Part shown: positions 1 through 64,000 of the stretch, piece by piece
Layout: every line of letters begins with the position of its first letter
How positions within the stretch are numbered: position 1 is the stretch's first letter
Assembly: GCF_009720625.1 (NCBI RefSeq)
Contig: NZ_CP046266.1
Span: 441,501-505,500 of the forward strand
Direction of reading: 5' to 3'
Length of the DNA stretch: 64,000 nt
From: Metabacillus sediminilitoris
Lineage (GTDB): Bacteria; Bacillota; Bacilli; Bacillales; Bacillaceae
Notes under the pieces: model-generated
What the model saw: only the letters and a program-made list of their open reading frames with translations
What the model was told of the DNA's origin: nothing
Databases searched by the model: none
Program-made: the position numbers and the translations under genes

Positions 1-201
1 TTCAAAAGCTGGTTGTTTATCGATTTTGATTGTTCCTTTATCTTGGCGATTTATGCCGGCAATCATTTTTAATAGCGACGTTTTACCAGCCCCATTTGAG
101 CCAAGCAGACCATATATTGAGCCTTTCTTAACTGTCAATGAAAGGTCATTTACAGCGAGTTGTTTATTGTATTGTTTACTTACGGATAGAACTTGTATCA
201 T
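1..201 (-). CDS. ABC transporter ATP-binding protein, N-terminal part (cut by window edge)
   Basis: Only the first 67 codons lie in the window. They show the typical ABC ATPase start and a Walker A motif (GSNGAGKT, about residues 34-41) that would bind ATP. The ATG at 201 overlaps the end of the upstream GntR-type regulator gene by 26 bp, so the two are almost certainly cotranscribed and translationally coupled. This pairing is the layout of B. subtilis ytrAB-type operons, in which a short GntR regulator controls an ABC exporter. The substrate cannot be told. The rest of the protein lies outside the window to the left. Confidence 0.9.
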
Positions 202-583
202 CACTGTTATCCCCTTTGTTTGTATGATTCACCTCAAAAAAAAGTACATCTAAATCTCCTTTTGTTAACCCAAGGTAAATGGCTTCTGCAATAAGTTTTT
301 TAATCTCTGCCTTTAGTTCAGTTAATTTCTGTTCATTAGGCATATGTTCAATTGCAGCGACAAAATTACCTTTCCCTTTTATTGAATAGAGGTATCCTTG
401 ATTTTCCAGCTCGCGATATGCCCTCTGAATCGTATTCGGATTAACAGTTAATTGGCTTGAAAGCATTCTTATTGAAGGCAATTGTTCATCTGGTTTAAGG
501 ATTTGAGTAATAATTAATTCTTTAATTTTATCGACTAATTGTTCATATATGGGCTTTCTGCTTCTTACATCAAGTTGAAACAT
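176..583 (-). CDS. GntR family regulator, YtrA subfamily
   Basis: This 135-residue protein has a winged helix-turn-helix at about residues 10-75 ([14 protein letters not shown] through [16 protein letters not shown]), followed by a short helical tail instead of a large effector domain. That is the size and shape of the YtrA subfamily, whose members repress a neighbouring ABC transporter operon. Its gene overlaps the ABC ATPase gene downstream. A GGGGGT ribosome binding site precedes the ATG. A dyad just upstream (601-629) is the likely autoregulatory operator. The effector is unknown; in relatives these systems respond to cell-wall antibiotics, but nothing here proves that. Confidence 0.9.
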
Positions 584-600
584 GAGTACCCCCTTCGTAT

Positions 601-629
601 TAACTGTATTAATGTGATTAGTACAGTTA
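601..629. promoter_or_regulatory. Inverted repeat, candidate GntR operator
   Basis: The arms TAACTGTATTA and TAGTACAGTTA match at 10 of 11 positions around a 7-bp spacer. The site is 17 bp ahead of the GntR gene start and lies between it and the divergent gene at 685. Position and symmetry fit autoregulation of the GntR/ABC operon and possibly of the divergent gene. Confidence 0.6.
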
Positions 630-684
630 GATTGTATAGGATAAAAAAGGAAAAAACAAGGGGGGAAGTGGAAAAATAGGTCAC

Positions 685-1215
685 ATGGCGGATGAAAAAT
701 ATGAGATGATAGATAGAATGGGAAATGAAGTTTTTATCATTGAAAGTAAGGTGTGTGAAAATTTGCAACAAAGTGTAATAGAAAACGTTGTTCATGAGCT
801 ATTGCAACATACTGGCTCATCTGTAAAGGTGAAAATGGAGTCATCGTTCCCGGAGAATCGTCTTGTAGGTGGAAAATATCATATCAGTACTCATACAATT
901 ACTTTATATATTGATGAAATAAAAAAGCAATGCGTTCAGTTATTTTCAACAGATGCCTATTTTATAGACTATCTAAAAATTGTTTTTGCCCATGAAATAG
1001 GCCATGCAGAAGATTTAGAACTAGCTATGTTATGCGATCAGCTTGATGAATGCACAACTCAACATGAAAGAAATAAGCTTGCACTTACGATTGAGGAAAA
1101 TGCATGGCGTTATGCGGAATCTTATTTAAAAGAGGTTGATCCTAGCTTAGTTGAAACGGTGATTTATCATTCGTTACAGTCCTATCGTGAGAAAACTGAA
1201 CTTGAGATTGCATAA
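685..1215 (+). CDS. Small protein with HExxH zinc-protease-like motif
   Basis: I do not recognise the family of this 176-residue soluble protein. It has a clear HEIGH motif at residues 103-107 inside a predicted helix (IVFAHEIGHAEDLELAM), the zinc-binding and catalytic signature of zincin metallopeptidases. A downstream glutamate-rich helix (about residues 128-140) could supply the third ligand. No signal peptide or membrane segment is visible, so it should be cytoplasmic. The start is weakly supported: only AGGT lies near the ATG, though a G-rich run sits 16-24 bases upstream. It is transcribed divergently from the GntR gene and ends at a terminator at 1253. Confidence 0.7.
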   Translation: MADEKYEMIDRMGNEVFIIESKVCENLQQSVIENVVHELLQHTGSSVKVKMESSFPENRLVGGKYHISTHTITLYIDEIKKQCVQLFSTDAYFIDYLKIVFAHEIGHAEDLELAMLCDQLDECTTQHERNKLALTIEENAWRYAESYLKEVDPSLVETVIYHSLQSYREKTELEIA

Positions 1216-1252
1216 TAAAACAAGTCTAATCTATGGGGTAATTTAGAAATAT

Positions 1253-1285
1253 AAAGGATAGGCGTATGTCTATCCTTTTTTTTAT
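1253..1285 (+). terminator. Intrinsic terminator after the HExxH gene
   Basis: A 9-bp stem AAAGGATAG/CTATCCTTT (1253-1261, 1270-1278) with an 8-base loop is followed by a T run. It ends the rightward gene at 685-1215. Confidence 0.8.
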
Positions 1286-1314
1286 CAAAATCTGGTCATA
1301 ATAGAATACCGATA

Positions 1315-1527
1315 CTATTTATACTTTTCTTCACTTGATGATTGATCTTTCGTTTTATGCTTTTGTTTTTCTTCTCGTAATTCCATTTTTAAATCCTCCA
1401 TTGGGATCGGATCTACATTTTGCTCACTTTCAAAACGATCAAATAATGTTTTATTATTTGTTTTATATTGTTCTGGATGATCCATTTCTTTTCTCTGTTT
1501 ATTATTTTTAGAATCCAACCTTTCCAC
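1315..1527 (-). CDS. Small hydrophilic hypothetical protein
   Basis: This 70-residue, highly charged protein (rich in K, E, D, Q, S and N) has no cysteines, membrane segment or known motif. The reading starts at a GTG with AGAAGG immediately upstream; an internal ATG at codon 15 is an alternative. The composition resembles small Bacillus proteins of the spore or stress class, but no family can be named. It lies alone between two rightward genes. Confidence 0.5.
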   Translation of the reverse strand: MERLDSKNNKQRKEMDHPEQYKTNNKTLFDRFESEQNVDPIPMEDLKMELREEKQKHKTKDQSSSEEKYK

Positions 1528-1590
1528 CTGCCTTCTAAGTGTTTGTCATTTATATACCACCACTTAACAATAAAGAAACATCAATATTCA

Positions 1591-1670
1591 AATCTATCAA
1601 CTTTCCGAAGAAATCTATCAACTTCTCAAAAAAATTTATCAACTTTCTTCTTAAATCTATCATTTGAAAA
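1591..1670. repeat. 21-bp-period tandem repeat, four units
   Basis: The core AATCTATCAACTT recurs at 1591, 1612, 1633 and 1654 (the third copy has one change, the fourth is truncated), an exact 21-bp period. Between cores the 8-9 bases vary. The array lies in the 280-bp gap ahead of yfmR. Because 21 is divisible by three, it reads through as a heptad in any frame, so the ORF across it is probably a by-product. A second array with the same period but a different core lies at 21842-21941. Confidence 0.8.
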
Positions 1671-1740
1671 ATTATGGAGTAAAGACTCTAACATGCCCGA
1701 CTGTAAATGCCTAAATTTGTATAGAAAAAGATCTGTTCAA

Positions 1741-1764
1741 AAAATAGCATTGAGCAGCTATTTT
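1741..1764 (+). other. Inverted repeat in the yfmR leader
   Basis: AAAATAGC and GCTATTTT form a perfect 8-bp stem around an 8-base loop, 44 bp ahead of the yfmR start. It could be a weak attenuator or an operator. There is no T run beyond the stem's own. Confidence 0.4.
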
Positions 1765-1807
1765 GCTTTACAATAGAAACATACTGTGCAGAAGGATAGG
1801 ATAAATT

Positions 1808-3700
1808 ATGAGTATTTTACAAGTTGAAAATTTATATAAAACATATGGCGAAAAAGTCTTATTTGATCATATTTCCTTTACGATTGCACCGAAGCAAAGA
1901 ATCGGTTTAATCGGTGTAAATGGAACAGGGAAATCGACATTATTAAAAGTAATTGCAGGGATCGAATCAGCTGATACAGGTGAGATCACTCACTCAAATA
2001 CAATGAGGATTGAATATTTACCACAAGATCCAGAACTCACAGAAGGTTTGTCTGTTCTTGAGCAAATTTATTACGGTGACGCGCCGATTATGGAAACGAT
2101 GAGAGAGTATGAGCTTGCTTTAAGTGAATTAGAGAAAGATCCAGAAAATGAAACAAAGCTAAAGCATTTAATGAATATGCAGCAAAAAATGGATCAGCAC
2201 GAAGCGTGGGAAGCTAATACAGTTGCGAAAACGGTATTAACGAAGCTTGGTATCACTGATTTTTCGAAGCCTGTTGCGTATTTATCGGGCGGTCAGAAGA
2301 AGCGTGTAGCAATAGCTAAGGCACTTATTCAGCCGGCTGATATATTAATATTAGATGAGCCTACAAACCATCTTGATAATGAAACAATTGAATGGTTAGA
2401 AGGATTTTTGGCCCAATACAAAGGATCAATTGTATTAATTACACATGACCGCTATTTTTTAAATCGTGTTACAAACCAAATTTTTGAATTAGACCAAGGT
2501 CATCTTTACACATATGCAGGAAACTATGAAGTGTTCTTGGAGAAGAAAGCAGAGAGAGAAATCAATACTGAGCAAGCAGAGGTGAAAAGGCAAAATCTAT
2601 TAAGACGTGAGCTTGCCTGGCTGCGCAGAGGTGCGAAAGCTAGATCGACAAAGCAAAAGGCTCGAATAGGACGTGTAGAAGAGCTTCAGGACCAAAAAGG
2701 ACCTGCACTATCTAAAGACCTTGATTTTGCAATTGGTTCTACTCGATTAGGAAAAAAAGTTCTTGAAATGGAAAATATCTCTAAATCTTATGATGGGAAA
2801 AATCTGATCAAAGATTTTAATTATTTAGTTACGCCAGGTGAACGACTTGGGATTATTGGACCAAATGGAAGTGGCAAATCAACGCTGCTCAATATTATGG
2901 CTGGTCGTATAGCAGCTGATAAAGGGACAATTGAAGTTGGCGAGACTGTGAAGATTGGTTATTATACACAGGACCATGAAGAAATGGATGAAAATCTTCG
3001 CGTTGTTGAATATATTAAGGAGACAGCTGAGATTGTTCATACGATAGACGGACAAGTCATTACAGCAGAGCAAATGTTAGAACGCTTTTTATTTCCACGC
3101 TCTGCCCAATGGACATATATCCGCAAATTATCTGGTGGAGAAAGACGGCGTCTCTATTTATTAAAGGTATTAATGGAAGAACCGAACGTCCTTTTTTTAG
3201 ATGAGCCAACAAATGATCTTGATACACAAACACTTAGTGTTTTAGAAGACTACTTAGATCAATTTCCAGGCGTCGTTCTAACTGTTTCACATGATCGCTA
3301 TTTCCTTGATCGAGTAGTGGATCATTTAATTGTTTTTGATCGTAATGGAAAAATCAGTCGATTCCAAGGTAGTTACACAGACTACATGGAAGAAAGCAAG
3401 CTTCAAGAAATGATGCAAGAAAAGGAACCTGCAACTAATAAAACAACATATAAAAAGGAAAAGAAAAAACGGCTTTCCTATAAAGAGCAACAGGAATGGG
3501 AGCAGATTGAAGATAAAATCACAAGCCTTGAGGAAAGAAAGGAGCAGTTAGAACAGGAAATTGCTTCTGCGGGTAGTGATTTAGGGAAAGTAACAGAGCT
3601 ATATAAGGAACAAGAAAAAATTGATGTAGAATTAGAAGCAACAATGGAACGCTGGGAAGAATTGTCTCTGCTTGTCGAGGAGATTGAACAAGAAAAATAA
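1808..3700 (+). CDS. yfmR: ABC-F translation factor YfmR (Uup type)
   Basis: This 630-residue protein carries two ABC ATPase domains and no membrane segments. Walker A motifs lie at about residues 36-44 (GVNGTGKST) and 351-359 (GPNGSGKST), and signatures LSGGQ and LSGGE near 159 and 440. A linker with an arginine/lysine-rich tip (ELAWLRRGAKARSTKQKAR) lies between them, and a charged coiled coil occupies about the last 90 residues. That layout defines ABC-F proteins that enter the ribosomal E site. The sequence matches B. subtilis YfmR closely in remembered segments; YfmR/Uup acts on stalled ribosomes and overlaps functionally with EF-P. It is monocistronic, with a long leader holding 21-bp repeats and a small dyad. 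Confidence 0.93.
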   Translation: MSILQVENLYKTYGEKVLFDHISFTIAPKQRIGLIGVNGTGKSTLLKVIAGIESADTGEITHSNTMRIEYLPQDPELTEGLSVLEQIYYGDAPIMETMREYELALSELEKDPENETKLKHLMNMQQKMDQHEAWEANTVAKTVLTKLGITDFSKPVAYLSGGQKKRVAIAKALIQPADILILDEPTNHLDNETIEWLEGFLAQYKGSIVLITHDRYFLNRVTNQIFELDQGHLYTYAGNYEVFLEKKAEREINTEQAEVKRQNLLRRELAWLRRGAKARSTKQKARIGRVEELQDQKGPALSKDLDFAIGSTRLGKKVLEMENISKSYDGKNLIKDFNYLVTPGERLGIIGPNGSGKSTLLNIMAGRIAADKGTIEVGETVKIGYYTQDHEEMDENLRVVEYIKETAEIVHTIDGQVITAEQMLERFLFPRSAQWTYIRKLSGGERRRLYLLKVLMEEPNVLFLDEPTNDLDTQTLSVLEDYLDQFPGVVLTVSHDRYFLDRVVDHLIVFDRNGKISRFQGSYTDYMEESKLQEMMQEKEPATNKTTYKKEKKKRLSYKEQQEWEQIEDKITSLEERKEQLEQEIASAGSDLGKVTELYKEQEKIDVELEATMERWEELSLLVEEIEQEK

Positions 3701-3704
3701 GAAA

Positions 3705-3763
3705 GAAAGAAAGAAGGAGCTCATTCACCTTTCGAGAGGAAGAATGAAGACCTTCTTTCTTTC
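3705..3763. terminator. Long hairpin after yfmR
   Basis: A 13-bp stem GAAAGAAAGAAGG (3705-3717) pairs with 3751-3763, and inner CATTC/GAATG pairs extend it. There is no long T tract after the stem, so termination is plausible but may be weak. It separates yfmR from the convergent gene at 3835. Confidence 0.6.
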
Positions 3764-3834
3764 ATAATAAGAGAGCATAGGCTAAAGGCTATTTTTTTCA
3801 AAAGAAAGGACTAGGTCCCTTTAAAAGTCTAGCT

Positions 3835-4356
3835 TCACCAGCTTCTAACACTGTTTTGCTTCTTTCTTTTTTTGCAATCAGTTGATTGATGCACATGTCT
3901 TTTTCTTAAGATACGATAAATCGCCTTACCATCACTCGGACTTCCATCTGGATAATCCATTGGTAATAATGCAAAGAAAATCGTATAAATAGAGAAGTAA
4001 ATAAATTGGTAAGTTATACTTGAAGCGTTTATGATATTTATTTTAATAAACATGTGAATAATGATGATACTTAAAATATTGAAAAAGGATCCGCCAAAAT
4101 AAATAAGTAGATGGTGTAAACGATTAGTCACATTAATTTTTGAAAATTCACAGCCGCCATACCAAAAATAACAAATACGAAATTCGATAAATCGAAAAGT
4201 AAAAAGCTTTGCCCCACACCCCAATACTAGCTTTACATCCTGACAGCCGTACATTCTAGCAAATAGATAGTGTCCTAACACATGAATGAGAGTAACGATC
4301 GGAAAGATGATGAAAAAGGCACGAAAAAAAACAAGTAAATCATCTAGACCAAACAA
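3835..4356 (-). CDS. M50-like membrane protein with altered HExxH motif
   Basis: The protein has 173 residues and about four membrane segments. The first contains HVLGHYLFARMYG, which aligns with the HExxH zinc site of site-2 protease (M50) relatives, but the catalytic glutamate is valine (codon GTG, one base from GAG). A second conserved-looking element, DYPDGSPSDGKAIYRIL, near residues 135-151 resembles the DG-containing motif of the family. A TTG start is supported by AAGGGGG seven bases upstream. It is probably either a non-catalytic relative or a decayed protease. It lies alone, divergent from nos. Confidence 0.65.
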   Translation of the reverse strand: MFGLDDLLVFFRAFFIIFPIVTLIHVLGHYLFARMYGCQDVKLVLGCGAKLFTFRFIEFRICYFWYGGCEFSKINVTNRLHHLLIYFGGSFFNILSIIIIHMFIKINIINASSITYQFIYFSIYTIFFALLPMDYPDGSPSDGKAIYRILRKRHVHQSTDCKKRKKQNSVRSW

Positions 4357-4488
4357 TCGAAAACCCCCTTATCCTTTCTTAATGATGGATAGGTTTAACT
4401 TATTCATCCTTATGACTCTACCCGGCATGTCCAACTTATAACAACAAAAGTGAAATTCACGTAAATAGTACGATTAGAGGTGTCCGTA

Positions 4489-5580
4489 TTGGCTGCAAAA
4501 ACACAGCTGGAAGTTGAAGCAGAACAATTTATTAAAAAAGCGTACAATGAACTTGGGAAATCAGAGCAAGAAATAAAAGATAGAATGGACCATATAAAAA
4601 TTGAAATTGCAGAAATGGGCTATTATGAACATACATATGAAGAATTAGCACATGGTGCCAAAATGGCATGGAGAAATAGTAATAAATGCATTGGGCGATT
4701 GTTTTGGAATACTTTAAATGTCTTTGATGAAAGAAAAGCGAATTCGGAAGAAGCCATTTTTCGTGCGTTACAGCATCATATTTCATATGCGACTAATGAA
4801 GGAAAGATTAAACCTACTATAACCATTTTTAAACCTTTTAAAGGGGAAAATGACCAAGTTAGAATTTGGAATCATCAACTCATTCGCTATGCTGGATATG
4901 AATCAGAAACTGGTGTAATTGGAGATCCCGCATCTATTTCATTTACAAAACAATGCGAACAATTAGGCTGGAGTGGTGACAGAACACATTTTGATATTCT
5001 TCCACTTGTTGTGCAATTAAATAATCAATCACCAAAATGGTTGTCATTATCTAAAGATGAAGTTTTAGAGGTCCCAATTACACATCCAAAGCTCCGTGGA
5101 ATAGAAGACTTGCATTTGAAGTGGTATAGCGTTCCAATCATCGCAGATATGCGATTGGAGATCGGCGGGATTGAATATACAGCAGCACCATTTAATGGCT
5201 GGTATATGGAAACGGAAATTGGCGCCCGTAACTTAGCGGATTCTTACCGATATAATTTATTACCAAAGGTAGCTTCAATCATGAATTTAGAGACAAATAG
5301 TCATGTTAATCTTTGGAAGGATCGAGCTTTGATTGAACTGAATGCAGCGGTTCTCTTTTCCTTTAAAAAAGATGGCGTGAGCATCGTAGATCATCACACA
5401 GCAGCCCAGCAATTTAAACGGTTTGAACAAAATGAGGCAGAAAGCTGCAGACATATTACTGGAGACTGGACTTGGCTAATACCGCCAGTTTCTCCTGCAA
5501 CAACACATATTTTTCATAGAGGCTATAAAAATGAAATCGTAAAACCAAATTATTTTTATCAAGAAACACCTTATAGGTAA
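4489..5580 (+). CDS. nos: Nitric oxide synthase, oxygenase domain only
   Basis: This is a bacterial NOS of about 363 residues that oxidises L-arginine to citrulline and nitric oxide using reductases encoded elsewhere. The haem-thiolate cysteine sits in the hallmark [16 protein letters not shown] (residues 58-73 from this start). The arginine-binding glutamate is in GWYMETEIG, and the C-terminal pterin/haem region includes [10 protein letters not shown]. Length and lack of a reductase domain are typical of Bacillus enzymes, where NO protects against oxidative stress and antibiotics. TTG at 4489 is preferred because AGAGGTG lies six bases upstream; GTG at 4480 is the longer alternative. Monocistronic. 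Confidence 0.96.
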
Positions 5581-5692
5581 AATCTAAATAAGGATGTTGC
5601 AATGTACATATATTTGATAAATCTTGAAGATGGACATTTTGTCATAATGAATTATTTCAACAGCACAATTTTTTATAAATTGAGCCGATAAA

Positions 5693-5737
5693 AAAGAAAA
5701 GCTGATAAAGGTTATTGCCTTTGATCAGCTTTTCTTT
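5693..5737. terminator. Bidirectional terminator between nos and the MFS gene
   Basis: A long stem pairs AAAGAAAAGCTGAT (5693-5706) with ATCAGCTTTTCTTT (5724-5737), plus inner AAGG/CCTT pairs. Runs of A and T on the two sides allow use from both strands by these convergent genes. Confidence 0.85.
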
Positions 5738-7013
5738 ATTCAGCCTCCACGTGTTCAGGTGTAGGCTGTTCAACTTTTTGAAACATGACATAATAGAGTA
5801 CACCACTAATAAAAGTTAATACTCCTAAAAATCCAAATGTTAGTGGATATCCAAACCATAGTGACATTGGAATGACGATTGGTGCAATGGTTCGCCCAAT
5901 CGTATATCTAAGACTTGATGCTGCAAAGTATTGACCTCTCATATGCTCTGGTGCAAGTTTTGAAACAAATGTTTGTTGAATCCCAGCAGTCATGAGCTCC
6001 GCAAAAGTGAATAATCCCATTGCAATAATAAAGACCCATAATGACGCAGTCAAACCGAATAGTATAATAGATACACCATAAATAACAGAGGAAAGAATAA
6101 AAACATTTCGTTCTTTATACTTACTCATCCATTTCGTCACAGCAATCGTGAAAAGTGCTACGAACAGACCGTTCTCAGAAAGTATGACACCAAATGCTTG
6201 TTCACCGGTTAATTGTAATGACCAATCACCAATTTGAATGAATTCATGTTGATGAATCGTATCTGTTATATAAACAGGAATAATCATATCAAGCTGCATA
6301 AAGGTAATAGCAACGAGAACACCTGCTATTATATAAAGTAAAAATACGCTGTCCTTAAAGATAATACGGTAATCTTGAAATTGTTGAACAATGGCGTGAT
6401 ACCATTTCCTTGGAACTCCATTGTTACTAGGATAAAAGGCAGGAGCAGTTTCCCGAGTGTATTTTGCAAGGATAAATGAAAGCAGCATGCAAACAATACC
6501 TGCGATTAAAAGAACTTCAAAAGGATAACTGACATAGAAAATGGCTCCTAAAATAGGTCCAATAACAACAGCTATATTAATTGACGTATAAAAAATAGCA
6601 AATACACTGCTACGGTCTTTTTCACTTACAACGTCAGCAACCATTGCTTGTGAAGCAGGCCAATAAAAGGCACCAAAAACTCCTGCTAACGAAAAACAGA
6701 TAAACCCTAAAATAGGTAAATCAAGCCATGGTGAATTTGAAATGGCAAATATCACAAAGGCTAACCCTTGACAAAAGGATGAGAAAACCATCATTTTCTT
6801 CCTTCCAAAACGATCAGCACAATAACCACCCATTAAATTAGCAAGGACTGAAAAGACTTGTGAAATGATTAAGAATAATCCAGCCTTTTCTCTTCCAAAA
6901 GCATCTGCAAAGTAAATTGTAAGGAAAGGGAAAAACATCCAATAAGTGATGTTCATCAAAGCCTCTCCAAATAAACGGATTTTAAGGTTATAATCCCAAT
7001 CTCGTATTTTCAT
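5736..7013 (-). CDS. MFS multidrug-type efflux transporter
   Basis: A 425-residue membrane protein with about 12 hydrophobic segments. The loop motif between segments 2 and 3, GGYCADRFGRKKMMV (about residues 63-77), is the MFS signature GxxxDRxGRR. The segment-5 region (VVIGPILGAIFY) fits drug:H+ antiporter family DHA1. The polar central loop is about 30 residues. It is expected to export small toxic compounds by proton antiport, but the substrate is unknown. A single gene, convergent with nos; the ATG at 7013 follows a purine-rich region. Confidence 0.88.
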   Translation of the reverse strand: MKIRDWDYNLKIRLFGEALMNITYWMFFPFLTIYFADAFGREKAGLFLIISQVFSVLANLMGGYCADRFGRKKMMVFSSFCQGLAFVIFAISNSPWLDLPILGFICFSLAGVFGAFYWPASQAMVADVVSEKDRSSVFAIFYTSINIAVVIGPILGAIFYVSYPFEVLLIAGIVCMLLSFILAKYTRETAPAFYPSNNGVPRKWYHAIVQQFQDYRIIFKDSVFLLYIIAGVLVAITFMQLDMIIPVYITDTIHQHEFIQIGDWSLQLTGEQAFGVILSENGLFVALFTIAVTKWMSKYKERNVFILSSVIYGVSIILFGLTASLWVFIIAMGLFTFAELMTAGIQQTFVSKLAPEHMRGQYFAASSLRYTIGRTIAPIVIPMSLWFGYPLTFGFLGVLTFISGVLYYVMFQKVEQPTPEHVEAE

Positions 7014-7270
7014 AGTTGTTACCCCTGTTCTCGTAAACTACCGTAACTATCATACTCTCTCAAAACATGAAATACAATATCGTGTACACGAACTCAGGAT
7101 AATTAAAAATGTTATGTTAGTAAGCGTAACCATTTAAAATAAAGAATAGTGTAGTCCAAATTTAATTAAGGGTGGATAAAGAAAACTTCTTTCTAAACCT
7201 ATTTAATAGGATAAAGGAGGATTCTACCTCCACACTAGGGCAACACTAAAAAAGAAGGAGTGTGGTCAAG

Positions 7271-7648
7271 ATGGATATTTTTTCAATAATTGCTGAAGAA
7301 AAAATCCGAAAAGCAATGGAAAATGGAGAGTTTGATAACCTGCCTGGACAAGGAAAACCATTACAGCTAGAAGACCTATCACATATTCCAGAAGAACTGC
7401 GTGTTGCCTATAAAGTAATGAAAAATGCAAACATAGTAAATGATCTAGATACATTGCAAAAAGAATTAATGACAATAGATGATTTAATTGATTCATGTAA
7501 AAGTAGTGAAAATAGTAACAGACTTAATAAGGAAAAACGGTTGATCGAAAAGAAATTGGAGGCTCTTTTGAAGAAACGAAAATCACTTGATACAAAAGCA
7601 TCAGCTTTTTATAAAGAAAGAATGTTAGAACGATTGAAAAAACAGTAA
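7271..7648 (+). CDS. DUF1992 (DnaJ homologue C28-like) domain protein
   Basis: A cytoplasmic protein of 125 residues. It begins with the diagnostic DUF1992 stretch: AEEKIRKAMENGEF followed by DNLPGQGKPL (about residues 8-32), then a charged helical region with predicted coiled coil to the end. The family is named after a region of human DNAJC28; its bacterial role is not established. An AAGAAGGAG site lies ten bases before the ATG at 7271. A GTG at 7262 is possible but would be directly on the ribosome binding site. Confidence 0.85.
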   Translation: MDIFSIIAEEKIRKAMENGEFDNLPGQGKPLQLEDLSHIPEELRVAYKVMKNANIVNDLDTLQKELMTIDDLIDSCKSSENSNRLNKEKRLIEKKLEALLKKRKSLDTKASAFYKERMLERLKKQ

Positions 7649-7744
7649 TATAGAGGCTTTCCTTCCGATAGCTGTTCGTTTATATTATTTGAAATAGTAA
7701 GTTTTGGAAAAGATGTAGTAGAAAAAACAATAAGGAGGAGCACA

Positions 7745-8431
7745 ATGAAAAAATTAATTTTACCATTTATCCTTTTGACCATGTTTATGTCTACTGCTTG
7801 TGGAAATCAAGCTGCTAATGAAAAGGAACTAGAGGGAGATAAACCTCAGGAAGCGGATGAAGAGATTGCTAACGAGGGTGCATCAGAGTCAAAAACAGAT
7901 GATAATAAAAATAATCAGACTAATGATGAGTCTAAGGAAATTGTACAGAAAAATGCTGAAGAGGTATTGAAGTTATTAAAGGCTAAAGATGGAGAAGAAT
8001 TGTCAGCATATGTACATCCTGAAAAAGGAGTTCTTTTTTCTCCTTATGTATATATAGAATCAGATGCGGTAACGTTTGATAAAGAAAAGATAAAAGGATT
8101 TTTTGAGGATACTAAAACATATACTTGGGGAGCTCAAGATGGCAGTGGTGAACCGATTGAATTAACGCCAAGTGAATATGAAAAAAAGTATATTTACAAT
8201 GGGGATTTTGAGCAAGCGGATGAAATAACGGTTGATCGAGTGGAGTCGAGAGGAAATACAATTCGAAATATAAGCAAGGTTTTCCCAAACTCACACACAG
8301 TAGAATACTATATTAAAGGTACTGAAGAAAATGATAATATGGATTGGAAGGCGTTAAACCTTGTGTTTGAACAAGATGCCCAAGGTGAGTGGAAGCTAGT
8401 GGCAATCGTGCATGATCAATGGACAATATAA
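7745..8431 (+). CDS. Putative lipoprotein
   Basis: A 228-residue protein with a signal peptide of about 18 residues ending in the lipobox STAC (cysteine at residue 20). A low-complexity acidic linker (E, D, N, K, S to about residue 60) and a folded domain of about 165 residues follow. The domain starts with a helix (EVLKLLKAKDGEELSAYVHP) and ends with W-containing beta strands, suggesting an NTF2-like or DUF4829-like fold; that is inference only. It would be anchored on the outer face of the membrane. GGAGG precedes the ATG and a terminator follows at 8440. Confidence 0.8.
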   Translation: MKKLILPFILLTMFMSTACGNQAANEKELEGDKPQEADEEIANEGASESKTDDNKNNQTNDESKEIVQKNAEEVLKLLKAKDGEELSAYVHPEKGVLFSPYVYIESDAVTFDKEKIKGFFEDTKTYTWGAQDGSGEPIELTPSEYEKKYIYNGDFEQADEITVDRVESRGNTIRNISKVFPNSHTVEYYIKGTEENDNMDWKALNLVFEQDAQGEWKLVAIVHDQWTI

Positions 8432-8439
8432 GTTGAGTG

Positions 8440-8475
8440 AACCACCGCTAATGACAAAAAGCGGTGGTTTTTTAT
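8440..8475 (+). terminator. Intrinsic terminator after the lipoprotein gene
   Basis: A perfect 9-bp GC-rich stem AACCACCGC/GCGGTGGTT (8440-8448, 8461-8469) is followed by a T run. Confidence 0.9.
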
Positions 8476-8666
8476 GCCTTATTAATATGGGCAATAAAAT
8501 GCCACCCTTATGCAAGGTAGGACAAAATGCGGAGGTGGGGATGAATGCCCATAAATGTCTGACGAAGAATAGAAGATAAGATGTTCAAAACTGGCAAAAG
8601 CCTCAGGATATGTCGTTTTAAGTATAATATGACTCAGCTTTTTTTGTAGGATACAGATTTATCACA

Positions 8667-8709
8667 CCCTTCTAGGCTTTTTAATAAGATATAAAAAAGC
8701 CTAGAAAGG
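8667..8709 (+). promoter_or_regulatory. Hairpin covering the ribosome binding site of the hydrolase gene
   Basis: CTAGGCTTTTT (8672-8682) pairs perfectly with AAAAAGCCTAG (8694-8704), and the stem extends by TT/AA and, after one mismatch, CC/GG into the AAAGGAG site at 8705-8711. If it folds in the mRNA it partly hides the Shine-Dalgarno of the gene starting at 8720. The rest of the gap 8476-8666 shows nothing clear. Confidence 0.55.
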
Positions 8710-8719
8710 AGCAGAGTTG

Positions 8720-9655
8720 ATGTGGAATTGGATTGTTCCATTCGTTCTAGCGGTTGTTATGATAAGTGCCATTTTTGTATATGTACTTAGCCGTCTCCTT
8801 CTTTCCCCAAAAAGATTTTCATATGAACAAACATATAAGCTTGGAATTCAAAAAGGAGACATTGATGTCGATGTATTTCATGCAATAAAAAAGGAAGAGA
8901 TCTTTATTCGCTCTTATCATGGGTACAGACTACATGGCATGTTTTTTCCAGTTGAAAATAGTGAAAAGGTTATCCTTATTGCACATGGAATTACATGGTC
9001 GCTTTATGGCAGCTTCAAATACGTAAACATGTTTCAAAAACGTGGCTTTCATGTCTTATTATGTGATCATAGATTTCATGGTTTAAGTGGCGGTAATTAT
9101 ACTTCCTATGGCTATTATGAGAAAGATGACTTAAAAGCCTGGATGGATTATGTATCAAATCGAGTAGGCGAAAAGGCGATTATCGGATTGCTGGGAGAAT
9201 CATTAGGAGCTGCATCTGCATTAGAAGTTAGTAAGTCCGATTCACGAGTATGTTTTTGTATTGCTGATTGCTCCTTTAGTGATTTTCATTCACTCTTAAG
9301 GCAAAAATTAAATCAATATAAACTTCGATTCTACCCATTAATTGATATCATTAGCTTGCTCGTAAAGCTGCGTCATGGCTGGAGCTTTCCGGACATTTCT
9401 CCGATCAATGGACTAGAAAAAACCAAAACACCGATTCTATTTATTCATGGTAAAGAAGATTCATTTATTCCGCTGCAAATGACGCTGGATATGTTTAAAC
9501 GTAAAATAGGCAATAAAAAATTATATTTAGTTCCGCGAGCTGGCCATGCTGAAGCTTATAACACTGATCCTAAGGGCTATGAAAAGATAGTTAGTGACTT
9601 CATTAGAGATATTGAACATGTTTGCTCAAGAGAAAAAGCCAACATATGGTTATAG
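8720..9655 (+). CDS. Membrane-anchored alpha/beta hydrolase (YqkD-like)
   Basis: The protein has 311 residues with one N-terminal membrane segment (about residues 5-28), then an alpha/beta hydrolase fold. The nucleophile serine is in GESLG (about residue 161), the oxyanion region is AHGITWS (about 88-94), the acid is in HGKEDSF (about 248), and the histidine in RAGHAEAY (about 280). Overall it resembles B. subtilis YqkD. The substrate is unknown; an ester or peptide bond is likely. ATG at 8720 has AAAGGAG eight bases upstream; TTG at 8717 is an alternative. The gene end overlaps the convergent acetyltransferase remnant by six bases. Confidence 0.85.
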   Translation: MWNWIVPFVLAVVMISAIFVYVLSRLLLSPKRFSYEQTYKLGIQKGDIDVDVFHAIKKEEIFIRSYHGYRLHGMFFPVENSEKVILIAHGITWSLYGSFKYVNMFQKRGFHVLLCDHRFHGLSGGNYTSYGYYEKDDLKAWMDYVSNRVGEKAIIGLLGESLGAASALEVSKSDSRVCFCIADCSFSDFHSLLRQKLNQYKLRFYPLIDIISLLVKLRHGWSFPDISPINGLEKTKTPILFIHGKEDSFIPLQMTLDMFKRKIGNKKLYLVPRAGHAEAYNTDPKGYEKIVSDFIRDIEHVCSREKANIWL

Positions 9656-10124
9656 AGAGATCATCATATTCCATGATGTTCCATCGACACCGATTTTCTT
9701 AAAACCAAATCTTTCGTATAACCGTAAGGCAGGATTAGATGGATCAACGCTAAGTGAAATTGCTTTGTATTGATGATTAGAAGCGAGCTTACACATTTCA
9801 TTCATCAGCTTTGTACCGATTCCCTTTCCTCGATAATCATGTGAAATCGCCATACTTAAAATAGGGGTTTGTTCATCAACAAAGCCGTAGACTTTAACCA
9901 TATCATTAAATAACCGGATCCAGACAGCCCCGATTTTTTTACCATCGGAATCAGTTGCAATAAGTGCATGATCGCCAATTCTTAACATAATTTGCTAGCT
10001 CTGGTTTTTGCAATATACTACGGGGCGGCCTTTCTTCCCCATCTTCCATATGGATCGCTTCATAAAGCATGTCCCATAATAATGGAATATCTTCTGAAGT
10101 TGCAGGTTTGATATGAATACACAT
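9650..10124 (-). pseudogene. GNAT acetyltransferase, frameshifted
   Basis: Two overlapping frames together make one GNAT protein. From ATG at 10124 the first frame gives about 52 residues of a typical N-terminus (IKPATSEDIPLLWDMLYEA) and runs to a stop about 15 codons after KNW. The second frame resumes near 9980 with GDHALIATDSDGKKIGAVW and carries the acetyl-CoA site (SHDYRGKGIGTKLM) to the end. Dropping one C after TGG near 9979 would rejoin them. The distal frame has an ATG (9988) and might yield a 112-residue protein, but it lacks the first strand and helix of the fold. Either a recent pseudogene or a sequencing error. Confidence 0.8.
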
Positions 10125-10249
10125 AAGATCAACTCTTTTCTATTTTATAAAGATAGGAAATCTTTATTTGATGCTGCTTTTCCTTTCTAAAGGATTGAAT
10201 TTTGAATTTCGTTTAACGGCTGGAAAACAGCTTTTATGGAGGTATATAC

Positions 10250-10274
10250 GTTTCACTAGGATAAGTTAGGGTAA
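10250..10274 (+). promoter_or_regulatory. Sigma-B-type promoter before yfkM
   Basis: GTTTCA, 13 bases, then GGGTAA, close to the sigma-B consensus GTTTaa-N12-15-GGGTAt. It lies 36 bp before the yfkM start. In B. subtilis yfkM (general stress protein 18) is a sigma-B gene, which supports the reading. Confidence 0.65.
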
Positions 10275-10309
10275 AAAGAAAGTGTAAATTAAAATAGGAG
10301 GTTTTCAAC

Positions 10310-10831
10310 ATGTCAAAAAATATTGCCGTTCTATTAACTGATTCATTTGAAGATGTGGAGTATACCGAACCTGCTAAAGCATTTAAAGAGGCTGGACATA
10401 ACATAACAGTTATTGAAAAAGAAAAAGGAAAAACAGTACAAGGAAAACAGGGTGAGGCAAAAGTAGAAATTGATGCTGCTATTAATGAGGTTAATCCAGA
10501 TCAATTCGATGCTTTATTTATTCCAGGTGGATTCTCTCCTGATATATTAAGAGCAGATGATCGGTTTGTACAATTTGCTAAATCGTTTATGGAGGACAAA
10601 AAACCGGTTTTTGCCATATGTCATGGACCACAATTGCTGATTACGTCAGAAACGTTAAATGATCGTGATGTGACAGGTTACAAATCTATTCAGGTCGATT
10701 TGAAAAATGCCGGGGCAAGATTTCATGATAAACAGGTTGTTGTTTGTGGCAACCAATTAGTAACAAGTCGAACGCCTGAAGATATTCCTGCCTTTACAAG
10801 AGAATCACTAAATTTATTAAGCGAATCTTAA
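10310..10831 (+). CDS. yfkM: DJ-1/PfpI family protein, general stress protein YfkM
   Basis: A 173-residue cytoplasmic protein of the DJ-1/PfpI superfamily. The nucleophilic cysteine and adjacent histidine are C104-H105 in FAICHGPQLL, and the partner glutamate is probably E14 in DSFEDVEYTEP. The IPGGFSPD loop (71-78) is typical of the PfpI branch. Members act as deglycases, proteases or chaperones on damaged proteins; the B. subtilis orthologue is a general stress protein. AGGAGG lies ahead of the ATG and a sigma-B-like promoter at 10250. It starts the block that matches the B. subtilis yfkM-yfkA order. Confidence 0.92.
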   Translation: MSKNIAVLLTDSFEDVEYTEPAKAFKEAGHNITVIEKEKGKTVQGKQGEAKVEIDAAINEVNPDQFDALFIPGGFSPDILRADDRFVQFAKSFMEDKKPVFAICHGPQLLITSETLNDRDVTGYKSIQVDLKNAGARFHDKQVVVCGNQLVTSRTPEDIPAFTRESLNLLSES

Positions 10832-10882
10832 TAAACAAACGTTTAATTAAGCATCGATTATATGAAAAAATAACATAGTGAT

Positions 10883-10940
10883 AATGAAAACCCCCCTCTA
10901 GAGCATTGAAGAGTGCTCAATAAGAGGGGGATTTTTCATT
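10883..10940. terminator. Strong bidirectional terminator after yfkM
   Basis: CCCCCTCT and AGAGGGGG form the core stem, extended by AATGAAAA/TTTTTCATT on the outside, with an inner AGCA/TGCT helix. It serves yfkM and the convergent small membrane protein gene, whose stop lies in the right arm. Confidence 0.88.
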
Positions 10941-11091
10941 CTTCCTTACTTTCATTTTCATCATTTGGTAAAGGATCGATCCGATAAGATTCTTCTGTGT
11001 TAACAGAACTTTTCAATGCATACAGAAAAAGACTGATTGAAATAATGAGGAATCCACCTAAACTGATTGTTGTTAACCACCAATTTATCAT
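10936..11091 (-). CDS. Small single-pass membrane protein, 51 residues
   Basis: MINWWLTTISLGGFLIISIS starts a 51-residue protein with one membrane segment (about residues 5-26) and an acidic cytoplasmic-like tail (ESYRIDPLPNDENESKEE). The start is well supported: GGGGGAGG lies five bases before the ATG. It takes the place of yfkL between yfkM and yfkK but does not look like a transporter. No function can be assigned. Its ribosome binding site is the descending arm of a perfect hairpin (11097-11135). Confidence 0.75.
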   Translation of the reverse strand: MINWWLTTISLGGFLIISISLFLYALKSSVNTEESYRIDPLPNDENESKEE

Positions 11092-11096
11092 AAAAA

Positions 11097-11135
11097 CCTC
11101 CCCCTTATCACATGTATATGTGGATAAGGGGGAGG
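11097..11135 (-). promoter_or_regulatory. Terminator-like hairpin whose right arm is a Shine-Dalgarno sequence
   Basis: Read leftward, a perfect 13-bp stem CCTCCCCCTTATC/GATAAGGGGGAGG is followed by TTTTT and then directly by the ATG of the 51-residue gene. The GGGGGAGG arm is that gene's only ribosome binding site. It can work as the terminator of yfkK and, in read-through mRNA, would hide the site. Confidence 0.75.
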
Positions 11136-11151
11136 TCAGAATACAAGAATA

Positions 11152-11376
11152 TTAGACTTTGCGAAGACTTCCTAGCTCTTCAACGATGGCTTGCATTTCA
11201 TTAGGGCTGAATGTATTCTTCTTCATAACAAGTTCGTAAATATCTTTAAGCTCTTCATACATTTCTTCATCAAAATGTGAAGGTTTGATTGCACCGAAGT
11301 TAAGAACTCTAAGCTTTTCTTTGATTTGTTCAATCATATACTCGACGTTTTCAACAGATTTTTCAGTTAAGTTCAC
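11152..11376 (-). CDS. yfkK: UPF0435/DUF1128 protein YfkK
   Basis: A small cytoplasmic helical protein of unknown function. The sequence from [20 protein letters not shown] to the end LGSLRK matches the UPF0435 family of about 70-75 residues, including B. subtilis YfkK. The GTG at 11376 gives 74 residues and has AAAGGG nine bases upstream; an upstream TTG at 11403 would add nine residues without a good site. In B. subtilis it neighbours yfkM and yfkJ, as here. Confidence 0.88.
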
Positions 11377-11472
11377 TATATTCATCCCTTTCTTGCTACT
11401 CAATAATTATTGTTATTGTAACATGAAATGTTGACAGGCATTCAAAAACTTGTCAATTATCTAAATAAAGGC

Positions 11473-12834
11473 TTATGAAGCACTATCGGCTTTTTCTTGT
11501 TCCTTTTCTTCTTTTACGACTTTTAAAAATTTCTTCGTTTCTGCTACAACAACACCTGATAAGCCGAGAAGGCCAATTAAGTTTGGTAATGCCATTAGCC
11601 CGTTCATGACATCTGCAATTCCCCATACGATATCGATTGTGGTAATGGAACCTATGAATACAGCGAGCACAAATGCATAGCGATAGTATTTTATCACTGA
11701 TTCACTAAAGAGATATGTGAAGCATTTTTCTCCGTAATAGGACCATCCAAGAATAGTTGAATAGGCGAAAAGCAACAAGCCGATGGCAACAATAATGGAA
11801 CCGATTGGACCAAGAAAATGTTCAAAGGTGGTTGATGTAAGGGCATTTCCTTCAGCTCCGCTTGTATATAACCCACCCATCACAATTGTGATCCCTGTAA
11901 TTGAACAAATCAAGATCGTATCAATAAAAACCTGTGTCATGGAAACAAGTGCTTGTCGTGCAGGATAATCCGTTTTTGCAGCAGCTGCTGCGATTGGTGC
12001 AGAACCTAAACCGGCTTCGTTTGAGAACACACCACGGGCAACACCCCAGCGAATAACGGTACCAATTGCACCACCTGCAACGGCTTCACCAGTAAAAGCA
12101 TCTGTAAAAATAAGCGCCACTGCATCTGGTACTAAACTAGCATTCATTATTAACACAATTAATCCTGAAATTAAGTAAAATAAGGCCATAATTGGAACAA
12201 AGTAAGCTGTTACTCGTCCGATTGATTTAATACCGCCTAAAATAACAAGCGCTGTAAAGATCGTAATAATTATCCCAGTCACTACAGTTGGGATAGAAAA
12301 CGTTGACTCCAACACTCCAGAAACAGAATTAGCTTGCACCATATTTCCAATGCCGAATGCTGCGATTGCCCCAAAGATGGCAAAAAGGATACCAAGCCAT
12401 TTTTGCTTTAAACCATGTTCTAAATAATACATAGGACCACCGGACATTTCGCCGTTTTTATCCTTTACGCGATATTTAACTGCTAGTATGGCCTCAGCAT
12501 ATTTTGTAGCCATGCCGACTAGTGCTGTGATCCACATCCAGAATACCGCACCAGGACCACCCATTAAGACAGCTGTCGCCACCCCAACAATGTTCCCTGT
12601 CCCGACCGTTGCAGCTAGTGCTGTCATTAGTGCTTGGAAGTGAGAGATATCGCCATCAGATTTTTTGTCCTGTTTTTTTGTGAATGCTAATTTTAGTGAA
12701 TAAGGCAACATTCTAAATTGCAATAAACCTAAACGGATTGTTAAATATAAACCTGTACCAACCAATAAAATGAGCAGCGGCGGTCCCCAAACAAAACTAC
12801 TTACATCACTGATGAAAGCTTCTAGTTGTTCCAT
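11473..12834 (-). CDS. Sodium:alanine/glycine symporter family (AGCS) transporter
   Basis: A 453-residue membrane protein with about 10-11 segments. Family hallmarks include the AlsT-type N-terminus ([19 protein letters not shown]), [39 protein letters not shown] and the conserved [20 protein letters not shown] near the middle. It imports small amino acids such as alanine, glycine or glutamine with sodium. The ATG at 12834 is chosen because AAGGGGG lies just upstream; the longer frame to 12891 has no site. It is inserted between yfkK and yfkJ compared with B. subtilis. Single gene. Confidence 0.92.
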
Positions 12835-12992
12835 AATATCCCCCTTGTTGATTGTAGTATGACCTAGGAGAAGGACTGTCCCTTTGATCACTTATTGAAG
12901 GATATTCCGTAAATGAACCGTAAATACCAATTTTTCGTATCGAACTTGAGGAAAACATGTTAAAAAAAGATTATCATTATAAATAGAGATCG

Positions 12993-13017
12993 TTTTTATT
13001 AAAAAAATATGGGTACA
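12993..13017 (+). promoter_or_regulatory. Sigma-B-type promoter before yfkJ
   Basis: GTTTTT, 13 bases, then GGGTAC, matching the sigma-B pattern, 19 bp before the yfkJ start. The B. subtilis yfkJ operon is known to be induced through sigma-B. Just upstream (12970-12985), a stretch resembling a PerR/Fur half-site is too degenerate to call. Confidence 0.6.
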
Positions 13018-13035
13018 TATTAATAGGAGGATAAA

Positions 13036-13506
13036 ATGATTAAAATTTTATTTGTTTGTTTAGGGAACATATGCCGGTCACCGATGGCCGAGGCTGTAAT
13101 GAGACATTTGATCAAGATGGAAGGATTAGAGAAAGTCATTTCTGTTGATTCTGCGGGTACAGGAAACTGGCATGTTGGAAAACCGCCACATGAAGGGACT
13201 TGTCATATTTTAAGCAAATACAAAATATCCTATGAAGGGCAAAAAGCTAGACAATTGACAAAAGCTGATCTGTCTTGTTTTGACTACATAATTGGCATGG
13301 ATAATGAAAACATGGGGAATATTAGACGACTAGCAGGATATGATCGAACTGGTGAAATTTCTCGTCTCCTTGATTATCTAGAGGATCATCCCTTTACCGA
13401 TGTTCCAGACCCCTATTTTACTGGCAATTTTGATGAGGTTTATGAATTAGTTAGTAAAAGTTGTGAAAATTTATTGATGGAAATTAAAACAAAGCATCAT
13501 CTATAA
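13036..13506 (+). CDS. yfkJ: Low-molecular-weight protein tyrosine phosphatase YfkJ
   Basis: A 156-residue cytoplasmic phosphatase. The P-loop CLGNICRS begins at C8 (CX5R, with C8 the nucleophile and R14 the phosphate ligand), and the general acid aspartate lies in VPDPYF near residue 123. It removes phosphate from tyrosine residues. AGGAGG precedes the ATG. It is first in a three-gene operon with yfkI and yfkH (gaps of about 18 and 15 bp), the same as in B. subtilis, where the operon answers to ethanol and other general stress. Confidence 0.95.
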   Translation: MIKILFVCLGNICRSPMAEAVMRHLIKMEGLEKVISVDSAGTGNWHVGKPPHEGTCHILSKYKISYEGQKARQLTKADLSCFDYIIGMDNENMGNIRRLAGYDRTGEISRLLDYLEDHPFTDVPDPYFTGNFDEVYELVSKSCENLLMEIKTKHHL

Positions 13507-13524
13507 ATAGGAGGGGATAACATT

Positions 13525-13851
13525 ATGGCAAAAGAGAATAAACTGTTAACTGGGATACTAGTTGGTGCACTTGTTGGTGCTGCTGTTTCCCTTTTGGACA
13601 AACAAACTCGTCAGGATGTCATTGCTTCTAGTCAAAAGGTTTCATCAAAGATGAAAGAGTACATTGAACAGCCCTCTACATTTACAAAAGAAGTAAAGCA
13701 AAAAATTGACGATGTAAAAGATACTGTTCATGAAGTGTCAGAGGACCTTGCATTTTTAAATGATAAAGTAAACGAATTGAAAGAAACAACACCACAAGTG
13801 GTCAAGATGATTCAAGAAACGAGGGACAGATTCCAGTCAAAACGTCAATAA
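13525..13851 (+). CDS. yfkI: YtxH-like protein YfkI
   Basis: A 108-residue protein with a glycine/alanine-rich hydrophobic N-terminus (LLTGILVGALVGAAVSLLDK, about residues 7-26) of the YtxH type, followed by a long amphipathic helical region with predicted coiled coil. It is likely membrane-associated. The function is unknown; YtxH-like proteins are commonly general-stress induced. Second gene of the yfkJIH operon, with AGGAGGGG before its ATG. Confidence 0.85.
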   Translation: MAKENKLLTGILVGALVGAAVSLLDKQTRQDVIASSQKVSSKMKEYIEQPSTFTKEVKQKIDDVKDTVHEVSEDLAFLNDKVNELKETTPQVVKMIQETRDRFQSKRQ

Positions 13852-13866
13852 ACGTGAGGTGATTTG

Positions 13867-14691
13867 GTGTATAAAGAAGGCTCATTTCTAAGAGAATTAC
13901 TTCAGCGGTTTACAAGTGATGAAGTACCAGGTTTATCTGCACAGCTCTCTTACTTTTTTCTGTTGTCCTTGTTTCCTTTTCTCATCTTTTTAATTACCTT
14001 AGTCGGTTATTTACCAATTACACAAGAAGATGTGCTTGGTACGATTAAGCAGTTTGCGCCTGGTGAATCATTGCAAATAATTGATCAAACATTAGACCAA
14101 ATCATAAATCATAAGAATGGTGGATTATTATCGTTTGGTATTATTGCAACACTTTGGTCTGCATCTAATGGAATTAATGCAATTGTAAGGGCATTTAATA
14201 AAGCTTATGAGGTAGAGGAAACCCGTTCATTTCTTGTTGCAAGAGGGATGGCGATCCTTATGACAATTGCTATGGTTTTTGTGATTGTTGTTGCGTTGCT
14301 ATTACCTGTTTTCGGGAAAGAAATTGGCTTATTTATATTTTCGAATTTTGGATTTTCAGAGGAATTTTTAACCGTATGGAATACGTTGCGCTTTCTGGTC
14401 AGCGGCATCATCCTGTTTATCGTATTTACCGCACTTTACTATGTCGCACCAAATAAACATTTACAAGTAAAACATGGAGTGCCTGGTGCGTTTGCCGCGA
14501 CAATCGGTTGGATCTTAGCTTCATTAGCCTTTTCATATTATGTAGGAAATTTCGCTAATTACAGTGCAACATATGGGAGCATTGGTGGAGTAATCGTATT
14601 AATGATCTGGCTTTATTTATCGGGAATGATCATTATCTTAGGCGGAGAACTTAATGCCTTGTTATATAAAAGAAAACATGCAATCAAATGA
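13867..14691 (+). CDS. yfkH: YihY/UPF0761 inner-membrane protein YfkH
   Basis: A membrane protein of 274 residues with about six segments and the family elements SAQLSYFFLLSLFPFLIFL near the N-terminus and GSIGGVIVLMIWLYLSGMII near the C-terminus. The family was once called RNase BN by mistake and has no proven activity; it is thought to be a transporter or envelope factor. GTG at 13867 lies six bases after GAGGTG; a TTG one codon earlier is possible. Last gene of the operon with yfkJ and yfkI. Confidence 0.88.
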   Translation: MYKEGSFLRELLQRFTSDEVPGLSAQLSYFFLLSLFPFLIFLITLVGYLPITQEDVLGTIKQFAPGESLQIIDQTLDQIINHKNGGLLSFGIIATLWSASNGINAIVRAFNKAYEVEETRSFLVARGMAILMTIAMVFVIVVALLLPVFGKEIGLFIFSNFGFSEEFLTVWNTLRFLVSGIILFIVFTALYYVAPNKHLQVKHGVPGAFAATIGWILASLAFSYYVGNFANYSATYGSIGGVIVLMIWLYLSGMIIILGGELNALLYKRKHAIK

Positions 14692-14787
14692 TTTTCCAAT
14701 TGTTGTTGCACATACAGACATGACCGTTGTGGAATAGTATTTGTTGAAGACGAAGAGTCTTTACTACTGTGAAAGCGGGGATGTAAA

Positions 14788-14895
14788 ATGACAAAACACA
14801 CAAAAAAAGGCGGCAGCCATAACAAACAAAATTCAAATAGTAAGCCAAAGCAAAAGACGAGTGGTAGCGCAAACGGACAGAACGGCTATCACTAA
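14788..14895 (+). CDS. Small basic Asn/Lys/Ser/Gly-rich protein, 35 residues
   Basis: MTKHTKKGGSHNKQNSNSKP begins a 35-residue highly polar protein without hydrophobic segment. The composition resembles the minor small acid-soluble spore proteins, but no family match can be claimed. A GCGGGG sequence lies eight to nine bases before the ATG and a strong terminator starts twelve bases after the stop, which argues that the unit is real. It follows yfkH by 96 bp. Confidence 0.55.
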   Translation: MTKHTKKGGSHNKQNSNSKPKQKTSGSANGQNGYH

Positions 14896-14906
14896 GTAAA
14901 AAAAAA

Positions 14907-14935
14907 ACAGCTGACATGTCAGCTGTTTTTTTTTG
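14907..14935. terminator. Perfect palindromic terminator
   Basis: The 20-bp palindrome ACAGCTGACATGTCAGCTGT (14907-14926) is flanked by A and T runs on both sides, so it can end transcription from either strand (the 35-residue gene and the gene at 14951). Confidence 0.92.
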
Positions 14936-14950
14936 CTTTTCATAAACAAA

Positions 14951-15097
14951 CTATTCAGCAAGCTCAATAAATTTAGTATAAGCAGTATGATAAATATGTT
15001 CGATATCAGCATCTGTCATATAAAGAAGGGAATGTTTATCAATACCCCTCATTCTTTCAATAAAATCAATCATATTCTTACGCTCTTGTCTGTTCAT
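14951..15097 (-). CDS. Short BH0509-like hypothetical protein
   Basis: MNRQERKNMIDFIERMRGID begins a 48-residue soluble protein. The pattern (basic N-terminus, IDFIERM, LLYMTDADIEHIYHTAY) resembles short Firmicutes proteins annotated as the BH0509 family, which have no known function; the assignment is from memory and tentative. GGGAG lies upstream of the TTG/ATG pair; the longer frame to 15181 would begin in AT-rich promoter-like DNA. Confidence 0.65.
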   Translation of the reverse strand: MNRQERKNMIDFIERMRGIDKHSLLYMTDADIEHIYHTAYTKFIELAE

Positions 15098-15207
15098 CAA
15101 TAGGACCATCTCCCTTTTTGTGTTATAATACAATATACTTTTATTAATGTTATTATATAACAGATTATTTAGAATGTTCAATTGTTTTTTTATAAAAAAA
15201 TTGAAAA

Positions 15208-15229
15208 TAAAAAACTGGCAAATTGCCAG
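15208..15229 (-). terminator. Terminator of the yfkF-like gene
   Basis: CTGGCAAATTGCCAG is a perfect dyad (15215-15229). Reading leftward it is followed by a T run (15208-15214), directly after the stop of the MFS gene. Confidence 0.85.
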
Positions 15230-15243
15230 CTTTCTTGTTGGTT

Positions 15244-16425
15244 TTAATAAGTGATATGGGTTTTGTATTCTTTTACTTGTGTTGGATGATAAACTGAAAT
15301 AGCGATGAAAATGATCAGCAGCATACCGCTAATGATGAGAAAATAGCTAATGTTATTCGTATATTCAATGAATAACCCACCTAAAAAAGGACCTGTTAAG
15401 CTTCCGATACTAAAGGCAATTCCGCATAATAGGTTTCCAGTTGGTAATAAGTTTTTAGGGGTTAAATCAGTCATATAGCTAATTCCTAATGAGAATGTGG
15501 AACCTACAACCATACCAGCAATAAATAGGCATATTGTAAGGGCAAAAACAGATTCTTCAAGAAAACTTGCTGATGTAAAACTGACAAAGCCAATAAATAG
15601 AATCGACATTAAAATCATTCTTCTCCCAAACTTGTCACTAAGCATACCTAGTGGAAGCTGAAAAACAATCGCGCCAATGGCAAATGAAAATAATAATACA
15701 GATATGTTTGGAACTTCCAAACCAATTCGTAAACCATATACTGGAAAACTTCCGTTTAGTGAAGATTCCAAAAATCCATACCCAAAAGGTGGTAAAAATG
15801 CTACCCATCCATATTTAAGAGCACTTCTAAACCGTTTAATCGTTTCTTTCATTGAATTTACCTCAATTGTTTGCTCAGGGAAGTCATTTTTCAATAGAAA
15901 TAATAAAAACCATCCACAAAAACACAAAATAGAAGAAATGATAAATGGTAATGCCTCGTGTAAGTTAATTAAAGGAGTCATTAACGGTCCTGCTGCAAAA
16001 CCTACTCCGAAAAATAATCCGTAAAGTGATAGATTCCGACCGCGTTTGTTTTCTGGTGAAAAAGACGTAATCCATGTTTGTGTTGCAAAATGTAAAGCAT
16101 GATCACCTATACCAATCAATAGTCGTAAAGCAAACCAAAACCAGAAGGACTGCCAAAGTGGAAATAAACTAAGTGACACTGCAACAAGGAGTCCGCCAAG
16201 GATGATGATTGGTTTATAGCCAAACTTTCTAAGCGGGTATTCCATAAAAGGTGAAACAAGTAAAATACCGATATACAAGGCAGTGGCATTTAAACCATTT
16301 AAGCTTGAGGATACTCCACTGTTTTCAAAAATAATGGCTATAAGCGGAAGAAGCATTCCTTGGCTAAAACCAGAAATCCCGACGATTGATACAAGTAGCC
16401 AAAATCGTATGCGATGCTTATTCAT
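15244..16425 (-). CDS. yfkF: MFS transporter, YfkF-like
   Basis: A 393-residue transporter with about 12 segments, the loop motif GMLSDKFGRRMILMS in the second half, and the DHA1-like fifth-segment motif (GVGFAAGPLMTPLI). By position, between yfkH and chaA, and by length it corresponds to B. subtilis YfkF, a putative exporter of unknown substrate. AGAGGT precedes the ATG. It is transcribed leftward, opposite to its neighbours, and ends in its own terminator. Confidence 0.82.
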   Translation of the reverse strand: MNKHRIRFWLLVSIVGISGFSQGMLLPLIAIIFENSGVSSSLNGLNATALYIGILLVSPFMEYPLRKFGYKPIIILGGLLVAVSLSLFPLWQSFWFWFALRLLIGIGDHALHFATQTWITSFSPENKRGRNLSLYGLFFGVGFAAGPLMTPLINLHEALPFIISSILCFCGWFLLFLLKNDFPEQTIEVNSMKETIKRFRSALKYGWVAFLPPFGYGFLESSLNGSFPVYGLRIGLEVPNISVLLFSFAIGAIVFQLPLGMLSDKFGRRMILMSILFIGFVSFTSASFLEESVFALTICLFIAGMVVGSTFSLGISYMTDLTPKNLLPTGNLLCGIAFSIGSLTGPFLGGLFIEYTNNISYFLIISGMLLIIFIAISVYHPTQVKEYKTHITY

Positions 16426-16538
16426 TTTTAAATACCTCTTTTTTAAAATTTTCCACTTAAAATGTTATTACGAAATAATAAAGAATACAAGTATAGAAAC
16501 AACTTACTTCAGTAATTTCCATTTTTCATATACAATGT

Positions 16539-16633
16539 CGATAAAGCGAGACTTATCGGATCTTTACGGGCAGTTTCTCCCACTTAACTTCTTTGCTCCT
16601 CTCGAATCTTGAAGTGGGAGTCTTACTGCCCGT
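16539..16633. repeat. Nested palindromic element upstream of the OsmC gene
   Basis: It has two parts: a small hairpin CGATAA/TTATCG (16539-16558), then a long one in which ACGGGCAGT (16566-16574) pairs with ACTGCCCGT (16625-16633) and CTCCCACTT (16577-16585) pairs with AAGTGGGAG (16612-16620). The loop is pyrimidine-rich. The pattern recalls palindromic ends of IS200/IS605 elements and their non-autonomous derivatives, common between Bacillus genes; no transposase is nearby. It could also serve as a structured leader of the OsmC gene, which starts 32 bp later. Confidence 0.6.
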
Positions 16634-16664
16634 TAAGGCGGGATAAAAAGAGAGGTGAAATCCC

Positions 16665-17045
16665 ATGGAATTTAAAATGAAAGAAGTTGGTTTTCATACA
16701 ACGACGGAATATGGTGAATTACATGTAGCAGGTGATGAGGCATATGGTTATCGACCATACCAGCTTATGGTTGCATCAATTGCAGTATGCAGCGGAGGAG
16801 TGTTAAGAAAAATTTTAGCGAAGAAACGCATGCAAATTGAAGATATGACCATCTCTACGAATGTTGAGCGTAATGAAGCTAAAGCGAACCGAATTGAAAA
16901 AATACATATTCACTATACGATTAAAGGAAAAGAATTAAATCATAATAAAATTGAACAATCGATTAAACTAGCAAGTAAAAATTGTCCGATGGCTCAATCT
17001 GTAAAAGACAGCATTGTTATTGAAGAAACATTTGAACTAGCATAA
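16665..17045 (+). CDS. OsmC family peroxiredoxin-like protein
   Basis: A 126-residue cytoplasmic protein of the OsmC/Ohr fold. The two redox cysteines are C42 (SIAVCSGGVLRK) and C107 (SKNCPMAQSV), the spacing expected for thiol peroxidases acting on organic hydroperoxides. Active-site residues outside the cysteines cannot be confirmed by eye. GAGAGGTG lies ahead of the ATG. It follows a nested palindromic element and sits between yfkF and chaA, where B. subtilis has no such gene. Single gene. Confidence 0.88.
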   Translation: MEFKMKEVGFHTTTEYGELHVAGDEAYGYRPYQLMVASIAVCSGGVLRKILAKKRMQIEDMTISTNVERNEAKANRIEKIHIHYTIKGKELNHNKIEQSIKLASKNCPMAQSVKDSIVIEETFELA

Positions 17046-17196
17046 AAAATTTGCCTACCCGTCCGACTATCAAAAGAATAATGATAATATTGCCTACAAG
17101 GTAAATACTAAAAATGTATTTCTTGTTTAAAAATTGCATAAAACAGGTAATGTAATGAATGTTATATGAATGTCATTATAGAGGATAGGTGAATGT

Positions 17197-18252
17197 ATGG
17201 TAAATCGATTATTTTTAATTATTGCATTAATTGGTGTTCCACTTTCTGTACTAGGCAGTATTTTCCATTGGCCTTCAGTTATTATGTTTATAGTTTACTG
17301 TCTTACAATCATTGCCCTTGCAGGTTTTATGGGAAGAGCAACTGAAAGCTTGGCCATTGTAGCTGGCCCTCGTATTGGGGGATTATTAAATGCAACGTTC
17401 GGGAATGCGGTAGAGTTAATTATCTCTATTTTTGCTTTAAAGGAAGGATTAGTCGGAGTTGTTTTAGCTTCGCTAACTGGTTCAGTGCTTGGAAACCTTC
17501 TCCTTGTTGCTGGATTAAGTTTTTTTGTAGGAGGTTTAAAATTCAAGCGTCAGGAATTCAACATTTATGATGCACGTCATAATTCTGGGTTACTAATGTT
17601 TGCTATTATTGTTGCGTTTGTTATACCTGAAGTTTTTTCGATGGGAATGCCTGAAACAAAAACCCTTTCACTTAGTATCGGAATTTCCGTCATTTTAATT
17701 GTCTTATACTTGGCAGCCCTCCTTTTCAAGCTTGTTACCCATCGTGGTGTATATCAACATAAAACAGATGTAGTAGAAGAACATGAGGAGCCCGAATGGT
17801 CGAAGAAGAAGGCTTTAATTATTTTATTACTTGCAACGATCGCTGTAGCATATGTATCAGAAAATCTTGTTCATACGTTTGAAGCAGTTGGCGAACAGTT
17901 CGGATGGTCAGAGCTATTCATTGGGGTAATTATCGTTGCGATTGTAGGGAATGCTGCTGAACATGCTTCAGCAATCATTATGGCTTATAAAAATAAAATG
18001 AATATCGCTGTAGAAATCGCTGTCGGATCGACATTGCAAATTGCGATGTTTGTAGCACCTTTATTAGTTCTAATATCATTATTATTTAATGATAAAATGC
18101 CGCTGGTCTTTACCTTACCAGAGCTTATCTCAATGGTTACCGCTGTACTATTAACCATTTCGATCACAAATGATGGAGATACAAACTGGTTTGAAGGGGC
18201 TACATTATTAGCTGCATATGTGATTATGGGCATTGGCTTTTACTTACTTTAG
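17197..18252 (+). CDS. chaA: Calcium/proton antiporter ChaA (YfkE)
   Basis: A 351-residue cation antiporter of the CaCA superfamily with about 11 membrane segments and the two inverted alpha-repeats that carry the ion-binding acids: GLLNATFGNAVELIISIFAL (about residues 63-82) and GVIIVAIVGNAAEHASAI (about 246-263). An acidic loop (VVEEHEEPEWSKK) separates the halves. It extrudes calcium in exchange for protons. Matches B. subtilis YfkE/ChaA in length and position. GAGGATAGGTG precedes the ATG. Confidence 0.93.
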   Translation: MVNRLFLIIALIGVPLSVLGSIFHWPSVIMFIVYCLTIIALAGFMGRATESLAIVAGPRIGGLLNATFGNAVELIISIFALKEGLVGVVLASLTGSVLGNLLLVAGLSFFVGGLKFKRQEFNIYDARHNSGLLMFAIIVAFVIPEVFSMGMPETKTLSLSIGISVILIVLYLAALLFKLVTHRGVYQHKTDVVEEHEEPEWSKKKALIILLLATIAVAYVSENLVHTFEAVGEQFGWSELFIGVIIVAIVGNAAEHASAIIMAYKNKMNIAVEIAVGSTLQIAMFVAPLLVLISLLFNDKMPLVFTLPELISMVTAVLLTISITNDGDTNWFEGATLLAAYVIMGIGFYLL

Positions 18253-18297
18253 ATTAAATAAGTACGCAGCTTATCGTGTAATATGAGGAAAAAAAGA

Positions 18298-18322
18298 GAC
18301 TCTGTGCAGCAGGCACAGAGTC
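18298..18322 (+). terminator. Hairpin after chaA
   Basis: GACTCTGTGC and GCACAGAGTC form a perfect 10-bp stem with a 5-base loop, followed only by a weak T-rich stretch. Probable chaA terminator. Confidence 0.7.
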
Positions 18323-18359
18323 TTAGATTTTGTGTAGGACGAAACAATGACCAGAGGTA

Positions 18360-18375
18360 TTGGTAACGCTTCCAA
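18360..18375. promoter_or_regulatory. Possible CcpA (cre) site
   Basis: TTGGTAACGCTTCCAA fits the 16-base cre consensus WTGNNARCGNWWWCAW at all but one position. It lies 155 bp ahead of the YczE-like gene and just after chaA. The target gene is unclear. Confidence 0.35.
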
Positions 18376-18529
18376 AAGAAACGATTTTATAACCTAGTGA
18401 CACTCTTTATGTTTCCTATTGTACCTCAAACTCTAAAGAATGTAAATAATCTGTTTATTTATTTCACAACATGTCTTATATTTCGGTTTTCTGCATATTG
18501 TATAGTATTTGCTAGAAAGGAAATGAAAG

Positions 18530-19135
18530 ATGAAAATTAGGATTCTTTTTTATGTAATCGGTCTATTTTTAATAGGGTTTGGCGTTACATTAACCATTAA
18601 AGCGGATTTAGGAGCAGGAGCATGGGATGCATTAAATGTAGGTCTTTCAAATGCATTTGGTTTAACTGTAGGAAGTTGGGTTATTATTATTGGAATCATT
18701 TTGATGTTTTTAAATGCGTTTATTGTAAAGGGTAGACCTAAATTTTTTTCTTTAATCACTATCTTGTTCATAGGCTTTTCCGTTGATTTTTGGCTTATGT
18801 TTCTCTTGAAAAATGTTGAATTTGATTTGTTCTTACATCAAGTTCTCTCATTGATCGGAGGGATATTAACCCTTGCTGTCGGTGTTGCCATGTACTTGCA
18901 AACCCATTTTGCTGTGAATCCTATTGACCAGCTAATGATTTCTTTAAATGAGCGTTTTCGATTAAGCTACATGACTGCTAAAACAATAGGTGAGCTAAGT
19001 GCATTAATTTTAGCCTTTGCCCTTCAAGGACCAATTGGAATAGGAACGCTTATTATTACGTTTTTTATTGGTCCGATTATTGAATTAATCAATAAACCAA
19101 TGACAAAACGGTACGAAATTTTAATCAAAAGATAA
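18530..19135 (+). CDS. YczE/YyaS/YitT family membrane protein
   Basis: A 201-residue protein with five to six membrane segments. The conserved N-terminal motif GFGVTLTIKADLGAGAWDAL (about residues 17-36) is typical of the YczE/YyaS/YitT family, whose molecular function is unknown (B. subtilis YczE affects surfactin/bacillaene production post-translationally). The ATG is preceded by AGAAAGGAAATG-type purine DNA. A strong terminator follows at 19145. It is an insertion between chaA and yfkD relative to B. subtilis. Confidence 0.85.
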   Translation: MKIRILFYVIGLFLIGFGVTLTIKADLGAGAWDALNVGLSNAFGLTVGSWVIIIGIILMFLNAFIVKGRPKFFSLITILFIGFSVDFWLMFLLKNVEFDLFLHQVLSLIGGILTLAVGVAMYLQTHFAVNPIDQLMISLNERFRLSYMTAKTIGELSALILAFALQGPIGIGTLIITFFIGPIIELINKPMTKRYEILIKR

Positions 19136-19144
19136 GATAAAATG

Positions 19145-19175
19145 CTTTCACCAAAACCTAGGTGAAAGTTTTTTT
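19145..19175 (+). terminator. Intrinsic terminator
   Basis: CTTTCACC/GGTGAAAG, an 8-base loop, then seven T residues; ends the YczE-like gene. Confidence 0.92.
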
Positions 19176-19265
19176 AGTATGTTCGCAAAGATGGAAATTC
19201 TAATAGTATAATCAAATTCACACTTGAAAACAATAATGGTACGGATTATGAAAGGAGTAGGAATA

Positions 19266-20057
19266 ATGAAAAAAAGTTTGCTCGTTTCACTAGTATTTTT
19301 GTTATCATTTAGTTTTTCAAGCGCTGTATTAGCAGAAGGAAAACAAAAGCCTAAAATCCCTAGTTCTGTGATGGAAATATCTAAGGAAAACACTTACCCT
19401 AATCCAACGCAAGATTTGCCGTACTTACAACCAAGTGAACTAACTCGAAGCTTAATTGATACTTCTGATGTACCAATCGAAAATCCAGATTTAATCCGGA
19501 TTTTAAATGAGTCGACAATATCAGATGCACCATTGGCATTGGGTTATCGTGCAACGGTTTTTTTAGGAGAATGGGCTCTGAATTACGAATCGACTGAAAC
19601 AGCTACAAATTGGGAATATCAAAAAATTAATACAAACTTTCAAGATAATAGAGGTGGAAAATTGCCTGTCCAGGTGCACTATAAGCAAGAAGGGCAGAAA
19701 ATTGTTAAAGGTGGATTAACTGCAAAAGTACCTGAAGCAGAGCATGTAAAAAAAATGATGCTTCTCAAGGCAATGAAGAAAACAAACCTGCCGCTCTCCT
19801 TTGAGACAATTATTGGAGCGGGAACAAAAAAGGATCAAGTTTATAATATTCCACCGAAAAAACTTGGTTATTTATACGCTTATGCGCCAGCAGTAAATGA
19901 AAAAGGAAAAGTAACATATGGGGAAGTGTACTTAGTATTAAAAGGAAATAAAAAGAGTATTGTCGTGAAAAATATCACATCACAAGGAATAGGTGCATGG
20001 ATCCCATTACAAGACCACGCATCATTTGGCTTTGTTACCTCAGATCGGCCAAGATAA
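19266..20057 (+). CDS. yfkD: Exported protein YfkD
   Basis: A 263-residue protein with a clear signal peptide (KKSLLVSLVFLLSFSFSSAV, cleavage likely after VLA at about residue 23). The mature part has PYLQPSELTRSLIDTSDVPI and other features I associate with the YfkD-like family; B. subtilis YfkD has the same length and map position. The function is unknown; it would act outside the membrane. The ATG at 19266 has AAAGGAG ahead of it; the frame is open to 19224 but without a site. Confidence 0.88.
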   Translation: MKKSLLVSLVFLLSFSFSSAVLAEGKQKPKIPSSVMEISKENTYPNPTQDLPYLQPSELTRSLIDTSDVPIENPDLIRILNESTISDAPLALGYRATVFLGEWALNYESTETATNWEYQKINTNFQDNRGGKLPVQVHYKQEGQKIVKGGLTAKVPEAEHVKKMMLLKAMKKTNLPLSFETIIGAGTKKDQVYNIPPKKLGYLYAYAPAVNEKGKVTYGEVYLVLKGNKKSIVVKNITSQGIGAWIPLQDHASFGFVTSDRPR

Positions 20058-20065
20058 GATAGATT

Positions 20066-20098
20066 AGATCAATGCGCGAGGCGTGTTGATCTTTTTTG
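20066..20098 (+). terminator. Terminator of yfkD
   Basis: AGATCAA/TTGATCT with partial inner pairing, followed by six T residues. Confidence 0.8.
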
Positions 20099-20183
20099 GT
20101 TTGATTACAAAATGCTATGCAATGGTGATTTTTGAAAGTTTTGGAAGGAATTCTATGTAAGCTGAAAATTAACGATGGTCTTA

Positions 20184-20221
20184 CTAAAAAAGAACTGAAT
20201 CTTAAGTACGATTCAGTTCTT
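20184..20221 (-). terminator. Terminator of yfkAB
   Basis: AAGAACTGAATC/GATTCAGTTCTT (20190-20201, 20210-20221) is a perfect 12-bp stem; reading leftward a T run follows. Confidence 0.9.
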
Positions 20222-20235
20222 GTCTACATTACACC

Positions 20236-21357
20236 TTATAGATTCGATTCTTTAACTGTAAAATCTATATCCTTATAGTAGCTATTCTTCACAAGAATAT
20301 TAGGTCCAAGACATTTTACTGCTGGACAGTGGCAATTAAGAGTTTCTGCTAATGACGAGGCCATCCACTTATCATAAGCTGATTGAAGTGTATTCTGTTG
20401 AATGTTTCCTAAAGCAGGTGCATCCCCAAAGTCTGTAACAATAATGCTGCCATCAAAAATATTAACATTTAGACGTGAACGTCCATCAGGATCATTCCGA
20501 ACGGTAACATTTTTACTTTGACGAAGGCGTTCAATAAGTTTCAAATCTTCCTTGATATCACTACATGCATAAAATGGCAATGTACCAAAAAGCATCCACA
20601 CATTTTCATCACGAATATCTAATAAATGATGGATGGCCTTACGTATTTCTGATAATGAAAGAGTTTCAAGACTGCTCGCAAAATCACTCGGGTACATAGG
20701 ATGAACCTCGTGGCGCTGACAAAGCATTTCTTCCACAATTTGCTTATGAATTTTTTCAATATAAGGGAGAGTCCGTTTATTTAACATCGTTTCAGCTGAA
20801 ACAACGACACCAGCTTTAACAAGTGCGCGGCTATTATCGATCATCCTTTCAAATAAAGCGGCTCTTTGCTGATAAGTTGGCTTTCTATCCATCATTGCAA
20901 ATCCCACTTCGACAAACTCATCAATCGTTCCCCAGTTATGAGAAATATGCAACACATCTAAATAAGGAATGATTTTTTCATAGCGTTTCAAATCAAGTGT
21001 TAAGTTCGAATTAATTTGTGTACGCACACCACGTTCATGGGCATACTTTAAAAGAGGAACAACATACTGTTCAACTGATTTTAACGAAAGCATTGGTTCA
21101 CCACCCGTAATACTAAGGGAGCGGAGTGTCGATACTTCGTCTAATCTTTTTAAAAGAAGCTCAATTGGTAGAGCATTCGGGTCCTTTGGCTGTAATGTGT
21201 AACCAACGGCACAGTGTTCACATCGCATATTGCATAAGGTTGTTGTTGTAAATTCAATATTCGTCAACGACATTTTTCCATATTGCTCAACATCAAGGTA
21301 AGCTTCCCATGGATCATATGAAGTTGTTATTGGTGTTAAAGATTTTATTGCATTCAT
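20236..21357 (-). CDS. yfkAB: Radical SAM/CxCxxxxC-motif protein YfkAB
   Basis: A 373-residue radical SAM protein. The iron-sulfur cluster cysteines are C42, C46 and C49 in TTLCNMRCEHCAVGY, and the glycine-rich SAM strand is SITGGEPMLS. A C-terminal cysteine set (LNCHCPAVKCLGP) gives the family its second name and may hold another cluster. The substrate is unknown. In B. subtilis 168 the same gene is split into yfkA and yfkB; here it is intact. Leftward single gene with its own terminator; AGGAGT precedes the ATG. Confidence 0.92.
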   Translation of the reverse strand: MNAIKSLTPITTSYDPWEAYLDVEQYGKMSLTNIEFTTTTLCNMRCEHCAVGYTLQPKDPNALPIELLLKRLDEVSTLRSLSITGGEPMLSLKSVEQYVVPLLKYAHERGVRTQINSNLTLDLKRYEKIIPYLDVLHISHNWGTIDEFVEVGFAMMDRKPTYQQRAALFERMIDNSRALVKAGVVVSAETMLNKRTLPYIEKIHKQIVEEMLCQRHEVHPMYPSDFASSLETLSLSEIRKAIHHLLDIRDENVWMLFGTLPFYACSDIKEDLKLIERLRQSKNVTVRNDPDGRSRLNVNIFDGSIIVTDFGDAPALGNIQQNTLQSAYDKWMASSLAETLNCHCPAVKCLGPNILVKNSYYKDIDFTVKESNL

Positions 21358-21566
21358 GAGGATACTCCTTTATTTAACAGTTAACAAAGTGTTTGGTCCA
21401 GCATCTAGCGAAAGCCTGGAGTCTTACACGACGCTTCCGTTTCCAGATTGCATAACTCTCATTTTATCACGAAGAATTAAGGGTTTCATCATTTGAAGAT
21501 TATTTATAAAGGTTGTCAAAAAATATTGATTAAGCTACGATAAGTTTAGCTGAAAGGAGAGATAAG

Positions 21567-21755
21567 ATGGGTAACGCAGTACAAGATAAAGATTCACAAC
21601 TATCTTATTTAAAAAACCGCTTAAATATGTTTTTAGAAGTACTTGATTCGATGGATCCAGAATCTACAGATGTAGATGATATAGATCGTTTATTACAAAT
21701 GCTCGATGAGCTTGAATTTAAGCATGATCAATTTAAAAAAGACTGGGATAAATAA
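21567..21755 (+). CDS. SE1561 family small protein
   Basis: A 62-residue acidic protein, predicted helical (YLKNRLNMFLEVLDSMDPES then DIDRLLQMLDELEFK), matching the short Firmicutes proteins annotated as the SE1561 family, which have no assigned role. AAAGGAGAG lies ahead of the ATG and a terminator follows the stop. Single gene. Confidence 0.82.
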   Translation: MGNAVQDKDSQLSYLKNRLNMFLEVLDSMDPESTDVDDIDRLLQMLDELEFKHDQFKKDWDK

Positions 21756-21760
21756 AAAGG

Positions 21761-21797
21761 AGAGCTGGACACGAAAAATGTGTCAGCTCTTCTTTTT
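21761..21797 (+). terminator. Terminator after the SE1561-family gene
   Basis: AGAGCTG.ACAC pairs with GTGTCAGCTCT around a 7-base loop, with a T-rich tail. Confidence 0.85.
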
Positions 21798-21841
21798 GAA
21801 GAAGAATGTCGAATTTAATCGAAAGCAAGAATTAATAAAGA

Positions 21842-21941
21842 AGTTACAAAATAAATAGTCAAAGTTGCAAGATTCCTCTCTTACGTTGCAAAATAAGTAC
21901 TCCATGTTGCAAAATCCTCCTTAAAAGTTGCAAAAACAATC
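21842..21941. repeat. 21-bp-period tandem repeat, five units
   Basis: The core (A/C/T)GTT(G/A)CAA(A/G)AT recurs at 21842, 21863, 21884, 21905 and 21926, exactly 21 bp apart, with 10-11 variable bases between cores. It lies in the gap upstream of the fumarase gene. The period equals that of the array at 1591 but the core differs. The spacers are unique and far too short for CRISPR. Confidence 0.85.
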
Positions 21942-21975
21942 CAGTCTTTTATGTATCTAGCATATATTTCTATTC

Positions 21976-21989
21976 TGAAAGCGCTTTGA
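21976..21989. promoter_or_regulatory. Candidate CcpA (cre) site before fumarase
   Basis: TGAAAGCGCTTTGA matches the cre consensus TGWAANCGNTNWCA at 13 of 14 positions. It lies about 145 bp before the class I fumarase gene and suggests catabolite control of this TCA-cycle enzyme. Confidence 0.6.
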
Positions 21990-22132
21990 ATATGCCTTTT
22001 CAAGGAATATCAGAAGGAGTATAATAATAATTGTGGGAAAGAGACCGAAAGTTAAAATAATTAGATAAAATGGTATAGTCTAGCATATCTATTCTTATTG
22101 CGAGCTTAACTATACTAAAGGGGAGAATCGAG

Positions 22133-23671
22133 ATGGAGAATTTTTATGAAAGCATGTATCAACTAATAGTAGAAACTTCAACTAATTTACCAAAAGACGT
22201 AAGAAGAGCAATTGCTGCTGCCAAGTTGAAAGAAAGTGCCGGAACACGTTCAGCAATGTCGCTTGCAACCATTACAAACAATATTAAAATGGCTGATGAA
22301 AATATTTCACCAATTTGCCAAGATACAGGCTTACCAACATTTAAATTAAAAGTGCCTGTAGGGGCAAATCAAATAGAAATGAAAAAAGAAATAAAGCGTG
22401 CAATTGAACAAGCTACAAAGGATGGGAAATTACGTCCTAACTCTGTTGACTCAATTTCTGGAGCGAACAGTGGGGACAACCTTGGTGATGGAACACCTGT
22501 CATTAAATTTGAACAATGGGAAAAGGATTATATTGACGCTCGTTTGATTTTAAAAGGCGGCGGATGTGAAAATAAAAATATTCAGTACAGCTTACCATGT
22601 GAACTTGACGGCTTAGGAAAAGCAGGACGTGACCTTGATGGTATTCGCAAATGTATCATGCATTCAGTCTACCAAGCACAGGGTCAAGGCTGTAGTGCGG
22701 GCTTTATCGGAGTAGGAATTGGCGGAGATCGTACAAGCGGTTATGAGCTTGCGAAGGAACAACTTTTTAGAAGAGTAGATGATGTGAATGAGCGTGAAGA
22801 TCTACGTCAGCTGGAAGACTATGTACTTACACATGCAAATGAACTTGGAATTGGCACAATGGGCTTCGGCGGGGAAACAACTCTTTTAGGTTGTAAAGTT
22901 GGAGTAATCAACCGTATTCCAGCAAGCTTTTTCGTATCTGTTGCGTACAATTGCTGGGCATATCGCCGTCTAGGTGTATACATTGATCCAGTTAATGGTT
23001 CAATCAATGAATGGTTATACCAAGATGGAGAAGAAGTTGAATTTGCTCAAGATGAGGTAGCAGCAACACAAGAACAAAGTGAGGCACCAAGAGAAGTTGT
23101 CCTTGAAGCCCCAATTACAGAAGAAAAAATTAGAGAACTAAAAGTCGGCGATGTTGTCCGTATTAATGGAATGATGTACACAGGTCGTGACGCAATCCAT
23201 AAATATCTTTCAGACAATGATTCACCAGTTGATTTAAATGGACAAATTATTTATCACTGTGGACCGGTTATGATGAAGGATGAAGACGGCAACTACCATG
23301 TTAAAGCTGCTGGACCGACAACTAGTATTCGTGAGGAACCATACCAAGGTGACATTATGAAACGTTTTGGTATTCGTGCGGTTATTGGAAAAGGCGGAAT
23401 GGGACCAAAAACACTTCAAGCATTAGGGGAGCATGGCGGAGTATATTTAAATGCAATTGGTGGAGCTGCTCAATATTATGCTGATTGTATTAAATCTGTA
23501 GAAGGTGTAGACCTTATGCAATTTGGTATCCCAGAGGCAATGTGGCACTTAAAAGTAGAAGGCTTTACTGCAGTTGTTACAATGGACTCTCATGGAAATA
23601 GCTTACATGCTGATGTTGATAAATCCTCTTTAGAAAAGCTTGCCCAATTTAAAGAGCCAGTATTTAATTAA
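22133..23671 (+). CDS. fumA: Class I (iron-sulfur) fumarate hydratase
   Basis: A 512-residue enzyme that interconverts fumarate and malate, with alpha and beta domains in one chain. The 4Fe-4S cysteines are C62 (SPICQDTGLPTF), C145 (KGGGCENKN) and C187 (GQGCSAGF). Beta-domain motifs include the metal and substrate region RINGMMYTGRDAIHKYL. A linker with many E and Q residues (about 300-325) joins the domains. B. subtilis uses only the unrelated class II enzyme, so this is a lineage difference. AAAGGGGAG precedes the ATG; a cre-like site lies upstream and a terminator downstream. Single gene. Confidence 0.93.
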   Translation: MENFYESMYQLIVETSTNLPKDVRRAIAAAKLKESAGTRSAMSLATITNNIKMADENISPICQDTGLPTFKLKVPVGANQIEMKKEIKRAIEQATKDGKLRPNSVDSISGANSGDNLGDGTPVIKFEQWEKDYIDARLILKGGGCENKNIQYSLPCELDGLGKAGRDLDGIRKCIMHSVYQAQGQGCSAGFIGVGIGGDRTSGYELAKEQLFRRVDDVNEREDLRQLEDYVLTHANELGIGTMGFGGETTLLGCKVGVINRIPASFFVSVAYNCWAYRRLGVYIDPVNGSINEWLYQDGEEVEFAQDEVAATQEQSEAPREVVLEAPITEEKIRELKVGDVVRINGMMYTGRDAIHKYLSDNDSPVDLNGQIIYHCGPVMMKDEDGNYHVKAAGPTTSIREEPYQGDIMKRFGIRAVIGKGGMGPKTLQALGEHGGVYLNAIGGAAQYYADCIKSVEGVDLMQFGIPEAMWHLKVEGFTAVVTMDSHGNSLHADVDKSSLEKLAQFKEPVFN

Positions 23672-23712
23672 ACTTTTTTAGAGAATGAAAAAGTAAAAGA
23701 TGAAAAAACTCA

Positions 23713-23750
23713 AAAGGGAGTTCAATTTGCAAATGAATTGAACTCCCTTT
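23713..23750. terminator. Bidirectional terminator after fumA
   Basis: AAAGGGAGTTCAATT/AATTGAACTCCCTTT is a perfect 15-bp stem with an 8-base loop between convergent genes. Confidence 0.9.
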
Positions 23751-23790
23751 CATTATTGGGTAGAAAACTAAGAAATAGGCTTGGTTTTCA

Positions 23791-24699
23791 TTAGTATGAC
23801 AATGTTACATCAGCCATGACAGGGTAATGATCACTTGGGAATTGCCCATTTTTATAATCATTCAAGATCTCAATTTTATGTGTAAATACGTTTCCTTTTC
23901 CAAGGACCCAGTCAATTCGTCTCTCAGGTCCGCCGCCAGTCGGATCGTGGAATCCGTTAAATGTTCCAAGATCTTCATTGATTCTAACTTTTGCAGTATC
24001 CCATAAATCATTAAATGCTCCTTCACTTGTTAGGGTTTGATGTGGGACACTATCAGGACTTGTATTAAAATCCCCTGTTAAAACAACAGGAAGTGCTGGA
24101 TCAAATTCTTTTATTTTCTCAAGAATTAATTGTGCACTCTTCTCTCTAGCATTTGCAGATTGATGATCGAAATGAGTATTCACAACATAAAAGCTTTGCT
24201 TGCTTTTTTTATCAAGGAATTTAGCCCAAGTTACCATGCGAGGGATTGTGTTTCCCCACGTTTTAGATCCAATCACATCTGGTGTATCTGATAGCCAGAA
24301 ATGGTCATATTCTAAAGGAGAATATTGATTTTCGTTATAGAAAATAGCTGAGTATTCGCCTTTGCTTCCTCCCTCTCGGCCTAAGCCAATCCATTCGTAA
24401 TTATCTAAATTCGTTTCAAGATCTTTCAATTGTTGATATAAAACTTCCTGAGTTCCAATAATATCAGGTTGCTCATTAAGAATGAGTTTTTTTATGGCCG
24501 GCACTCTTTCTGCCCAGGTATGTGGTGAAGGATCATTATTGTTTAAATACCTTAAATTATAAGTCATGATCTTTAAATCTACTGCAGATGCTTGTCTTGA
24601 TTTTTCTGATGCTAATGCATTGGATGTTCCTGTAAAGATGCTGCTCACCAACATTGTTACAATGGCCAATAATAAAAAAGGATTTACTGCTTTTTTCAA
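23791..24699 (-). CDS. Exported endonuclease/exonuclease/phosphatase (EEP) family protein
   Basis: A 302-residue metal-dependent hydrolase of the EEP superfamily (DNase I/sphingomyelinase fold). A signal peptide (about residues 1-30, ending TSNALA) is followed by the motifs LKIMTYNLRYL, DIIGTQEVLYQQ (metal glutamate), NTHFDHQS, LTGDFNTSPDS and the catalytic FPSDHYPVMADV. The protein should be secreted or surface-located. The substrate could be a phosphodiester such as a phospholipid headgroup, sugar phosphate or nucleic acid; the sequence does not decide. A TTG at 24699 is chosen because AGGAGGG lies just upstream; the frame stays open to 24819. Confidence 0.9.
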   Translation of the reverse strand: MKKAVNPFLLLAIVTMLVSSIFTGTSNALASEKSRQASAVDLKIMTYNLRYLNNNDPSPHTWAERVPAIKKLILNEQPDIIGTQEVLYQQLKDLETNLDNYEWIGLGREGGSKGEYSAIFYNENQYSPLEYDHFWLSDTPDVIGSKTWGNTIPRMVTWAKFLDKKSKQSFYVVNTHFDHQSANAREKSAQLILEKIKEFDPALPVVLTGDFNTSPDSVPHQTLTSEGAFNDLWDTAKVRINEDLGTFNGFHDPTGGGPERRIDWVLGKGNVFTHKIEILNDYKNGQFPSDHYPVMADVTLSY

Positions 24700-25166
24700 T
24701 GTATTTCCCTCCTTGTTATGTAGTACAAAAAAAGCATACCTTTTATCTGTAAACTCTTTATTAAAGCCATATTTATTATTCGTGAATATTCTTTTTAAGA
24801 GGATAGAAATTTGTAACATCAGGGATAGAACCGTCGAAATTAAGAATATTGTCTGAAGAACTTTAGGAATTGGTAAATTTTTCTGCGAAATATTACCTAT
24901 AGAAATTTACATTGTTTTTTATTATGTAATAAATTTTTACTGTTATGTAATATTTTTCTATGAGATCAAAATAATATGGTATTTTCGTATTAATCAGCCT
25001 CAGTTACTTTAAGGAAAATGACATATAATGAAGTATTAATAGATAGTCTTTTTTAACTAATTTTAGCTTTTATACGATGTATGGTGAAGAGGTAGCCTTC
25101 AGTTACCTTAAAGACTGCCTCTAACAGTGGAAGGGAATATCAGTGGTTAATATTGATTAAATAATG
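24700..25166. other. AT-rich gap of 467 bp
   Basis: The gap holds the promoter region of the leftward EEP gene and very AT-rich DNA. I see no convincing gene, repeat or riboswitch. The rightward frame across it is antisense to the EEP gene start and has no ribosome binding site. Confidence 0.6.
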
Positions 25167-25337
25167 TTATAATCCGCCACACCCAGGTGAATTTGTATTA
25201 TCTAAGTCCTGCACATTCTGTTTTTCCAGGTTCTTTTTTTCTACAGATTCTAACCCATAACCAGTTGAACTTATTTCCAGCACTTCGTCATTGCTTTTTA
25301 CATGTGAGTTTGCGACATCAAATGAATCTTTTTCCAT
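25167..25337 (-). CDS. Small hypothetical protein, 56 residues
   Basis: MEKDSFDVANSHVKSNDEVL begins a 56-residue acidic, hydrophilic protein ending in NTNSPGCGGL, with a single cysteine three residues before the penultimate position. AAAGGAGG lies nine bases before the ATG, one of the best ribosome binding sites in the window, which is the main reason to accept it. No family is recognised. The location just upstream of and divergent from the sporulation gene pdaA raises the possibility of a spore-related role, but that is inference. Confidence 0.6.
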   Translation of the reverse strand: MEKDSFDVANSHVKSNDEVLEISSTGYGLESVEKKNLEKQNVQDLDNTNSPGCGGL

Positions 25338-25498
25338 TAACAATTGCCTCCTTTTTTTACTATTTTTCCTCTACATTCCTTTAAATATGTACGTAACTCA
25401 CTTACGAAAAATAGAGGCAAATGGAAGTTTTTTTCAGTATGGAAATTCTCTCTAAAAAAAACAATAGTAATAATGAAGATTAATGAGGAGAGAAGATA

Positions 25499-26299
25499 AT
25501 GAAAAAATGCGCCATAGCTATAAGTGTACTTTGTTTATTTTTCCTATCTATTCATACTGTTCATGCGCAATCAAATAAACCAATTCATTGGGGTTTTAAA
25601 AGAAGTCAAAATCATGAACCACCGTCTGCTGGAGCTGAATTAGATGAACTTATCGGAAAATATAGGTCGTTTTATTTAGGAGATCCTTCAAAAAAAGAAA
25701 TCTACTTAACATTTGATAATGGCTATGAAAATGGCTATACTCCAAAAGTTCTGGATGTACTGAAAAAACATAAGGTTCCAGCTACATTTTTTGTTACAGG
25801 CCATTATTTAGAAAAAGAACCTGATCTCGTTAAACGCATGGTCAAGGAAGGGCATATTGTAGGAAACCATTCTTGGTACCATCCAGATTTAACAACGCAA
25901 AGTGACGAAAAGCTAAAAGAAGAATTGGAGTCCGTACGTTTGAAGGTGGAAGAACTAACTGGTCAAAAAGGAATGAGTTATCTCAGGCCTCCAAGAGGAA
26001 TTTTTAGTGAGCGTGTTTTAGCAAAATCAAAAGAGCTCGGCTATACAACCGTATTTTGGTCTCTGGCGTTTATTGATTGGAAAGTTGATGCACAAAGGGG
26101 CTGGAAGTATTCCTACGATAATATTATGAGACAAATTCATCCAGGGTCTATTCTTCTTCTGCATACTGTCTCAAAAGATAACGCAGAAGCACTTGATCAA
26201 GCGATAACAGATCTAGAAAAGCAAGGCTATATATTTAGAAGCTTAGACGATTTAATGATAAATAAAATGATCGACAATCCTGCTCTCATTTCCCTTTGA
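25499..26299 (+). CDS. pdaA: Polysaccharide deacetylase PdaA (spore cortex)
   Basis: A 266-residue exported NodB-domain enzyme that removes acetyl groups from muramic acid residues on the path to muramic delta-lactam in the spore cortex, needed for germination. It has a signal peptide (residues 1-23, ending VHA), then WGFKRSQNHEPPSAGAELDE, typical of PdaA. Motif 1 has D73 (TFDNGYENGY), where DN replaces the usual DD as in known PdaA. The zinc histidines are H124 and H128 (HSWYHPD), and RPPRG holds motif 3. Position next to the glycosylase and rlmCD genes agrees with B. subtilis. Confidence 0.93.
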   Translation: MKKCAIAISVLCLFFLSIHTVHAQSNKPIHWGFKRSQNHEPPSAGAELDELIGKYRSFYLGDPSKKEIYLTFDNGYENGYTPKVLDVLKKHKVPATFFVTGHYLEKEPDLVKRMVKEGHIVGNHSWYHPDLTTQSDEKLKEELESVRLKVEELTGQKGMSYLRPPRGIFSERVLAKSKELGYTTVFWSLAFIDWKVDAQRGWKYSYDNIMRQIHPGSILLLHTVSKDNAEALDQAITDLEKQGYIFRSLDDLMINKMIDNPALISL

Positions 26300-26318
26300 T
26301 CTTTTTCAAAGGGTTTTT
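26292..26318 (+). terminator. Terminator overlapping the pdaA stop
   Basis: CCCTTTGA/TCAAAGGG (26292-26299, 26306-26313) followed by TTTTT; the stop codon lies in the left arm. Confidence 0.85.
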
Positions 26319-26392
26319 AAAATTGCTCTTAAAACTAGCGTTATGTAAAATGCTATAATAGGCAATAAAAGAAGTAAAGGACGCTGAAGGGA

Positions 26393-27259
26393 ATGTGGAA
26401 GGAAATTATCGCAACGGCAGGCCCATATCATTTTGATCGAGTGTTAGATCGTTTATCTATAGATCCTGTGAATTTTCTTCATCTGGAAGAAAAATTTGTA
26501 AAAGTCCCATTAGTTATCGAAGAAATGCCCTATGTTATTAGAGTGAAAGCTGTCGGTTCAACTGCAGATCCTCTCTTTGAAGTGAGTGGAAATGATGAAA
26601 AAGTAAAAGAACAAGCAATAAAGGAAGTAAAAAGAATCTTCCAATTTGATTTTCCCTTACAAACACTTAGCTTACATTTTGAAAAGACAAATATAGCAGA
26701 AATCTTCCAACAACATGCCGGAACTCCACTTGTGTTAGAATTTGATCTTTATCGATGTTTGATAAAATGCATTATTCATCAGCAGCTAAACCTTGCATTT
26801 GCACACACATTAACAGAGCGGTTTGTGACAAACTTTGGTTATCAAGTTGAAGATGTGTGGTTTTACCCTAAACCTGAAACAGTGGCCGCTCTTAAGTATG
26901 ATGACTTAAGAGCATTGCAATTCAGTGGGAGAAAAGCAGAGTATGTTATCGATACATCACGTTTAATTGCTGAAGGTACGTTGAATTTAGCAGAATTGAA
27001 GATGATGTCTGATGAGGAAATCATGAAAAAACTAATAAAAGTACGCGGAATTGGTCCATGGACAGTTCAAAATCTCTTATTAGCAGGACTTGGCCGCCCT
27101 AATCTATTTCCAAAAGCCGATATTGGTGTACAAAAAGCCATTCAAAAGCATTTCAAACTTGAGAAAAAACCTACAAGTGAGGAAATGGATGAATATAGCC
27201 TGCAATGGGCGCCATATTTAAGCTACGCAACATTGTATTTTTGGCGAAGCATTGAGTAG
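26393..27259 (+). CDS. yfjP: DNA-3-methyladenine glycosylase, HhH-GPD (YfjP type)
   Basis: A 288-residue base-excision repair enzyme of the AlkA type that removes alkylated purines. The helix-hairpin-helix is LIKVRGIGPWTVQNLLLAGL (about residues 215-234) and the catalytic aspartate follows in FPKADIGVQKA (about residue 243). The N-terminal region (about 1-110) resembles the TBP-like domain of AlkA. It starts the yfjP-rlmCD pair, 18 bp ahead of rlmCD; GGAAGG-like purines lie before the ATG. Confidence 0.88.
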   Translation: MWKEIIATAGPYHFDRVLDRLSIDPVNFLHLEEKFVKVPLVIEEMPYVIRVKAVGSTADPLFEVSGNDEKVKEQAIKEVKRIFQFDFPLQTLSLHFEKTNIAEIFQQHAGTPLVLEFDLYRCLIKCIIHQQLNLAFAHTLTERFVTNFGYQVEDVWFYPKPETVAALKYDDLRALQFSGRKAEYVIDTSRLIAEGTLNLAELKMMSDEEIMKKLIKVRGIGPWTVQNLLLAGLGRPNLFPKADIGVQKAIQKHFKLEKKPTSEEMDEYSLQWAPYLSYATLYFWRSIE

Positions 27260-27277
27260 AAACGGAGCGTTTAAAAG

Positions 27278-28669
27278 ATGAGGGAAAAAAGTAATAATCA
27301 TTCAATAAAAATATCACAAGGGCAAACCTTTCCATTAACAATTAAACGGCTAGGCATTAATGGAGAAGGTGTAGGCCATTATAAAAGGCAGGTTGTATTT
27401 GTTCCTGGGGCTCTGCCTGGTGAAGAAATTGTCGTTGAGGCAACTAAGATTCATCCAAAATACGCAGAGGGAAAGGTAAAAAAGATTCGCAAGCAATCAC
27501 CTTTTCGTGTTAAACCGCCTTGTCCTATTTATGAGGAATGCGGTGGCTGTCAGCTTCAGCATTTAGCATATGAACAGCAATTAAAGGAAAAACGGGATAT
27601 TGTCATTCAGGCAATGGAACGCCATACAAAGTTGCATGTAAACAAACTTGATATTCGCTCAACGATCGGAATGGAAGATCCGTGGAATTATCGAAATAAA
27701 AGCCAATTCCAAGTAGGTCAGCTTAAAAACGGAAAAGTCATTGCCGGTTTATATGGTCAAGATTCCCACCGTTTAGTCCCGATTCAAAACTGTATGGTTC
27801 AGCATCCATTAACGAATAAAGTGTCAGAAGAAGTCAAACAAATCCTTGAAGACTTTCAAGTCCCAATCTACGATGAACGCAAACGAAAAGGAATTGTGAG
27901 AACGATTGTAACGCGAGCAGGCTTCCGATCAGGTGAAGTCCAAGTTGTCTTAATTACCACACAAAAAGAAGTACCAAGAAAAAAACTAATTATGGCTGAA
28001 ATTCAAAAGCGATTACCAGAGGTTAAATCACTAGTTCAAAATATAAATGGCAATAAAACCTCGCTTATCTTTGGTGAAAAAACGCTTCATTTAAGCGGTG
28101 AAGAAGTGATTCAAGAAACATTGGGAGACCTGAGTTTTGAACTATCAGCCCGTGCGTTCTTTCAACTAAATCCAGTCCAAACCGTGAAGTTGTACGATGA
28201 AGTGAAAAAAGCAGCAGGTCTTACAGGTCAAGAAAAGATTGCAGATGCATATTGTGGTGTAGGAACAATTGGCATGTGGCTGGCAAGCGGTGCTAGTGAA
28301 GTCCGCGGTATGGACACCATTGAAGCAGCTATTATTGATGCCCAGGAAAATGCAAAGAGGCACGGCATCGATAATGCAACCTATGTAACAGGAACAGCTG
28401 AGCACTGGCTTCCGAAGTGGGTTGAAGAAGGCTGGAAACCGGATGTGGTCGTGGTAGATCCTCCGCGAACTGGCTGTGATCAAAAGTTTCTTGATGCGAT
28501 TAAAAAAGTAAAACCGAAGAAGTTTGTATATGTATCTTGTAATCCTTCAACATTAGCCAAGGATATTGAATATTTAGCAAAGGATTACAAGGTTGAGTAT
28601 ATTCAGCCGGTGGATATGTTCCCGCATACGGCGCATGTGGAGTGTGTTGCTCAATTAACGTTGATATAA
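27278..28669 (+). CDS. rlmCD: 23S rRNA (uracil-5-)-methyltransferase RlmCD
   Basis: A 463-residue enzyme that methylates uracils of 23S rRNA (U747 and U1939 in B. subtilis, where one enzyme does both). It has an N-terminal TRAM domain (about residues 12-70), iron-sulfur cysteines in [15 protein letters not shown], the SAM site ([15 protein letters not shown]), the catalytic cysteine in [12 protein letters not shown], and the final acid in the HVECV context. Equivalent to B. subtilis YfjO, same neighbours. Confidence 0.93.
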
Positions 28670-28679
28670 CAACATTTTT

Positions 28680-28733
28680 AAGGCAATGGATATGTGAATG
28701 ACCACATTTTGACCACATATTATCCATTGCCTT
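28680..28733 (+). terminator. Hairpin after rlmCD containing TGACCACA repeats
   Basis: AAGGCAATGGATA (28680-28692) pairs with TATCCATTGCCTT (28721-28733), then TTTT. The loop contains TGACCACA twice, 11 bp apart (28699 and 28710), a pattern seen again at 33836-33855 on the other side of the copper cluster. Confidence 0.75.
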
Positions 28734-28885
28734 TTAAAATTGCTTCTCCGAATTTTCGTGCCGTTTCTTGTTGCATAGGTTATTTAAGTATAAATTACAC
28801 TAAATACATATTAGGCAAAGCAATAAAAATATAATTTTATCATGTCAAATCCCCATTTATAAATTTTTTAATAAAAACACTTTAC

Positions 28886-28902
28886 ATACCTTAGGGGGGT
28901 AT
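28886..28902. promoter_or_regulatory. Candidate CsoR operator before csoR
   Basis: ATACC-7-GGTAT with a G-rich centre, the pattern of CsoR boxes, placed between a TTTACA -35-like and a TATTAT -10-like sequence. It should allow autoregulation of the csoR-copZ unit by copper. Confidence 0.65.
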
Positions 28903-28930
28903 AGTATTATTTGGTTAAGGAGGTGAGGCA

Positions 28931-29278
28931 ATGTCGATAACTTCAGAAAGTCATGATAATATTGTTGAAATCGATCAATGCTGCTCATCAGACGGTGGGA
29001 GAAAAAGCCATCACTCAGATAAAGTGAAAAATAATTTAGTAACAAGATTAAATCGAATTGAAGGACAAATTCGAGGAATAAAAGGATTAATTGAAAAAGA
29101 TACGTACTGTGATGATGTTATTACTCAAATAGCTGCTACTCAATCTGCTCTAAATAGTGTCGCCCGAATTTTACTTGAAGGTCATATGAAGACATGTGTT
29201 CTAGAGAAAATTCAAGAAGGAGATACAGAGATTCTTGATGAGGTAATGGTAACCATTCAAAAATTAATTAAAAAATAA
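28931..29278 (+). CDS. csoR: Copper-sensing repressor CsoR
   Basis: A 115-residue all-helical repressor that releases DNA when Cu(I) binds. The three copper ligands are present: C60 (KDTYCDDV), H85 and C89 (LLEGHMKTCV). The DNA-contact stretch TRLNRIEGQIRGIKGLIEK is intact. It has an N-terminal extension of about 30 residues with CC and HH pairs (QCCSSDGGRKSHHSD), longer than the B. subtilis protein, perhaps an extra metal site. AAGGAGGTG lies ahead of the ATG. It is followed 15 bp later by copZ. Confidence 0.93.
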   Translation: MSITSESHDNIVEIDQCCSSDGGRKSHHSDKVKNNLVTRLNRIEGQIRGIKGLIEKDTYCDDVITQIAATQSALNSVARILLEGHMKTCVLEKIQEGDTEILDEVMVTIQKLIKK

Positions 29279-29293
29279 AGGAGACGATCTTAA

Positions 29294-29500
29294 ATGGAAA
29301 TTGTAACTTTGAACGTAAAAGGAATGTCATGCGGCCATTGTATTAACTCAATTGAAGGAAGTGTTGGGGAACTAAACGGAGTTACCAATGTTAAAGTAAA
29401 CTTGGATTCAGGAACAGTTAAAGTGGAATTTAACCCAAATGAAGTAACTCTTGATAAGATCAAAGAAACAATTGACGATCAAGGTTATGATGTTCAATAA
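29294..29500 (+). CDS. copZ: Copper chaperone CopZ
   Basis: A 68-residue heavy-metal-associated domain protein that binds Cu(I) through the cysteine pair in KGMSCGHCINSIEG (C13 and C16) and hands it to the CopA ATPase. Full length for the family. It is in the csoR operon, with AAAGGAG before its ATG. Confidence 0.94.
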   Translation: MEIVTLNVKGMSCGHCINSIEGSVGELNGVTNVKVNLDSGTVKVEFNPNEVTLDKIKETIDDQGYDVQ

Positions 29501-29508
29501 ATTGTAAT

Positions 29509-29541
29509 AAAGAGCGTGCACTAAAAAGCACGATTTCTTTA
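29509..29541 (+). terminator. Hairpin after copZ
   Basis: AAAGA.CGTGC/GCACG..TTCTTT encloses a short loop (29509-29541) with a T-rich right arm; a moderate terminator between copZ and copA. Confidence 0.55.
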
Positions 29542-29552
29542 TAAACCCAAAA

Positions 29553-29572
29553 TACTATACCTGGGTATAGTA
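29553..29572. promoter_or_regulatory. Perfect dyad, candidate CsoR operator before copA
   Basis: TACTATACC and GGTATAGTA are perfect 9-bp arms around two bases. It shares the ATACC/GGTAT core with the box before csoR. A further degenerate box, ATACC-7-AGTAT, lies at 29636-29652 over a TATAGT -10-like sequence nearer to copA. Confidence 0.65.
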
Positions 29573-29590
29573 AAATTATCGTTAAGAAGA

Positions 29591-29625
29591 AAAAAAACGT
29601 GTTGTCCCTTCGGCACGTTTTATTC
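29591..29625 (+). terminator. Terminator-like hairpin in the copA leader
   Basis: AAACGTG/CACGTTT around a 12-base loop, followed by TATT. It lies between the two CsoR-like boxes, so a transcript from the first box could be stopped before copA. Confidence 0.5.
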
Positions 29626-29673
29626 CCATCGAAATATACCCCACTATAGTATGTGGTTAAAGGAGTATAAGGT

Positions 29674-32094
29674 ATGAGTGATAAAAAAGAAACAACACTT
29701 CAAATAGCTGGTATGACATGTGCTGCTTGTGCAGTGAGAATAGAAAAAGGACTCAAAAAAATCGACGGTGTAGAAGATGCCAGTGTAAATTTCGCATTAG
29801 AAAAATCAAAAGTAACATTTGATCCGTCTAAAGCAAATGTAAATCAATTAAAAGAAAAAGTGCAAGCTTTAGGATATAAAGTAGTAAGTGAAAAAGCTGA
29901 GTTTGATATAAGTGGCATGACGTGTGCAGCGTGTGCTAATAAAATTGAAAAGCGTTTAAATAAGTTAAATGGTGTTCAAACCGCGACTGTAAATTTCGCC
30001 TTAGAATCAGCTCTAGTAGAATACAATCCCGATGAAGTGTCGATTACGGATATGAAGGAAGCCATTAAAAAATTGGGCTATCGTTTAGAGCAAAAGCAAG
30101 AAGATAAAAGTGAAAAGGTTGATCATAGACAAAAAGAAATTGAAAAGCAAAAAGGAAAATTTATTTTCTCGGCTATTTTATCCATCCCTTTACTTTGGGC
30201 GATGGTAAGTCATTTTGAATTTACTTCTTTTATTTGGCTTCCTGAGATGTTCATGAATCCTTGGGTTCAACTCGCGCTCGCAACACCGGTTCAATTTTTA
30301 GTCGGTGGTCAATTTTACGTAGGGGCTTATAAAGCATTAAGGAATAAAAGTGCAAACATGGATGTCTTGGTCGCGCTTGGAACGTCTGCAGCGTTTTTCT
30401 ACAGTATCTACTTGAGCATTTTATCAATTGGCTCTGATACCCATATGGTGGAATTATATTTCGAAACAAGTGCAGTATTAATTACTCTTATTATTTTAGG
30501 AAAACTGTTTGAGGCAAAAGCAAAGGGACGTTCATCTGAAGCCATTAAGAAACTTATGGGCCTGCAGGCAAAAACGGCCACAGTTTTAAGAGATGGGCAA
30601 GAATTAAACGTGCCTATCGTAGAAGTAATTGCTGGTGATGTTGTCTATGTGAAGCCTGGTGAAAAGGTGCCTGTAGATGGAGAGATTGTTGAAGGAAGAT
30701 CTGCCCTTGATGAATCAATGATTACAGGTGAAAGTATTCCTGTTGATAAAACAGCGGGAGATACAGTTATAGGATCAACTATTAACAAGAACGGGTTTTT
30801 AAAAGTAAAAGCAACAAAGGTAGGAAAGGAAACTGCCTTAGCGCAAATCATCAAAGTAGTTGAGGAAGCTCAAGGATCAAAGGCACCAATCCAACGTTTA
30901 GCTGATGTGATTTCAGGAATTTTTGTCCCAATTGTCGTTGGGATTGCCATTGTAACATTTCTAATTTGGTATTTTGTTGTAAGTCCCGGAGAGTTTGCAG
31001 TAGCTCTTGAAAAGTTAATTGCTGTATTAGTTATTGCTTGTCCATGTGCTTTAGGCTTAGCTACTCCTACGTCCATTATGGCAGGATCAGGACGCGCTGC
31101 TGAATTTGGAATTTTGTTCAAAGGCGGAGAACATCTTGAAACAACTTATCGATTGGATACCGTGATCCTTGATAAAACGGGGACTGTAACAAATGGAAAA
31201 CCAACACTCACAGATGTGATTCTTGCAAATGGATTTGAAGAAAAGGAATTTTTAAAGTTAGTCGGTACAGCAGAACGAAATTCTGAACATCCGTTAGCGG
31301 AGGCAATTGTTGAAGGCATTAAAGAAAAGGGGATTGACCTAGGAAGTTCTGAACATTTCGAAGCCATTCCTGGCTTTGGAATCGAATCTAAAGTTGAAAG
31401 CAAATCCGTGCTTATCGGTACACGCCGACTTATGGCGAAAAATAATATTGATGTTACGAACATGTTACCTAAGATGGAAACCTTAGAAAAGCAAGGTAAG
31501 ACCGCAATGCTAGTCGCAATTGATAATCAATTAGCTGGAGTGATAGCTGTCGCAGATACAATTAAAGAAACCTCTAAAAAAGCGATTGATAGGCTGAAGA
31601 ATATGGGCCTTGAGGTTGTGATGATAACAGGAGATAACAAGCAGACAGCTCAAGCGATTGCAAATGAAGTCGGAATTGACCATGTTATAGCTGAAGTTCT
31701 GCCAGAAGGAAAGGCAGAGGAAGTGAAAAAGCTCCAAAAAGCTGGAAAGAAAGTGGCGATGGTCGGAGACGGTATTAACGATGCGCCAGCGTTAGCTACT
31801 GCAGATATTGGCATGGCAATTGGCACTGGTACTGATGTAGCAATGGAGGCTGCTGATATCACCTTAATCAGAGGCGAGTTAACTAGCATTGCCGATGCTA
31901 TCTTTATGAGTAAAATGACAATTCGAAATATAAAGCAAAATCTATTTTGGGCCCTTGCTTATAATGCTTTAGGCGTTCCAATTGCAGCACTAGGCTTTCT
32001 AGCACCATGGCTTGCAGGAGTAGCAATGGCATTTAGTTCAGTTTCAGTTGTATTAAATGCACTCAGATTACAACGGATTAAATTAAAGGGATAA
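29674..32094 (+). CDS. copA: Copper-exporting P1B-type ATPase CopA
   Basis: An 806-residue membrane ATPase that pumps Cu(I) out of the cell. Two N-terminal metal-binding domains each have GMTCAAC (C16/C19 and C84/C87). Eight membrane segments follow; the copper site is CPC at 456-458 (VIACPCALGLATP). The phosphorylated aspartate is D500 (DKTGTVTNG), the nucleotide-binding HP motif is SEHPLAEAI, and the hinge GDGINDAPALA is intact. AAAGGAG precedes the ATG. It probably has its own copper-controlled promoter and is followed at 27 bp by the His-rich protein gene. Confidence 0.96.
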   Translation: MSDKKETTLQIAGMTCAACAVRIEKGLKKIDGVEDASVNFALEKSKVTFDPSKANVNQLKEKVQALGYKVVSEKAEFDISGMTCAACANKIEKRLNKLNGVQTATVNFALESALVEYNPDEVSITDMKEAIKKLGYRLEQKQEDKSEKVDHRQKEIEKQKGKFIFSAILSIPLLWAMVSHFEFTSFIWLPEMFMNPWVQLALATPVQFLVGGQFYVGAYKALRNKSANMDVLVALGTSAAFFYSIYLSILSIGSDTHMVELYFETSAVLITLIILGKLFEAKAKGRSSEAIKKLMGLQAKTATVLRDGQELNVPIVEVIAGDVVYVKPGEKVPVDGEIVEGRSALDESMITGESIPVDKTAGDTVIGSTINKNGFLKVKATKVGKETALAQIIKVVEEAQGSKAPIQRLADVISGIFVPIVVGIAIVTFLIWYFVVSPGEFAVALEKLIAVLVIACPCALGLATPTSIMAGSGRAAEFGILFKGGEHLETTYRLDTVILDKTGTVTNGKPTLTDVILANGFEEKEFLKLVGTAERNSEHPLAEAIVEGIKEKGIDLGSSEHFEAIPGFGIESKVESKSVLIGTRRLMAKNNIDVTNMLPKMETLEKQGKTAMLVAIDNQLAGVIAVADTIKETSKKAIDRLKNMGLEVVMITGDNKQTAQAIANEVGIDHVIAEVLPEGKAEEVKKLQKAGKKVAMVGDGINDAPALATADIGMAIGTGTDVAMEAADITLIRGELTSIADAIFMSKMTIRNIKQNLFWALAYNALGVPIAALGFLAPWLAGVAMAFSSVSVVLNALRLQRIKLKG

Positions 32095-32121
32095 TCGATC
32101 AAAAAACAGAGGAGTGTTTTT

Positions 32122-32991
32122 ATGAAACAAAAAAGCATTTTAACCTGGGCGATTTCAGCCATTGTTTATCTTGGGATAGTAATTGGGGGATACACCGTAT
32201 ATGCAAGCTTGGACAATGATGACGATCACGGTTATACCCATGAGTCAGCAAATGATAACGAGGAAAAGTCTCTTAATGAGCAAGCACATAACGATAATCA
32301 TACCGGACAAAAAAGTGTTGGTAATGGGCATTCAGCTCATAATGCTCAAACAGAAAGTGAAGTAATCACAACTGTAAAATATGAAGATGGTAGTATCATT
32401 GCTATAGATGTGAAGGATCAAGACCAAAATTCACCGGAATTAGAAATATCACATGAAAAGATTATGCATTTAATTATTGTAAGTACTGACCTAGAAGATT
32501 ATTATCATTTACATCCTGAGGAAAATGGAAATGGCGTATATACTTTAAAATTCGAACTGCATGAAAACTCTTATAAAGCGTTTGTTGATATTAAACCAAA
32601 AAACCTTGCCTACCAGGTTAGTCCAATTGAGCTGCATGTGGGGGAAGGTCATATTGAACATGATAATTATTCACTAAAGGTTGATACTACCCTAACAAAA
32701 ACAATCAATGAAAAGACCGTTGAATTACTAACTACAGAGCTAGGAGTAAATAAAGATGTTACGTTAAATTTTGATACAAAAGGGATTACACCAGAGCCTT
32801 ATCTGGGAGCTTTAGGTCATGTTGTTATTTTGGATGAAAAGGGTGACAATTTTGTTCATGTGCACCCTGCCTCAGAAGAAAAGACATCATTTGAAACGAA
32901 ATTTGATAAACCTGGGATCTACAAAGTGTGGGGAGAATTTAAATTTGAAGGTAAGGTTCATGCCTATCCATTTGTAATAGAAGTTAAATAA
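32122..32991 (+). CDS. Exported His-rich protein of the copper cluster
   Basis: A 289-residue protein with one N-terminal membrane or signal segment (about residues 8-28), then a histidine/aspartate/asparagine-rich stretch (about 32-75, with HGYTH, NDNHTG and GNGHSAHN) and two beta-rich domains. HLHPEENG and FVHVHPASEE are paired histidine motifs like those of YtkA/FixH-like and copper-resistance proteins. It probably binds copper outside the membrane; direct evidence is only composition and context. It lies 27 bp after copA with AGAGGAG ahead of the ATG. Confidence 0.8.
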   Translation: MKQKSILTWAISAIVYLGIVIGGYTVYASLDNDDDHGYTHESANDNEEKSLNEQAHNDNHTGQKSVGNGHSAHNAQTESEVITTVKYEDGSIIAIDVKDQDQNSPELEISHEKIMHLIIVSTDLEDYYHLHPEENGNGVYTLKFELHENSYKAFVDIKPKNLAYQVSPIELHVGEGHIEHDNYSLKVDTTLTKTINEKTVELLTTELGVNKDVTLNFDTKGITPEPYLGALGHVVILDEKGDNFVHVHPASEEKTSFETKFDKPGIYKVWGEFKFEGKVHAYPFVIEVK

Positions 32992-33015
32992 AAAGGGAAA
33001 TAAAGGGGAGTTTTT

Positions 33016-33345
33016 ATGAATTTAGATGGGGTTAGCAAACATCTATTAATTTGCAATGGGAAAACATGTACGAAAAATGGAGCAGAAGAAGTAACAGAGA
33101 CTATAAGGGGAGAATTGAAAAACTTAGAGCTGCAAAAGGAGATTCACACAACAAAAACATTATGTAATGGCCAATGCAAGTATGGTCCAATTGTTGTTTT
33201 ATACCCACAAGGGACATGGTATAGGGAAATGAATAAAGAAAAAAGTGAAGAACTTGTTCAACAATTGAAAGAAGAAGGAAGTGTTTATTTAGGCTCTGAA
33301 CTTTACTATCATGATGGGAAAACATTTAAGAATCATGAAGGTTAA
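33016..33345 (+). CDS. Thioredoxin-like [2Fe-2S] ferredoxin
   Basis: A 109-residue cytoplasmic protein with the ligand pattern of thioredoxin-like [2Fe-2S] ferredoxins: C13-x4-C18 (LICNGKTCTK) and C50-x3-C54 (TLCNGQCKYGP). Such domains occur in NADH dehydrogenase subunits and, as small stand-alone proteins, near cobalamin or metal genes. It is the last gene of the copper cluster, 24 bp after the His-rich protein gene, with AAAGGGGAG before the ATG. Electron transfer or a role as a copper-sensitive cluster protein is inference. Confidence 0.82.
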   Translation: MNLDGVSKHLLICNGKTCTKNGAEEVTETIRGELKNLELQKEIHTTKTLCNGQCKYGPIVVLYPQGTWYREMNKEKSEELVQQLKEEGSVYLGSELYYHDGKTFKNHEG

Positions 33346-33379
33346 TTGTAATTTGGTATAGTAGGCATAAAGATTATGA

Positions 33380-33690
33380 ACCGTTTTTGCGCCAGTATCT
33401 GTCTTAACTCCTAAGAAAATCCATGATTTACTATCAAGTAGTTATCCTGTAGTAGAAAGTTATATGAACTTGGTTAAAAGAAAAAATGCACAGCATTATT
33501 GTACTCATTGTAATTCAAATCAAGGCAACTACTATCTTTTCAAGAAGTGGACTCTCCTTTTTCCTTTATGGATCCTAGAGCATTAGAAGATATTAAATTA
33601 TATAAAGTTAATGTACCTGTTAAGAGTTCTTCTACTCCGTCGTATACATCATTAAAAATAAACGAACTTTCATACGAAATGGAACTATGA
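33380..33690 (+). pseudogene. Gene remnant in two frames
   Basis: One frame is open from 33380 to 33586 (VFAPVSVLTPKKIHDLL, then a CTHCNSNQGNYYLFKKW zinc-ribbon-like piece) but has no good start. Another runs from ATG 33568 to 33690 (MDPRALEDIKLYKVNVPVK). Both look protein-like and neither has a ribosome binding site. Together they suggest a decayed gene; the family is not recognised. Confidence 0.4.
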
Positions 33691-33798
33691 AACAATCCTT
33701 TAACTAATTTTTTATAAAATTTTAAAAGTAAGTTCCAATTCTATAAGTTTTATTTTTTTCTGTGGTAAGAGGTTGAAAAAATCTTATTCTATTAAAAA

Positions 33799-33816
33799 AA
33801 GCCCTAAAATTAGGGC
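33799..33816 (-). terminator. Leftward terminator-like dyad
   Basis: AGCCCTAA/TTAGGGCT with a run of T on the leftward side only. No leftward gene precedes it, so its role is unclear. Confidence 0.5.
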
Positions 33817-33835
33817 TGAATAAGGTGATAACAAA

Positions 33836-33855
33836 TTGACCACATAATGACCACA
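33836..33855. repeat. Paired TGACCACA direct repeat
   Basis: TGACCACA occurs twice, 11 bp apart, as in the loop at 28699-28717. The two pairs bracket the copper cluster. The rest of the gap 33346-34230 holds the gene remnant, a leftward dyad and the structured element at 33962. Confidence 0.6.
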
Positions 33856-33961
33856 CACTTAAGTTTTTTCAGTGTATCAAAGTATTCTATAAGTGAATAT
33901 GTATTACAATTTATGCACTTAAAACAATTATATAATGTTTAATTCATTATGGTTTACGGTG

Positions 33962-34056
33962 CATGTCGAATGCTGTTCACTACTTGTAAGAAATGAATAA
34001 AAAAATGATACAGTAAGGGAAAGATCTTATCGATTAAATCGATAAGGTCTTTTTTA
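33962..34056 (+). ncRNA. Structured element A, possible small RNA with terminator
   Basis: A 60-bp block beginning CATGTCGAATGCTGTTCACT is about 85% identical over its first 39 positions to element B at 41824, then continues with CAGTAAGGGAAAG and a strong terminator (GATCTTATCGAT pairs with ATCGATAAGGTC, then six T). The same order of conserved block plus unrelated terminator at both sites suggests a transcribed unit, either a small RNA or an attenuated leader. A TATAAT at 33931 could be its -10. It lies 175 bp before the symporter operon. Confidence 0.45.
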
Positions 34057-34172
34057 GAGTTACCGTAAAAAACTGAAGTTAACTGTAAGTTTTTTACTTT
34101 TTTGTAATCTGATTTTTTCATTATTTTCTCCATTTTAATACAATACCCTTGTTTTACTATCTATTAATTGAT

Positions 34173-34195
34173 AATATTAATAAATTATTAATATT
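34173..34195. promoter_or_regulatory. 23-bp palindrome before the symporter operon
   Basis: AATATTAATA and TATTAATATT are perfect 10-bp arms around AAT, 36 bp ahead of the DUF3311 gene. AT-rich, so possibly accidental, but the position fits an operator. Confidence 0.4.
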
Positions 34196-34230
34196 CTGAA
34201 ATATCATTATTTAAAAGAGGGGGAATATAT

Positions 34231-34434
34231 ATGGGAAAAAAATTCATAAAAATAACCTTAGTCGTTTTGCCTTTTATACTTATGCTAGGAGCATTACCAT
34301 TTGTAAATCGAATTGATCCTATTATTTTTGGTTTGCCATTTCTTCATTTTTGGCTCTTTTTAGGAATGCTTATCACTCCAATTTGTACGTATGTAATTTA
34401 TCGATTACAAAAATCAGAGGGGAGTATTGAATGA
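34231..34434 (+). CDS. DUF3311 small membrane protein (YhjC-like)
   Basis: A 67-residue protein with two membrane segments (about residues 7-27 and 36-58). Proteins of this DUF3311 type are regularly encoded just ahead of a sodium:solute symporter, like B. subtilis yhjC-yhjB, and probably form a small subunit. Its stop overlaps the symporter start (ATGA), so the two are translationally coupled. AGAGGGGGA lies before the ATG. Confidence 0.85.
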   Translation: MGKKFIKITLVVLPFILMLGALPFVNRIDPIIFGLPFLHFWLFLGMLITPICTYVIYRLQKSEGSIE

Positions 34435-35912
34435 TGCAAGGTAATTTAACAGCTTTGTTAATCACAAGTTTCATTGTTTTATCAGTTGTTTTAATCGGAT
34501 TTATTGCTGGACGAAATAAAGCGAATAGAAGCTCTGTGGAAGAGTGGTCTGTTGGTGGCAGACGATTTGGACCATTACTAGTTTGGCTTTTAGTAGGTGC
34601 TGATTTATATACGGCTTATACTTTTTTAGGTTTAACTAGTACAGCCTATTCAGGCGGGAGTCTTGCTTTTTTTGCGATTCCTTATACCATTATTGCTTTC
34701 TTTACTTCTTATTTCTATCTTCCGAAGCTTTGGGAAGTTTCTAAAAATCGTAAGTTAACAACACTTGCGGATTATGCAAAGGAAAGATTTGATAGTAAAT
34801 TTTTATCTTTATTAATCGCAATAGTTGGTGTCTTAATGTTAATCCCTTATATTGATTTACAGTTAGCTGGGATTCAAGATACGCTAACAGTAGCTGGGAC
34901 AGGGTTTATTAATGTTAAAGTCGTTGTTATTATATCGTTCTTATTAGTAGCACTTTATACATTCTTTAGTGGTATTAAAGGGCCAACCTATACAGCTATA
35001 ATAAAAGATATTTTAGTGTGGGTTATTATGTTATTCCTGGTTGTATCACTTCCAATCATACATTTTGGAAGTTGGGGTTCAATGATGGATAAACTCGTGG
35101 CAGAATCTCCTCAGCTACTAACCATCCCTACTACAGGGCCAAAAGGTTTTCCATGGTTTATCACAGCATCATTAGTTTCAGGATTGGCGTTATTTATGTG
35201 GGCTCATGCTGCAACAGGCGTATTTACCGCTAAAAATGCTGATGCGCTTCGAAAAAATGCAATCTTTTTGCCATTTTATAATATTGTTTTGATTCTTGTT
35301 ATATTCCTGGGTTTTGTTGCATTTCATATATTGCCAGAAGGAAGCGATCCTCGTTTCGCATTATTAAATTTAATTCAAATGTCTTACGGTGGTGTTGTTC
35401 AAGGACTAGCATATTCTACAATTGCACTAGCTTCGCTTATTCCTTGTTCCATTATGGCGATTGGTGCTTCAAACCTGTTTGCGAATAATATTTATCGCGA
35501 TTTTATTAATCCAAAGGTAAAACCAGAAAAATTAACGATGATTACCCGTTCAATGGTATTTGTCGTTATTGGACTAGCTTTAATTTTTGGGATGCTATTC
35601 CCGACAGCACTTGTATCTCTTCAGCTTCTTGGTGTTTCTGGAATGGTTCAAATTTTCCCAGCAATTGTCTTTAGTCTGTTCTGGAGAAAACAAACGAAAG
35701 AGGCTACAATAATAGGCTTAATCGTTGGACTAATTGTTACCTTTACTGTATACGCAACAGGAAAATCCTTCGGTATCTATGAAGGTTTCTGGGGATTACT
35801 CGCAAATATCATAACACTTGTGGTTCTAAATCCTATTTTTGTTAAGAAGACAATGCAAAAAACTAATCCAGTCATCAATCAATTGTTTCCGAACAACAAG
35901 TCTCACATATGA
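34431..35912 (+). CDS. Sodium:solute symporter (SSS family, YhjB-like)
   Basis: A 493-residue transporter with about 13 membrane segments. SSS family features include SVEEWSVGGRRFGPLLVWLL near the N-terminus, GADLYTAYTFLG, and the central KGPTYTAIIKDILVWVIMLF region. With its DUF3311 partner it resembles B. subtilis YhjB and the short-chain monocarboxylate/pyruvate transporters, which makes a carboxylate the best guess. A second ATG one codon in (34434) is possible. It is followed by a 518-bp gap. Confidence 0.9.
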   Translation: MMQGNLTALLITSFIVLSVVLIGFIAGRNKANRSSVEEWSVGGRRFGPLLVWLLVGADLYTAYTFLGLTSTAYSGGSLAFFAIPYTIIAFFTSYFYLPKLWEVSKNRKLTTLADYAKERFDSKFLSLLIAIVGVLMLIPYIDLQLAGIQDTLTVAGTGFINVKVVVIISFLLVALYTFFSGIKGPTYTAIIKDILVWVIMLFLVVSLPIIHFGSWGSMMDKLVAESPQLLTIPTTGPKGFPWFITASLVSGLALFMWAHAATGVFTAKNADALRKNAIFLPFYNIVLILVIFLGFVAFHILPEGSDPRFALLNLIQMSYGGVVQGLAYSTIALASLIPCSIMAIGASNLFANNIYRDFINPKVKPEKLTMITRSMVFVVIGLALIFGMLFPTALVSLQLLGVSGMVQIFPAIVFSLFWRKQTKEATIIGLIVGLIVTFTVYATGKSFGIYEGFWGLLANIITLVVLNPIFVKKTMQKTNPVINQLFPNNKSHI

Positions 35913-36430
35913 AAACACGGAAAGGCGCTTAAAATAGTGACCACCGAAAGGATCAAATCTAATGGCTATTAGCAAATGACGTAATCTGACTAAAAAGGAA
36001 AAATGGTATTCTCTAAAATACTAGATTAATATTCCATTAACAATATTTGTGCGTTCCAGCAGTAGTTAGGTGGTTATGGAGTGTGTTGCCACATACACTC
36101 TGGGTCTCGTAGATGCTTTTAAAAGTGTAACCCAAAAATAAATATTTCTCAGTAAAAATAAACATTTCCGATTTAGACTCGGTTTTCGGTAAAATAAACA
36201 TATGGGAAATAGTCATTTTAATATGTTCTTTCTTTACGTGTTTTAAAAAGAAGGGTGATAATCCACTAATAAAGAGAGTAAAGTCTACATGACTTTTTTA
36301 GATGTTAATTCACAATATCCAAGAAATATAATAAAAACCTTCCTTTTTGGAAGGTTTTTTATTTAGTACCTTTCCCCGAATGATAACGAGGAAAGGGTAA
36401 GATTGTATGAAAGAAAAGAATGACAATCGT
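35913..36430. other. Gap of 518 bp without a gene
   Basis: The gap contains a short set of AAAATAAA(C/T)ATTTC copies (36134, 36154, 36190, irregularly spaced), a hairpin at 36333-36360, and the dyad CCTTTCC/GGAAAGG (36369-36396). No coding region is convincing. Confidence 0.6.
36333..36360. terminator. Terminator of the SulP operon
   Basis: AAAAACCTTCC/GGAAGGTTTTT with a 5-base loop; runs of A and T on both sides. It lies about 70 bp beyond the SulP stop in the leftward direction. Confidence 0.85.
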
Positions 36431-38188
36431 TTATGTCAATCCCAGCTCCTGTTTTCTATTCTGCTTCATAACGGAAGGCTTAGGAGCTTGTTGTGAGAGT
36501 GTTGTACATTCCTCAAAAGAAAATTGTTTACAGCCTTTACAACGTCCAACATCTAATTTCGATAGAGCTTTATTAATTGCATCACCTGTATGGGAAAAAA
36601 AATGTTCCTCACCAATTATTTGATAAAAACCCGTTCGCTCAAATAATTCTTTTGGCTGATGCTGGAGACCGGAAATCAACACTTGTTGGTTTTTGGACTT
36701 GATTTGTTTCACAATGGTAGTGAGAAGTGCTTCCCCCGATGTATCTATAAATGAAACTTTACTCATTCTTAATAGGAGAATTTTCGGTTTAGAACGAAGA
36801 ATTTTCTCTAGTTCTTCCTCAAATCTTTCCGTCGATCCAAAGAATAATGGTCCCTCTAGGGTATAAATGTTAATTTGTGGACAGTTAGACCCTTGATAGA
36901 CCATTTCTGGTTTTACTTGCTTATCAATTGGGTCTGGTAAAACCTTTGACACTTTCAAAGTACGGCTCATTAGTCTAACAAAAGCGACAAGGGCTAAAAG
37001 TAAGCCGATCCCAACACCTGTTGTTAGGTCGATAAAAACGGTTAACAAGAAGGTAACGATTAATACTAGCGAATCCATTGTTTTCGTTTTTAAAATATGA
37101 GCAAATTCTTTGCGTTCGCTCATGTTCCACGCAACAAACATAAGAATAGGAGCCATACTCGCCAAAGGAATGGCCGAGGCATAAGGCGCTAGAATGACTA
37201 ATACAAGTAATACGACAATCCCATGTATCACTCCTGATAAAGGGGAGGCAGCCCCATTTTTAATATTTGTTGCTGTTCGAGCGATGGCACCAGTAGCTGG
37301 AATCCCTCCAAATAAAGGAGTGATCATATTCGCTAATCCTTGACCGATTAGCTCCTTATTACTGTTATGCTTACCGTTGGTCATGCCGTCTGCTACTAAC
37401 GCAGATAATAATGATTCAATTCCTCCAAGCATGGCAATAACTAACGCAGCAGGAAGGAGTTCAATGACTAGGCTACCAGTGATCTGAGGGAACTCAAAGG
37501 TAGGTAATTCATTAGGAATTGCTCCATAAGTCGATCCAATTGTTGCCACTTGATCTGGAAAGAACAAGGTAGCAAAAAGAGTTGATACAATCAATCCAAG
37601 CAGTGCACCAGGGATTTTTGTTATATATCTTGGAGCCAAAATGACAATAGCTAAACTTATAACAGCTACGAGAACACTGTAGATATTCACTGTATGTAAA
37701 TTCAATAAGATTTCTTTCATATTTAAAAGAAATGATTCTTCTTTCTTTAAGTTACTAAGTCCTAAAAAATTAGCAATTTGGCCAGAAAAGATAATCACTG
37801 CAATTCCAGCAGTAAAGCCAATGGTTACAGGCCGAGGGATAAACTTAATAAATCTTCCTAATTTGAACACACCCATAAGAAAAATCATGATACCTGCTAA
37901 AAAACCGGCAATCAACAATTTCTCGTATCCGAACTGCATGACGACTCCTAACAAAACCGGGACAAAGGCTCCAGTTGGGCCAGCTATTTGATATTTAGAT
38001 CCTCCAAAAAGAGAAACCATAATTCCAGCAATAATCGAGGTGTAAAGTCCATATTCAGGCCTAACCCCTGAAGCAATAGCAAAAGCCATTGCTAAAGGAA
38101 TAGCGACAATCCCAACTACCAACCCCGCAACGAGGTCTTTCTGAAAATGGCCTAAGTTGTATCCATCAAATCTTCTAGAAGAAATCAT
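36431..38188 (-). CDS. SulP family anion transporter with STAS domain
   Basis: A 585-residue protein with about 11-12 membrane segments, then a cytoplasmic STAS domain (about residues 440-550, with LLRMSKVSFIDTSGEALL). It shows the SulP features DLVAGLVVGIVAIPLAMAFA and KYQIAGPTGAFVPVLLG. The family moves sulfate or bicarbonate. It lies 16 bp after a beta-carbonic anhydrase gene in the same operon, which favours bicarbonate (BicA-like) uptake. The C-terminus has a short cysteine motif (RCKGCKQFSFEEC). AAAGGGAGGG precedes the ATG. Confidence 0.9.
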   Translation of the reverse strand: MISSRRFDGYNLGHFQKDLVAGLVVGIVAIPLAMAFAIASGVRPEYGLYTSIIAGIMVSLFGGSKYQIAGPTGAFVPVLLGVVMQFGYEKLLIAGFLAGIMIFLMGVFKLGRFIKFIPRPVTIGFTAGIAVIIFSGQIANFLGLSNLKKEESFLLNMKEILLNLHTVNIYSVLVAVISLAIVILAPRYITKIPGALLGLIVSTLFATLFFPDQVATIGSTYGAIPNELPTFEFPQITGSLVIELLPAALVIAMLGGIESLLSALVADGMTNGKHNSNKELIGQGLANMITPLFGGIPATGAIARTATNIKNGAASPLSGVIHGIVVLLVLVILAPYASAIPLASMAPILMFVAWNMSERKEFAHILKTKTMDSLVLIVTFLLTVFIDLTTGVGIGLLLALVAFVRLMSRTLKVSKVLPDPIDKQVKPEMVYQGSNCPQINIYTLEGPLFFGSTERFEEELEKILRSKPKILLLRMSKVSFIDTSGEALLTTIVKQIKSKNQQVLISGLQHQPKELFERTGFYQIIGEEHFFSHTGDAINKALSKLDVGRCKGCKQFSFEECTTLSQQAPKPSVMKQNRKQELGLT

Positions 38189-38204
38189 TTAGAATACCCT
38201 CCCT

Positions 38205-38801
38205 TTATATACTGTATATTTCATTGTTGCTAGAATGAACAGTGCTGTATCCATCTACGACGAGATCTAATTTACCTGTACCGGGATGGATGACCAATCC
38301 ATGAACGGCAATATGATTTGGCATTAACGGGTGATTTTTGATCATTTGAACACTATTTTTGACACTCTCCTCAACACATTGAAAACCTGTCAGCCATTTC
38401 GATAAATCAATACCGGCGTTTGTAAGTGTATTGATTCGCTCTTCGCTAACTCCTTTCTGCTTTGCTGCTTCAAGAAGTGGAGAAGAGTGAAGACCCACCA
38501 TCCCGCATTCATGATGTCCAATAACACATACTTCCTCAGCTTTTAGCTCATAAATAGCGACTAAGATGCTCCGCATAATACTGCCAAAGGGGTGAGAAAC
38601 AACTGCCCCAGCATTTTTAATCATTTTCACATCTCCGTTTCTTAACCCCATCGCTTTAGGAAGCAGTTCCACTAATCGTGTGTCCATGCATGTTAAAATA
38701 ACCGCCTTTTTATCTGGATATTTAGTTGTTTGAAACTCCTCATACTTGTTTTGATCGACAAATGTTTTGTTATAGTTAAGAACACTAGAAATAATCGTCA
38801 T
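38205..38801 (-). CDS. Beta-class carbonic anhydrase (YtiB-like)
   Basis: A 198-residue zinc enzyme that interconverts CO2 and bicarbonate. The zinc ligands are C38 (with D40-R42 of the catalytic dyad in TCMDTRL), H96 and C99 (GHHECGM). Closest in memory to B. subtilis YtiB. The ATG at 38801 lies eight bases after AAAGGAG; the frame is open to 38819. First gene of a two-gene unit with the SulP transporter, an arrangement seen widely for bicarbonate uptake. Confidence 0.92.
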   Translation of the reverse strand: MTIISSVLNYNKTFVDQNKYEEFQTTKYPDKKAVILTCMDTRLVELLPKAMGLRNGDVKMIKNAGAVVSHPFGSIMRSILVAIYELKAEEVCVIGHHECGMVGLHSSPLLEAAKQKGVSEERINTLTNAGIDLSKWLTGFQCVEESVKNSVQMIKNHPLMPNHIAVHGLVIHPGTGKLDLVVDGYSTVHSSNNEIYSI

Positions 38802-39570
38802 ATAATCGGCTCCTTTCAATTACCATTTTTTATCAAGAGGGTAGTACTCGTGAAGCGAAGGAATCTACTAAAAATAGCTTATGTACAAAAATCTGGATCT
38901 CTCGTATTTTTCTGCCTTATTAATCTCAGTTTTATGAACGCCACCCTAAAACCTCCTTTGTTTAAACTCAGGTTCCATCTTAAGAGTGCTAAATGATAAT
39001 AAAATGACAGGTAGATTAGAAATTAATAAAAGAACGATTAGAAATTGATGAGAAACGATTTCGATCTTTTTTACACAAAGTTCCAATTTGAACGTTGAAT
39101 GTCTCCACGAAAACTTGAAGCAGTCCAACAAAGGCTTTATTGATAGATCATTTTTGAATAAACACTTATTTAACATTTCTCCTTTCTAAGGATTGTAGAA
39201 GTAATTAATAATCTACTGAGTAAATTTGAAGAAACTGTGCAGTTTTTCTATTTCCCTTCTTTTTACCTAATTTTCAAAAAAGTGAATCGATAGTCTCAAA
39301 ATAGGGGTTATTCCCCAATTTTTCAAAAATATAGATTAATATTTAGGGTGAGTGATGTTACTTTATCTGACACCGAGATGCCGGGAAATATCAGCCTATG
39401 TTCTTGTTATAGAGGAAGTGGCAGCACTTATTGTCTACTAGTTAATAAAGTGAAAGGGAAAGAGCTACAGATCGTTTGAATGATGTATTCTTATTTTGTT
39501 TATAGCTCTCGTGTTCATGAACAGATAGGAAAGGTAAGTAAGAGAATGAAACGAACCTTGGGAGGTATTG
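38802..39570. other. Gap of 769 bp between divergent operons
   Basis: The gap holds the promoters of the carbonic anhydrase unit and of the two-component system. GATTAGAAATT is repeated at 39014 and 39036 (22 bp apart), weakly like the 21-bp arrays elsewhere. A leftward 76-codon frame at 38946-39176 has AAAGGAG only two bases from its ATG and is probably not a gene. Nothing else is clear. Confidence 0.55.
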
Positions 39571-40272
39571 ATGGAGAAGAGAATATTAGTCGTTGATGAT
39601 GAATGGAATATGAGAAATTTATTAAGGATCTATCTAGAGGAAGAATATGATGTTATAGAAGCGGAAGATGGCGTACAAGCGTTAGCTTTTATTTCTTCCA
39701 TACATGTTGATTTAATCATTCTAGACATTATGCTCCCCAACATGGATGGGTGGAAGATTTGTAAGGAAATTAGAAAAGAAAAGCATACCCCCATTCTTAT
39801 GCTTACAGCAAGAAATGAGTTAAAAGATAAGATTTATGGATTAGATATCGGGGCTGATGATTATTTAGAAAAACCATTTGAGCCTGAAGAGCTCATGGCC
39901 CGTATTAAGGCCTTATTGAGACGGTCTATTATTAATGAACACTATTCAGAAAATGCATTGATGTTTGGGGATCAATTCATCATCATAAAAACAGAAAGCA
40001 GGACGGTTTTCGTAAAAGGGGAGAAGGTAGATTTAACTCCTAAGGAATACGAATTACTTTATTTATTGGCGAATCAGCCTCAACGTGTGTTTACAAGAGA
40101 TTTATTGTTAGATGTTATTTGGGGAATGAGAGATATGAGAGATCTCAGAACTGTCGATTCTCATATTAAAAATATCCGCATTAAAGTAAAAGAACTAGCC
40201 TCTACATATAATCCAATTCAAACGGTGTGGGGTGTAGGTTATAAATTCAACCCGGTGGATGGCTCTTTATGA
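39571..40272 (+). CDS. OmpR/PhoB family response regulator
   Basis: A 233-residue DNA-binding regulator. Receiver domain: acidic pair D9-D10, phosphoacceptor D52 (IILDIMLPNMDG), and lysine in EKPFEPEEL (about 101). The winged helix is in the second half (KVDLTPKEYELLYLLA ... VDSHIKNIRIKVKEL ... VWGVGYKF). The gene overlaps the kinase gene by 4 bp. ATG at 39571 has GGGAGG five bases upstream; TTG at 39568 is an alternative. Targets are unknown; the divergent carbonic anhydrase/SulP operon is the nearest candidate. Confidence 0.93.
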   Translation: MEKRILVVDDEWNMRNLLRIYLEEEYDVIEAEDGVQALAFISSIHVDLIILDIMLPNMDGWKICKEIRKEKHTPILMLTARNELKDKIYGLDIGADDYLEKPFEPEELMARIKALLRRSIINEHYSENALMFGDQFIIIKTESRTVFVKGEKVDLTPKEYELLYLLANQPQRVFTRDLLLDVIWGMRDMRDLRTVDSHIKNIRIKVKELASTYNPIQTVWGVGYKFNPVDGSL

Positions 40273-41684
40273 AATGGAACAGTATTGTTTTTAAATTGGG
40301 GGCTACTATATTTATTATATTAATTAGCGTACTTTTACCACTGATTTATACCATTGACCGACTATTTTATAAAAGCTATTTAAGTGAAGCCCATTATCAA
40401 ATTAATCAATTAGCCGCTCAATATTCTAATTCCTTATCAAGTAGGGAAGATCTTGATTCGTTACAAGCTGTGGCAAATTTGACAAAGACGGAAATTTGTA
40501 TTATTGATCGGGAAGGGAAAATTTTATTTACTTCTAACGATGAAGCGTTTCATCAAGATACGCAAATTGAAAGAGAGCTAGTAGAAGAGGCCTATTCAAA
40601 AAAAGATACTCAAATTGAATATCATAACACCACTAATAATCTTAACTATTTTGTTTCAGGAAAACCCTTATATTTATCCAACCAAGAAGATGTTGGTCTA
40701 TTAGTATTCTCTAATGCCAAACATATAAAGAAATCAGTTCATGATATTGAGCTTTTATTGTGGGTCACTATGATTGGCGCTCTTTGTATGGCACTAGGTT
40801 TTACGTATATCGCTTCAAAGAAGCTTGCTTCACCATTATTGCAAATGGAAAAAGTGACAAGGGATGTTGCTAAGGGAAAGTTCTATAAGAAAGTCACCAT
40901 CTCTTCAAACGATGAGGTAGGTTCATTGGCTACAGCTATTAATGATTTAGGTCAAGAGCTAGAAAGATACAGAAATAGGCAGACGGAATTTTTTGCTAAC
41001 ATTTCTCATGATTTAAGAACCCCCATCTCCTATATAAAAGGTTATATACAGGTGCTTCAGGATGAATTATATAAAGATGAAAAAGAAAAGGATCTCTATT
41101 TATCGATCATTCTTGATGAAGCCAATCAATTGAATGTGTTGATCACGGACTTGTTTGAGTTATCAAAAATTGAAAGCGGGCAATTAGATCTACAACTTAA
41201 CTGGATTAATGTCCATGAATTGATTGAAAGCTGTCTCATAAAGGTAGCATTAAAAGCAAAAGAAAAAGAGATTCTCCTTCAAAAGGAACTAGATACAAAT
41301 ATTCCTTTTATTTTTTCAGATGGAGCTCGTTTAGAACAAATCCTAATGAACTTATTGGAAAATGCTATTCGCTACAACAAGTTGAATGGGCATATAAAAG
41401 TAAAAGGGGTGGTAGAGAAAAAGAAAGTACATCTTTTAATAGAGGATACAGGTGTTGGCATACCAGAAGAAGATCTTCCCTATATATTTGAAAGGTTTTA
41501 TAAGGTTGATAAATCCCGATCAAATAGAATAGGAAGCACAGGTCTAGGATTATCAATTGTCAAGCACCTTGTTTTACTATTAGAGGGAGAAATAAAAGTA
41601 AAAAGCACACTACATAAAGGAACAACCTTCTATATCGCACTCCCATTTAATATAAGAGAAGGAATAAAAGATAAAGTGCTTTAA
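40269..41684 (+). CDS. Sensor histidine kinase
   Basis: A 471-residue membrane kinase. Two membrane segments (about residues 10-30 and 157-178) enclose an extracytoplasmic sensor domain of about 125 residues with a fold I cannot name. HAMP follows (about 180-232), then the phosphorylated H247 in NISHDLRTPISYI, and the ATP-binding domain with N (LLENAIRYN), DTGVGIPEEDL and STGLGLSIVKHL. It phosphorylates the regulator encoded just upstream; the ATGA overlap implies coupled translation. Signal unknown. Confidence 0.93.
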   Translation: MKWNSIVFKLGATIFIILISVLLPLIYTIDRLFYKSYLSEAHYQINQLAAQYSNSLSSREDLDSLQAVANLTKTEICIIDREGKILFTSNDEAFHQDTQIERELVEEAYSKKDTQIEYHNTTNNLNYFVSGKPLYLSNQEDVGLLVFSNAKHIKKSVHDIELLLWVTMIGALCMALGFTYIASKKLASPLLQMEKVTRDVAKGKFYKKVTISSNDEVGSLATAINDLGQELERYRNRQTEFFANISHDLRTPISYIKGYIQVLQDELYKDEKEKDLYLSIILDEANQLNVLITDLFELSKIESGQLDLQLNWINVHELIESCLIKVALKAKEKEILLQKELDTNIPFIFSDGARLEQILMNLLENAIRYNKLNGHIKVKGVVEKKKVHLLIEDTGVGIPEEDLPYIFERFYKVDKSRSNRIGSTGLGLSIVKHLVLLLEGEIKVKSTLHKGTTFYIALPFNIREGIKDKVL

Positions 41685-41823
41685 AAAATCTGCACGTAAT
41701 GATTTTGCCTTCTCTTTCTTAAGATATATGATCGTATTAATCATAGGGATCTAGATTAAGAAATCAGTAAAACTTGAATATACCCAGGTTGTGTTTTAGT
41801 TGGATCTGTTGACACAGTCCAAA

Positions 41824-41914
41824 CATGTAGAGTGCTATTCACTACATGTAAGACAAGAATAATATGAGATGCATCAGTGAGGAAAGAGCCTTTCTATTTA
41901 GAGAGGCTCTTGTT
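41824..41914 (+). ncRNA. Structured element B, possible small RNA with terminator
   Basis: The second copy of the block at 33962, beginning CATGTAGAGTGCTATTCACT. Here ACATGTAG and CTACATGT form a perfect dyad (41823-41849). It is followed by AAAGAGCC...GGCTCTT, a terminator of different sequence from that of copy A. A TTGACA lies just upstream (41809-41814). It sits 140 bp after the histidine kinase gene. Confidence 0.45.
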
Positions 41915-41917
41915 GTA

Positions 41918-42091
41918 TTACGGACAGTTGTCAGAAGATCCCACAGTACGGAAGTAGTTCAATTTCTGGCATAGAGGAGCCCTTCCTGATGTTATATATA
42001 TAAGACCTGTTTCAAGATTAATATTTAGATATCTTAATCCAGGGAATTCCCCTCTTCCTAGTTTTGTATGAATAGGTAATGATTGAATTTT
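41918..42091 (-). pseudogene. Possible gene remnant
   Basis: A leftward frame open for 57 codons without a start codon reads like protein (LPIHTKLGRGEFPGLRYLNI then ETGLIYITSGRAPLC). No ribosome binding site exists and the frame is preceded by a stop. Probably a fragment of a lost gene; family unknown. Confidence 0.3.
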
Positions 42092-42194
42092 CTAACACCA
42101 TTTGGGAAAATGATAATGGACTAGTCACACTTAATTCGTATCTAAAGGGAAATATTAACTTTTATATAGTATGAACGCAAAAGGGGGATATACG

Positions 42195-42485
42195 ATGAAA
42201 ATAGTTATTAAAGAAATGAAGTTAAAGGAGAAGAACAGAAAAAAGAGATGGGCATGGACTTGTAAGATTTGTGGTGAAAAAGTATCTCTTGATAGTGGTG
42301 ATACATATTATGAAGTAAAAGGAATCGATGGAATTGGAGTAAAAAGCAGAATAATATTTAATAGAACATGTTCCTATGAATGTGCAAAGAAATATGAAAG
42401 AGATATAGCAGAAATGGTCTCTTTAGAGCGTAAATATGGGAAAAAAGGGGTAAATCTACAAACGCAATTCACTAATAATAAGTGA
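42195..42485 (+). CDS. Small Cys4 zinc-finger-like protein
   Basis: A 96-residue very basic protein (MKIVIKEMKLKEKNRKKRW at the start). Two cysteine pairs, TCKICGEK and RTCSYECAKKY, spaced by about 35 residues, suggest a treble-clef zinc site. No family is recognised; nucleic-acid binding is a fair guess from charge and fold. AAGGGGGA lies eight bases before the ATG; the frame is open back to 42171. A strong bidirectional terminator follows. Confidence 0.65.
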   Translation: MKIVIKEMKLKEKNRKKRWAWTCKICGEKVSLDSGDTYYEVKGIDGIGVKSRIIFNRTCSYECAKKYERDIAEMVSLERKYGKKGVNLQTQFTNNK

Positions 42486-42498
42486 AAAGGTAAAAATA

Positions 42499-42548
42499 TA
42501 AAGTGAACCACTCATGCAGTCTTGCTTGCATGAAAGTGGTTCACTTTA
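42499..42548. terminator. Bidirectional terminator
   Basis: TAAAGTGAACCACT and AGTGGTTCACTTTA (14-bp perfect arms), with an inner CATGCA/TGCATG helix. It lies between the convergent zinc-finger gene and dbpA. Confidence 0.85.
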
Positions 42549-42571
42549 GAAATGGTAACTAACTACTATTA

Positions 42572-44017
42572 TTATTTAATTGCCTTACTAACTTTTAACC
42601 TTTTTCCTTTAATTGTTGCATTCTCCATAGCCTGTAAGACTAGTGAGCCCTTTCCGTTAAGGATATCAACATATGACATTTGATCATGAATGGTTATAAT
42701 TCCAATATCATCTGCTGTTACTCCGGGAATCTTTGCTATCGTACCAACAAAATCTACAGCTCGTATTTTCTTCTTTTTCCCGCCATTGAAATGGAGTTTA
42801 ATGATGTCTTGGTTTATTCGAGCAGTTTTATTGTTTCTAACGACGCGGCGGCCGCTACTTTTTTCTTCAAACTCATTTAATCCTGCAACAACTTCCTGAT
42901 GTGTAGGAGCTTCCATTAGTGGTATGTCAAAAGCAATGTATGTTTCAATTGCTTTTAGGAATTTCTCTTCAAAAGGTGTCACAAATGTAATTGCTTTTCC
43001 TTTATTGCCGGCTCGACCGGTTCTTCCTGTTCGGTGGACATAGCTCTCTTTTTCCATTGGAATGTCATAATTGATCACTAGTGTCACACTATCAATATCA
43101 ATCCCTCTTGCAGCTACATCGGTAGCGACTAAATAACGGAAATTACCCATTTTGAAACCATCCATCACGGCAAACCGATCTTCTTGTTCTAATCCACCAT
43201 GGAGTCTTTCACAAGAATAATTGGATTCTTCCAAATCGGAAAACACTTTGTCGACGTTTTCTTTCGTTCTGCAAAAAATGATACAGCTGTCTGGGTTTTC
43301 AACGACCGTTACGTCTTTAAGCAGTGAAATCTTGTCTTTCTCTTTCACTTCGATTACACGATGTTCAATTGTATTTGTTGTTATCCCTGTAGCTAATATC
43401 TCGATATTAATAGGGTTTTTCATATATTTATGACAGAGATTTTCAACATCTTTTGGTAATGTAGCGGAAAAGACCATCGTGACTCTGTTTGAAGGAAGTT
43501 CTTTAATGATTCCTTCTACTTCTTCGATAAAACCCATATTTAGCATTTCGTCCGCTTCATCAATGATAAGATACTTGATATCGTCTAAGACTAGTGTTCC
43601 TCTTTCGATATGGTCCATTACACGGCCCGGTGTACCGACGACTACATGAGTTTTTTGCTTCAATTCTTCTTTTTGCTTTGCAAAAGGTTCTTTTCCATAA
43701 ACCGCCATTGCTTTAATTCGTTTAAACCTTCCAATATTGGTTATATCCTCTCGAACTTGAACAGCAAGCTCCCGAGTAGGTGTAAGAATTAATGCTTGTG
43801 GCTTTTTTTCTTCCCAATTAACCATTTCACAAATAGGTATACCAAAGGAGGCAGTCTTTCCACTCCCTGTTTGTGATTTCACAACTAGATCTTGATATTC
43901 CATGGCTTTCGGTATTACTTCACTTTGAACCTCTGTAGGAGCTTTGTATTTTAACAAAACAAGTGCTCTTTTAATTTCATCGCTTAAATGATAGTCCTCA
44001 AAACTTTTTTTACTCAT
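42572..44017 (-). CDS. dbpA: DEAD-box ATP-dependent RNA helicase DbpA (YxiN)
   Basis: A 481-residue RNA helicase. The helicase core has the Q motif region, SQTGSGKT (Walker A), [13 protein letters not shown] in [13 protein letters not shown] and [10 protein letters not shown]. The last 75 residues form the DbpA RNA-binding domain ([20 protein letters not shown]), which directs the protein to hairpin 92 of 23S rRNA during large-subunit assembly. Length and domains match B. subtilis DbpA/YxiN. Leftward single gene; AAGAGGTTATTACATG lies at the start. Confidence 0.93.
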
Positions 44018-44382
44018 GTAATAACCTCTTTTTTTATATTATCCGACTTATATATAGGATTCTCTCAAAGATACATCATATGCATAACCTGAATATGGTT
44101 CATTATACTTGAAATGCAAGAGAATCACTCTAATTTTAAAATTAAAAAATTATATTAAGATTACCTGCATTTTTGTTTTTTTTTTGTAATGGTACGAAAC
44201 CTTAGGGTGTGAACTAAAACACAGGGCTAATGACATCCTCAAAGTATGAATTGTGGTTTTATTTTTTAGTTTTACTTTGAATGGAACAAGTATAAGAAAA
44301 AAATAAAAATGTCACCATAATTACTAGAGAAGAGCCAAGTTTTCTAAAAATATTTATCGGGTATTATACAAGATATCTGAAG
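44018..44382. other. AT-rich gap upstream of the desaturase gene
   Basis: Between dbpA and the DesR-type sites there is no convincing gene. T-rich and A-rich tracts near 44150-44190 and the dbpA promoter are the only notable content. Confidence 0.5.
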
Positions 44383-44461
44383 TGACATCTTGTACATGAC
44401 ATTTGTCATACCCTGCATATGACACCTGCTACTAACATGATTCATTTAATTACTCTATAAT
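44383..44461 (+). promoter_or_regulatory. Desaturase promoter with DesR-like repeats
   Basis: Three TGACA half-sites (44383, 44397, 44420), the central one part of the perfect palindrome ATGACA-TT-TGTCAT (44396-44409), lie upstream of a TATAAT (44456) with a poor -35. This fits activation from upstream, as DesR does for des in B. subtilis at low temperature. The identity of the site as a DesR box is inferred from position. Confidence 0.5.
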
Positions 44462-44497
44462 TCGAGTTAACAACATAAGGAAGGGAATTCAAACAAA

Positions 44498-45538
44498 ATG
44501 ACCTTACAAAATAATACGAAAAGTTTAAGAAAACAAATTGCTCCTTTTGAAAAATCAACAACCCAAAAAAGCATATGGCAGATTATCAATACAATCGGGC
44601 CATTTATTATTTTATGGTACCTTGCCTATGAAAGCTTGTCTGTTTCTTATTGGTTAGCATTAGTTCCAATTGTGTTAGCTGCAGGTTTTTTAGTAAGAAC
44701 GTTCATTATTTTTCACGATTGTACACATTATTCGTTTTTAAAAAGTCGTCGAGCCAATCGAATAATTGGGACTATTACTGGTGTTTTAACATTATTCCCT
44801 TTTGATCAATGGGGGCATGACCACGCGGTTCATCACGCTACAAGTGGTAACTTGGATAAGCGGGGGACAGGAGATATTTGGACCCTTACAGTTGATGAAT
44901 ATTTGGCAGCACCACTTAAAACTCGTTTAGCCTATCGTTTTTATCGCAATCCTTTCGTTATGTTTGGATTAGGACCAATTTATGTTTTCCTTCTTAAAAA
45001 CAGATTTAATCGCAAAGGCGCCAGAAAGAAGGAACGCATGAATACCTACTTAACGAATATATTAATCGTTGCTCTGATAGGTTTGCTCTGCTTGATTGTC
45101 GGATGGAAGGCAGTCCTATTAGTACAAGGTTCTATTTTCTTACTTTCAGGTTCAGCAGGTATTTGGTTATTTTACGTACAGCACACTTTTGAAGACTCCT
45201 ACTTTGAGGAAAATAAAGAGTGGGAATATGTGTTAGCAGCAGTTGAAGGAAGTTCCTACTATAAGCTTCCAAAAATCATGCAATTTTTAACAGGAAATAT
45301 TGGTTATCACCATGTTCACCATTTAAGCCCAAGGGTGCCAAACTACAAACTAGAAGAGGCACATAATAACACTGAGCCTTTACAAAATGTACCAACGATT
45401 ACCCTTGCATCAAGCTTGCAATCACTTCGTTTCCGTTTATGGGATGAGAAGAAAAAGAATTTTGTAAGCTTTAAAGACGTTAAATCTTTAGCTAGAAAGA
45501 GTATGTCTGTTCAATCTAAACCTAAACCAGAACTATGA
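44498..45538 (+). CDS. des: Acyl-lipid fatty acid desaturase (Des)
   Basis: A 346-residue membrane desaturase that puts a double bond into phospholipid acyl chains to keep membranes fluid in the cold. The three histidine boxes that hold two irons are present: HDCTH (73-77), HDHAVHH (about 107-113) and HHVHH (about 269-273). Four membrane segments lie between the boxes. It is similar to B. subtilis delta-5 desaturase. GGAAGGGAA precedes the ATG. It is followed by a decayed DesR-like gene but no DesK. Confidence 0.92.
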   Translation: MTLQNNTKSLRKQIAPFEKSTTQKSIWQIINTIGPFIILWYLAYESLSVSYWLALVPIVLAAGFLVRTFIIFHDCTHYSFLKSRRANRIIGTITGVLTLFPFDQWGHDHAVHHATSGNLDKRGTGDIWTLTVDEYLAAPLKTRLAYRFYRNPFVMFGLGPIYVFLLKNRFNRKGARKKERMNTYLTNILIVALIGLLCLIVGWKAVLLVQGSIFLLSGSAGIWLFYVQHTFEDSYFEENKEWEYVLAAVEGSSYYKLPKIMQFLTGNIGYHHVHHLSPRVPNYKLEEAHNNTEPLQNVPTITLASSLQSLRFRLWDEKKKNFVSFKDVKSLARKSMSVQSKPKPEL

Positions 45539-45616
45539 CATCAACAATTATGACGGACTCCCTTATCAAATTGAAAGGAAGAGTCTTTCATAATTGCCAG
45601 ATAAGGAGAGAACATA

Positions 45617-46162
45617 ATGATTCGAATTGTCATTGCAGAGGATCAGGAAATGCTGTTAGGTACAATAGGTTCCCTTCTTAATTTGGAAGATGATATGGAA
45701 GTGGTTGGGGAGGCAAGAAATGGAGAAGAGGTCCTTACTCTTGTACACCGATTACAGCCGGATGTTTGTATCATGGATATTGAAATTCCTAAAAAAATCG
45801 GACCTGAGGCAGCAGAATCTATCAAATCATTTGGATGTAAAGTCATAATTTTAACAAACTTTGCTAAGAATGGTTATTTCCATTATGCATTAAAAGCGGA
45901 TATAAGAGGTTATCTATTGAAGGACAGACCAAGTGAAGAGTTAGCCTGCTCGATTCGCAGTATAATGGATGGAAAGCAAATTTACTCGCCTGAGCTAGTT
46001 GAAGAGGATTTCGTTGCCAATGAACGGGAAATTGAAGTTTTAAAACTGTCGGCTGATGGCCAAATCAACGGAGAAATCTCTAAAAAGCAAAATCAAAAAA
46101 AGGGAACTGTCAGAAGTTATTTTTCTTCAATCGTGGATAAAATGAAGCTGCCAACCGGATAG
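45617..46162 (+). pseudogene. desR: DesR-like response regulator, truncated and probably decayed
   Basis: The receiver domain is good: D9, phosphoacceptor D54 (CIMDIEIP), and K in LLKDRPSEELA, very like B. subtilis DesR. The LuxR-type DNA-binding half is damaged. About five residues are missing before NEREIEVLKL, the recognition helix reads NGEISKKQNQKKGTVRSYF, and the protein stops after KLPTG, about 18 residues early. Just past the stop another frame continues NRIEEE, the DesR C-terminal start, so a frameshift near 46155 is likely. It has a good AAGGAGAG site. The partner kinase DesK, normally between des and desR, is absent here. Confidence 0.7.
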
Positions 46163-46230
46163 AGGAGGAGCAAACTGTTACGCTTGCCCTTTTTCTCTTT
46201 TCCTTCTAAAAATGAGCTGAACTAGTTAGC

Positions 46231-46263
46231 AAAGAGCCTTTCCCTTTGGAGAGGCTCTTTTTT
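46231..46263 (+). terminator. Terminator after the desR remnant
   Basis: AAGAGCC/GGCTCTT with partial inner pairing, then a T run. Its sequence resembles the terminator in element B (41884-41914). Confidence 0.85.
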
Positions 46264-46323
46264 ATTATATACACAAAAATGGAAAATTTCTTATCACTAC
46301 GATATTTGTGTGCGATATAGGGA

Positions 46324-46752
46324 TTATTTATATTTAAAAACAATAATTCCCGCAATCATAATCACGATTCCAATGGCTTTATTAATAGTAAAAGGTACCT
46401 TTTCTGTTCCAAATAACCCAAGAGAATCAATGATTAGTGCAATGATTAACTGAGAGATTAGCAGTAAAATAACAGCATATGTAGGACCAATTTTTGTCAT
46501 GCCCTGCATAACACTATAAACAATTACCGCCCCCAACACCCCGCCTAAAAAGTAGATCTTTTCAACCTCATTCCACTTGGTAGTAGTTTCATCTCTTATT
46601 ATTAAAAATAATAGCAGCGATAAAATAAAACCTGAGCCATGGACAATTGTATTAGTCTGCCAAAACCCAAGTTTTTCACTGAGCCTCGTATTAAAAACTG
46701 ATTGCAGACTGATTAAGACCCCAGCTGCTAAAGAAAATAGGACACCTTGCAT
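46324..46752 (-). CDS. DMT family small membrane protein (YdcZ/DUF606 type)
   Basis: A 142-residue protein with five membrane segments. GVLISLQSVFNTRLSEKLGF at the start and IGIVIMIAGIIVF at the end fit the YdcZ (DUF606) group of the drug/metabolite transporter superfamily, half-size proteins that probably work as dimers. The substrate is unknown. GGAGGAACAGAT precedes the ATG. Leftward single gene. Confidence 0.85.
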   Translation of the reverse strand: MQGVLFSLAAGVLISLQSVFNTRLSEKLGFWQTNTIVHGSGFILSLLLFLIIRDETTTKWNEVEKIYFLGGVLGAVIVYSVMQGMTKIGPTYAVILLLISQLIIALIIDSLGLFGTEKVPFTINKAIGIVIMIAGIIVFKYK

Positions 46753-46878
46753 ATCTGTTCCTCCAAACCCTTTTTATCCTTTCAATCTTTAATACCCTCT
46801 TTGAAAATACTTTAGTCTAACTAATAAGAACTTTTTTAAGAGAGCTGTTTTCGCAAACTTTGTTGCTATTTACTTAGT

Positions 46879-47016
46879 AGTGCGAAGGGGGTGATTGCAG
46901 CGAGAGATGCACGATGACCGCGGGGCGGGCGGTAAGCCTCCTCGGCGTAAACGCCTGCGGGGTCTCACCCGTCCCGCTACACCCGCAGGAGTCTCGCACT
47001 TCCGCTCCAATCAACC
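46879..47016. repeat. GC-rich palindromic intergenic element
   Basis: About 140 bp of GC-rich DNA in an AT-rich gap. Inverted arms: GG(T)TGATTG near 46890 with CAATCAACC at 47008-47016; CTGCGGG with CCCGCAG inside (46955-46988); and a competing pair AGTGCGA/TCGCACT. It strongly recalls a dispersed palindromic repeat between genes in many Bacillus-group genomes (TCTCACC.GTCCCGCTA..CCCGCAGGAGTC). No ORF. Copy number cannot be judged from one window. Confidence 0.65.
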
Positions 47017-47192
47017 TTAAATATTAAATAGTTTTTTACTTAAAAAACAACAATCTTTTTGAAAAGAGCCAAAAAAATGGAAAGGGAGCATGGTTCACGA
47101 ATAGTCGTGATTTATTTGTTAATAAAAGTCATGCAGTGTTTAGCTCAAAAATGAACTATTCAAATAAAAACATGGTTATTGATAAATTTCTA

Positions 47193-47221
47193 TTTACGAA
47201 CATTTGTTCTTGGTTTATAAT
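47193..47221 (+). promoter_or_regulatory. LexA-type (SOS) promoter
   Basis: TTTACG, 17 bases, TATAAT, with the LexA/DinR box CGAACatttGTTCT (47197-47210; Bacillus consensus CGAACnnnnGTTCG) across the -35 and spacer. The first gene downstream is the VOC protein at 47343, 122 bp from the -10. A short frame TTG at 47254 has AGGAG upstream but ends after five codons. Confidence 0.6.
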
Positions 47222-47342
47222 GTGATTATGGGTAATAATAGGAGATAGGCAGTATTGAAAAGTGTCAATTGAATTGTTGAATTGAAGATCTATTGATCAT
47301 GCAGGCTAGTAAAAAATTTAATGACTATAGGAGCTGAATACT

Positions 47343-47768
47343 TTGACAGTGCGATTAATTCCCTACTTAGTGATGAATGGAAATGCAAAGGAAGCAATCA
47401 AATTTTATGAAAATGCTTTAGATGCACAAGTTCTTTATATGCAATCTTTCGAAGAGGGACCGGAAAATCCAGAATATCCTTTACCAGAAGATGCAAAGGA
47501 CCGTGTTATGCACGCGACGTTAAAAGTTGGTGAAACAGAACTGATGTTTAGTGATACTTTTCCTGGTCAACCACATCAAAGTGGAAATCAAGTAACAATT
47601 TGTATTTCAACGAAAGATCCAGAAAAGGCAAGAAAAATGTATGATGCATTACAGGAAGGCGGAAAAGTGAATATGCCGCTGCAAGAAACATTTTTTAGTC
47701 CGGCTTATGGCAATGTAACAGATAAGTTTGGCGTAGAGTTTCAAATTTACACTGAAGGCAAACATTAA
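47343..47768 (+). CDS. VOC family (PhnB-like glyoxalase fold) protein
   Basis: A 141-residue protein of the vicinal oxygen chelate superfamily, PhnB-like branch. PYLVMNGNAKEAIKFYENAL at the start, DRVMHATLKVGETELMFSDT in the middle and SPAYGNVTDKFGVEFQIY at the end form the two beta-alpha-beta-beta-beta modules. The activity is unknown; relatives include resistance proteins and lyases. TTG start with AGGAG ten bases upstream. The upstream LexA-type promoter suggests DNA-damage control. Confidence 0.85.
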   Translation: MTVRLIPYLVMNGNAKEAIKFYENALDAQVLYMQSFEEGPENPEYPLPEDAKDRVMHATLKVGETELMFSDTFPGQPHQSGNQVTICISTKDPEKARKMYDALQEGGKVNMPLQETFFSPAYGNVTDKFGVEFQIYTEGKH

Positions 47769-47866
47769 CTTCTGTAAATGCTCCTATTAGGTATTACCCT
47801 AAGCACGTCCAAGCCCAGACACACCATGTAATTAATACATAAGTATTTTCTTAAATTGAATAAAAA

Positions 47867-47896
47867 AGCCGATCTTTCTACTAAAAAAGATCGGCT
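47867..47896. terminator. Terminator between convergent units
   Basis: AGCCGATCTTT/AAAGATCGGCT, perfect 11-bp arms. The T run is on the leftward side, so it mainly serves the leftward genes at 48057-48962. Confidence 0.8.
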
Positions 47897-47911
47897 ATTA
47901 GTCTGAAGTAG

Positions 47912-48064
47912 GAGAGCCTGGCCGCAAGCTATAAGTGCAAACTGGATAATCGGCTTAAACTACTACCTGAAATCGGAATGTATCTAGAGGGATTCATTCA
48001 TTATCTTCCTGAAGCAAATAATGAAAAATATAGTTTGAAAAATGCAGGATACAAGCTTATCTAA
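47912..48064 (+). pseudogene. C-terminal gene fragment
   Basis: An open frame of 50 codons without a start (ESLAASYKCKLDNRLKLLPE, then GMYLEGFIHYLPEANNEKYS and a stop) reads like a real protein end. It begins right after the terminator at 47867 and overlaps the end of the leftward gene at 48057. It is probably the tail of a deleted gene; the family is not recognised. Confidence 0.4.
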
Positions 48065-48428
48065 TCATAGAAGGACCAGTTAATGATTCAGGTGACATAC
48101 CAAGTACTAATAGACTAATTTTTGCGTAACCAGTATTTCTAAATTTAGCTAAAAACTGTTTTAACACGGTAAAATTTTGATCTTCTTTTACCTTTTGCAG
48201 TTCTTTTTTATACAATCGCAGTACTGAACCGTACACAGAATTAGGAGAGTATTTATCAGGATTTTCGTCCATAAGTAAACAACCCATATAATGATATTTA
48301 AATTGAAATGAATAGGTAAGTTTAATAATATCCAAAAGTTTTTCATAAAGGGCAGGATAATCTTTTTTTAACTTCTTAAGATCTTCGTTTGTAGCTTTTA
48401 GTTCATCAATGCTCGATAAAGTTAACAT
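48057..48428 (-). CDS. Hypothetical helical protein, 123 residues
   Basis: A soluble, mostly helical, lysine-rich protein (SSIDELKATNEDLKKLKKDY; FQFKYHYMGCLLMDENPDKY). No family or catalytic motif recognised. AGAGGAGGAAAAATTC precedes the ATG, a strong site. It lies 15 bp after the acyl-CoA thioesterase gene and is likely cotranscribed with it. Confidence 0.65.
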   Translation of the reverse strand: MLTLSSIDELKATNEDLKKLKKDYPALYEKLLDIIKLTYSFQFKYHYMGCLLMDENPDKYSPNSVYGSVLRLYKKELQKVKEDQNFTVLKQFLAKFRNTGYAKISLLVLGMSPESLTGPSMIR

Positions 48429-48443
48429 GAATTTTTCCTCCTC

Positions 48444-48962
48444 TTATTTGTCCCAAGGTTTTTCAAGTGAAATATATTCAGCTAATTCTTTGCTTTTTCG
48501 TCTTCTTAATTTACGAATTTCTGCTCTTTCTTTACCTGTGTTGTAAAGGAATTTTTCCTCTTCTGTTTCAGGAATAATATTTGGAACTTCAACAGGCCTT
48601 TTCTGTTCATCAAGTGCAACAAACGTCAAAAATGCTGTTGCTGCAATCCGGCGCTCACTATTCATCATATCTTCAGCAATAACCTTACAGAAGATTTCCA
48701 TTGATGTTTTTCCAGTATAGGTTACAAACGATTCTACACAGACTGAATCTGTTTGATGAATCGGACATAAGAAATCGATTGAATCTGTAGATGCTGTCAC
48801 ACATTCTTTCACTCTGGAATGTCTGCGGGCTGATAATGTAGCAGCATCATCAAGTTTTTTCATCAAAACGCCGCCAAACAATGTGTTGTAGTTATTTAAA
48901 TCACAAGATAACACTTGTGCAGTATTAATAATTCGGCTATCTTTCGCTTTTTTTGCTATCAT
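48444..48962 (-). CDS. Acyl-CoA thioesterase, hotdog fold (YkhA-like)
   Basis: A 172-residue cytoplasmic hydrolase that splits acyl-CoA to fatty acid and CoA. NNYNTLFGGVLMKKLDDAAT (about residues 23-42) contains the N..GG..M..D pattern of the active-site helix of the YciA/YkhA/BACH group, and the rest gives one hotdog domain with a basic C-terminal tail. Very similar in memory to B. subtilis YkhA. First gene of a likely two-gene unit. GGATG-type purines precede the ATG. Confidence 0.88.
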   Translation of the reverse strand: MIAKKAKDSRIINTAQVLSCDLNNYNTLFGGVLMKKLDDAATLSARRHSRVKECVTASTDSIDFLCPIHQTDSVCVESFVTYTGKTSMEIFCKVIAEDMMNSERRIAATAFLTFVALDEQKRPVEVPNIIPETEEEKFLYNTGKERAEIRKLRRRKSKELAEYISLEKPWDK

Positions 48963-49145
48963 TTTGTTACATCCTTTCCACTAGTGGATTTTAGATTGTA
49001 AAAAAACAAATCCATGTTATTAAAAGGTTTTTCTTACCTGTAACAAGTGTAAGTCGCATTGTACTATTAGTAAAATGGTTAGAATTCATATAAAATATAG
49101 CTTTTATCTATGTAAATGCTTACAAGTATTGACAGTATCATTAAA

Positions 49146-49180
49146 AAAACGGCTCTCACACTAATAAGAGTCGTTTTTAT
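49146..49180 (-). terminator. Terminator of the LysR gene
   Basis: ACGACTCT pairs with AGAGCCGT (one G-U or mismatch) and, reading leftward, a run of seven T follows; it lies directly after the LysR stop. Confidence 0.8.
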
Positions 49181-49192
49181 AGATAAAATGTA

Positions 49193-50089
49193 TTAACTTT
49201 TTTGATAACACTGTTTGAGTTGTTCCTTCGAAAAGTGTATCCATTCTCTGGCAGCAAAGGAGAAATATCCATTTTTGACCCAAATAACTGCAAGGTTCCA
49301 GCTGATAGAAGGATTTACAATATCAATTGATTTAACATCTTTGTGGAGATGATGGCAAATACTTGCTGGCAAAAGGGAAACTCCAAACTTATTAGCAACC
49401 ATTTCTTCGATAAAAGACCGTTGTGAACTTTCTGAAATAATATGTGGATTAAATCCTGCCTTTTTGCAAGATAGAATAATTCGATCATTTAGGACAAAGT
49501 CCTTATTAAACAATATAAATGATTCATTTGCCAATTCTTCTAAATTAACTTTCTCTTTCTCTGCTAGTGGATGTGAAGGATGGAGGATTAGCTTTAAATC
49601 TTCTTTCATTAAAGAGAAATGATCAAATACCTCGTCATTTGTCGGAAGCACAATGACACCAACATCAAGAAGATTTTTTTCGACATCTTCTTCAATTTTT
49701 TTAGAACCGTTCTCCACTAATTCAAACGTAATTCCGGGATATTTTTCATGAAAAATACTTACGACTTTTAAAAAAAGATGTGCATCAAAAATTGGCGGCA
49801 GACCGATACGGATATGACCTTTTTTAAGTCCTGTAAGATTGTCTAATTCTACTTTTAAATTCTGGAAGGCTTTATCAATTAATTTTGCCTGCTCTAAAAT
49901 GATGTGTCCAGCATCTGTTAAGATTAATTGCTTTCTTGACCTGTCAAAGAGTTCTACACCTAACTCCGATTCAAGGTTCTTTATCATCTTACTAATGGTT
50001 GGTTGTGTAATAAATAAATGATCAGCAGCACGTGAAAAACTTTTATGGTTTGAGACCTCAATAAAGTATTGTAAATGTTTGATATCCAA
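49193..50089 (-). CDS. LysR family transcription regulator (YwbI/CidR-like)
   Basis: A 298-residue LysR regulator. The helix-turn-helix is at residues 1-60 (MDIKHLQYFIEVSNHKSFSR ... FITQPTISKMIKNLESELG), followed by the two-lobe effector domain. Segments such as LTGLKKGHIRIGLPPI recall B. subtilis YwbI/CidR, which activates cidABC-type genes in response to acetate, but no such genes are adjacent here. A TTG at 50089 has AGGTG seven bases upstream; an ATG at 50110 has no site. Confidence 0.88.
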   Translation of the reverse strand: MDIKHLQYFIEVSNHKSFSRAADHLFITQPTISKMIKNLESELGVELFDRSRKQLILTDAGHIILEQAKLIDKAFQNLKVELDNLTGLKKGHIRIGLPPIFDAHLFLKVVSIFHEKYPGITFELVENGSKKIEEDVEKNLLDVGVIVLPTNDEVFDHFSLMKEDLKLILHPSHPLAEKEKVNLEELANESFILFNKDFVLNDRIILSCKKAGFNPHIISESSQRSFIEEMVANKFGVSLLPASICHHLHKDVKSIDIVNPSISWNLAVIWVKNGYFSFAAREWIHFSKEQLKQCYQKS

Positions 50090-50294
50090 TTTCGTACACC
50101 TGCTTATCATAAATTTGTATGAGATATAAATAAAATACCATAAAAGCGCAAGTTTTTAAGCAAGAGGATTCATTCATTTTGGACCATAAAAAAAGCCCGC
50201 ATTTGTGTTGGGCATGTCGTGCCTAAGAATTCCGGCAAAAATGAGTTTCCAACTAAACTATGTTATAGTTAATTTATAAAAGGGGGAATCCACT

Positions 50295-51689
50295 ATGGAA
50301 CAAGCGCAATTTTTCATTTATCATCATCAAAAGCCGATTCAACTTCAAGCAGAAAGAGCTGTGATCTATATGCAAGGTGAAATCATTGAAGCATATAGTG
50401 ATAACAATGAATTGTACTACCTGTTTTTTTATAAAAATCATTTCCTAACAGCAGCTAAAGCGATAAAACTTCGACGTCAATCATACATTGAGCATGCATT
50501 TAAAGAAGGTATGGTTTTTGATTTCCCCCACCCGTTCATCCATGCTTTACTTTCTTCCAATCACCCTTGTCAAATGATCAGCTTCAAGCAATTATTAAAA
50601 AAATTAGAAATGTATTATTCCCCATATGAAAAAGCATTTATATTAACTTTCTTTGAATCGTTTATTCCAAAAAAGCAGTTGTTTAATGAGATAAAAACTG
50701 ATTTTTATAAATACCGTCGTAATGGCCAGCTGTTATTAGGCTATCAGCTTATTCGAATTTTAATGGATTTCGCGCCAAAGCATAGCTTGGTAAAATCGCT
50801 TGCAAGTGACATGAATTTTAATAAATATGCTGTTTTATACAGTAGAAAGCCTGAGGAAGTACTTGCAACAGATGGTATTTTTGCTGAAAAAATACTGTAT
50901 TCTCAGCTAGAAAACGATATCAGTTTTCAGCAGCTTATCGACCGTTTAGAAAAAGAAGCAAGATGGATCGATGTGATTGCTGTAACGATGTCTAAGCTCC
51001 AAATAACCCCTTCTATTGACTACTATCAATATCTTACAAAACTACTTGACCAGCATTTTAATGAAACCGAAACTGAATATATTTTAGAACAGTTATCGGA
51101 TCAATTACCTGTCTTCCTTCCACTACAACAAGATTTATTTTACAATTATGTCAAACAACAAAAAGTCCAAAAAGCCTTTACTATGATGAATAACCATAAC
51201 TTCAAGCTAAGTCATGCACAAGTACATTCCTTTGGAGAAATGTTAGAGATTATGGATTTAGATGCTCATTCTTTACGCCCAGAAGTGCTTAATAGCATCA
51301 TAAAAGCTGTTATTTCCTTGTTTCCTGAAAAAGCGGATATGCTTCTTACTAAATATGTCATTTCATTACTTAAAACAAATGAATTAGATTTTATTAAAAA
51401 CTGGCTGGATTCATTTAAAGAAGCGCATGGAAATCTTCAACTTTTCGAAAAAATTAATACAATGATTAAGTTGAGTGAATCTCTTGATCAAATGAATATC
51501 CTCGGAGAGTTGTATTATGAATTTAAACAATTTGATAAAGCGATAGAATGCTTTAGCTGGGAAATGGAACTGTATCCTAGTGATCCAAAACCGCTGCAAT
51601 GGTTGGCTAAAATCTATGGGGAATTAGGAATGAAACATGAATCAGATGCATACAGGAATCTTTGTATTGACTTGCAAAAATGGGCATGA
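50295..51689 (+). CDS. Helical repeat (TPR-like) hypothetical protein
   Basis: A 464-residue soluble protein. The N-terminal 60 residues are beta-rich (IYHHQKPIQLQAERAVIYMQ); the rest is helical, and the C-terminus has a clear TPR (LGELYYEFKQFDKAIECFSW ... PLQWLAKIYGELGMKHESDAY). No enzyme motif. Probably a scaffold or partner protein; function unknown. AAAGGGGG precedes the ATG. A 21-codon hydrophobic frame and an acetyltransferase gene follow. Confidence 0.7.
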   Translation: MEQAQFFIYHHQKPIQLQAERAVIYMQGEIIEAYSDNNELYYLFFYKNHFLTAAKAIKLRRQSYIEHAFKEGMVFDFPHPFIHALLSSNHPCQMISFKQLLKKLEMYYSPYEKAFILTFFESFIPKKQLFNEIKTDFYKYRRNGQLLLGYQLIRILMDFAPKHSLVKSLASDMNFNKYAVLYSRKPEEVLATDGIFAEKILYSQLENDISFQQLIDRLEKEARWIDVIAVTMSKLQITPSIDYYQYLTKLLDQHFNETETEYILEQLSDQLPVFLPLQQDLFYNYVKQQKVQKAFTMMNNHNFKLSHAQVHSFGEMLEIMDLDAHSLRPEVLNSIIKAVISLFPEKADMLLTKYVISLLKTNELDFIKNWLDSFKEAHGNLQLFEKINTMIKLSESLDQMNILGELYYEFKQFDKAIECFSWEMELYPSDPKPLQWLAKIYGELGMKHESDAYRNLCIDLQKWA

Positions 51690-51734
51690 TCATAGGTTCA
51701 CTTTCCTAAGGAATAGATAAAGGGGGAGAGATGG

Positions 51735-51800
51735 TTGGTTTTATTACTATTTGGATTTTTATTTGTTTCCATTTCTCTCTATGCCATTATAAGAACGTAA
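51735..51800 (+). CDS. Possible 21-residue membrane peptide
   Basis: A TTG start six bases after GGGGGAG gives MVLLLFGFLFVSISLYAIIR plus one residue: a single hydrophobic helix with a positive end. Small hydrophobic peptides of this kind occur in Bacillus, but the frame is short and could be chance. Confidence 0.3.
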   Translation: MVLLLFGFLFVSISLYAIIRT

Positions 51801-51829
51801 AAGATGATGGTTTTAAAATGCATAAGTAG

Positions 51830-52399
51830 GTGTTTAACATAACAATTAGAGAAGCTATAAAGCAGGACAGTGCAAAAGCAGCTGTGCTTATTTATGATGC
51901 AATTGATGATATCGCAGATGTATTAACAGGGGAAAAGGAAAAGCACAAAGTCCTTAAGAGGTTAGAGCTATACTTCAGTCAAGAGGTAAATCGATTAAGT
52001 TATCACAATTGCCTTGTTAAAATTATTGATGATGAACCTGTTGGTATTGCCATTGCATATCACGGAAAGGATGCATGGAAGCTTGATGAATCAATTCGTA
52101 AACATTTAAAAAATATAACGAGCAAAGAGGTTAAACTAGATAGTGAAGCAGATATTGCAGATTACTATTTAGACACATTAAGTGTGAATCCACTTTTTGG
52201 AGGTCAAGGAATTGGGACAGACCTGCTTAAAGGTGTAATCTATGAAGCAAAAGAGCAGGGTTACAGAACAATTTCCTTAAATGTAGATAAGAAAAATGTG
52301 AAAGCACGTAGACTTTATGAGAAAATGGATTTTGTTTATAAAAAATCAATAAAAATTAACAACCATTATTATGATTATCTCGTAAAATGTATTTTTTAG
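51830..52399 (+). CDS. GNAT family N-acetyltransferase
   Basis: A 189-residue acetyl-CoA-dependent transferase. The cofactor site is VNPLFGGQGIGTDLLKGVIY (about residues 122-141, Q/R-x-x-G-x-G/A), and the C-terminal part has LNVDKKNVKARRLYEKMDF, the usual motif B. The acceptor is unknown. A GTG start with weak AAGTAGG directly upstream is the least certain part. Single gene. Confidence 0.85.
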   Translation: MFNITIREAIKQDSAKAAVLIYDAIDDIADVLTGEKEKHKVLKRLELYFSQEVNRLSYHNCLVKIIDDEPVGIAIAYHGKDAWKLDESIRKHLKNITSKEVKLDSEADIADYYLDTLSVNPLFGGQGIGTDLLKGVIYEAKEQGYRTISLNVDKKNVKARRLYEKMDFVYKKSIKINNHYYDYLVKCIF

Positions 52400-52434
52400 A
52401 CTTCACATCATGAACAGAAAAAGAGTTTAAGTGA

Positions 52435-52605
52435 ATGGGTAAAATGGATAGTCAAAAACATGCTGTAGGAGAAATGAGTGTATCAATTCAGACAAGCATA
52501 ATGGAGAACCTAACATGTTCTCATGTATCACAAATAAACGATAAAAAATATAATCTTTTACTACATTTAAAAGAAATACACTTAAAGAAGAAGGAACACT
52601 CTTAA
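52435..52605 (+). CDS. Small ORF directly before modB, 56 residues
   Basis: A frame of 57 codons ends one base before the modB start. It has mixed composition with a lysine/histidine-rich end (LKEIHLKKKEHS) and no membrane segment. The ribosome binding site is poor (AAGTGA). It may be a small protein coupled to modB or the leftover of a gene such as modA or a regulator; no similarity is recognised. Confidence 0.35.
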   Translation: MGKMDSQKHAVGEMSVSIQTSIMENLTCSHVSQINDKKYNLLLHLKEIHLKKKEHS

Positions 52606-52606
52606 C

Positions 52607-53275
52607 ATGACAGATACGGAATTATTTTGGTCACCAGTTAAATTATCGCTTGAAGTTGCTATTTTTTCTCTCATTATTGTATTAATAGTTGGCGTAGTTA
52701 CGGCAAAAATGATGGCACATAAAAAGTTTAAAGGGAAATCGGTTATTGATACTTTTTTACTTTTACCATTAGTTCTCCCTCCATCTGTTGTTGGTTTTTT
52801 ATTAATCGTCATGTTTGGGAATAACTCTTTTATTGGCGAATTGATTGAATGGGCATTTAACCAATCGATCATTTTTACTTGGTGGGCTGCAGTTATTGCT
52901 GCTACTGTTGTTGCTTTTCCACTTATGTATCAATCGGCTAAAACGGGGTTCGAAACGATCGATCACGATATTGAGGATGCTTCGAGAGTGGATGGAGCAA
53001 ACGAGTTAAAGGTATTCTTATTAGTGACACTGCCTTTATCATCAAAATCAATTATTTCAGGTGCAATATTAAGCTTTGCACGGGCAATAGGAGAATTCGG
53101 GGCAACCTTAATGTTCGCCGGAAATATTCCAGGAAGGACACAAACCATTCCAACGGCAATTTATTTGGCGATGGAATCTGGTAATATGAAATTAGCTTGG
53201 CTGTGGGTGTTTATCATTTTACTCATCTCATTTACTATGCTTATTTCGATGAATTTACTGAAAAAACAATATTAA
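52607..53275 (+). CDS. modB: Molybdate ABC transporter permease ModB
   Basis: A 222-residue inner-membrane permease with five to six segments. The EAA loop that docks the ATPase is EDASRVDGANELKVFLLVTLP (about residues 125-145, EAA---G type). VLPPSVVGFLLIVMFG and AIGEFGATLMFAGNIPGRTQ are hallmarks of ModB. It imports molybdate with a binding protein (ModA) and an ATPase, but neither is encoded nearby, unlike the usual modAB(C) order. AAGGAA precedes the ATG. Confidence 0.92.
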   Translation: MTDTELFWSPVKLSLEVAIFSLIIVLIVGVVTAKMMAHKKFKGKSVIDTFLLLPLVLPPSVVGFLLIVMFGNNSFIGELIEWAFNQSIIFTWWAAVIAATVVAFPLMYQSAKTGFETIDHDIEDASRVDGANELKVFLLVTLPLSSKSIISGAILSFARAIGEFGATLMFAGNIPGRTQTIPTAIYLAMESGNMKLAWLWVFIILLISFTMLISMNLLKKQY

Positions 53276-53301
53276 CCAAAAGAATACTGCTAGTAAATTA
53301 T

Positions 53302-53333
53302 AAAAGGAATCCACTGCAAGGATTCCTTTTACT
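53302..53333 (+). terminator. Terminator after modB
   Basis: AAAAGGAATCC/GGATTCCTTTT, perfect 11-bp arms around a 7-base loop. Confidence 0.88.
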
Positions 53334-53404
53334 ATTGGAAGAATTGATAATTTCCAGAAGCATACACCTTTAGAATCGTAAAAAGTGTTTGCGTTTTTAA
53401 ATTG

Positions 53405-54286
53405 TTAACAATTTGCTATATAATCTGAAACGAGTTGATCAAGTTCTTTAAATTCCGTTTGATTTATTAATGCTTCGTTTGCTTTTAGAGAAAATAATGC
53501 ACTTTCGATTAAGAATTTACGTGGAGTCTTAGAATGAAATAGTTCATCTTGTATAAAGTCCAATAACTCAATGTATTTTGATTGCTCTGTACTAGTAAAT
53601 GTTTTCTTTAATGTAAAGATTATTTGGTACAATCTTTGATTAAAGGCTAAATTACTATTATTTTCTGGCATCCATCGTTCTAAAAGCTCAGGTTGAATTA
53701 ATTGTTTACCTGCTTCTGATACTTCGTTGACCATTTTGACTACTCGTTCAACACTGTAACGAACTACTTGATCGACATCTCCATTTGACCCATGTGCCAT
53801 TGCATTATATTTTAGGTTAAAGTGGAGGATACCAATGAACATGATGGCACAATCTAACAAATAGGGTTTCTTGGTTTCTGAGAAGATATCGATAAATCGT
53901 TTGTATAGCCAGCGAATCATTTTTAACTGACCTTTTTTAAAAAATTGTTTAAGTTCAGCATCACTCAGAAAGCTTACTTCTTCAAAAAGAGAACTTAACA
54001 TATTCTTTCGATTCATATTTACTTGCATTTCAACTTGTTTAATAAAAACTTCAATGTTAGAAGGATCTTGACCGATGAGTAATTCACTACGTTCTTTATC
54101 CATCTTCTGGTAAAGAGTTTTGAAAATTTCCATTAATAACTCGTTTTTAGAAGAGAAATAATTATAAAATGTTCCTTTAGAAATTCCGCTATAGTCCAAT
54201 ATATCTTGAATGGATGTAGCTTGAAATCCTTTATCGATAAATAATTGGTGAGCCATTTTAATTACATGCTGTTTCCTGTCGTTCAT
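53405..54286 (-). CDS. TetR family repressor
   Basis: A 293-residue regulator. The N-terminal helix-turn-helix is classical (FIDKGFQATSIQDILDYSGI, then SKGTFYNYFSSKNELL, residues about 18-53), and the ligand-binding part is long. It is divergent from the DHA2 efflux gene and very likely represses it until a toxic compound binds. The ATG at 54286 lies after AAAGGTGAT; the much longer frame to 54481 runs into the efflux gene and is not used. Confidence 0.9.
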   Translation of the reverse strand: MNDRKQHVIKMAHQLFIDKGFQATSIQDILDYSGISKGTFYNYFSSKNELLMEIFKTLYQKMDKERSELLIGQDPSNIEVFIKQVEMQVNMNRKNMLSSLFEEVSFLSDAELKQFFKKGQLKMIRWLYKRFIDIFSETKKPYLLDCAIMFIGILHFNLKYNAMAHGSNGDVDQVVRYSVERVVKMVNEVSEAGKQLIQPELLERWMPENNSNLAFNQRLYQIIFTLKKTFTSTEQSKYIELLDFIQDELFHSKTPRKFLIESALFSLKANEALINQTEFKELDQLVSDYIANC

Positions 54287-54472
54287 ATAATCACCTTTAG
54301 TTTTTATTAGACTACCTGTATAAAAGTTATAGTACACGATTTCTTTTCTTGATACAAACATAGAAAAATCAAGGGTTTTTTTGATTGCAATATTTGAACT
54401 CATAGTATATGATATTGTCTGTGTGAAATCAAAGTCTAAAAAATGAACTGTTTGTATAGAGGAGGAATAACA
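54287..54472. promoter_or_regulatory. Divergent promoter region tetR/efflux gene
   Basis: 186 bp shared by the two divergent genes, where the TetR operator should lie. I could not pick out one convincing long palindrome by eye; AT-rich short dyads are present near 54330 and 54405. Confidence 0.4.
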
Positions 54473-55999
54473 GTGAATCATTCCATAAATACGTTTGAAC
54501 GCCCCCCTTACGGAATACTTTCTATTTTAATGATCGGGGCTTTTATTGCGTTTTTAAATAGTACATTACTTAACATCGCTCTTCCGTCTATTATGGTGGA
54601 TTTGGATATAGATACATCGACCGTTCAATGGTTGACGACAGGTTATTTGTTGGTGAATGGTATTTTAATTCCAACGACAGCTTTCTTAATTCAAAAATTT
54701 TCTGTTCGCCATCTATTCTTAACTGCCATGGGATTATTTACAGCCGGTACATTAATTGCTGGTGTTGCCCATGTCTTTCCTATCTTATTAACTGCACGGA
54801 TGGTTCAAGCTGCTGGATCAGCAATCTTAATGCCATTATTAATGAATGTAATGTTAGTAAGCTTTCCAGTGGAAAAAAGAGGAGCGGCGATGGGTGTCTT
54901 CGGTTTAATCTTAATGTCTGCACCTGCGATTGGACCGACATTATCAGGATGGATCGTGGAACATTATGATTGGAGAATGCTTTTCCATTTTATAACGCCA
55001 ATTGCTATTGTGGTTCTATTGATCGGCTTTTTCTTGCTTAAGGATAAAAAAGAGAACGTTAGTATCAGTCTTGATCTCTTCTCACTTCTCCTATCAAGCT
55101 TAGGCTTTGGAGGATTGCTCTATGGTTTTAGTTCAGCAGGCAGTAGGGGCTGGGATAGTCCTCATGTGTATGCAACGATTATCATAGGGATTATTTCTTT
55201 AGTTTGGTTTATTTTACGTCAAGGAAAACTTGACAATCCAATGCTTAATTTCAATGTTTTTAAATACCCAATGTTTTCTCTATCATCATCTATCACGATT
55301 ATCGTTAATATGGCTCTGTTTTCCGGATTTTTACTATTGCCTATTTATGTTCAAACAATTCGCGGTATTTCCCCGCTAGATGCGGGGTTAATGCTGTTGC
55401 CAGGGGCGGTCTTGATGTCAGTCATGTCACCTATTACAGGGAGATTATTTGATAAGTTTGGCGGCCGTATATTAGCGATTGTTGGTTTATCGATTACAGC
55501 TATAGCGACGTATTTATTCAGTAACTTAACTTTAGATACTTCTTACCAATACCTAATGATTGTACATGCGATTCGTATGTTTGGAATGTCGATGGTGATG
55601 ATGCCTGTTTCAACAAATGGTTTAAATCAATTGCCAAAGCAATTCTATCCGCATGGTACTGCTATGAACAATACATTAAACCAGGTATCTGGCGCTATTG
55701 GAACAGCATTGTTAGTAACGGTGATGTCAAACCATACAGAAACAATTGCAAAGCAATTAACAGAAGATGCGATGAAAAATGCAAGTGGACAGCCGACAGA
55801 AGCAGCACTGGCTGAAATGCAACAACAGATTGGTATGAATGCTATGTTAGAAGGAATTAATTATTCGTTCTTTGTATCAACCTTTATTGCTGTCGCAGCA
55901 CTTATTCTAGCGTTCTTTATTAAACGAGCAAAACAAGAAGATACTATAGAGGGAAATCCTTCAGGGAAACCGGCAGTATCTAAATTAGCTGAGAATTAA
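54473..55999 (+). CDS. DHA2 family MFS efflux pump (14 segments, LmrB/EmrB-like)
   Basis: A 508-residue exporter with 14 membrane segments. NSTLLNIALPSIMVDL at segment 1, RMVQAAGSAILMPL at segment 4 and the segment-5 motif GLILMSAPAIGPTLSGWIVE are DHA2 signatures. It expels drugs or other hydrophobic compounds by proton antiport. GTG start with AGAGGAGG eight bases upstream. Divergent tetR gene; terminator at 56030. Confidence 0.93.
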   Translation: MNHSINTFERPPYGILSILMIGAFIAFLNSTLLNIALPSIMVDLDIDTSTVQWLTTGYLLVNGILIPTTAFLIQKFSVRHLFLTAMGLFTAGTLIAGVAHVFPILLTARMVQAAGSAILMPLLMNVMLVSFPVEKRGAAMGVFGLILMSAPAIGPTLSGWIVEHYDWRMLFHFITPIAIVVLLIGFFLLKDKKENVSISLDLFSLLLSSLGFGGLLYGFSSAGSRGWDSPHVYATIIIGIISLVWFILRQGKLDNPMLNFNVFKYPMFSLSSSITIIVNMALFSGFLLLPIYVQTIRGISPLDAGLMLLPGAVLMSVMSPITGRLFDKFGGRILAIVGLSITAIATYLFSNLTLDTSYQYLMIVHAIRMFGMSMVMMPVSTNGLNQLPKQFYPHGTAMNNTLNQVSGAIGTALLVTVMSNHTETIAKQLTEDAMKNASGQPTEAALAEMQQQIGMNAMLEGINYSFFVSTFIAVAALILAFFIKRAKQEDTIEGNPSGKPAVSKLAEN

Positions 56000-56029
56000 G
56001 TTTTCAGGAATATAGTATAAATATAGTAT

Positions 56030-56067
56030 AAAAAGACAACTTCCAATTTTGGAGGTTGTCTTTTTTG
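56030..56067 (+). terminator. Terminator after the DHA2 gene
   Basis: AAAGACAAC.TCC pairs with GGA.GTTGTCTTT, then a T run. Confidence 0.88.
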
Positions 56068-56146
56068 ATATAAGGAAACTAAGTTATGCTCCTCCTAGTA
56101 TTCATGTTGGATGTAAATGAATTGTAAATAGAGATTTACAAATGAT

Positions 56147-56221
56147 TTGGACAAGCAATATGTTTGCTTAATATTTGTTTAGTATATTCAGAGTGTCAAA
56201 CAAATATAAAACAAACATATT
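56147..56221 (+). promoter_or_regulatory. Promoter with 65-bp nested palindrome, candidate DeoR-family operator
   Basis: TTGGAC, 16 bases, TAATAT gives a promoter. Over it lies a symmetric array: AATATGTTTG (56157-56166), ATATTTGTTT (56171-56180), AAACAAATAT (56198-56207), CAAACATATT (56212-56221). The outer and inner arms are each perfect inverted repeats, centred at 56189. TGTTT/AAACA half-sites are typical of DeoR/GlpR-type regulators, and such a regulator is encoded in the operon that starts here. Confidence 0.75.
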
Positions 56222-56237
56222 TAGGAGGAAACAAACA

Positions 56238-57347
56238 ATGTCTTGGAATCATAATTGGAAAAAAGGAATTATTGGTATTATGACAGTTTCTATGTTAGCG
56301 GCATGTTCATCAAATGATACATCAAATGAACCTAGTTCAAGCGAAGGAACTGATTATAACAAGCTGACATTAGCTGAAATAGAAGAGAAAGCAAAAACAG
56401 AAGGGGAAGTAAATTCAGTTGGAATGCCTGATACTTGGGCAAACTGGGTGGAAACTTGGAACGAGCTTGGTGAAAAATATCAATTAAAACATACTGATAC
56501 AGATATGTCTAGTGCAGAGGAATTACAAAAATTTGCTGCAGAAAAAGAAGACGCAACAGCGGACATTGGTGATGTTGGGATTGCCTTCGGACCAATTGCT
56601 GAGGACCAAGACTTGACACTAGCATATAAAACTTCATACTGGGATGAAATTCCAAATTGGGCAAAGGATGATAATGGAGACTGGGTTGTTGGTTATACAG
56701 GTTCGATGGCAGTAATGACTGATAAGAATAATGTTAAAAATGCACCAACTTCTTGGGCAGATATTAAGAATGGCGATTTCACAGTAAGTATTGGTGATGC
56801 ATTAACAGCAAACCAAGCCCAATTCGCTATCTTAGCAGCTGCCTATGCATTCGGTGGAGATGAGAACAATATACAACCTGGTATCGATTTCTTTGCGGAA
56901 TTAGCAAAGAAAGGTAGATTAACATCGATTGATCCAAGTGTTGCAAACTTAGAAAAAGGTGAAGTTGATGTCGCATTAATGTGGGACTTTAATGCATTAG
57001 GCTATCGTGAACAAATTGATGCAAAGCGATTTGATGTGACGATTCCAAAAGAGGCATCTGTCACTTCAGGTTATGCAACAATTATTAACAAATATTCTAA
57101 AAACCCGCATGCTGCGATGTTGACTCGTGAATACATTCTTTCGGATGAAGGTCAAGAAAATTTAGCAAAAGGCTATGCACGCCCAATTCGTGAAAATGTT
57201 GAATTATCAGAAGATGTAGAATCACTTCTATTACCAGATGAAATGTATGAAAATGCAAAACCAGTGGCTGATCAAAAGGCTTGGGAAGAAACAACAAAAA
57301 ACATTCCGCAAATTTGGCAAGAACAGGTATTGATCCATGTTAAATAA
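56238..57347 (+). CDS. ABC transporter solute-binding lipoprotein
   Basis: A 369-residue binding protein anchored by lipidation: signal peptide ending in the lipobox LAAC (C23). After an S/E/N-rich linker, the two-lobe domain shows GEVNSVGMPDTWANWVETWN and features such as TGSMAVMTDKNNVKNAPTSW, as in the AfuA/FbpA/PotD-type binding proteins that serve iron, polyamine, hexose-phosphate or aminoethylphosphonate importers. The ligand cannot be read from sequence; the neighbours suggest a phosphorylated compound. ATG at 56238 has AGGAGG ahead; last codons overlap the next gene. Confidence 0.88.
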   Translation: MSWNHNWKKGIIGIMTVSMLAACSSNDTSNEPSSSEGTDYNKLTLAEIEEKAKTEGEVNSVGMPDTWANWVETWNELGEKYQLKHTDTDMSSAEELQKFAAEKEDATADIGDVGIAFGPIAEDQDLTLAYKTSYWDEIPNWAKDDNGDWVVGYTGSMAVMTDKNNVKNAPTSWADIKNGDFTVSIGDALTANQAQFAILAAAYAFGGDENNIQPGIDFFAELAKKGRLTSIDPSVANLEKGEVDVALMWDFNALGYREQIDAKRFDVTIPKEASVTSGYATIINKYSKNPHAAMLTREYILSDEGQENLAKGYARPIRENVELSEDVESLLLPDEMYENAKPVADQKAWEETTKNIPQIWQEQVLIHVK

Positions 57348-58179
57348 TCGATTAATTATGATTGTTGTGGATGCGCTTCGTTATGATACAGCGTGTTCAC
57401 ATATGGGGTTTATGCAACATCTTGTTGAACATGGCAAAGTTGCACGTTATGAAGTGAAATCAGAGGTTCCTTCATTATCAAGACCTCTCTATGAAACGAT
57501 CTTAACCGGAACGCCGCCAATCCTCCATGGAATTGTAGGCAATGGTGTTGTTCGCTTATCAACACAGGAAAGCATATTTCATTTAGCTAGACGCAGCGGG
57601 AAAGTAACTGCTGCAGCTGCTTATTATTGGGTAAGTGAGCTCTATAATCATGCACCGTTTCGACATGGGATCGATCGTATTCAATTGGACAAGCACGCAC
57701 CTATTGAGAATGGCCTGTTTTATTTTGAAGATCATTATCCTGATAGTCATTTATTTGCAGAAGCTGAGTGGCTTGTTTCAGAGAAAGAACCTGATTTTCT
57801 CTATATTCATCCGATGAATGTCGATGATGATGGACATAAATTTACAGCAGATTCTGTTCAATATCGAAATCGAGTTTTAGCAACAGATGCATTACTGGCT
57901 CTTACATTACCTAAATGGATGGAGCTTGGATATGACATTATTGTGACAGCGGATCATGGGATGACGTCTGATGGAAACCATGGTGGCAATACGGCTAGTG
58001 ATCGCCATGTACCGTTATTTATTGCTTCAAATAAAGTAAAACCAGTTGTGCAAGAGCAGTTGATTTCTCAGCTTCAAGTAGCGCCGTTAGCCTGTCATTT
58101 ACTTGGAATTGATCCCTCAGAAGCGATGGTCCCGCTCACCATACCTGGACTAGTTGAATATAGTAAAACTCATTTCTAG
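57337..58179 (+). CDS. AlkP-superfamily phosphoesterase (NPP type), cytoplasmic
   Basis: A 280-residue two-metal hydrolase of the alkaline-phosphatase superfamily, nucleotide pyrophosphatase/phosphodiesterase branch. Metal and catalytic residues: D12 (VVDALRYD), probable nucleophile S48 in PSLSRPLYETILTG, the NVDDDGH cluster (D163-H167), TADHGM (D206-H207) and RHVP (H224). There is no signal peptide, so it should act inside the cell, presumably on what the ABC transporter brings in. Its start overlaps the binding-protein gene by 11 bp. Substrate could be a phosphodiester, phosphomonoester or phosphonate; unknown. Confidence 0.88.
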   Translation: MLNNRLIMIVVDALRYDTACSHMGFMQHLVEHGKVARYEVKSEVPSLSRPLYETILTGTPPILHGIVGNGVVRLSTQESIFHLARRSGKVTAAAAYYWVSELYNHAPFRHGIDRIQLDKHAPIENGLFYFEDHYPDSHLFAEAEWLVSEKEPDFLYIHPMNVDDDGHKFTADSVQYRNRVLATDALLALTLPKWMELGYDIIVTADHGMTSDGNHGGNTASDRHVPLFIASNKVKPVVQEQLISQLQVAPLACHLLGIDPSEAMVPLTIPGLVEYSKTHF

Positions 58180-58203
58180 AATAATCGTTTAAAAGAGAAC
58201 ATT

Positions 58204-58323
58204 AGAAAAACTTGGCTTATCGCCAAGCCCTAATGGCGAAAGCCTTAGTTTTTCTCATACTATCAACATTAAAATATAAATTCTGATAGTATAACAAAAG
58301 CAATCGGTGAAAAGCCGATTGCT
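58204..58323 (+). other. Three successive hairpins inside the operon
   Basis: In the only sizeable gap of the operon: AGAAAAACT..GGC/GCC..AGTTTTTCT with inner TCGCCA/TGGCGA (58204-58252); ACTATCA/TGATAGT (58259-58293); and AGCAATCGG/CCGATTGCT (58300-58323). None is followed by a T run. They may set mRNA processing and stability between the first two and the later genes. Confidence 0.6.
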
Positions 58324-58407
58324 CCCCTATTAAAATATCATTTCCAGATTTGAGAGCTGTTCTAATTAAAGCTTTAAATCTTTTACAAATTTCAAAAGGG
58401 AGACTGC

Positions 58408-59247
58408 ATGATGAATGGAAATAAACGTGTGTTTTTAATAATAGTTCCGTTCGCTTTGTTGATGACATTCTTTTTCCTAGTACCACTTATCTATATGCTG
58501 GTTAGTAGTTTTTCAAATAGTGAGGGTATTACATTTGAACATTATCAAGAAGTGTTAACAAACTCATATATTTTGCAAGGATTTAAGAATAGTTTAGTTC
58601 TTTCCTTTGTGTCAGCATTGATTGCATTAATCGCTTCCTTGCTGGGTGTTTATGCAATGACATCCTTTTCCGAAAAAGTACGTGAAAGATTATTGGTCCT
58701 TTCAAATTTAACATCTAATTTTTCAGGCGTTCCACTTGCTTTTGCATTTATCGTTTTACTTGGTAATAGCGGACTTTTTACATTAGCAATGGAAAAATTC
58801 GGCTGGGATTTATCTTTTTCCCTTTATAGTTGGTCAGGTCTTTTGCTTATTTATATTTATTTTCAACTTCCGCTCGCAGTCATGCTATTATATCCAATTT
58901 ATTTTGGGATACAGATGCAATGGAAAGAGGCTGCAGCGTTACTTGGCGCTTCTACATTTATGTTTTGGAAAAAAATCGGACTGCCGATTATATTTCCTGG
59001 TGTTATCGGGACATTTACGATCTTGTTCGCAAATGCATTTGGTGCCTATGCATCTGCATATGCATTAACCGGCAGCAATTATAATCTAGCAGCAATTCGT
59101 ATTGGGGCGCTTATTCAAGGAGATATTTTTGCACAACCTGAACTTGCTAGTGCGATTGCCGTATTACTTGGAGTTATTATGATTGTCGGAATGCTGCTTA
59201 ACGAATGGCTTATTAAGAAAACAAGAAAGGACTTGTCAGGACGATGA
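58408..59247 (+). CDS. ABC transporter permease, first subunit
   Basis: A 279-residue inner-membrane permease with six segments and the EAA loop EAAALLGASTFMFWKKIGLP (about residues 173-192) that docks the ATPase. The type (FbpB/PotB/PhnU-like) agrees with the binding protein and ATPase of the operon. AAAGGGAG precedes ATG 58408/58411. The stop overlaps the next permease start by 4 bp. Confidence 0.92.
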   Translation: MMNGNKRVFLIIVPFALLMTFFFLVPLIYMLVSSFSNSEGITFEHYQEVLTNSYILQGFKNSLVLSFVSALIALIASLLGVYAMTSFSEKVRERLLVLSNLTSNFSGVPLAFAFIVLLGNSGLFTLAMEKFGWDLSFSLYSWSGLLLIYIYFQLPLAVMLLYPIYFGIQMQWKEAAALLGASTFMFWKKIGLPIIFPGVIGTFTILFANAFGAYASAYALTGSNYNLAAIRIGALIQGDIFAQPELASAIAVLLGVIMIVGMLLNEWLIKKTRKDLSGR

Positions 59248-60023
59248 AAAAATTGACAATCGTTATGCTTATTCTGATTGGAATTTATTTAACCTTGCCA
59301 ATAGTAGCGACTGCGCTATATGCATTTTCTACAGAATGGAATAAAACAGTTTTACCTGAGGGATTAACTGTTGAGTGGTTGACAGCTTTATTTCAAGATT
59401 CACGTTTTATCGAAGCATTTGGTCGTTCTATTCTTCTTTCAGGTGGAGCAGTTTTGATCTCAATTTTGTTTATTGTACCGGCGATTTTCGTTATCGTTTT
59501 ATACTACCCATCATTGGAAAAGTGGTTTCAAGCAAGTGTTGTAATGGTGTATGCCTTTCCTGGTGTTATTTTAGCAGTCGGGTTAATCCGTTTTTATTCA
59601 GGAACAAGCTTGCCGATGATTATCGCTGTTATCGGAGTATACGTCATTAGTGTTCTTCCCTATATGTATCAAGGAACAAGAAATAGCTTACGAAACATTC
59701 AAGGACGACAGTTAATGGATGCAGCTGAGTTATTAGGTGCCACAAAAGTAGAAGCTTTCCGAAGAGTGTTGCTGCCATCTGTTTATCCAGGATTATTTGT
59801 TTCGGTGTTATTATCTTTCTCTATTTTATTTGGTGAATTTGTTTTGATTAATCTTGTTGTTGGTTCCCGCTTTGAAACCGTTCAAATCTATTTAATGGAA
59901 AAATTGAGCACAAGTGGTCATCTTGCTAGTGCGATTGTGTTTGTTTACATTGTGTTGATGGGGATTTTAACGATCGTAATGGCGGCATTAACGAAAAAAG
60001 CGAAAGGAATGACAAGTGCATGA
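59244..60023 (+). CDS. ABC transporter permease, second subunit
   Basis: A 259-residue permease with six segments and the EAA loop DAAELLGATKVEAFRRVLLP (about residues 159-178). It forms the pore together with the upstream permease. 4-bp overlaps with both neighbours show strong translational coupling. Confidence 0.92.
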   Translation: MKKLTIVMLILIGIYLTLPIVATALYAFSTEWNKTVLPEGLTVEWLTALFQDSRFIEAFGRSILLSGGAVLISILFIVPAIFVIVLYYPSLEKWFQASVVMVYAFPGVILAVGLIRFYSGTSLPMIIAVIGVYVISVLPYMYQGTRNSLRNIQGRQLMDAAELLGATKVEAFRRVLLPSVYPGLFVSVLLSFSILFGEFVLINLVVGSRFETVQIYLMEKLSTSGHLASAIVFVYIVLMGILTIVMAALTKKAKGMTSA

Positions 60024-61024
60024 GTGATGTAGTATTAAAAAACGTTGTGAAACGATACAAAGATACAGATGTTCTTTCAGGAATCGATATGACAATAAAA
60101 GACGGTGAATTTGTTACGTTATTAGGACCAAGTGGCTGTGGAAAGAGCACAATTTTGCGTATTTTATCTGGTTTGACAGATTTAACAACAGGTGAAGTCT
60201 TAATTGATGGCAAAAACATGAAAAATGTTGCACCAAAAAATCGGAAAGTTGGAATGGTGTTCCAATCGTATGCGTTATTTCCGAATATGAGTGTATTTGA
60301 AAATGTAGCTTTCGGTTTAAAAATGTTGAAAAAACCTGCTAATGAAGTGGCAATTGAAGTTGATAAAATGCTAAAGCTTGTTGGATTAGAAGAGAAGAAG
60401 CATGCATATCCACATGAGCTTTCTGGTGGTCAACAGCAACGGGTTGCGTTAGCTCGTTCTCTCGTTGTACGCCCTAACGTATTGTTGCTTGATGAGCCAT
60501 TAAGTGCCCTTGATGCACAAATTCGTAAACATCTTCAAGTTGAACTTCGTGAAATTCAACGTGAATTGAAGATGACGATGATCCTTGTTACACATGACCA
60601 AGAAGAAGCTATGACGGTTTCAGATCGTATTTTCGTTATGAATAATGGCAAAATTGCACAAGAAGGTACACCGGCTGAAATATATACAAAACCTAATACA
60701 GAGTTTGTTGCTAATTTTATTGGTCATTATAATGTTTTTTCAAAAGAACAATTAGCAAAATTAGTCGGGAATCAATTACAAGTGTCTGCAGATAAATATG
60801 CGATTCGCCCAGAGTCAATTCATTTTGACATTCACCCTTCCTCATACCAATTACGTGCTGTTGCAGGTGATTCAATCATGAATGGAAATGTCATCCGAAC
60901 TGTTTTTCATACAGATGACAAACAATTTACAACAGAGCAATTACATCATCGTGCATTCTCCTTTGAGAAAGGATTGGAATATAATTTATTCGTAGAACCA
61001 GAGGATGTCATCGCTTTATCATGA
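60020..61024 (+). CDS. ABC transporter ATP-binding protein (PotA/FbpC/UgpC type)
   Basis: A 334-residue ATPase. Walker A GPSGCGKST (about residues 37-45), Q-loop VFQSYALFP, signature LSGGQQQRVALARSL, Walker B LLLDEPLSALD and H-loop VTHDQEEAMT are all intact. The C-terminal part (about 235-334) forms a TOBE-like regulatory domain, shorter than usual. It drives import by the two permeases. 4-bp overlaps on both sides. Confidence 0.94.
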   Translation: MSDVVLKNVVKRYKDTDVLSGIDMTIKDGEFVTLLGPSGCGKSTILRILSGLTDLTTGEVLIDGKNMKNVAPKNRKVGMVFQSYALFPNMSVFENVAFGLKMLKKPANEVAIEVDKMLKLVGLEEKKHAYPHELSGGQQQRVALARSLVVRPNVLLLDEPLSALDAQIRKHLQVELREIQRELKMTMILVTHDQEEAMTVSDRIFVMNNGKIAQEGTPAEIYTKPNTEFVANFIGHYNVFSKEQLAKLVGNQLQVSADKYAIRPESIHFDIHPSSYQLRAVAGDSIMNGNVIRTVFHTDDKQFTTEQLHHRAFSFEKGLEYNLFVEPEDVIALS

Positions 61025-61797
61025 GCCAACTCAAGGAAGAACGTCATCGGTTAATTATTCAATGGGTAAATGAGGAGAAACGTGTATCAGTTGCAAAAAT
61101 GGCAAAGAAGTTTTCGGTGACACCTGAAACAATTCGACGAGATTTAACAGAGTTGGAAGAACAAGAAAAGATCTCTAGGGTTCATGGCGGAGCAACCTTA
61201 TATTCAAAATTAGAAAAAGAGCAGGCATACTTGCGGAAGCTGGATATTAATCGAAAAGAAAAGCAGCAAATAGCGATTGAAGCAGTCACACGTATCAATC
61301 ATGGTGATACAATCGCTGTCGATGTTGGGACGACGACGGTTCATCTAGCCGATTACATCCAAGATATTCAAAACCTAACCGTTGTAACCAATTCAATTGC
61401 TGCAGCAGATCGTTTTAATCTAGCAATTGAAGAGAAAAGGATGACTGGAAAGGTTATCTTGTTAGGAGGCTTTACAAATCCTGCCCAATCCTCGGTTTCC
61501 GGTGCAATGACCCTTGAATGGTTAAATCACATGTATATGGATAAAGCATTTATATCCTGCGGGGGAATTGTTGCAGAGTCAATCTATGATTATGATTTAG
61601 ATGAATCACTTGTTTCAGCGAAAATGATGGCAAGAAGCAAGTATAATATATTACTTGCTGATTCATCAAAAGTAGGTATTCCATCTTTTTATTCCTTTGG
61701 AGAGGCAAGACATTTTAACGAAGTTATAAGTGATAAGCCTTGTCCAAAGGAATGGAATGAATGGTATAAACGATGGACGATAGCGAAGGGGAGTTAA
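61021..61797 (+). CDS. DeoR/GlpR family transcription regulator
   Basis: A 258-residue regulator. The N-terminal helix-turn-helix has the family pattern VSVAKMAKKFSVTPETIRRD (about residues 21-40) followed by RVHGGA. The C-terminal sensor domain has GDTIAVDVGTTTVHLADYI and LADSSKVG, which in relatives bind a sugar phosphate or other phosphorylated effector. It probably controls this operon through the palindrome at 56157. Overlaps the ATPase gene by 4 bp. Confidence 0.93.
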   Translation: MSQLKEERHRLIIQWVNEEKRVSVAKMAKKFSVTPETIRRDLTELEEQEKISRVHGGATLYSKLEKEQAYLRKLDINRKEKQQIAIEAVTRINHGDTIAVDVGTTTVHLADYIQDIQNLTVVTNSIAAADRFNLAIEEKRMTGKVILLGGFTNPAQSSVSGAMTLEWLNHMYMDKAFISCGGIVAESIYDYDLDESLVSAKMMARSKYNILLADSSKVGIPSFYSFGEARHFNEVISDKPCPKEWNEWYKRWTIAKGS

Positions 61798-61801
61798 TCA
61801 A

Positions 61802-62806
61802 ATGTTAATTGATTATCATGTACATCTAGAGGAAGGTCCGTATTCGTTTAACTGGCTTGAACGTACGGCAAAAGCACTCGGATATTTTGAAACAAATGAA
61901 GAATTAGAAAAAGGGTCAAGGGAAAAAGTCGAATATCAAGTAAATCAGCTGCAAAAAAGGCTTTCTTCTGGTTGTTACAGCGAAGAGTGGCTTGATTTAT
62001 ATTTGAAGAAAGCTAAGCAAATTGGCTTGAAAGAGGTCGGGATCGTCGATCATTTATACCGTTTTAAAGAAACTCAACATTATTTTGAAAAAGCGTTAAT
62101 TCTTGATCCTGCAGATCCAATTGGTGAATTGCAATCATATTGGTTAAAGAATGTCATGACAGAAAGAATGGATCGATTTGTTGAAGCGATTTTAGCTGCA
62201 AAAAAACGTTGGGAAAAACAAGGTGTATTATTAAAGTTAGGAATTGAAGCTGATTATTTTATAGGACAAGAGCAAGAACTTGAAGGACTATTAGCAGGAA
62301 AACCATGGGACTATGTTATTGGTTCTGTTCATTATGTTGACGGCTGGGGATTTGATAATCCGCAAACAGCATCTCGGTTTGCAAAAAGTAATTTAGAAGA
62401 GCTTTATACTCGTTTTTATGTGACGGTTGAACATATGATTCGTTCAAATATGTTTGATTTTGTCGCGCATTTAGATAATTTAAAAGTGTTTAATTACAAA
62501 GTGAACAATGAAACATTTAATCGTAAATGGTATGAGCGCATAGCTGATGCATTAGTTGAAACAAATACGGCAACAGAAGTGAACGCAGGTTTATTTTATC
62601 GTTATCCTGTCAAAGAAATGTGTCCATCTGCTGATTTTTTATCGATAATCGTAAGGAATGGTGTGCCAATTACCCTATCATCTGATTCGCACTATCCCGA
62701 TGATCTTGGCAAATATGTAAGAGAAAACAAGAAGTTTTTGCAGGAATTAGGTGTTTCACATATAGCAACTTTTCAACAAAGAGAAAGGATTTTAAAACAG
62801 ATCTAA
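61802..62806 (+). CDS. PHP-domain phosphoesterase
   Basis: A 334-residue metal-dependent hydrolase of the PHP (polymerase and histidinol phosphatase) family. Metal ligands: H6 and H8 (DYHVH), the VDH motif near residue 82, glutamate in GIEADYF, histidine in GSVHYVDG, FDFVAHLD, and SSDSHYPDD near the end. Longer than HisK-type histidinol phosphatases and outside a his operon, so another phosphoester is likely. It is the last gene of the operon, four bases after the regulator gene, and could complete the hydrolysis begun by the AlkP-type enzyme. Confidence 0.9.
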   Translation: MLIDYHVHLEEGPYSFNWLERTAKALGYFETNEELEKGSREKVEYQVNQLQKRLSSGCYSEEWLDLYLKKAKQIGLKEVGIVDHLYRFKETQHYFEKALILDPADPIGELQSYWLKNVMTERMDRFVEAILAAKKRWEKQGVLLKLGIEADYFIGQEQELEGLLAGKPWDYVIGSVHYVDGWGFDNPQTASRFAKSNLEELYTRFYVTVEHMIRSNMFDFVAHLDNLKVFNYKVNNETFNRKWYERIADALVETNTATEVNAGLFYRYPVKEMCPSADFLSIIVRNGVPITLSSDSHYPDDLGKYVRENKKFLQELGVSHIATFQQRERILKQI

Positions 62807-62826
62807 TAGTCGGGATCTGTTTTTTT
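62794..62826 (+). terminator. Operon terminator
   Basis: AAAACAGATC/GATCTGTTTT with a 10-base loop and a T run; the PHP stop codon lies in the loop. Confidence 0.88.
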
Positions 62827-62997
62827 ATCATTCAGCAAATTAAGCGCACTAATTCTATATAATAATGTAGGAATATTCATCCAGAGCTATTTAAAGCAAT
62901 CATTGTGTGTATGTTGTCCCTAAATGTGTGCTCACCGCAACATTTTACGTTTAAAAAGTAAAGTGGAAAGGGAAAATAAGCAAGTGGAGGGATAAAG

Positions 62998-64000
62998 ATG
63001 AAGATTATTATTATTGGCGGAGATGCAGCGGGAATGAGTGCTGCCATGCAAATTGTAAGGAATAGCTCAGAACATCAGATAACTGTTCTTGAAATGGGAG
63101 AAGTATACTCATATGGTCAATGTGGACTCCCTTATGTGATTAGTAATAAAATTGATTCAACAGATAAATTAATTGCTCGGACACAATTTGAATTTAAAGA
63201 AAAATACGGAATTGATGCACGAATCTTACATGAAGTTCGTCAAGTTGACACAAGAAATAAACAAGTGAATGGAATCAACCATGCAAATGGTGAAAAGTTC
63301 AACTTATCTTATGACAGACTCCTTATCGCAACTGGAGTAAGTCCAGTAATACCTGAGTGGGACGGTGCGCAACTTTCAGGTGTTTTCACTTTAAAGACAA
63401 TTCCAGATGCAAAGCAAATCATGGAATCCCTTCAAGGCAATGTAAAAAATGTTACAGTTATTGGCGGCGGTTATATTGGCCTTGAAATGGCTGAGAGTTT
63501 TGTGGAATTGGGTAAGAAGGTAACAATCATTGAACGAAATGAACAATTAGCAAAAATATTCGATGCAGAGATGGCAGAACTTATCCATGAAGAAGCAAAA
63601 AATCATAACATTGTTCTTAGAATGGGAGAATCTGTAGAAGCGTTTCTCGGTAAAAAACATATTGAATATGTTAAGACTGATAAAGGTGAGATTGAGACAG
63701 ATCTTGTACTAATCGCAATTGGCGTGCGGCCTAATACATCCTTTTTAGATAAGACTGGAATTATGACAAGTGTTAATGGTGCAATCCAGGTAAATGCGTA
63801 TATGCAAACTAATATTGAAGATATTTATGCAGCAGGTGATTGTGCCACGCAATATCATCGAATCAAAGAAAAGGATGACCATATTGCACTAGGAACACAT
63901 GCAAATAAGCAAGGGCAAATCGCAGGACTAAACATGATCAATATTCCAAAAACCTTTAAGGGTGTAGTAGGATCTTCAATTATAAAATTTTTCCGTTTAT
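62998..64000 (+). CDS. cdr: CoA-disulfide reductase-like pyridine nucleotide-disulfide oxidoreductase (cut by window edge)
   Basis: The first 334 residues of an FAD enzyme that uses NAD(P)H to reduce CoA disulfide or polysulfide. FAD site IIIIGGDAAGMSAAMQIV at the start, the single active cysteine C42 in YSYGQCGLPY (not a CxxxxC pair, as in CoA-disulfide reductases), an NAD(P)H site TVIGGGYIGLEMAE, and the second FAD motif IYAAGDCAT. CoA disulfide reductase versus NADH oxidase cannot be settled without the C-terminus, which lies beyond 64000. GGAGG precedes the ATG. Confidence 0.88.
   Translation, partial: MKIIIIGGDAAGMSAAMQIVRNSSEHQITVLEMGEVYSYGQCGLPYVISNKIDSTDKLIARTQFEFKEKYGIDARILHEVRQVDTRNKQVNGINHANGEKFNLSYDRLLIATGVSPVIPEWDGAQLSGVFTLKTIPDAKQIMESLQGNVKNVTVIGGGYIGLEMAESFVELGKKVTIIERNEQLAKIFDAEMAELIHEEAKNHNIVLRMGESVEAFLGKKHIEYVKTDKGEIETDLVLIAIGVRPNTSFLDKTGIMTSVNGAIQVNAYMQTNIEDIYAAGDCATQYHRIKEKDDHIALGTHANKQGQIAGLNMINIPKTFKGVVGSSIIKFFRL

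Follow-up and report, generated by a model that had tools for sequence, protein, structure and literature searches.

A seven-gene locus of Metabacillus sediminilitoris that joins an ABC importer to two phosphoesterases, a candidate route for organophosphate scavenging

Relation to described import systems

UgpBAEC, together with a glycerophosphodiesterase, imports an intact organophosphate that is then cut in the cytoplasm. Whole-organophosphate import and cytoplasmic cleavage are also what we propose for the locus described here, which lies on contig NZ_CP046266.1 of Metabacillus sediminilitoris; all coordinates are positions in the window, the whole 64,000-nt stretch of DNA that was analysed. 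Unlike UgpBAEC, the set has a solute-binding protein of another family, a predicted NPP-type diesterase in place of GlpQ/UgpQ, and a putative monoesterase of its own. We know of no AfuABC sugar-phosphate importer with an AlkP and PHP pair.

The aminoethylphosphonate uptake and degradation system PhnSTUV-PhnWX resembles the set in its broad ABC importer class and in having cytoplasmic phosphate-freeing enzymes, and a PhnR-like regulator is common to the Pseudomonas and Aeromonas versions of the set. In contrast to PhnWX, the set has an AlkP enzyme with a PHP (or HAD) enzyme and no transaminase or phosphonatase. None of the PhnSTUV or PhnS2T2U2 subunit models scored above cut-off: the binding protein reached 28.5-35.6 bits with the PhnS models against cut-offs of 310-395 (at best 35.6 of 310), the two permeases scored 65.7 (cut-off 593) and 63.7 (cut-off 359), and the ATPase 375 (cut-off 458). 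With every subunit under its model cut-off, we rejected an assignment as an aminoethylphosphonate importer.

The Campylobacter jejuni binding protein 5t1p is 53% identical to that of the window. We take 5t1p to be Cj0727, and the gene content we ascribe to the Cj0727-Cj0733 region is likewise our assumption. Two papers call the region phosphate-regulated (PMC2292242, PMC1892558), and a third gives it 'no currently assigned function' (PMC7176700). The preliminary description of the locus knew of no characterised pathway with this set. Searches of an open-access library likewise gave no description of it, but presumed relatives in C. jejuni had been printed as uncharacterised phosphate-regulated genes in the first two papers above.

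Gene layout and distribution

As the preliminary description had claimed, seven genes of the named types run in one direction, on the + strand. They encode a solute-binding lipoprotein of 369 aa (SBP_bac_6; 56238..57347), an NPP-type AlkP-superfamily enzyme (57337..58179), ABC permeases A (58408..59247) and B (59244..60023), an ABC ATPase with PhnT2 and PotA as its nearest models (60020..61024), a DeoR/GlpR-type regulator (61021..61797) and a PHP-domain phosphoesterase of 334 aa (61802..62806). The terminator said to close the set was recovered by the hairpin scan as a terminator-like hairpin of 11 pairs with a T tail (62794..62823, + strand). A further hairpin with a T run, read by eye and absent from the hairpin-scan list, follows the upstream MFS gene at about 56034..56066 (+ strand) and is a probable terminator; the seven genes therefore look like one unit, separate from the MFS gene. 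The 4-bp overlaps reported for most joints occur at three of six, the others being an 11-bp overlap (lipoprotein/AlkP), a spacing of 4 nt (DeoR/PHP) and one of 228 nt between the AlkP gene and the first permease.

This last stretch (58180..58407, + strand) contains several strong hairpins (z -7.3). In relatives, z falls to -2 or lower at 19 of the 33 loci whose true gap is at least 60 nt. We rejected a repeated element, since the best hairpin has a single copy within the window and gap length differs among relatives, and this variation led us to treat the gap as a local feature. A search of 55990-63050 with Rfam gave nothing above gathering score, and below it one weak, chance-like match to mir-190.

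The preliminary description had set co-occurrence in other genomes as a check on its reading, and here the outcome clearly favoured that reading. In named genomes, 77 of the 80 best AlkP loci have the lipoprotein, both permeases and the ATPase near the AlkP gene, and 68 keep all seven genes, in three orders. Across 398 Bacilli genomes the AlkP enzyme and the lipoprotein each have 49 carriers and occur together in 47 (Fisher p 4e-56, uncorrected for relatedness). The association between the AlkP enzyme and the importer exceeds chance. The core was also found in Pseudomonas and Aeromonas records and in 179 records of Enterococcus plasmids, and a search of phages for the AlkP enzyme gave no match. 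PhnW/PhnX lie close to the set in one of the 80 loci, and Phn genes were accordingly rejected as regular neighbours. Sugar-type ABC genes are close to the set in six loci, and at one locus (L107) Ugp models match below cut-off.

The hydrolases and the control region

The AlkP enzyme scores above the PF01663 cut-off and has an NPP fold, which places it in the NPP branch. Residues D12, S48, N69, D163, H167, D206, H207 and H215 are invariant in the aligned relatives; the nucleophile position was taken from the alignment, and the metal ligands among these residues are assigned by analogy with NPP. ENPP6/ENPP7 and the Xanthomonas NPP have the fold and catalytic residues in common with it, whereas the window enzyme is a minimal core of 280 aa, predicted to be cytoplasmic, with Ser at the nucleophile position. 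By inspection it begins at the first strand of the fold and has no signal peptide. Identity with the phosphonoacetate hydrolase PhnA was rejected, the TIGR02335 score being far below cut-off (29.5 bits against 407.55). An AlkP enzyme from Labrenzia is 34% identical and is without the R49 and EDHYPD family features, so we regard its link to TmpA/TmpB as a lead only.

The PHP enzyme belongs to NF005235 (490.5 bits, cut-off 442), and H6, H8, D83, H84, E149, H177, H223, D295 and H297 are invariant in 32 sequences. Most entries of its family are named 'histidinol phosphatase', and the label for this reason tells little about substrate. Relatives end histidine operons in two loci (L098, L099), lie near one in another (L109) and stand beside an aminoethylphosphonate operon in a fourth (L110); the enzyme is not exclusive to the seven-gene set. 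Its score with the HisJ model NF005996 is 48.2 bits (cut-off 133) and a separate HisJ, scoring 381, is encoded elsewhere in the same genome; despite the relatives in histidine operons, we rejected histidine biosynthesis as its main role.

Both hydrolase slots are interchangeable with unrelated phosphoesterases in other lineages. Across carriers the second slot holds enzymes from several PHP branches or HAD phosphatases, and in two genomes where no AlkP enzyme was detected a calcineurin-like phosphoesterase adjoins the importer. PHP was not recognised in 4 of the 77 core loci (L047, L066, L067 and L074) and none showed in genomes G310 and G378. In the class sample, 10 of 41 PHP carriers are without the AlkP enzyme, and 18 of 49 AlkP carriers without a PHP enzyme of the NF005235 type.

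The regulator has HTH_DeoR and DeoRC domains (PF08220, 65 bits; PF00455, 139 bits) and is a DeoR/GlpR member. Over the whole set, matches to PhnR, HolPase and Ugp-type models stayed under their cut-offs. PhoP recognises direct repeats with an 11-bp period. Scored with an assumed consensus, for which a literature search gave no paper, such repeats reach at least 20 upstream of the set in 53 of 78 relatives, whose upstream sequences are related, so that the counts are not independent. The window's own score of 19 on the same assumed consensus is weak; 9.8% of shuffled sequences and 7.4% of the controls score as high. A possible PhoP site is the inverted triplet TGTAAA-N5-TGTAAA-N5-TTTACA at 56112..56140, a pattern drawn after the fact, which is found 127-132 nt before the lipoprotein start in the window and in all eight nearest relatives (L009-L016). 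Derived post hoc from these sequences, it had no other occurrence in the window or in the 1,702,902 bases of locus sequence scanned. The repeats ATTTGTTT...AAACAAAT...AAACAAACA at 56173..56218 may form a DeoR operator; AAACAAA lies within 90 nt upstream of the lipoprotein gene in 60 of 78 cases, which are related sequences, and in 9 of the 552 upstream regions used as controls. Pho control in M. sediminilitoris is presumed, and control is probably double, with PhoP responding to phosphate shortage and the DeoR protein to substrate or product.

A proposed pathway and its alternatives

We consider it reasonably probable, judging from sequence, that the genes form one transcription unit that scavenges phosphorus from an intact imported organophosphate during phosphate starvation. 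The lipoprotein would capture the organophosphate outside the cell, and the two permeases and the ATPase would bring in the whole molecule. The cytoplasmic AlkP enzyme would then cut one ester bond to leave a small phosphomonoester, from which the PHP enzyme would free phosphate. This two-step idea was already present in the preliminary description, and it gains from the exchange of hydrolases in other lineages and from the Pho-type repeats upstream in relatives; the order of the cuts is presumed. Our guess for the substrate is an amino-alcohol glycerophosphodiester, of ethanolamine or choline type. More tentatively, the locus could represent a widespread, undescribed Pho-controlled uptake of glycerophospho-amino-alcohols, the water-soluble heads of phospholipids, with two intracellular cuts by interchangeable hydrolases and a side branch in Labrenzia feeding a phosphonate analogue to TmpA/TmpB.

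The fold of the binding protein leaves its ligand unsettled, because its neighbours (VIA-align) bind such varied solutes: phosphorylated compounds, metal-citrate, iron, sugar and polyamine, with citrate, iron and sugar binders among the nearest. Import of a non-phosphorylated ligand such as polyamine, iron or citrate, with both hydrolases doing another job in the operon, would fit the MctA, FbpA and PotD folds among these neighbours and the 'spermidine/putrescine' names of relatives in databases. We hold it highly improbable, as two phosphoesterase slots are tightly linked to the importer, with unrelated enzymes filling them elsewhere, and Pho-type repeats lie upstream in relatives. Another alternative is an AfuA-like ligand, a sugar-phosphate or nucleotide-like phosphodiester cut by the AlkP and PHP enzymes after import. 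AfuA-type uptake of a simple sugar phosphate would need no diesterase and the neighbourhood clusters are without a recurring sugar kinase or isomerase, which makes it quite unlikely.

The importer might instead carry an aminoethylphosphonate-like compound or ester, with the AlkP enzyme acting on the phosphonate, at an ester or the C-P bond, in the way that PhnA cleaves phosphonoacetate. The low PhnA and PhnS scores, PhnW/PhnX in a single locus and a Labrenzia enzyme without the family features speak against it, and C-P cleavage to phosphate would leave the phosphomonoesterase idle; we judge it unlikely.

If uptake and two-step cleavage of an organophosphate is correct, many Bacilli would hold a phosphorus route outside textbook phosphate regulation, and its core recurs in records of Pseudomonas and Aeromonas and in the 179 of Enterococcus plasmids. 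With unrelated enzymes able to replace either hydrolase, the reading makes a clear prediction, a diester entering and a monoester in between. Recurrence of the set in many soil bacteria suggests a little-studied feeding on whole phosphate-containing molecules when phosphate is scarce.

Anatomy and conservation of the operon

The seven genes lie on the plus strand at 56238–62806: first the solute-binding lipoprotein (SBP) and the AlkP-superfamily enzyme, then permeases A and B with the ATPase, and last the DeoR regulator and the PHP-domain enzyme. A terminator-like hairpin at 62794–62823 closes the set. Gene content, order and closure are as the preliminary description had them. Its 4-bp overlaps at most joints stood for three of the six and failed for the rest, because the joints are, in order, an 11-bp overlap, a 228-nt gap, three 4-bp overlaps and a 4-nt gap. 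The gap between AlkP and permease A (58180–58407) contains several strong hairpins (z −7.3), and the corresponding gap in relatives reached z ≤ −2 in 19 of the 33 with a true gap of at least 60 nt. Through this stretch the permeases may be expressed at another level than the two genes ahead of them. The set is preceded by an EmrB-type MFS efflux protein (54443–55999), and a gene that reads as an FAD/NAD-dependent reductase follows it (62998–63999, by reading only). The genome is 5.60 Mb in one contig.

Scanning named genomes with AlkP gave 148 relatives, the best 80 of which were used for locus counts; Peribacillus and related Bacillaceae are the nearest named relatives of the window proteins. 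The SBP, both permeases and the ATPase were found within 7 kb of AlkP at 77 of the 80 loci, DeoR at 75, an NF005235-type PHP at 70 and all seven genes at 68. Most complete loci run from SBP and AlkP through to PHP (n=60), with AlkP after DeoR in five and first in three. Three AlkP loci lack the importer (L073, L077, L085), one of which, L077, retains AlkP and PHP.

Among 150 genomes sampled evenly from the order, AlkP and SBP occur in the same 11, and full-length PHP matches in 12, ten of them AlkP carriers. Across 398 genomes of the class AlkP was found in 49, SBP in 49 and both in 47, while PHP was found in 41, 31 of these with AlkP. Read by eye, AlkP and SBP share a contig, about 6 kb or less apart, in all 47 co-carriers. 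The recurrence of the gene set in other genomes is thereby borne out, and the operon is a real, conserved system. It is unevenly spread, being present in 1 of 21 genomes from the genus and in 4 of 80 from the family, a pattern suggestive of gain and loss. SBP and AlkP each also match 179 Enterococcus plasmid records among 72,556 plasmid records; the one opened (L091 7915–13469, NZ_CP012461) reads PHP-SBP-AlkP-permease-permease-ATPase, the PHP gene ahead of the importer being divergent.

Exchange of the hydrolases

At the 77 core loci the place of the second hydrolase is taken by an NF005235-type PHP in 69 and by another PHP in four (L068, L069, L075, L087), with no PHP recognised in four. The L068 protein is HisJ-type (315.7 bits against a cut-off of 133), L087 matches NF004086 under cut-off (253.7 against 321) and the PHP of the Enterococcus plasmid narrowly passes the NF005597 cut-off (303.8 against 303). 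We built a PHP tree of 32 rows, including 22 chosen cassette PHPs, in which the cassette clade is supported at 100/100; the program warned that long branches leave some placements unsure. Outside this clade, the three HisJ-type rows group with the HisJ of M. sediminilitoris (100/99), and L087 with another PHP of that genome (98/95). A HAD-IB phosphatase occupies the second slot in Pseudomonas L094 and Aeromonas L092, and elsewhere it holds a HisJ-type PHP (L107), a HAD-IA (L113) or a Cof-type HAD (L100). In two genomes with SBP but no detected AlkP (G418, G568), a calcineurin-like phosphoesterase (PF00149, 62.5 and 52.1 bits; L103 7345–8190 and L104 5402–6217) adjoins the importer, either preceding the SBP gene by 168 nt or following the ATPase gene at a distance of about 700 nt.

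The best case for the presumed hydrolysis in two steps is the linkage of unrelated phosphoesterases to a single importer. Counting against this are two AlkP sets (G310, G378) in which a second hydrolase was not found within the stretch examined.

Regulation and candidate substrates

PhoP boxes follow the consensus TT[ATC]A[CT]A. We summed matches to four such hexamers at 11-bp spacing upstream of SBP (maximum 24), and obtained a mean of 19.7 (n=78). Shuffles averaged 17.1 and 552 control upstream regions 16.5, and with any other spacing in the range 8–14 the cassette mean was 17.2–17.8. Scores of at least 20 occurred in 53 of the 78 sequences, which are related and not independent, versus 1.4% of shuffles and 2.4% of controls. 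Three Brevibacillus loci reached 24 and the pstS upstream region of M. sediminilitoris 23; the window's own SBP upstream region, at 19, is not remarkable. An AAACAAA element of DeoR type lies within 90 nt upstream of SBP in 60 of the 78 related, non-independent sequences versus 9 of 552 controls, and an inverted triplet, a pattern first spotted by eye, holds a fixed place upstream of SBP in 9 of 9 of the window clade. Elsewhere in the M. sediminilitoris genome a 44% DeoR paralogue is divergent to an apparent secreted phosphoesterase gene (L101 5098–7542, by reading only).

The SBP of L094 is presumably PA3250, and we take the C. jejuni SBP structure 5t1p to be Cj0727. In excerpts of the literature, Cj0727–Cj0732 form an operon whose function is unassigned (PMC7176700), in a phosphate-regulated region (PMC2292242, PMC1892558), Cj0732 is strongly up in chicken juice together with PhoX (PMC11202532), and PA3250 is one of 36 proteins in the Pseudomonas exoproteome under phosphate starvation (PMC4899797). 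The Pho control suggested here differs from phnA, reportedly outside Pho control in an excerpt of PMC10574752.

Several leads, each a single case or weak match, point toward an amino-alcohol ester. Under cut-off are PhnR-like regulators in the Pseudomonas and Aeromonas versions, a histidinol-phosphatase model as best match of the second-slot HAD, and Ugp-like genes adjoining the L107 set. Among neighbours, two genomes of the order have a histidine operon that ends with an NF005235 PHP (L098 6816–7817, L099 6327–7328), a PHP relative adjoins the phnS2, phnU2 and phosphonatase genes of an aminoethylphosphonate operon (L110 6359–12285), glycerol kinase adjoins AlkP in L108, PhnW and PhnX precede the L053 set, and TmpA and TmpB are directly followed by a distant AlkP on a Labrenzia plasmid (L095 7260–9843). 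The name histidinol phosphatase is common across the PHP family and weighs little for the substrate. An amino-alcohol ester is a doubtful guess, much weaker than the reading of the set as a route of import and hydrolysis, which is the best supported and which we consider fairly probable.
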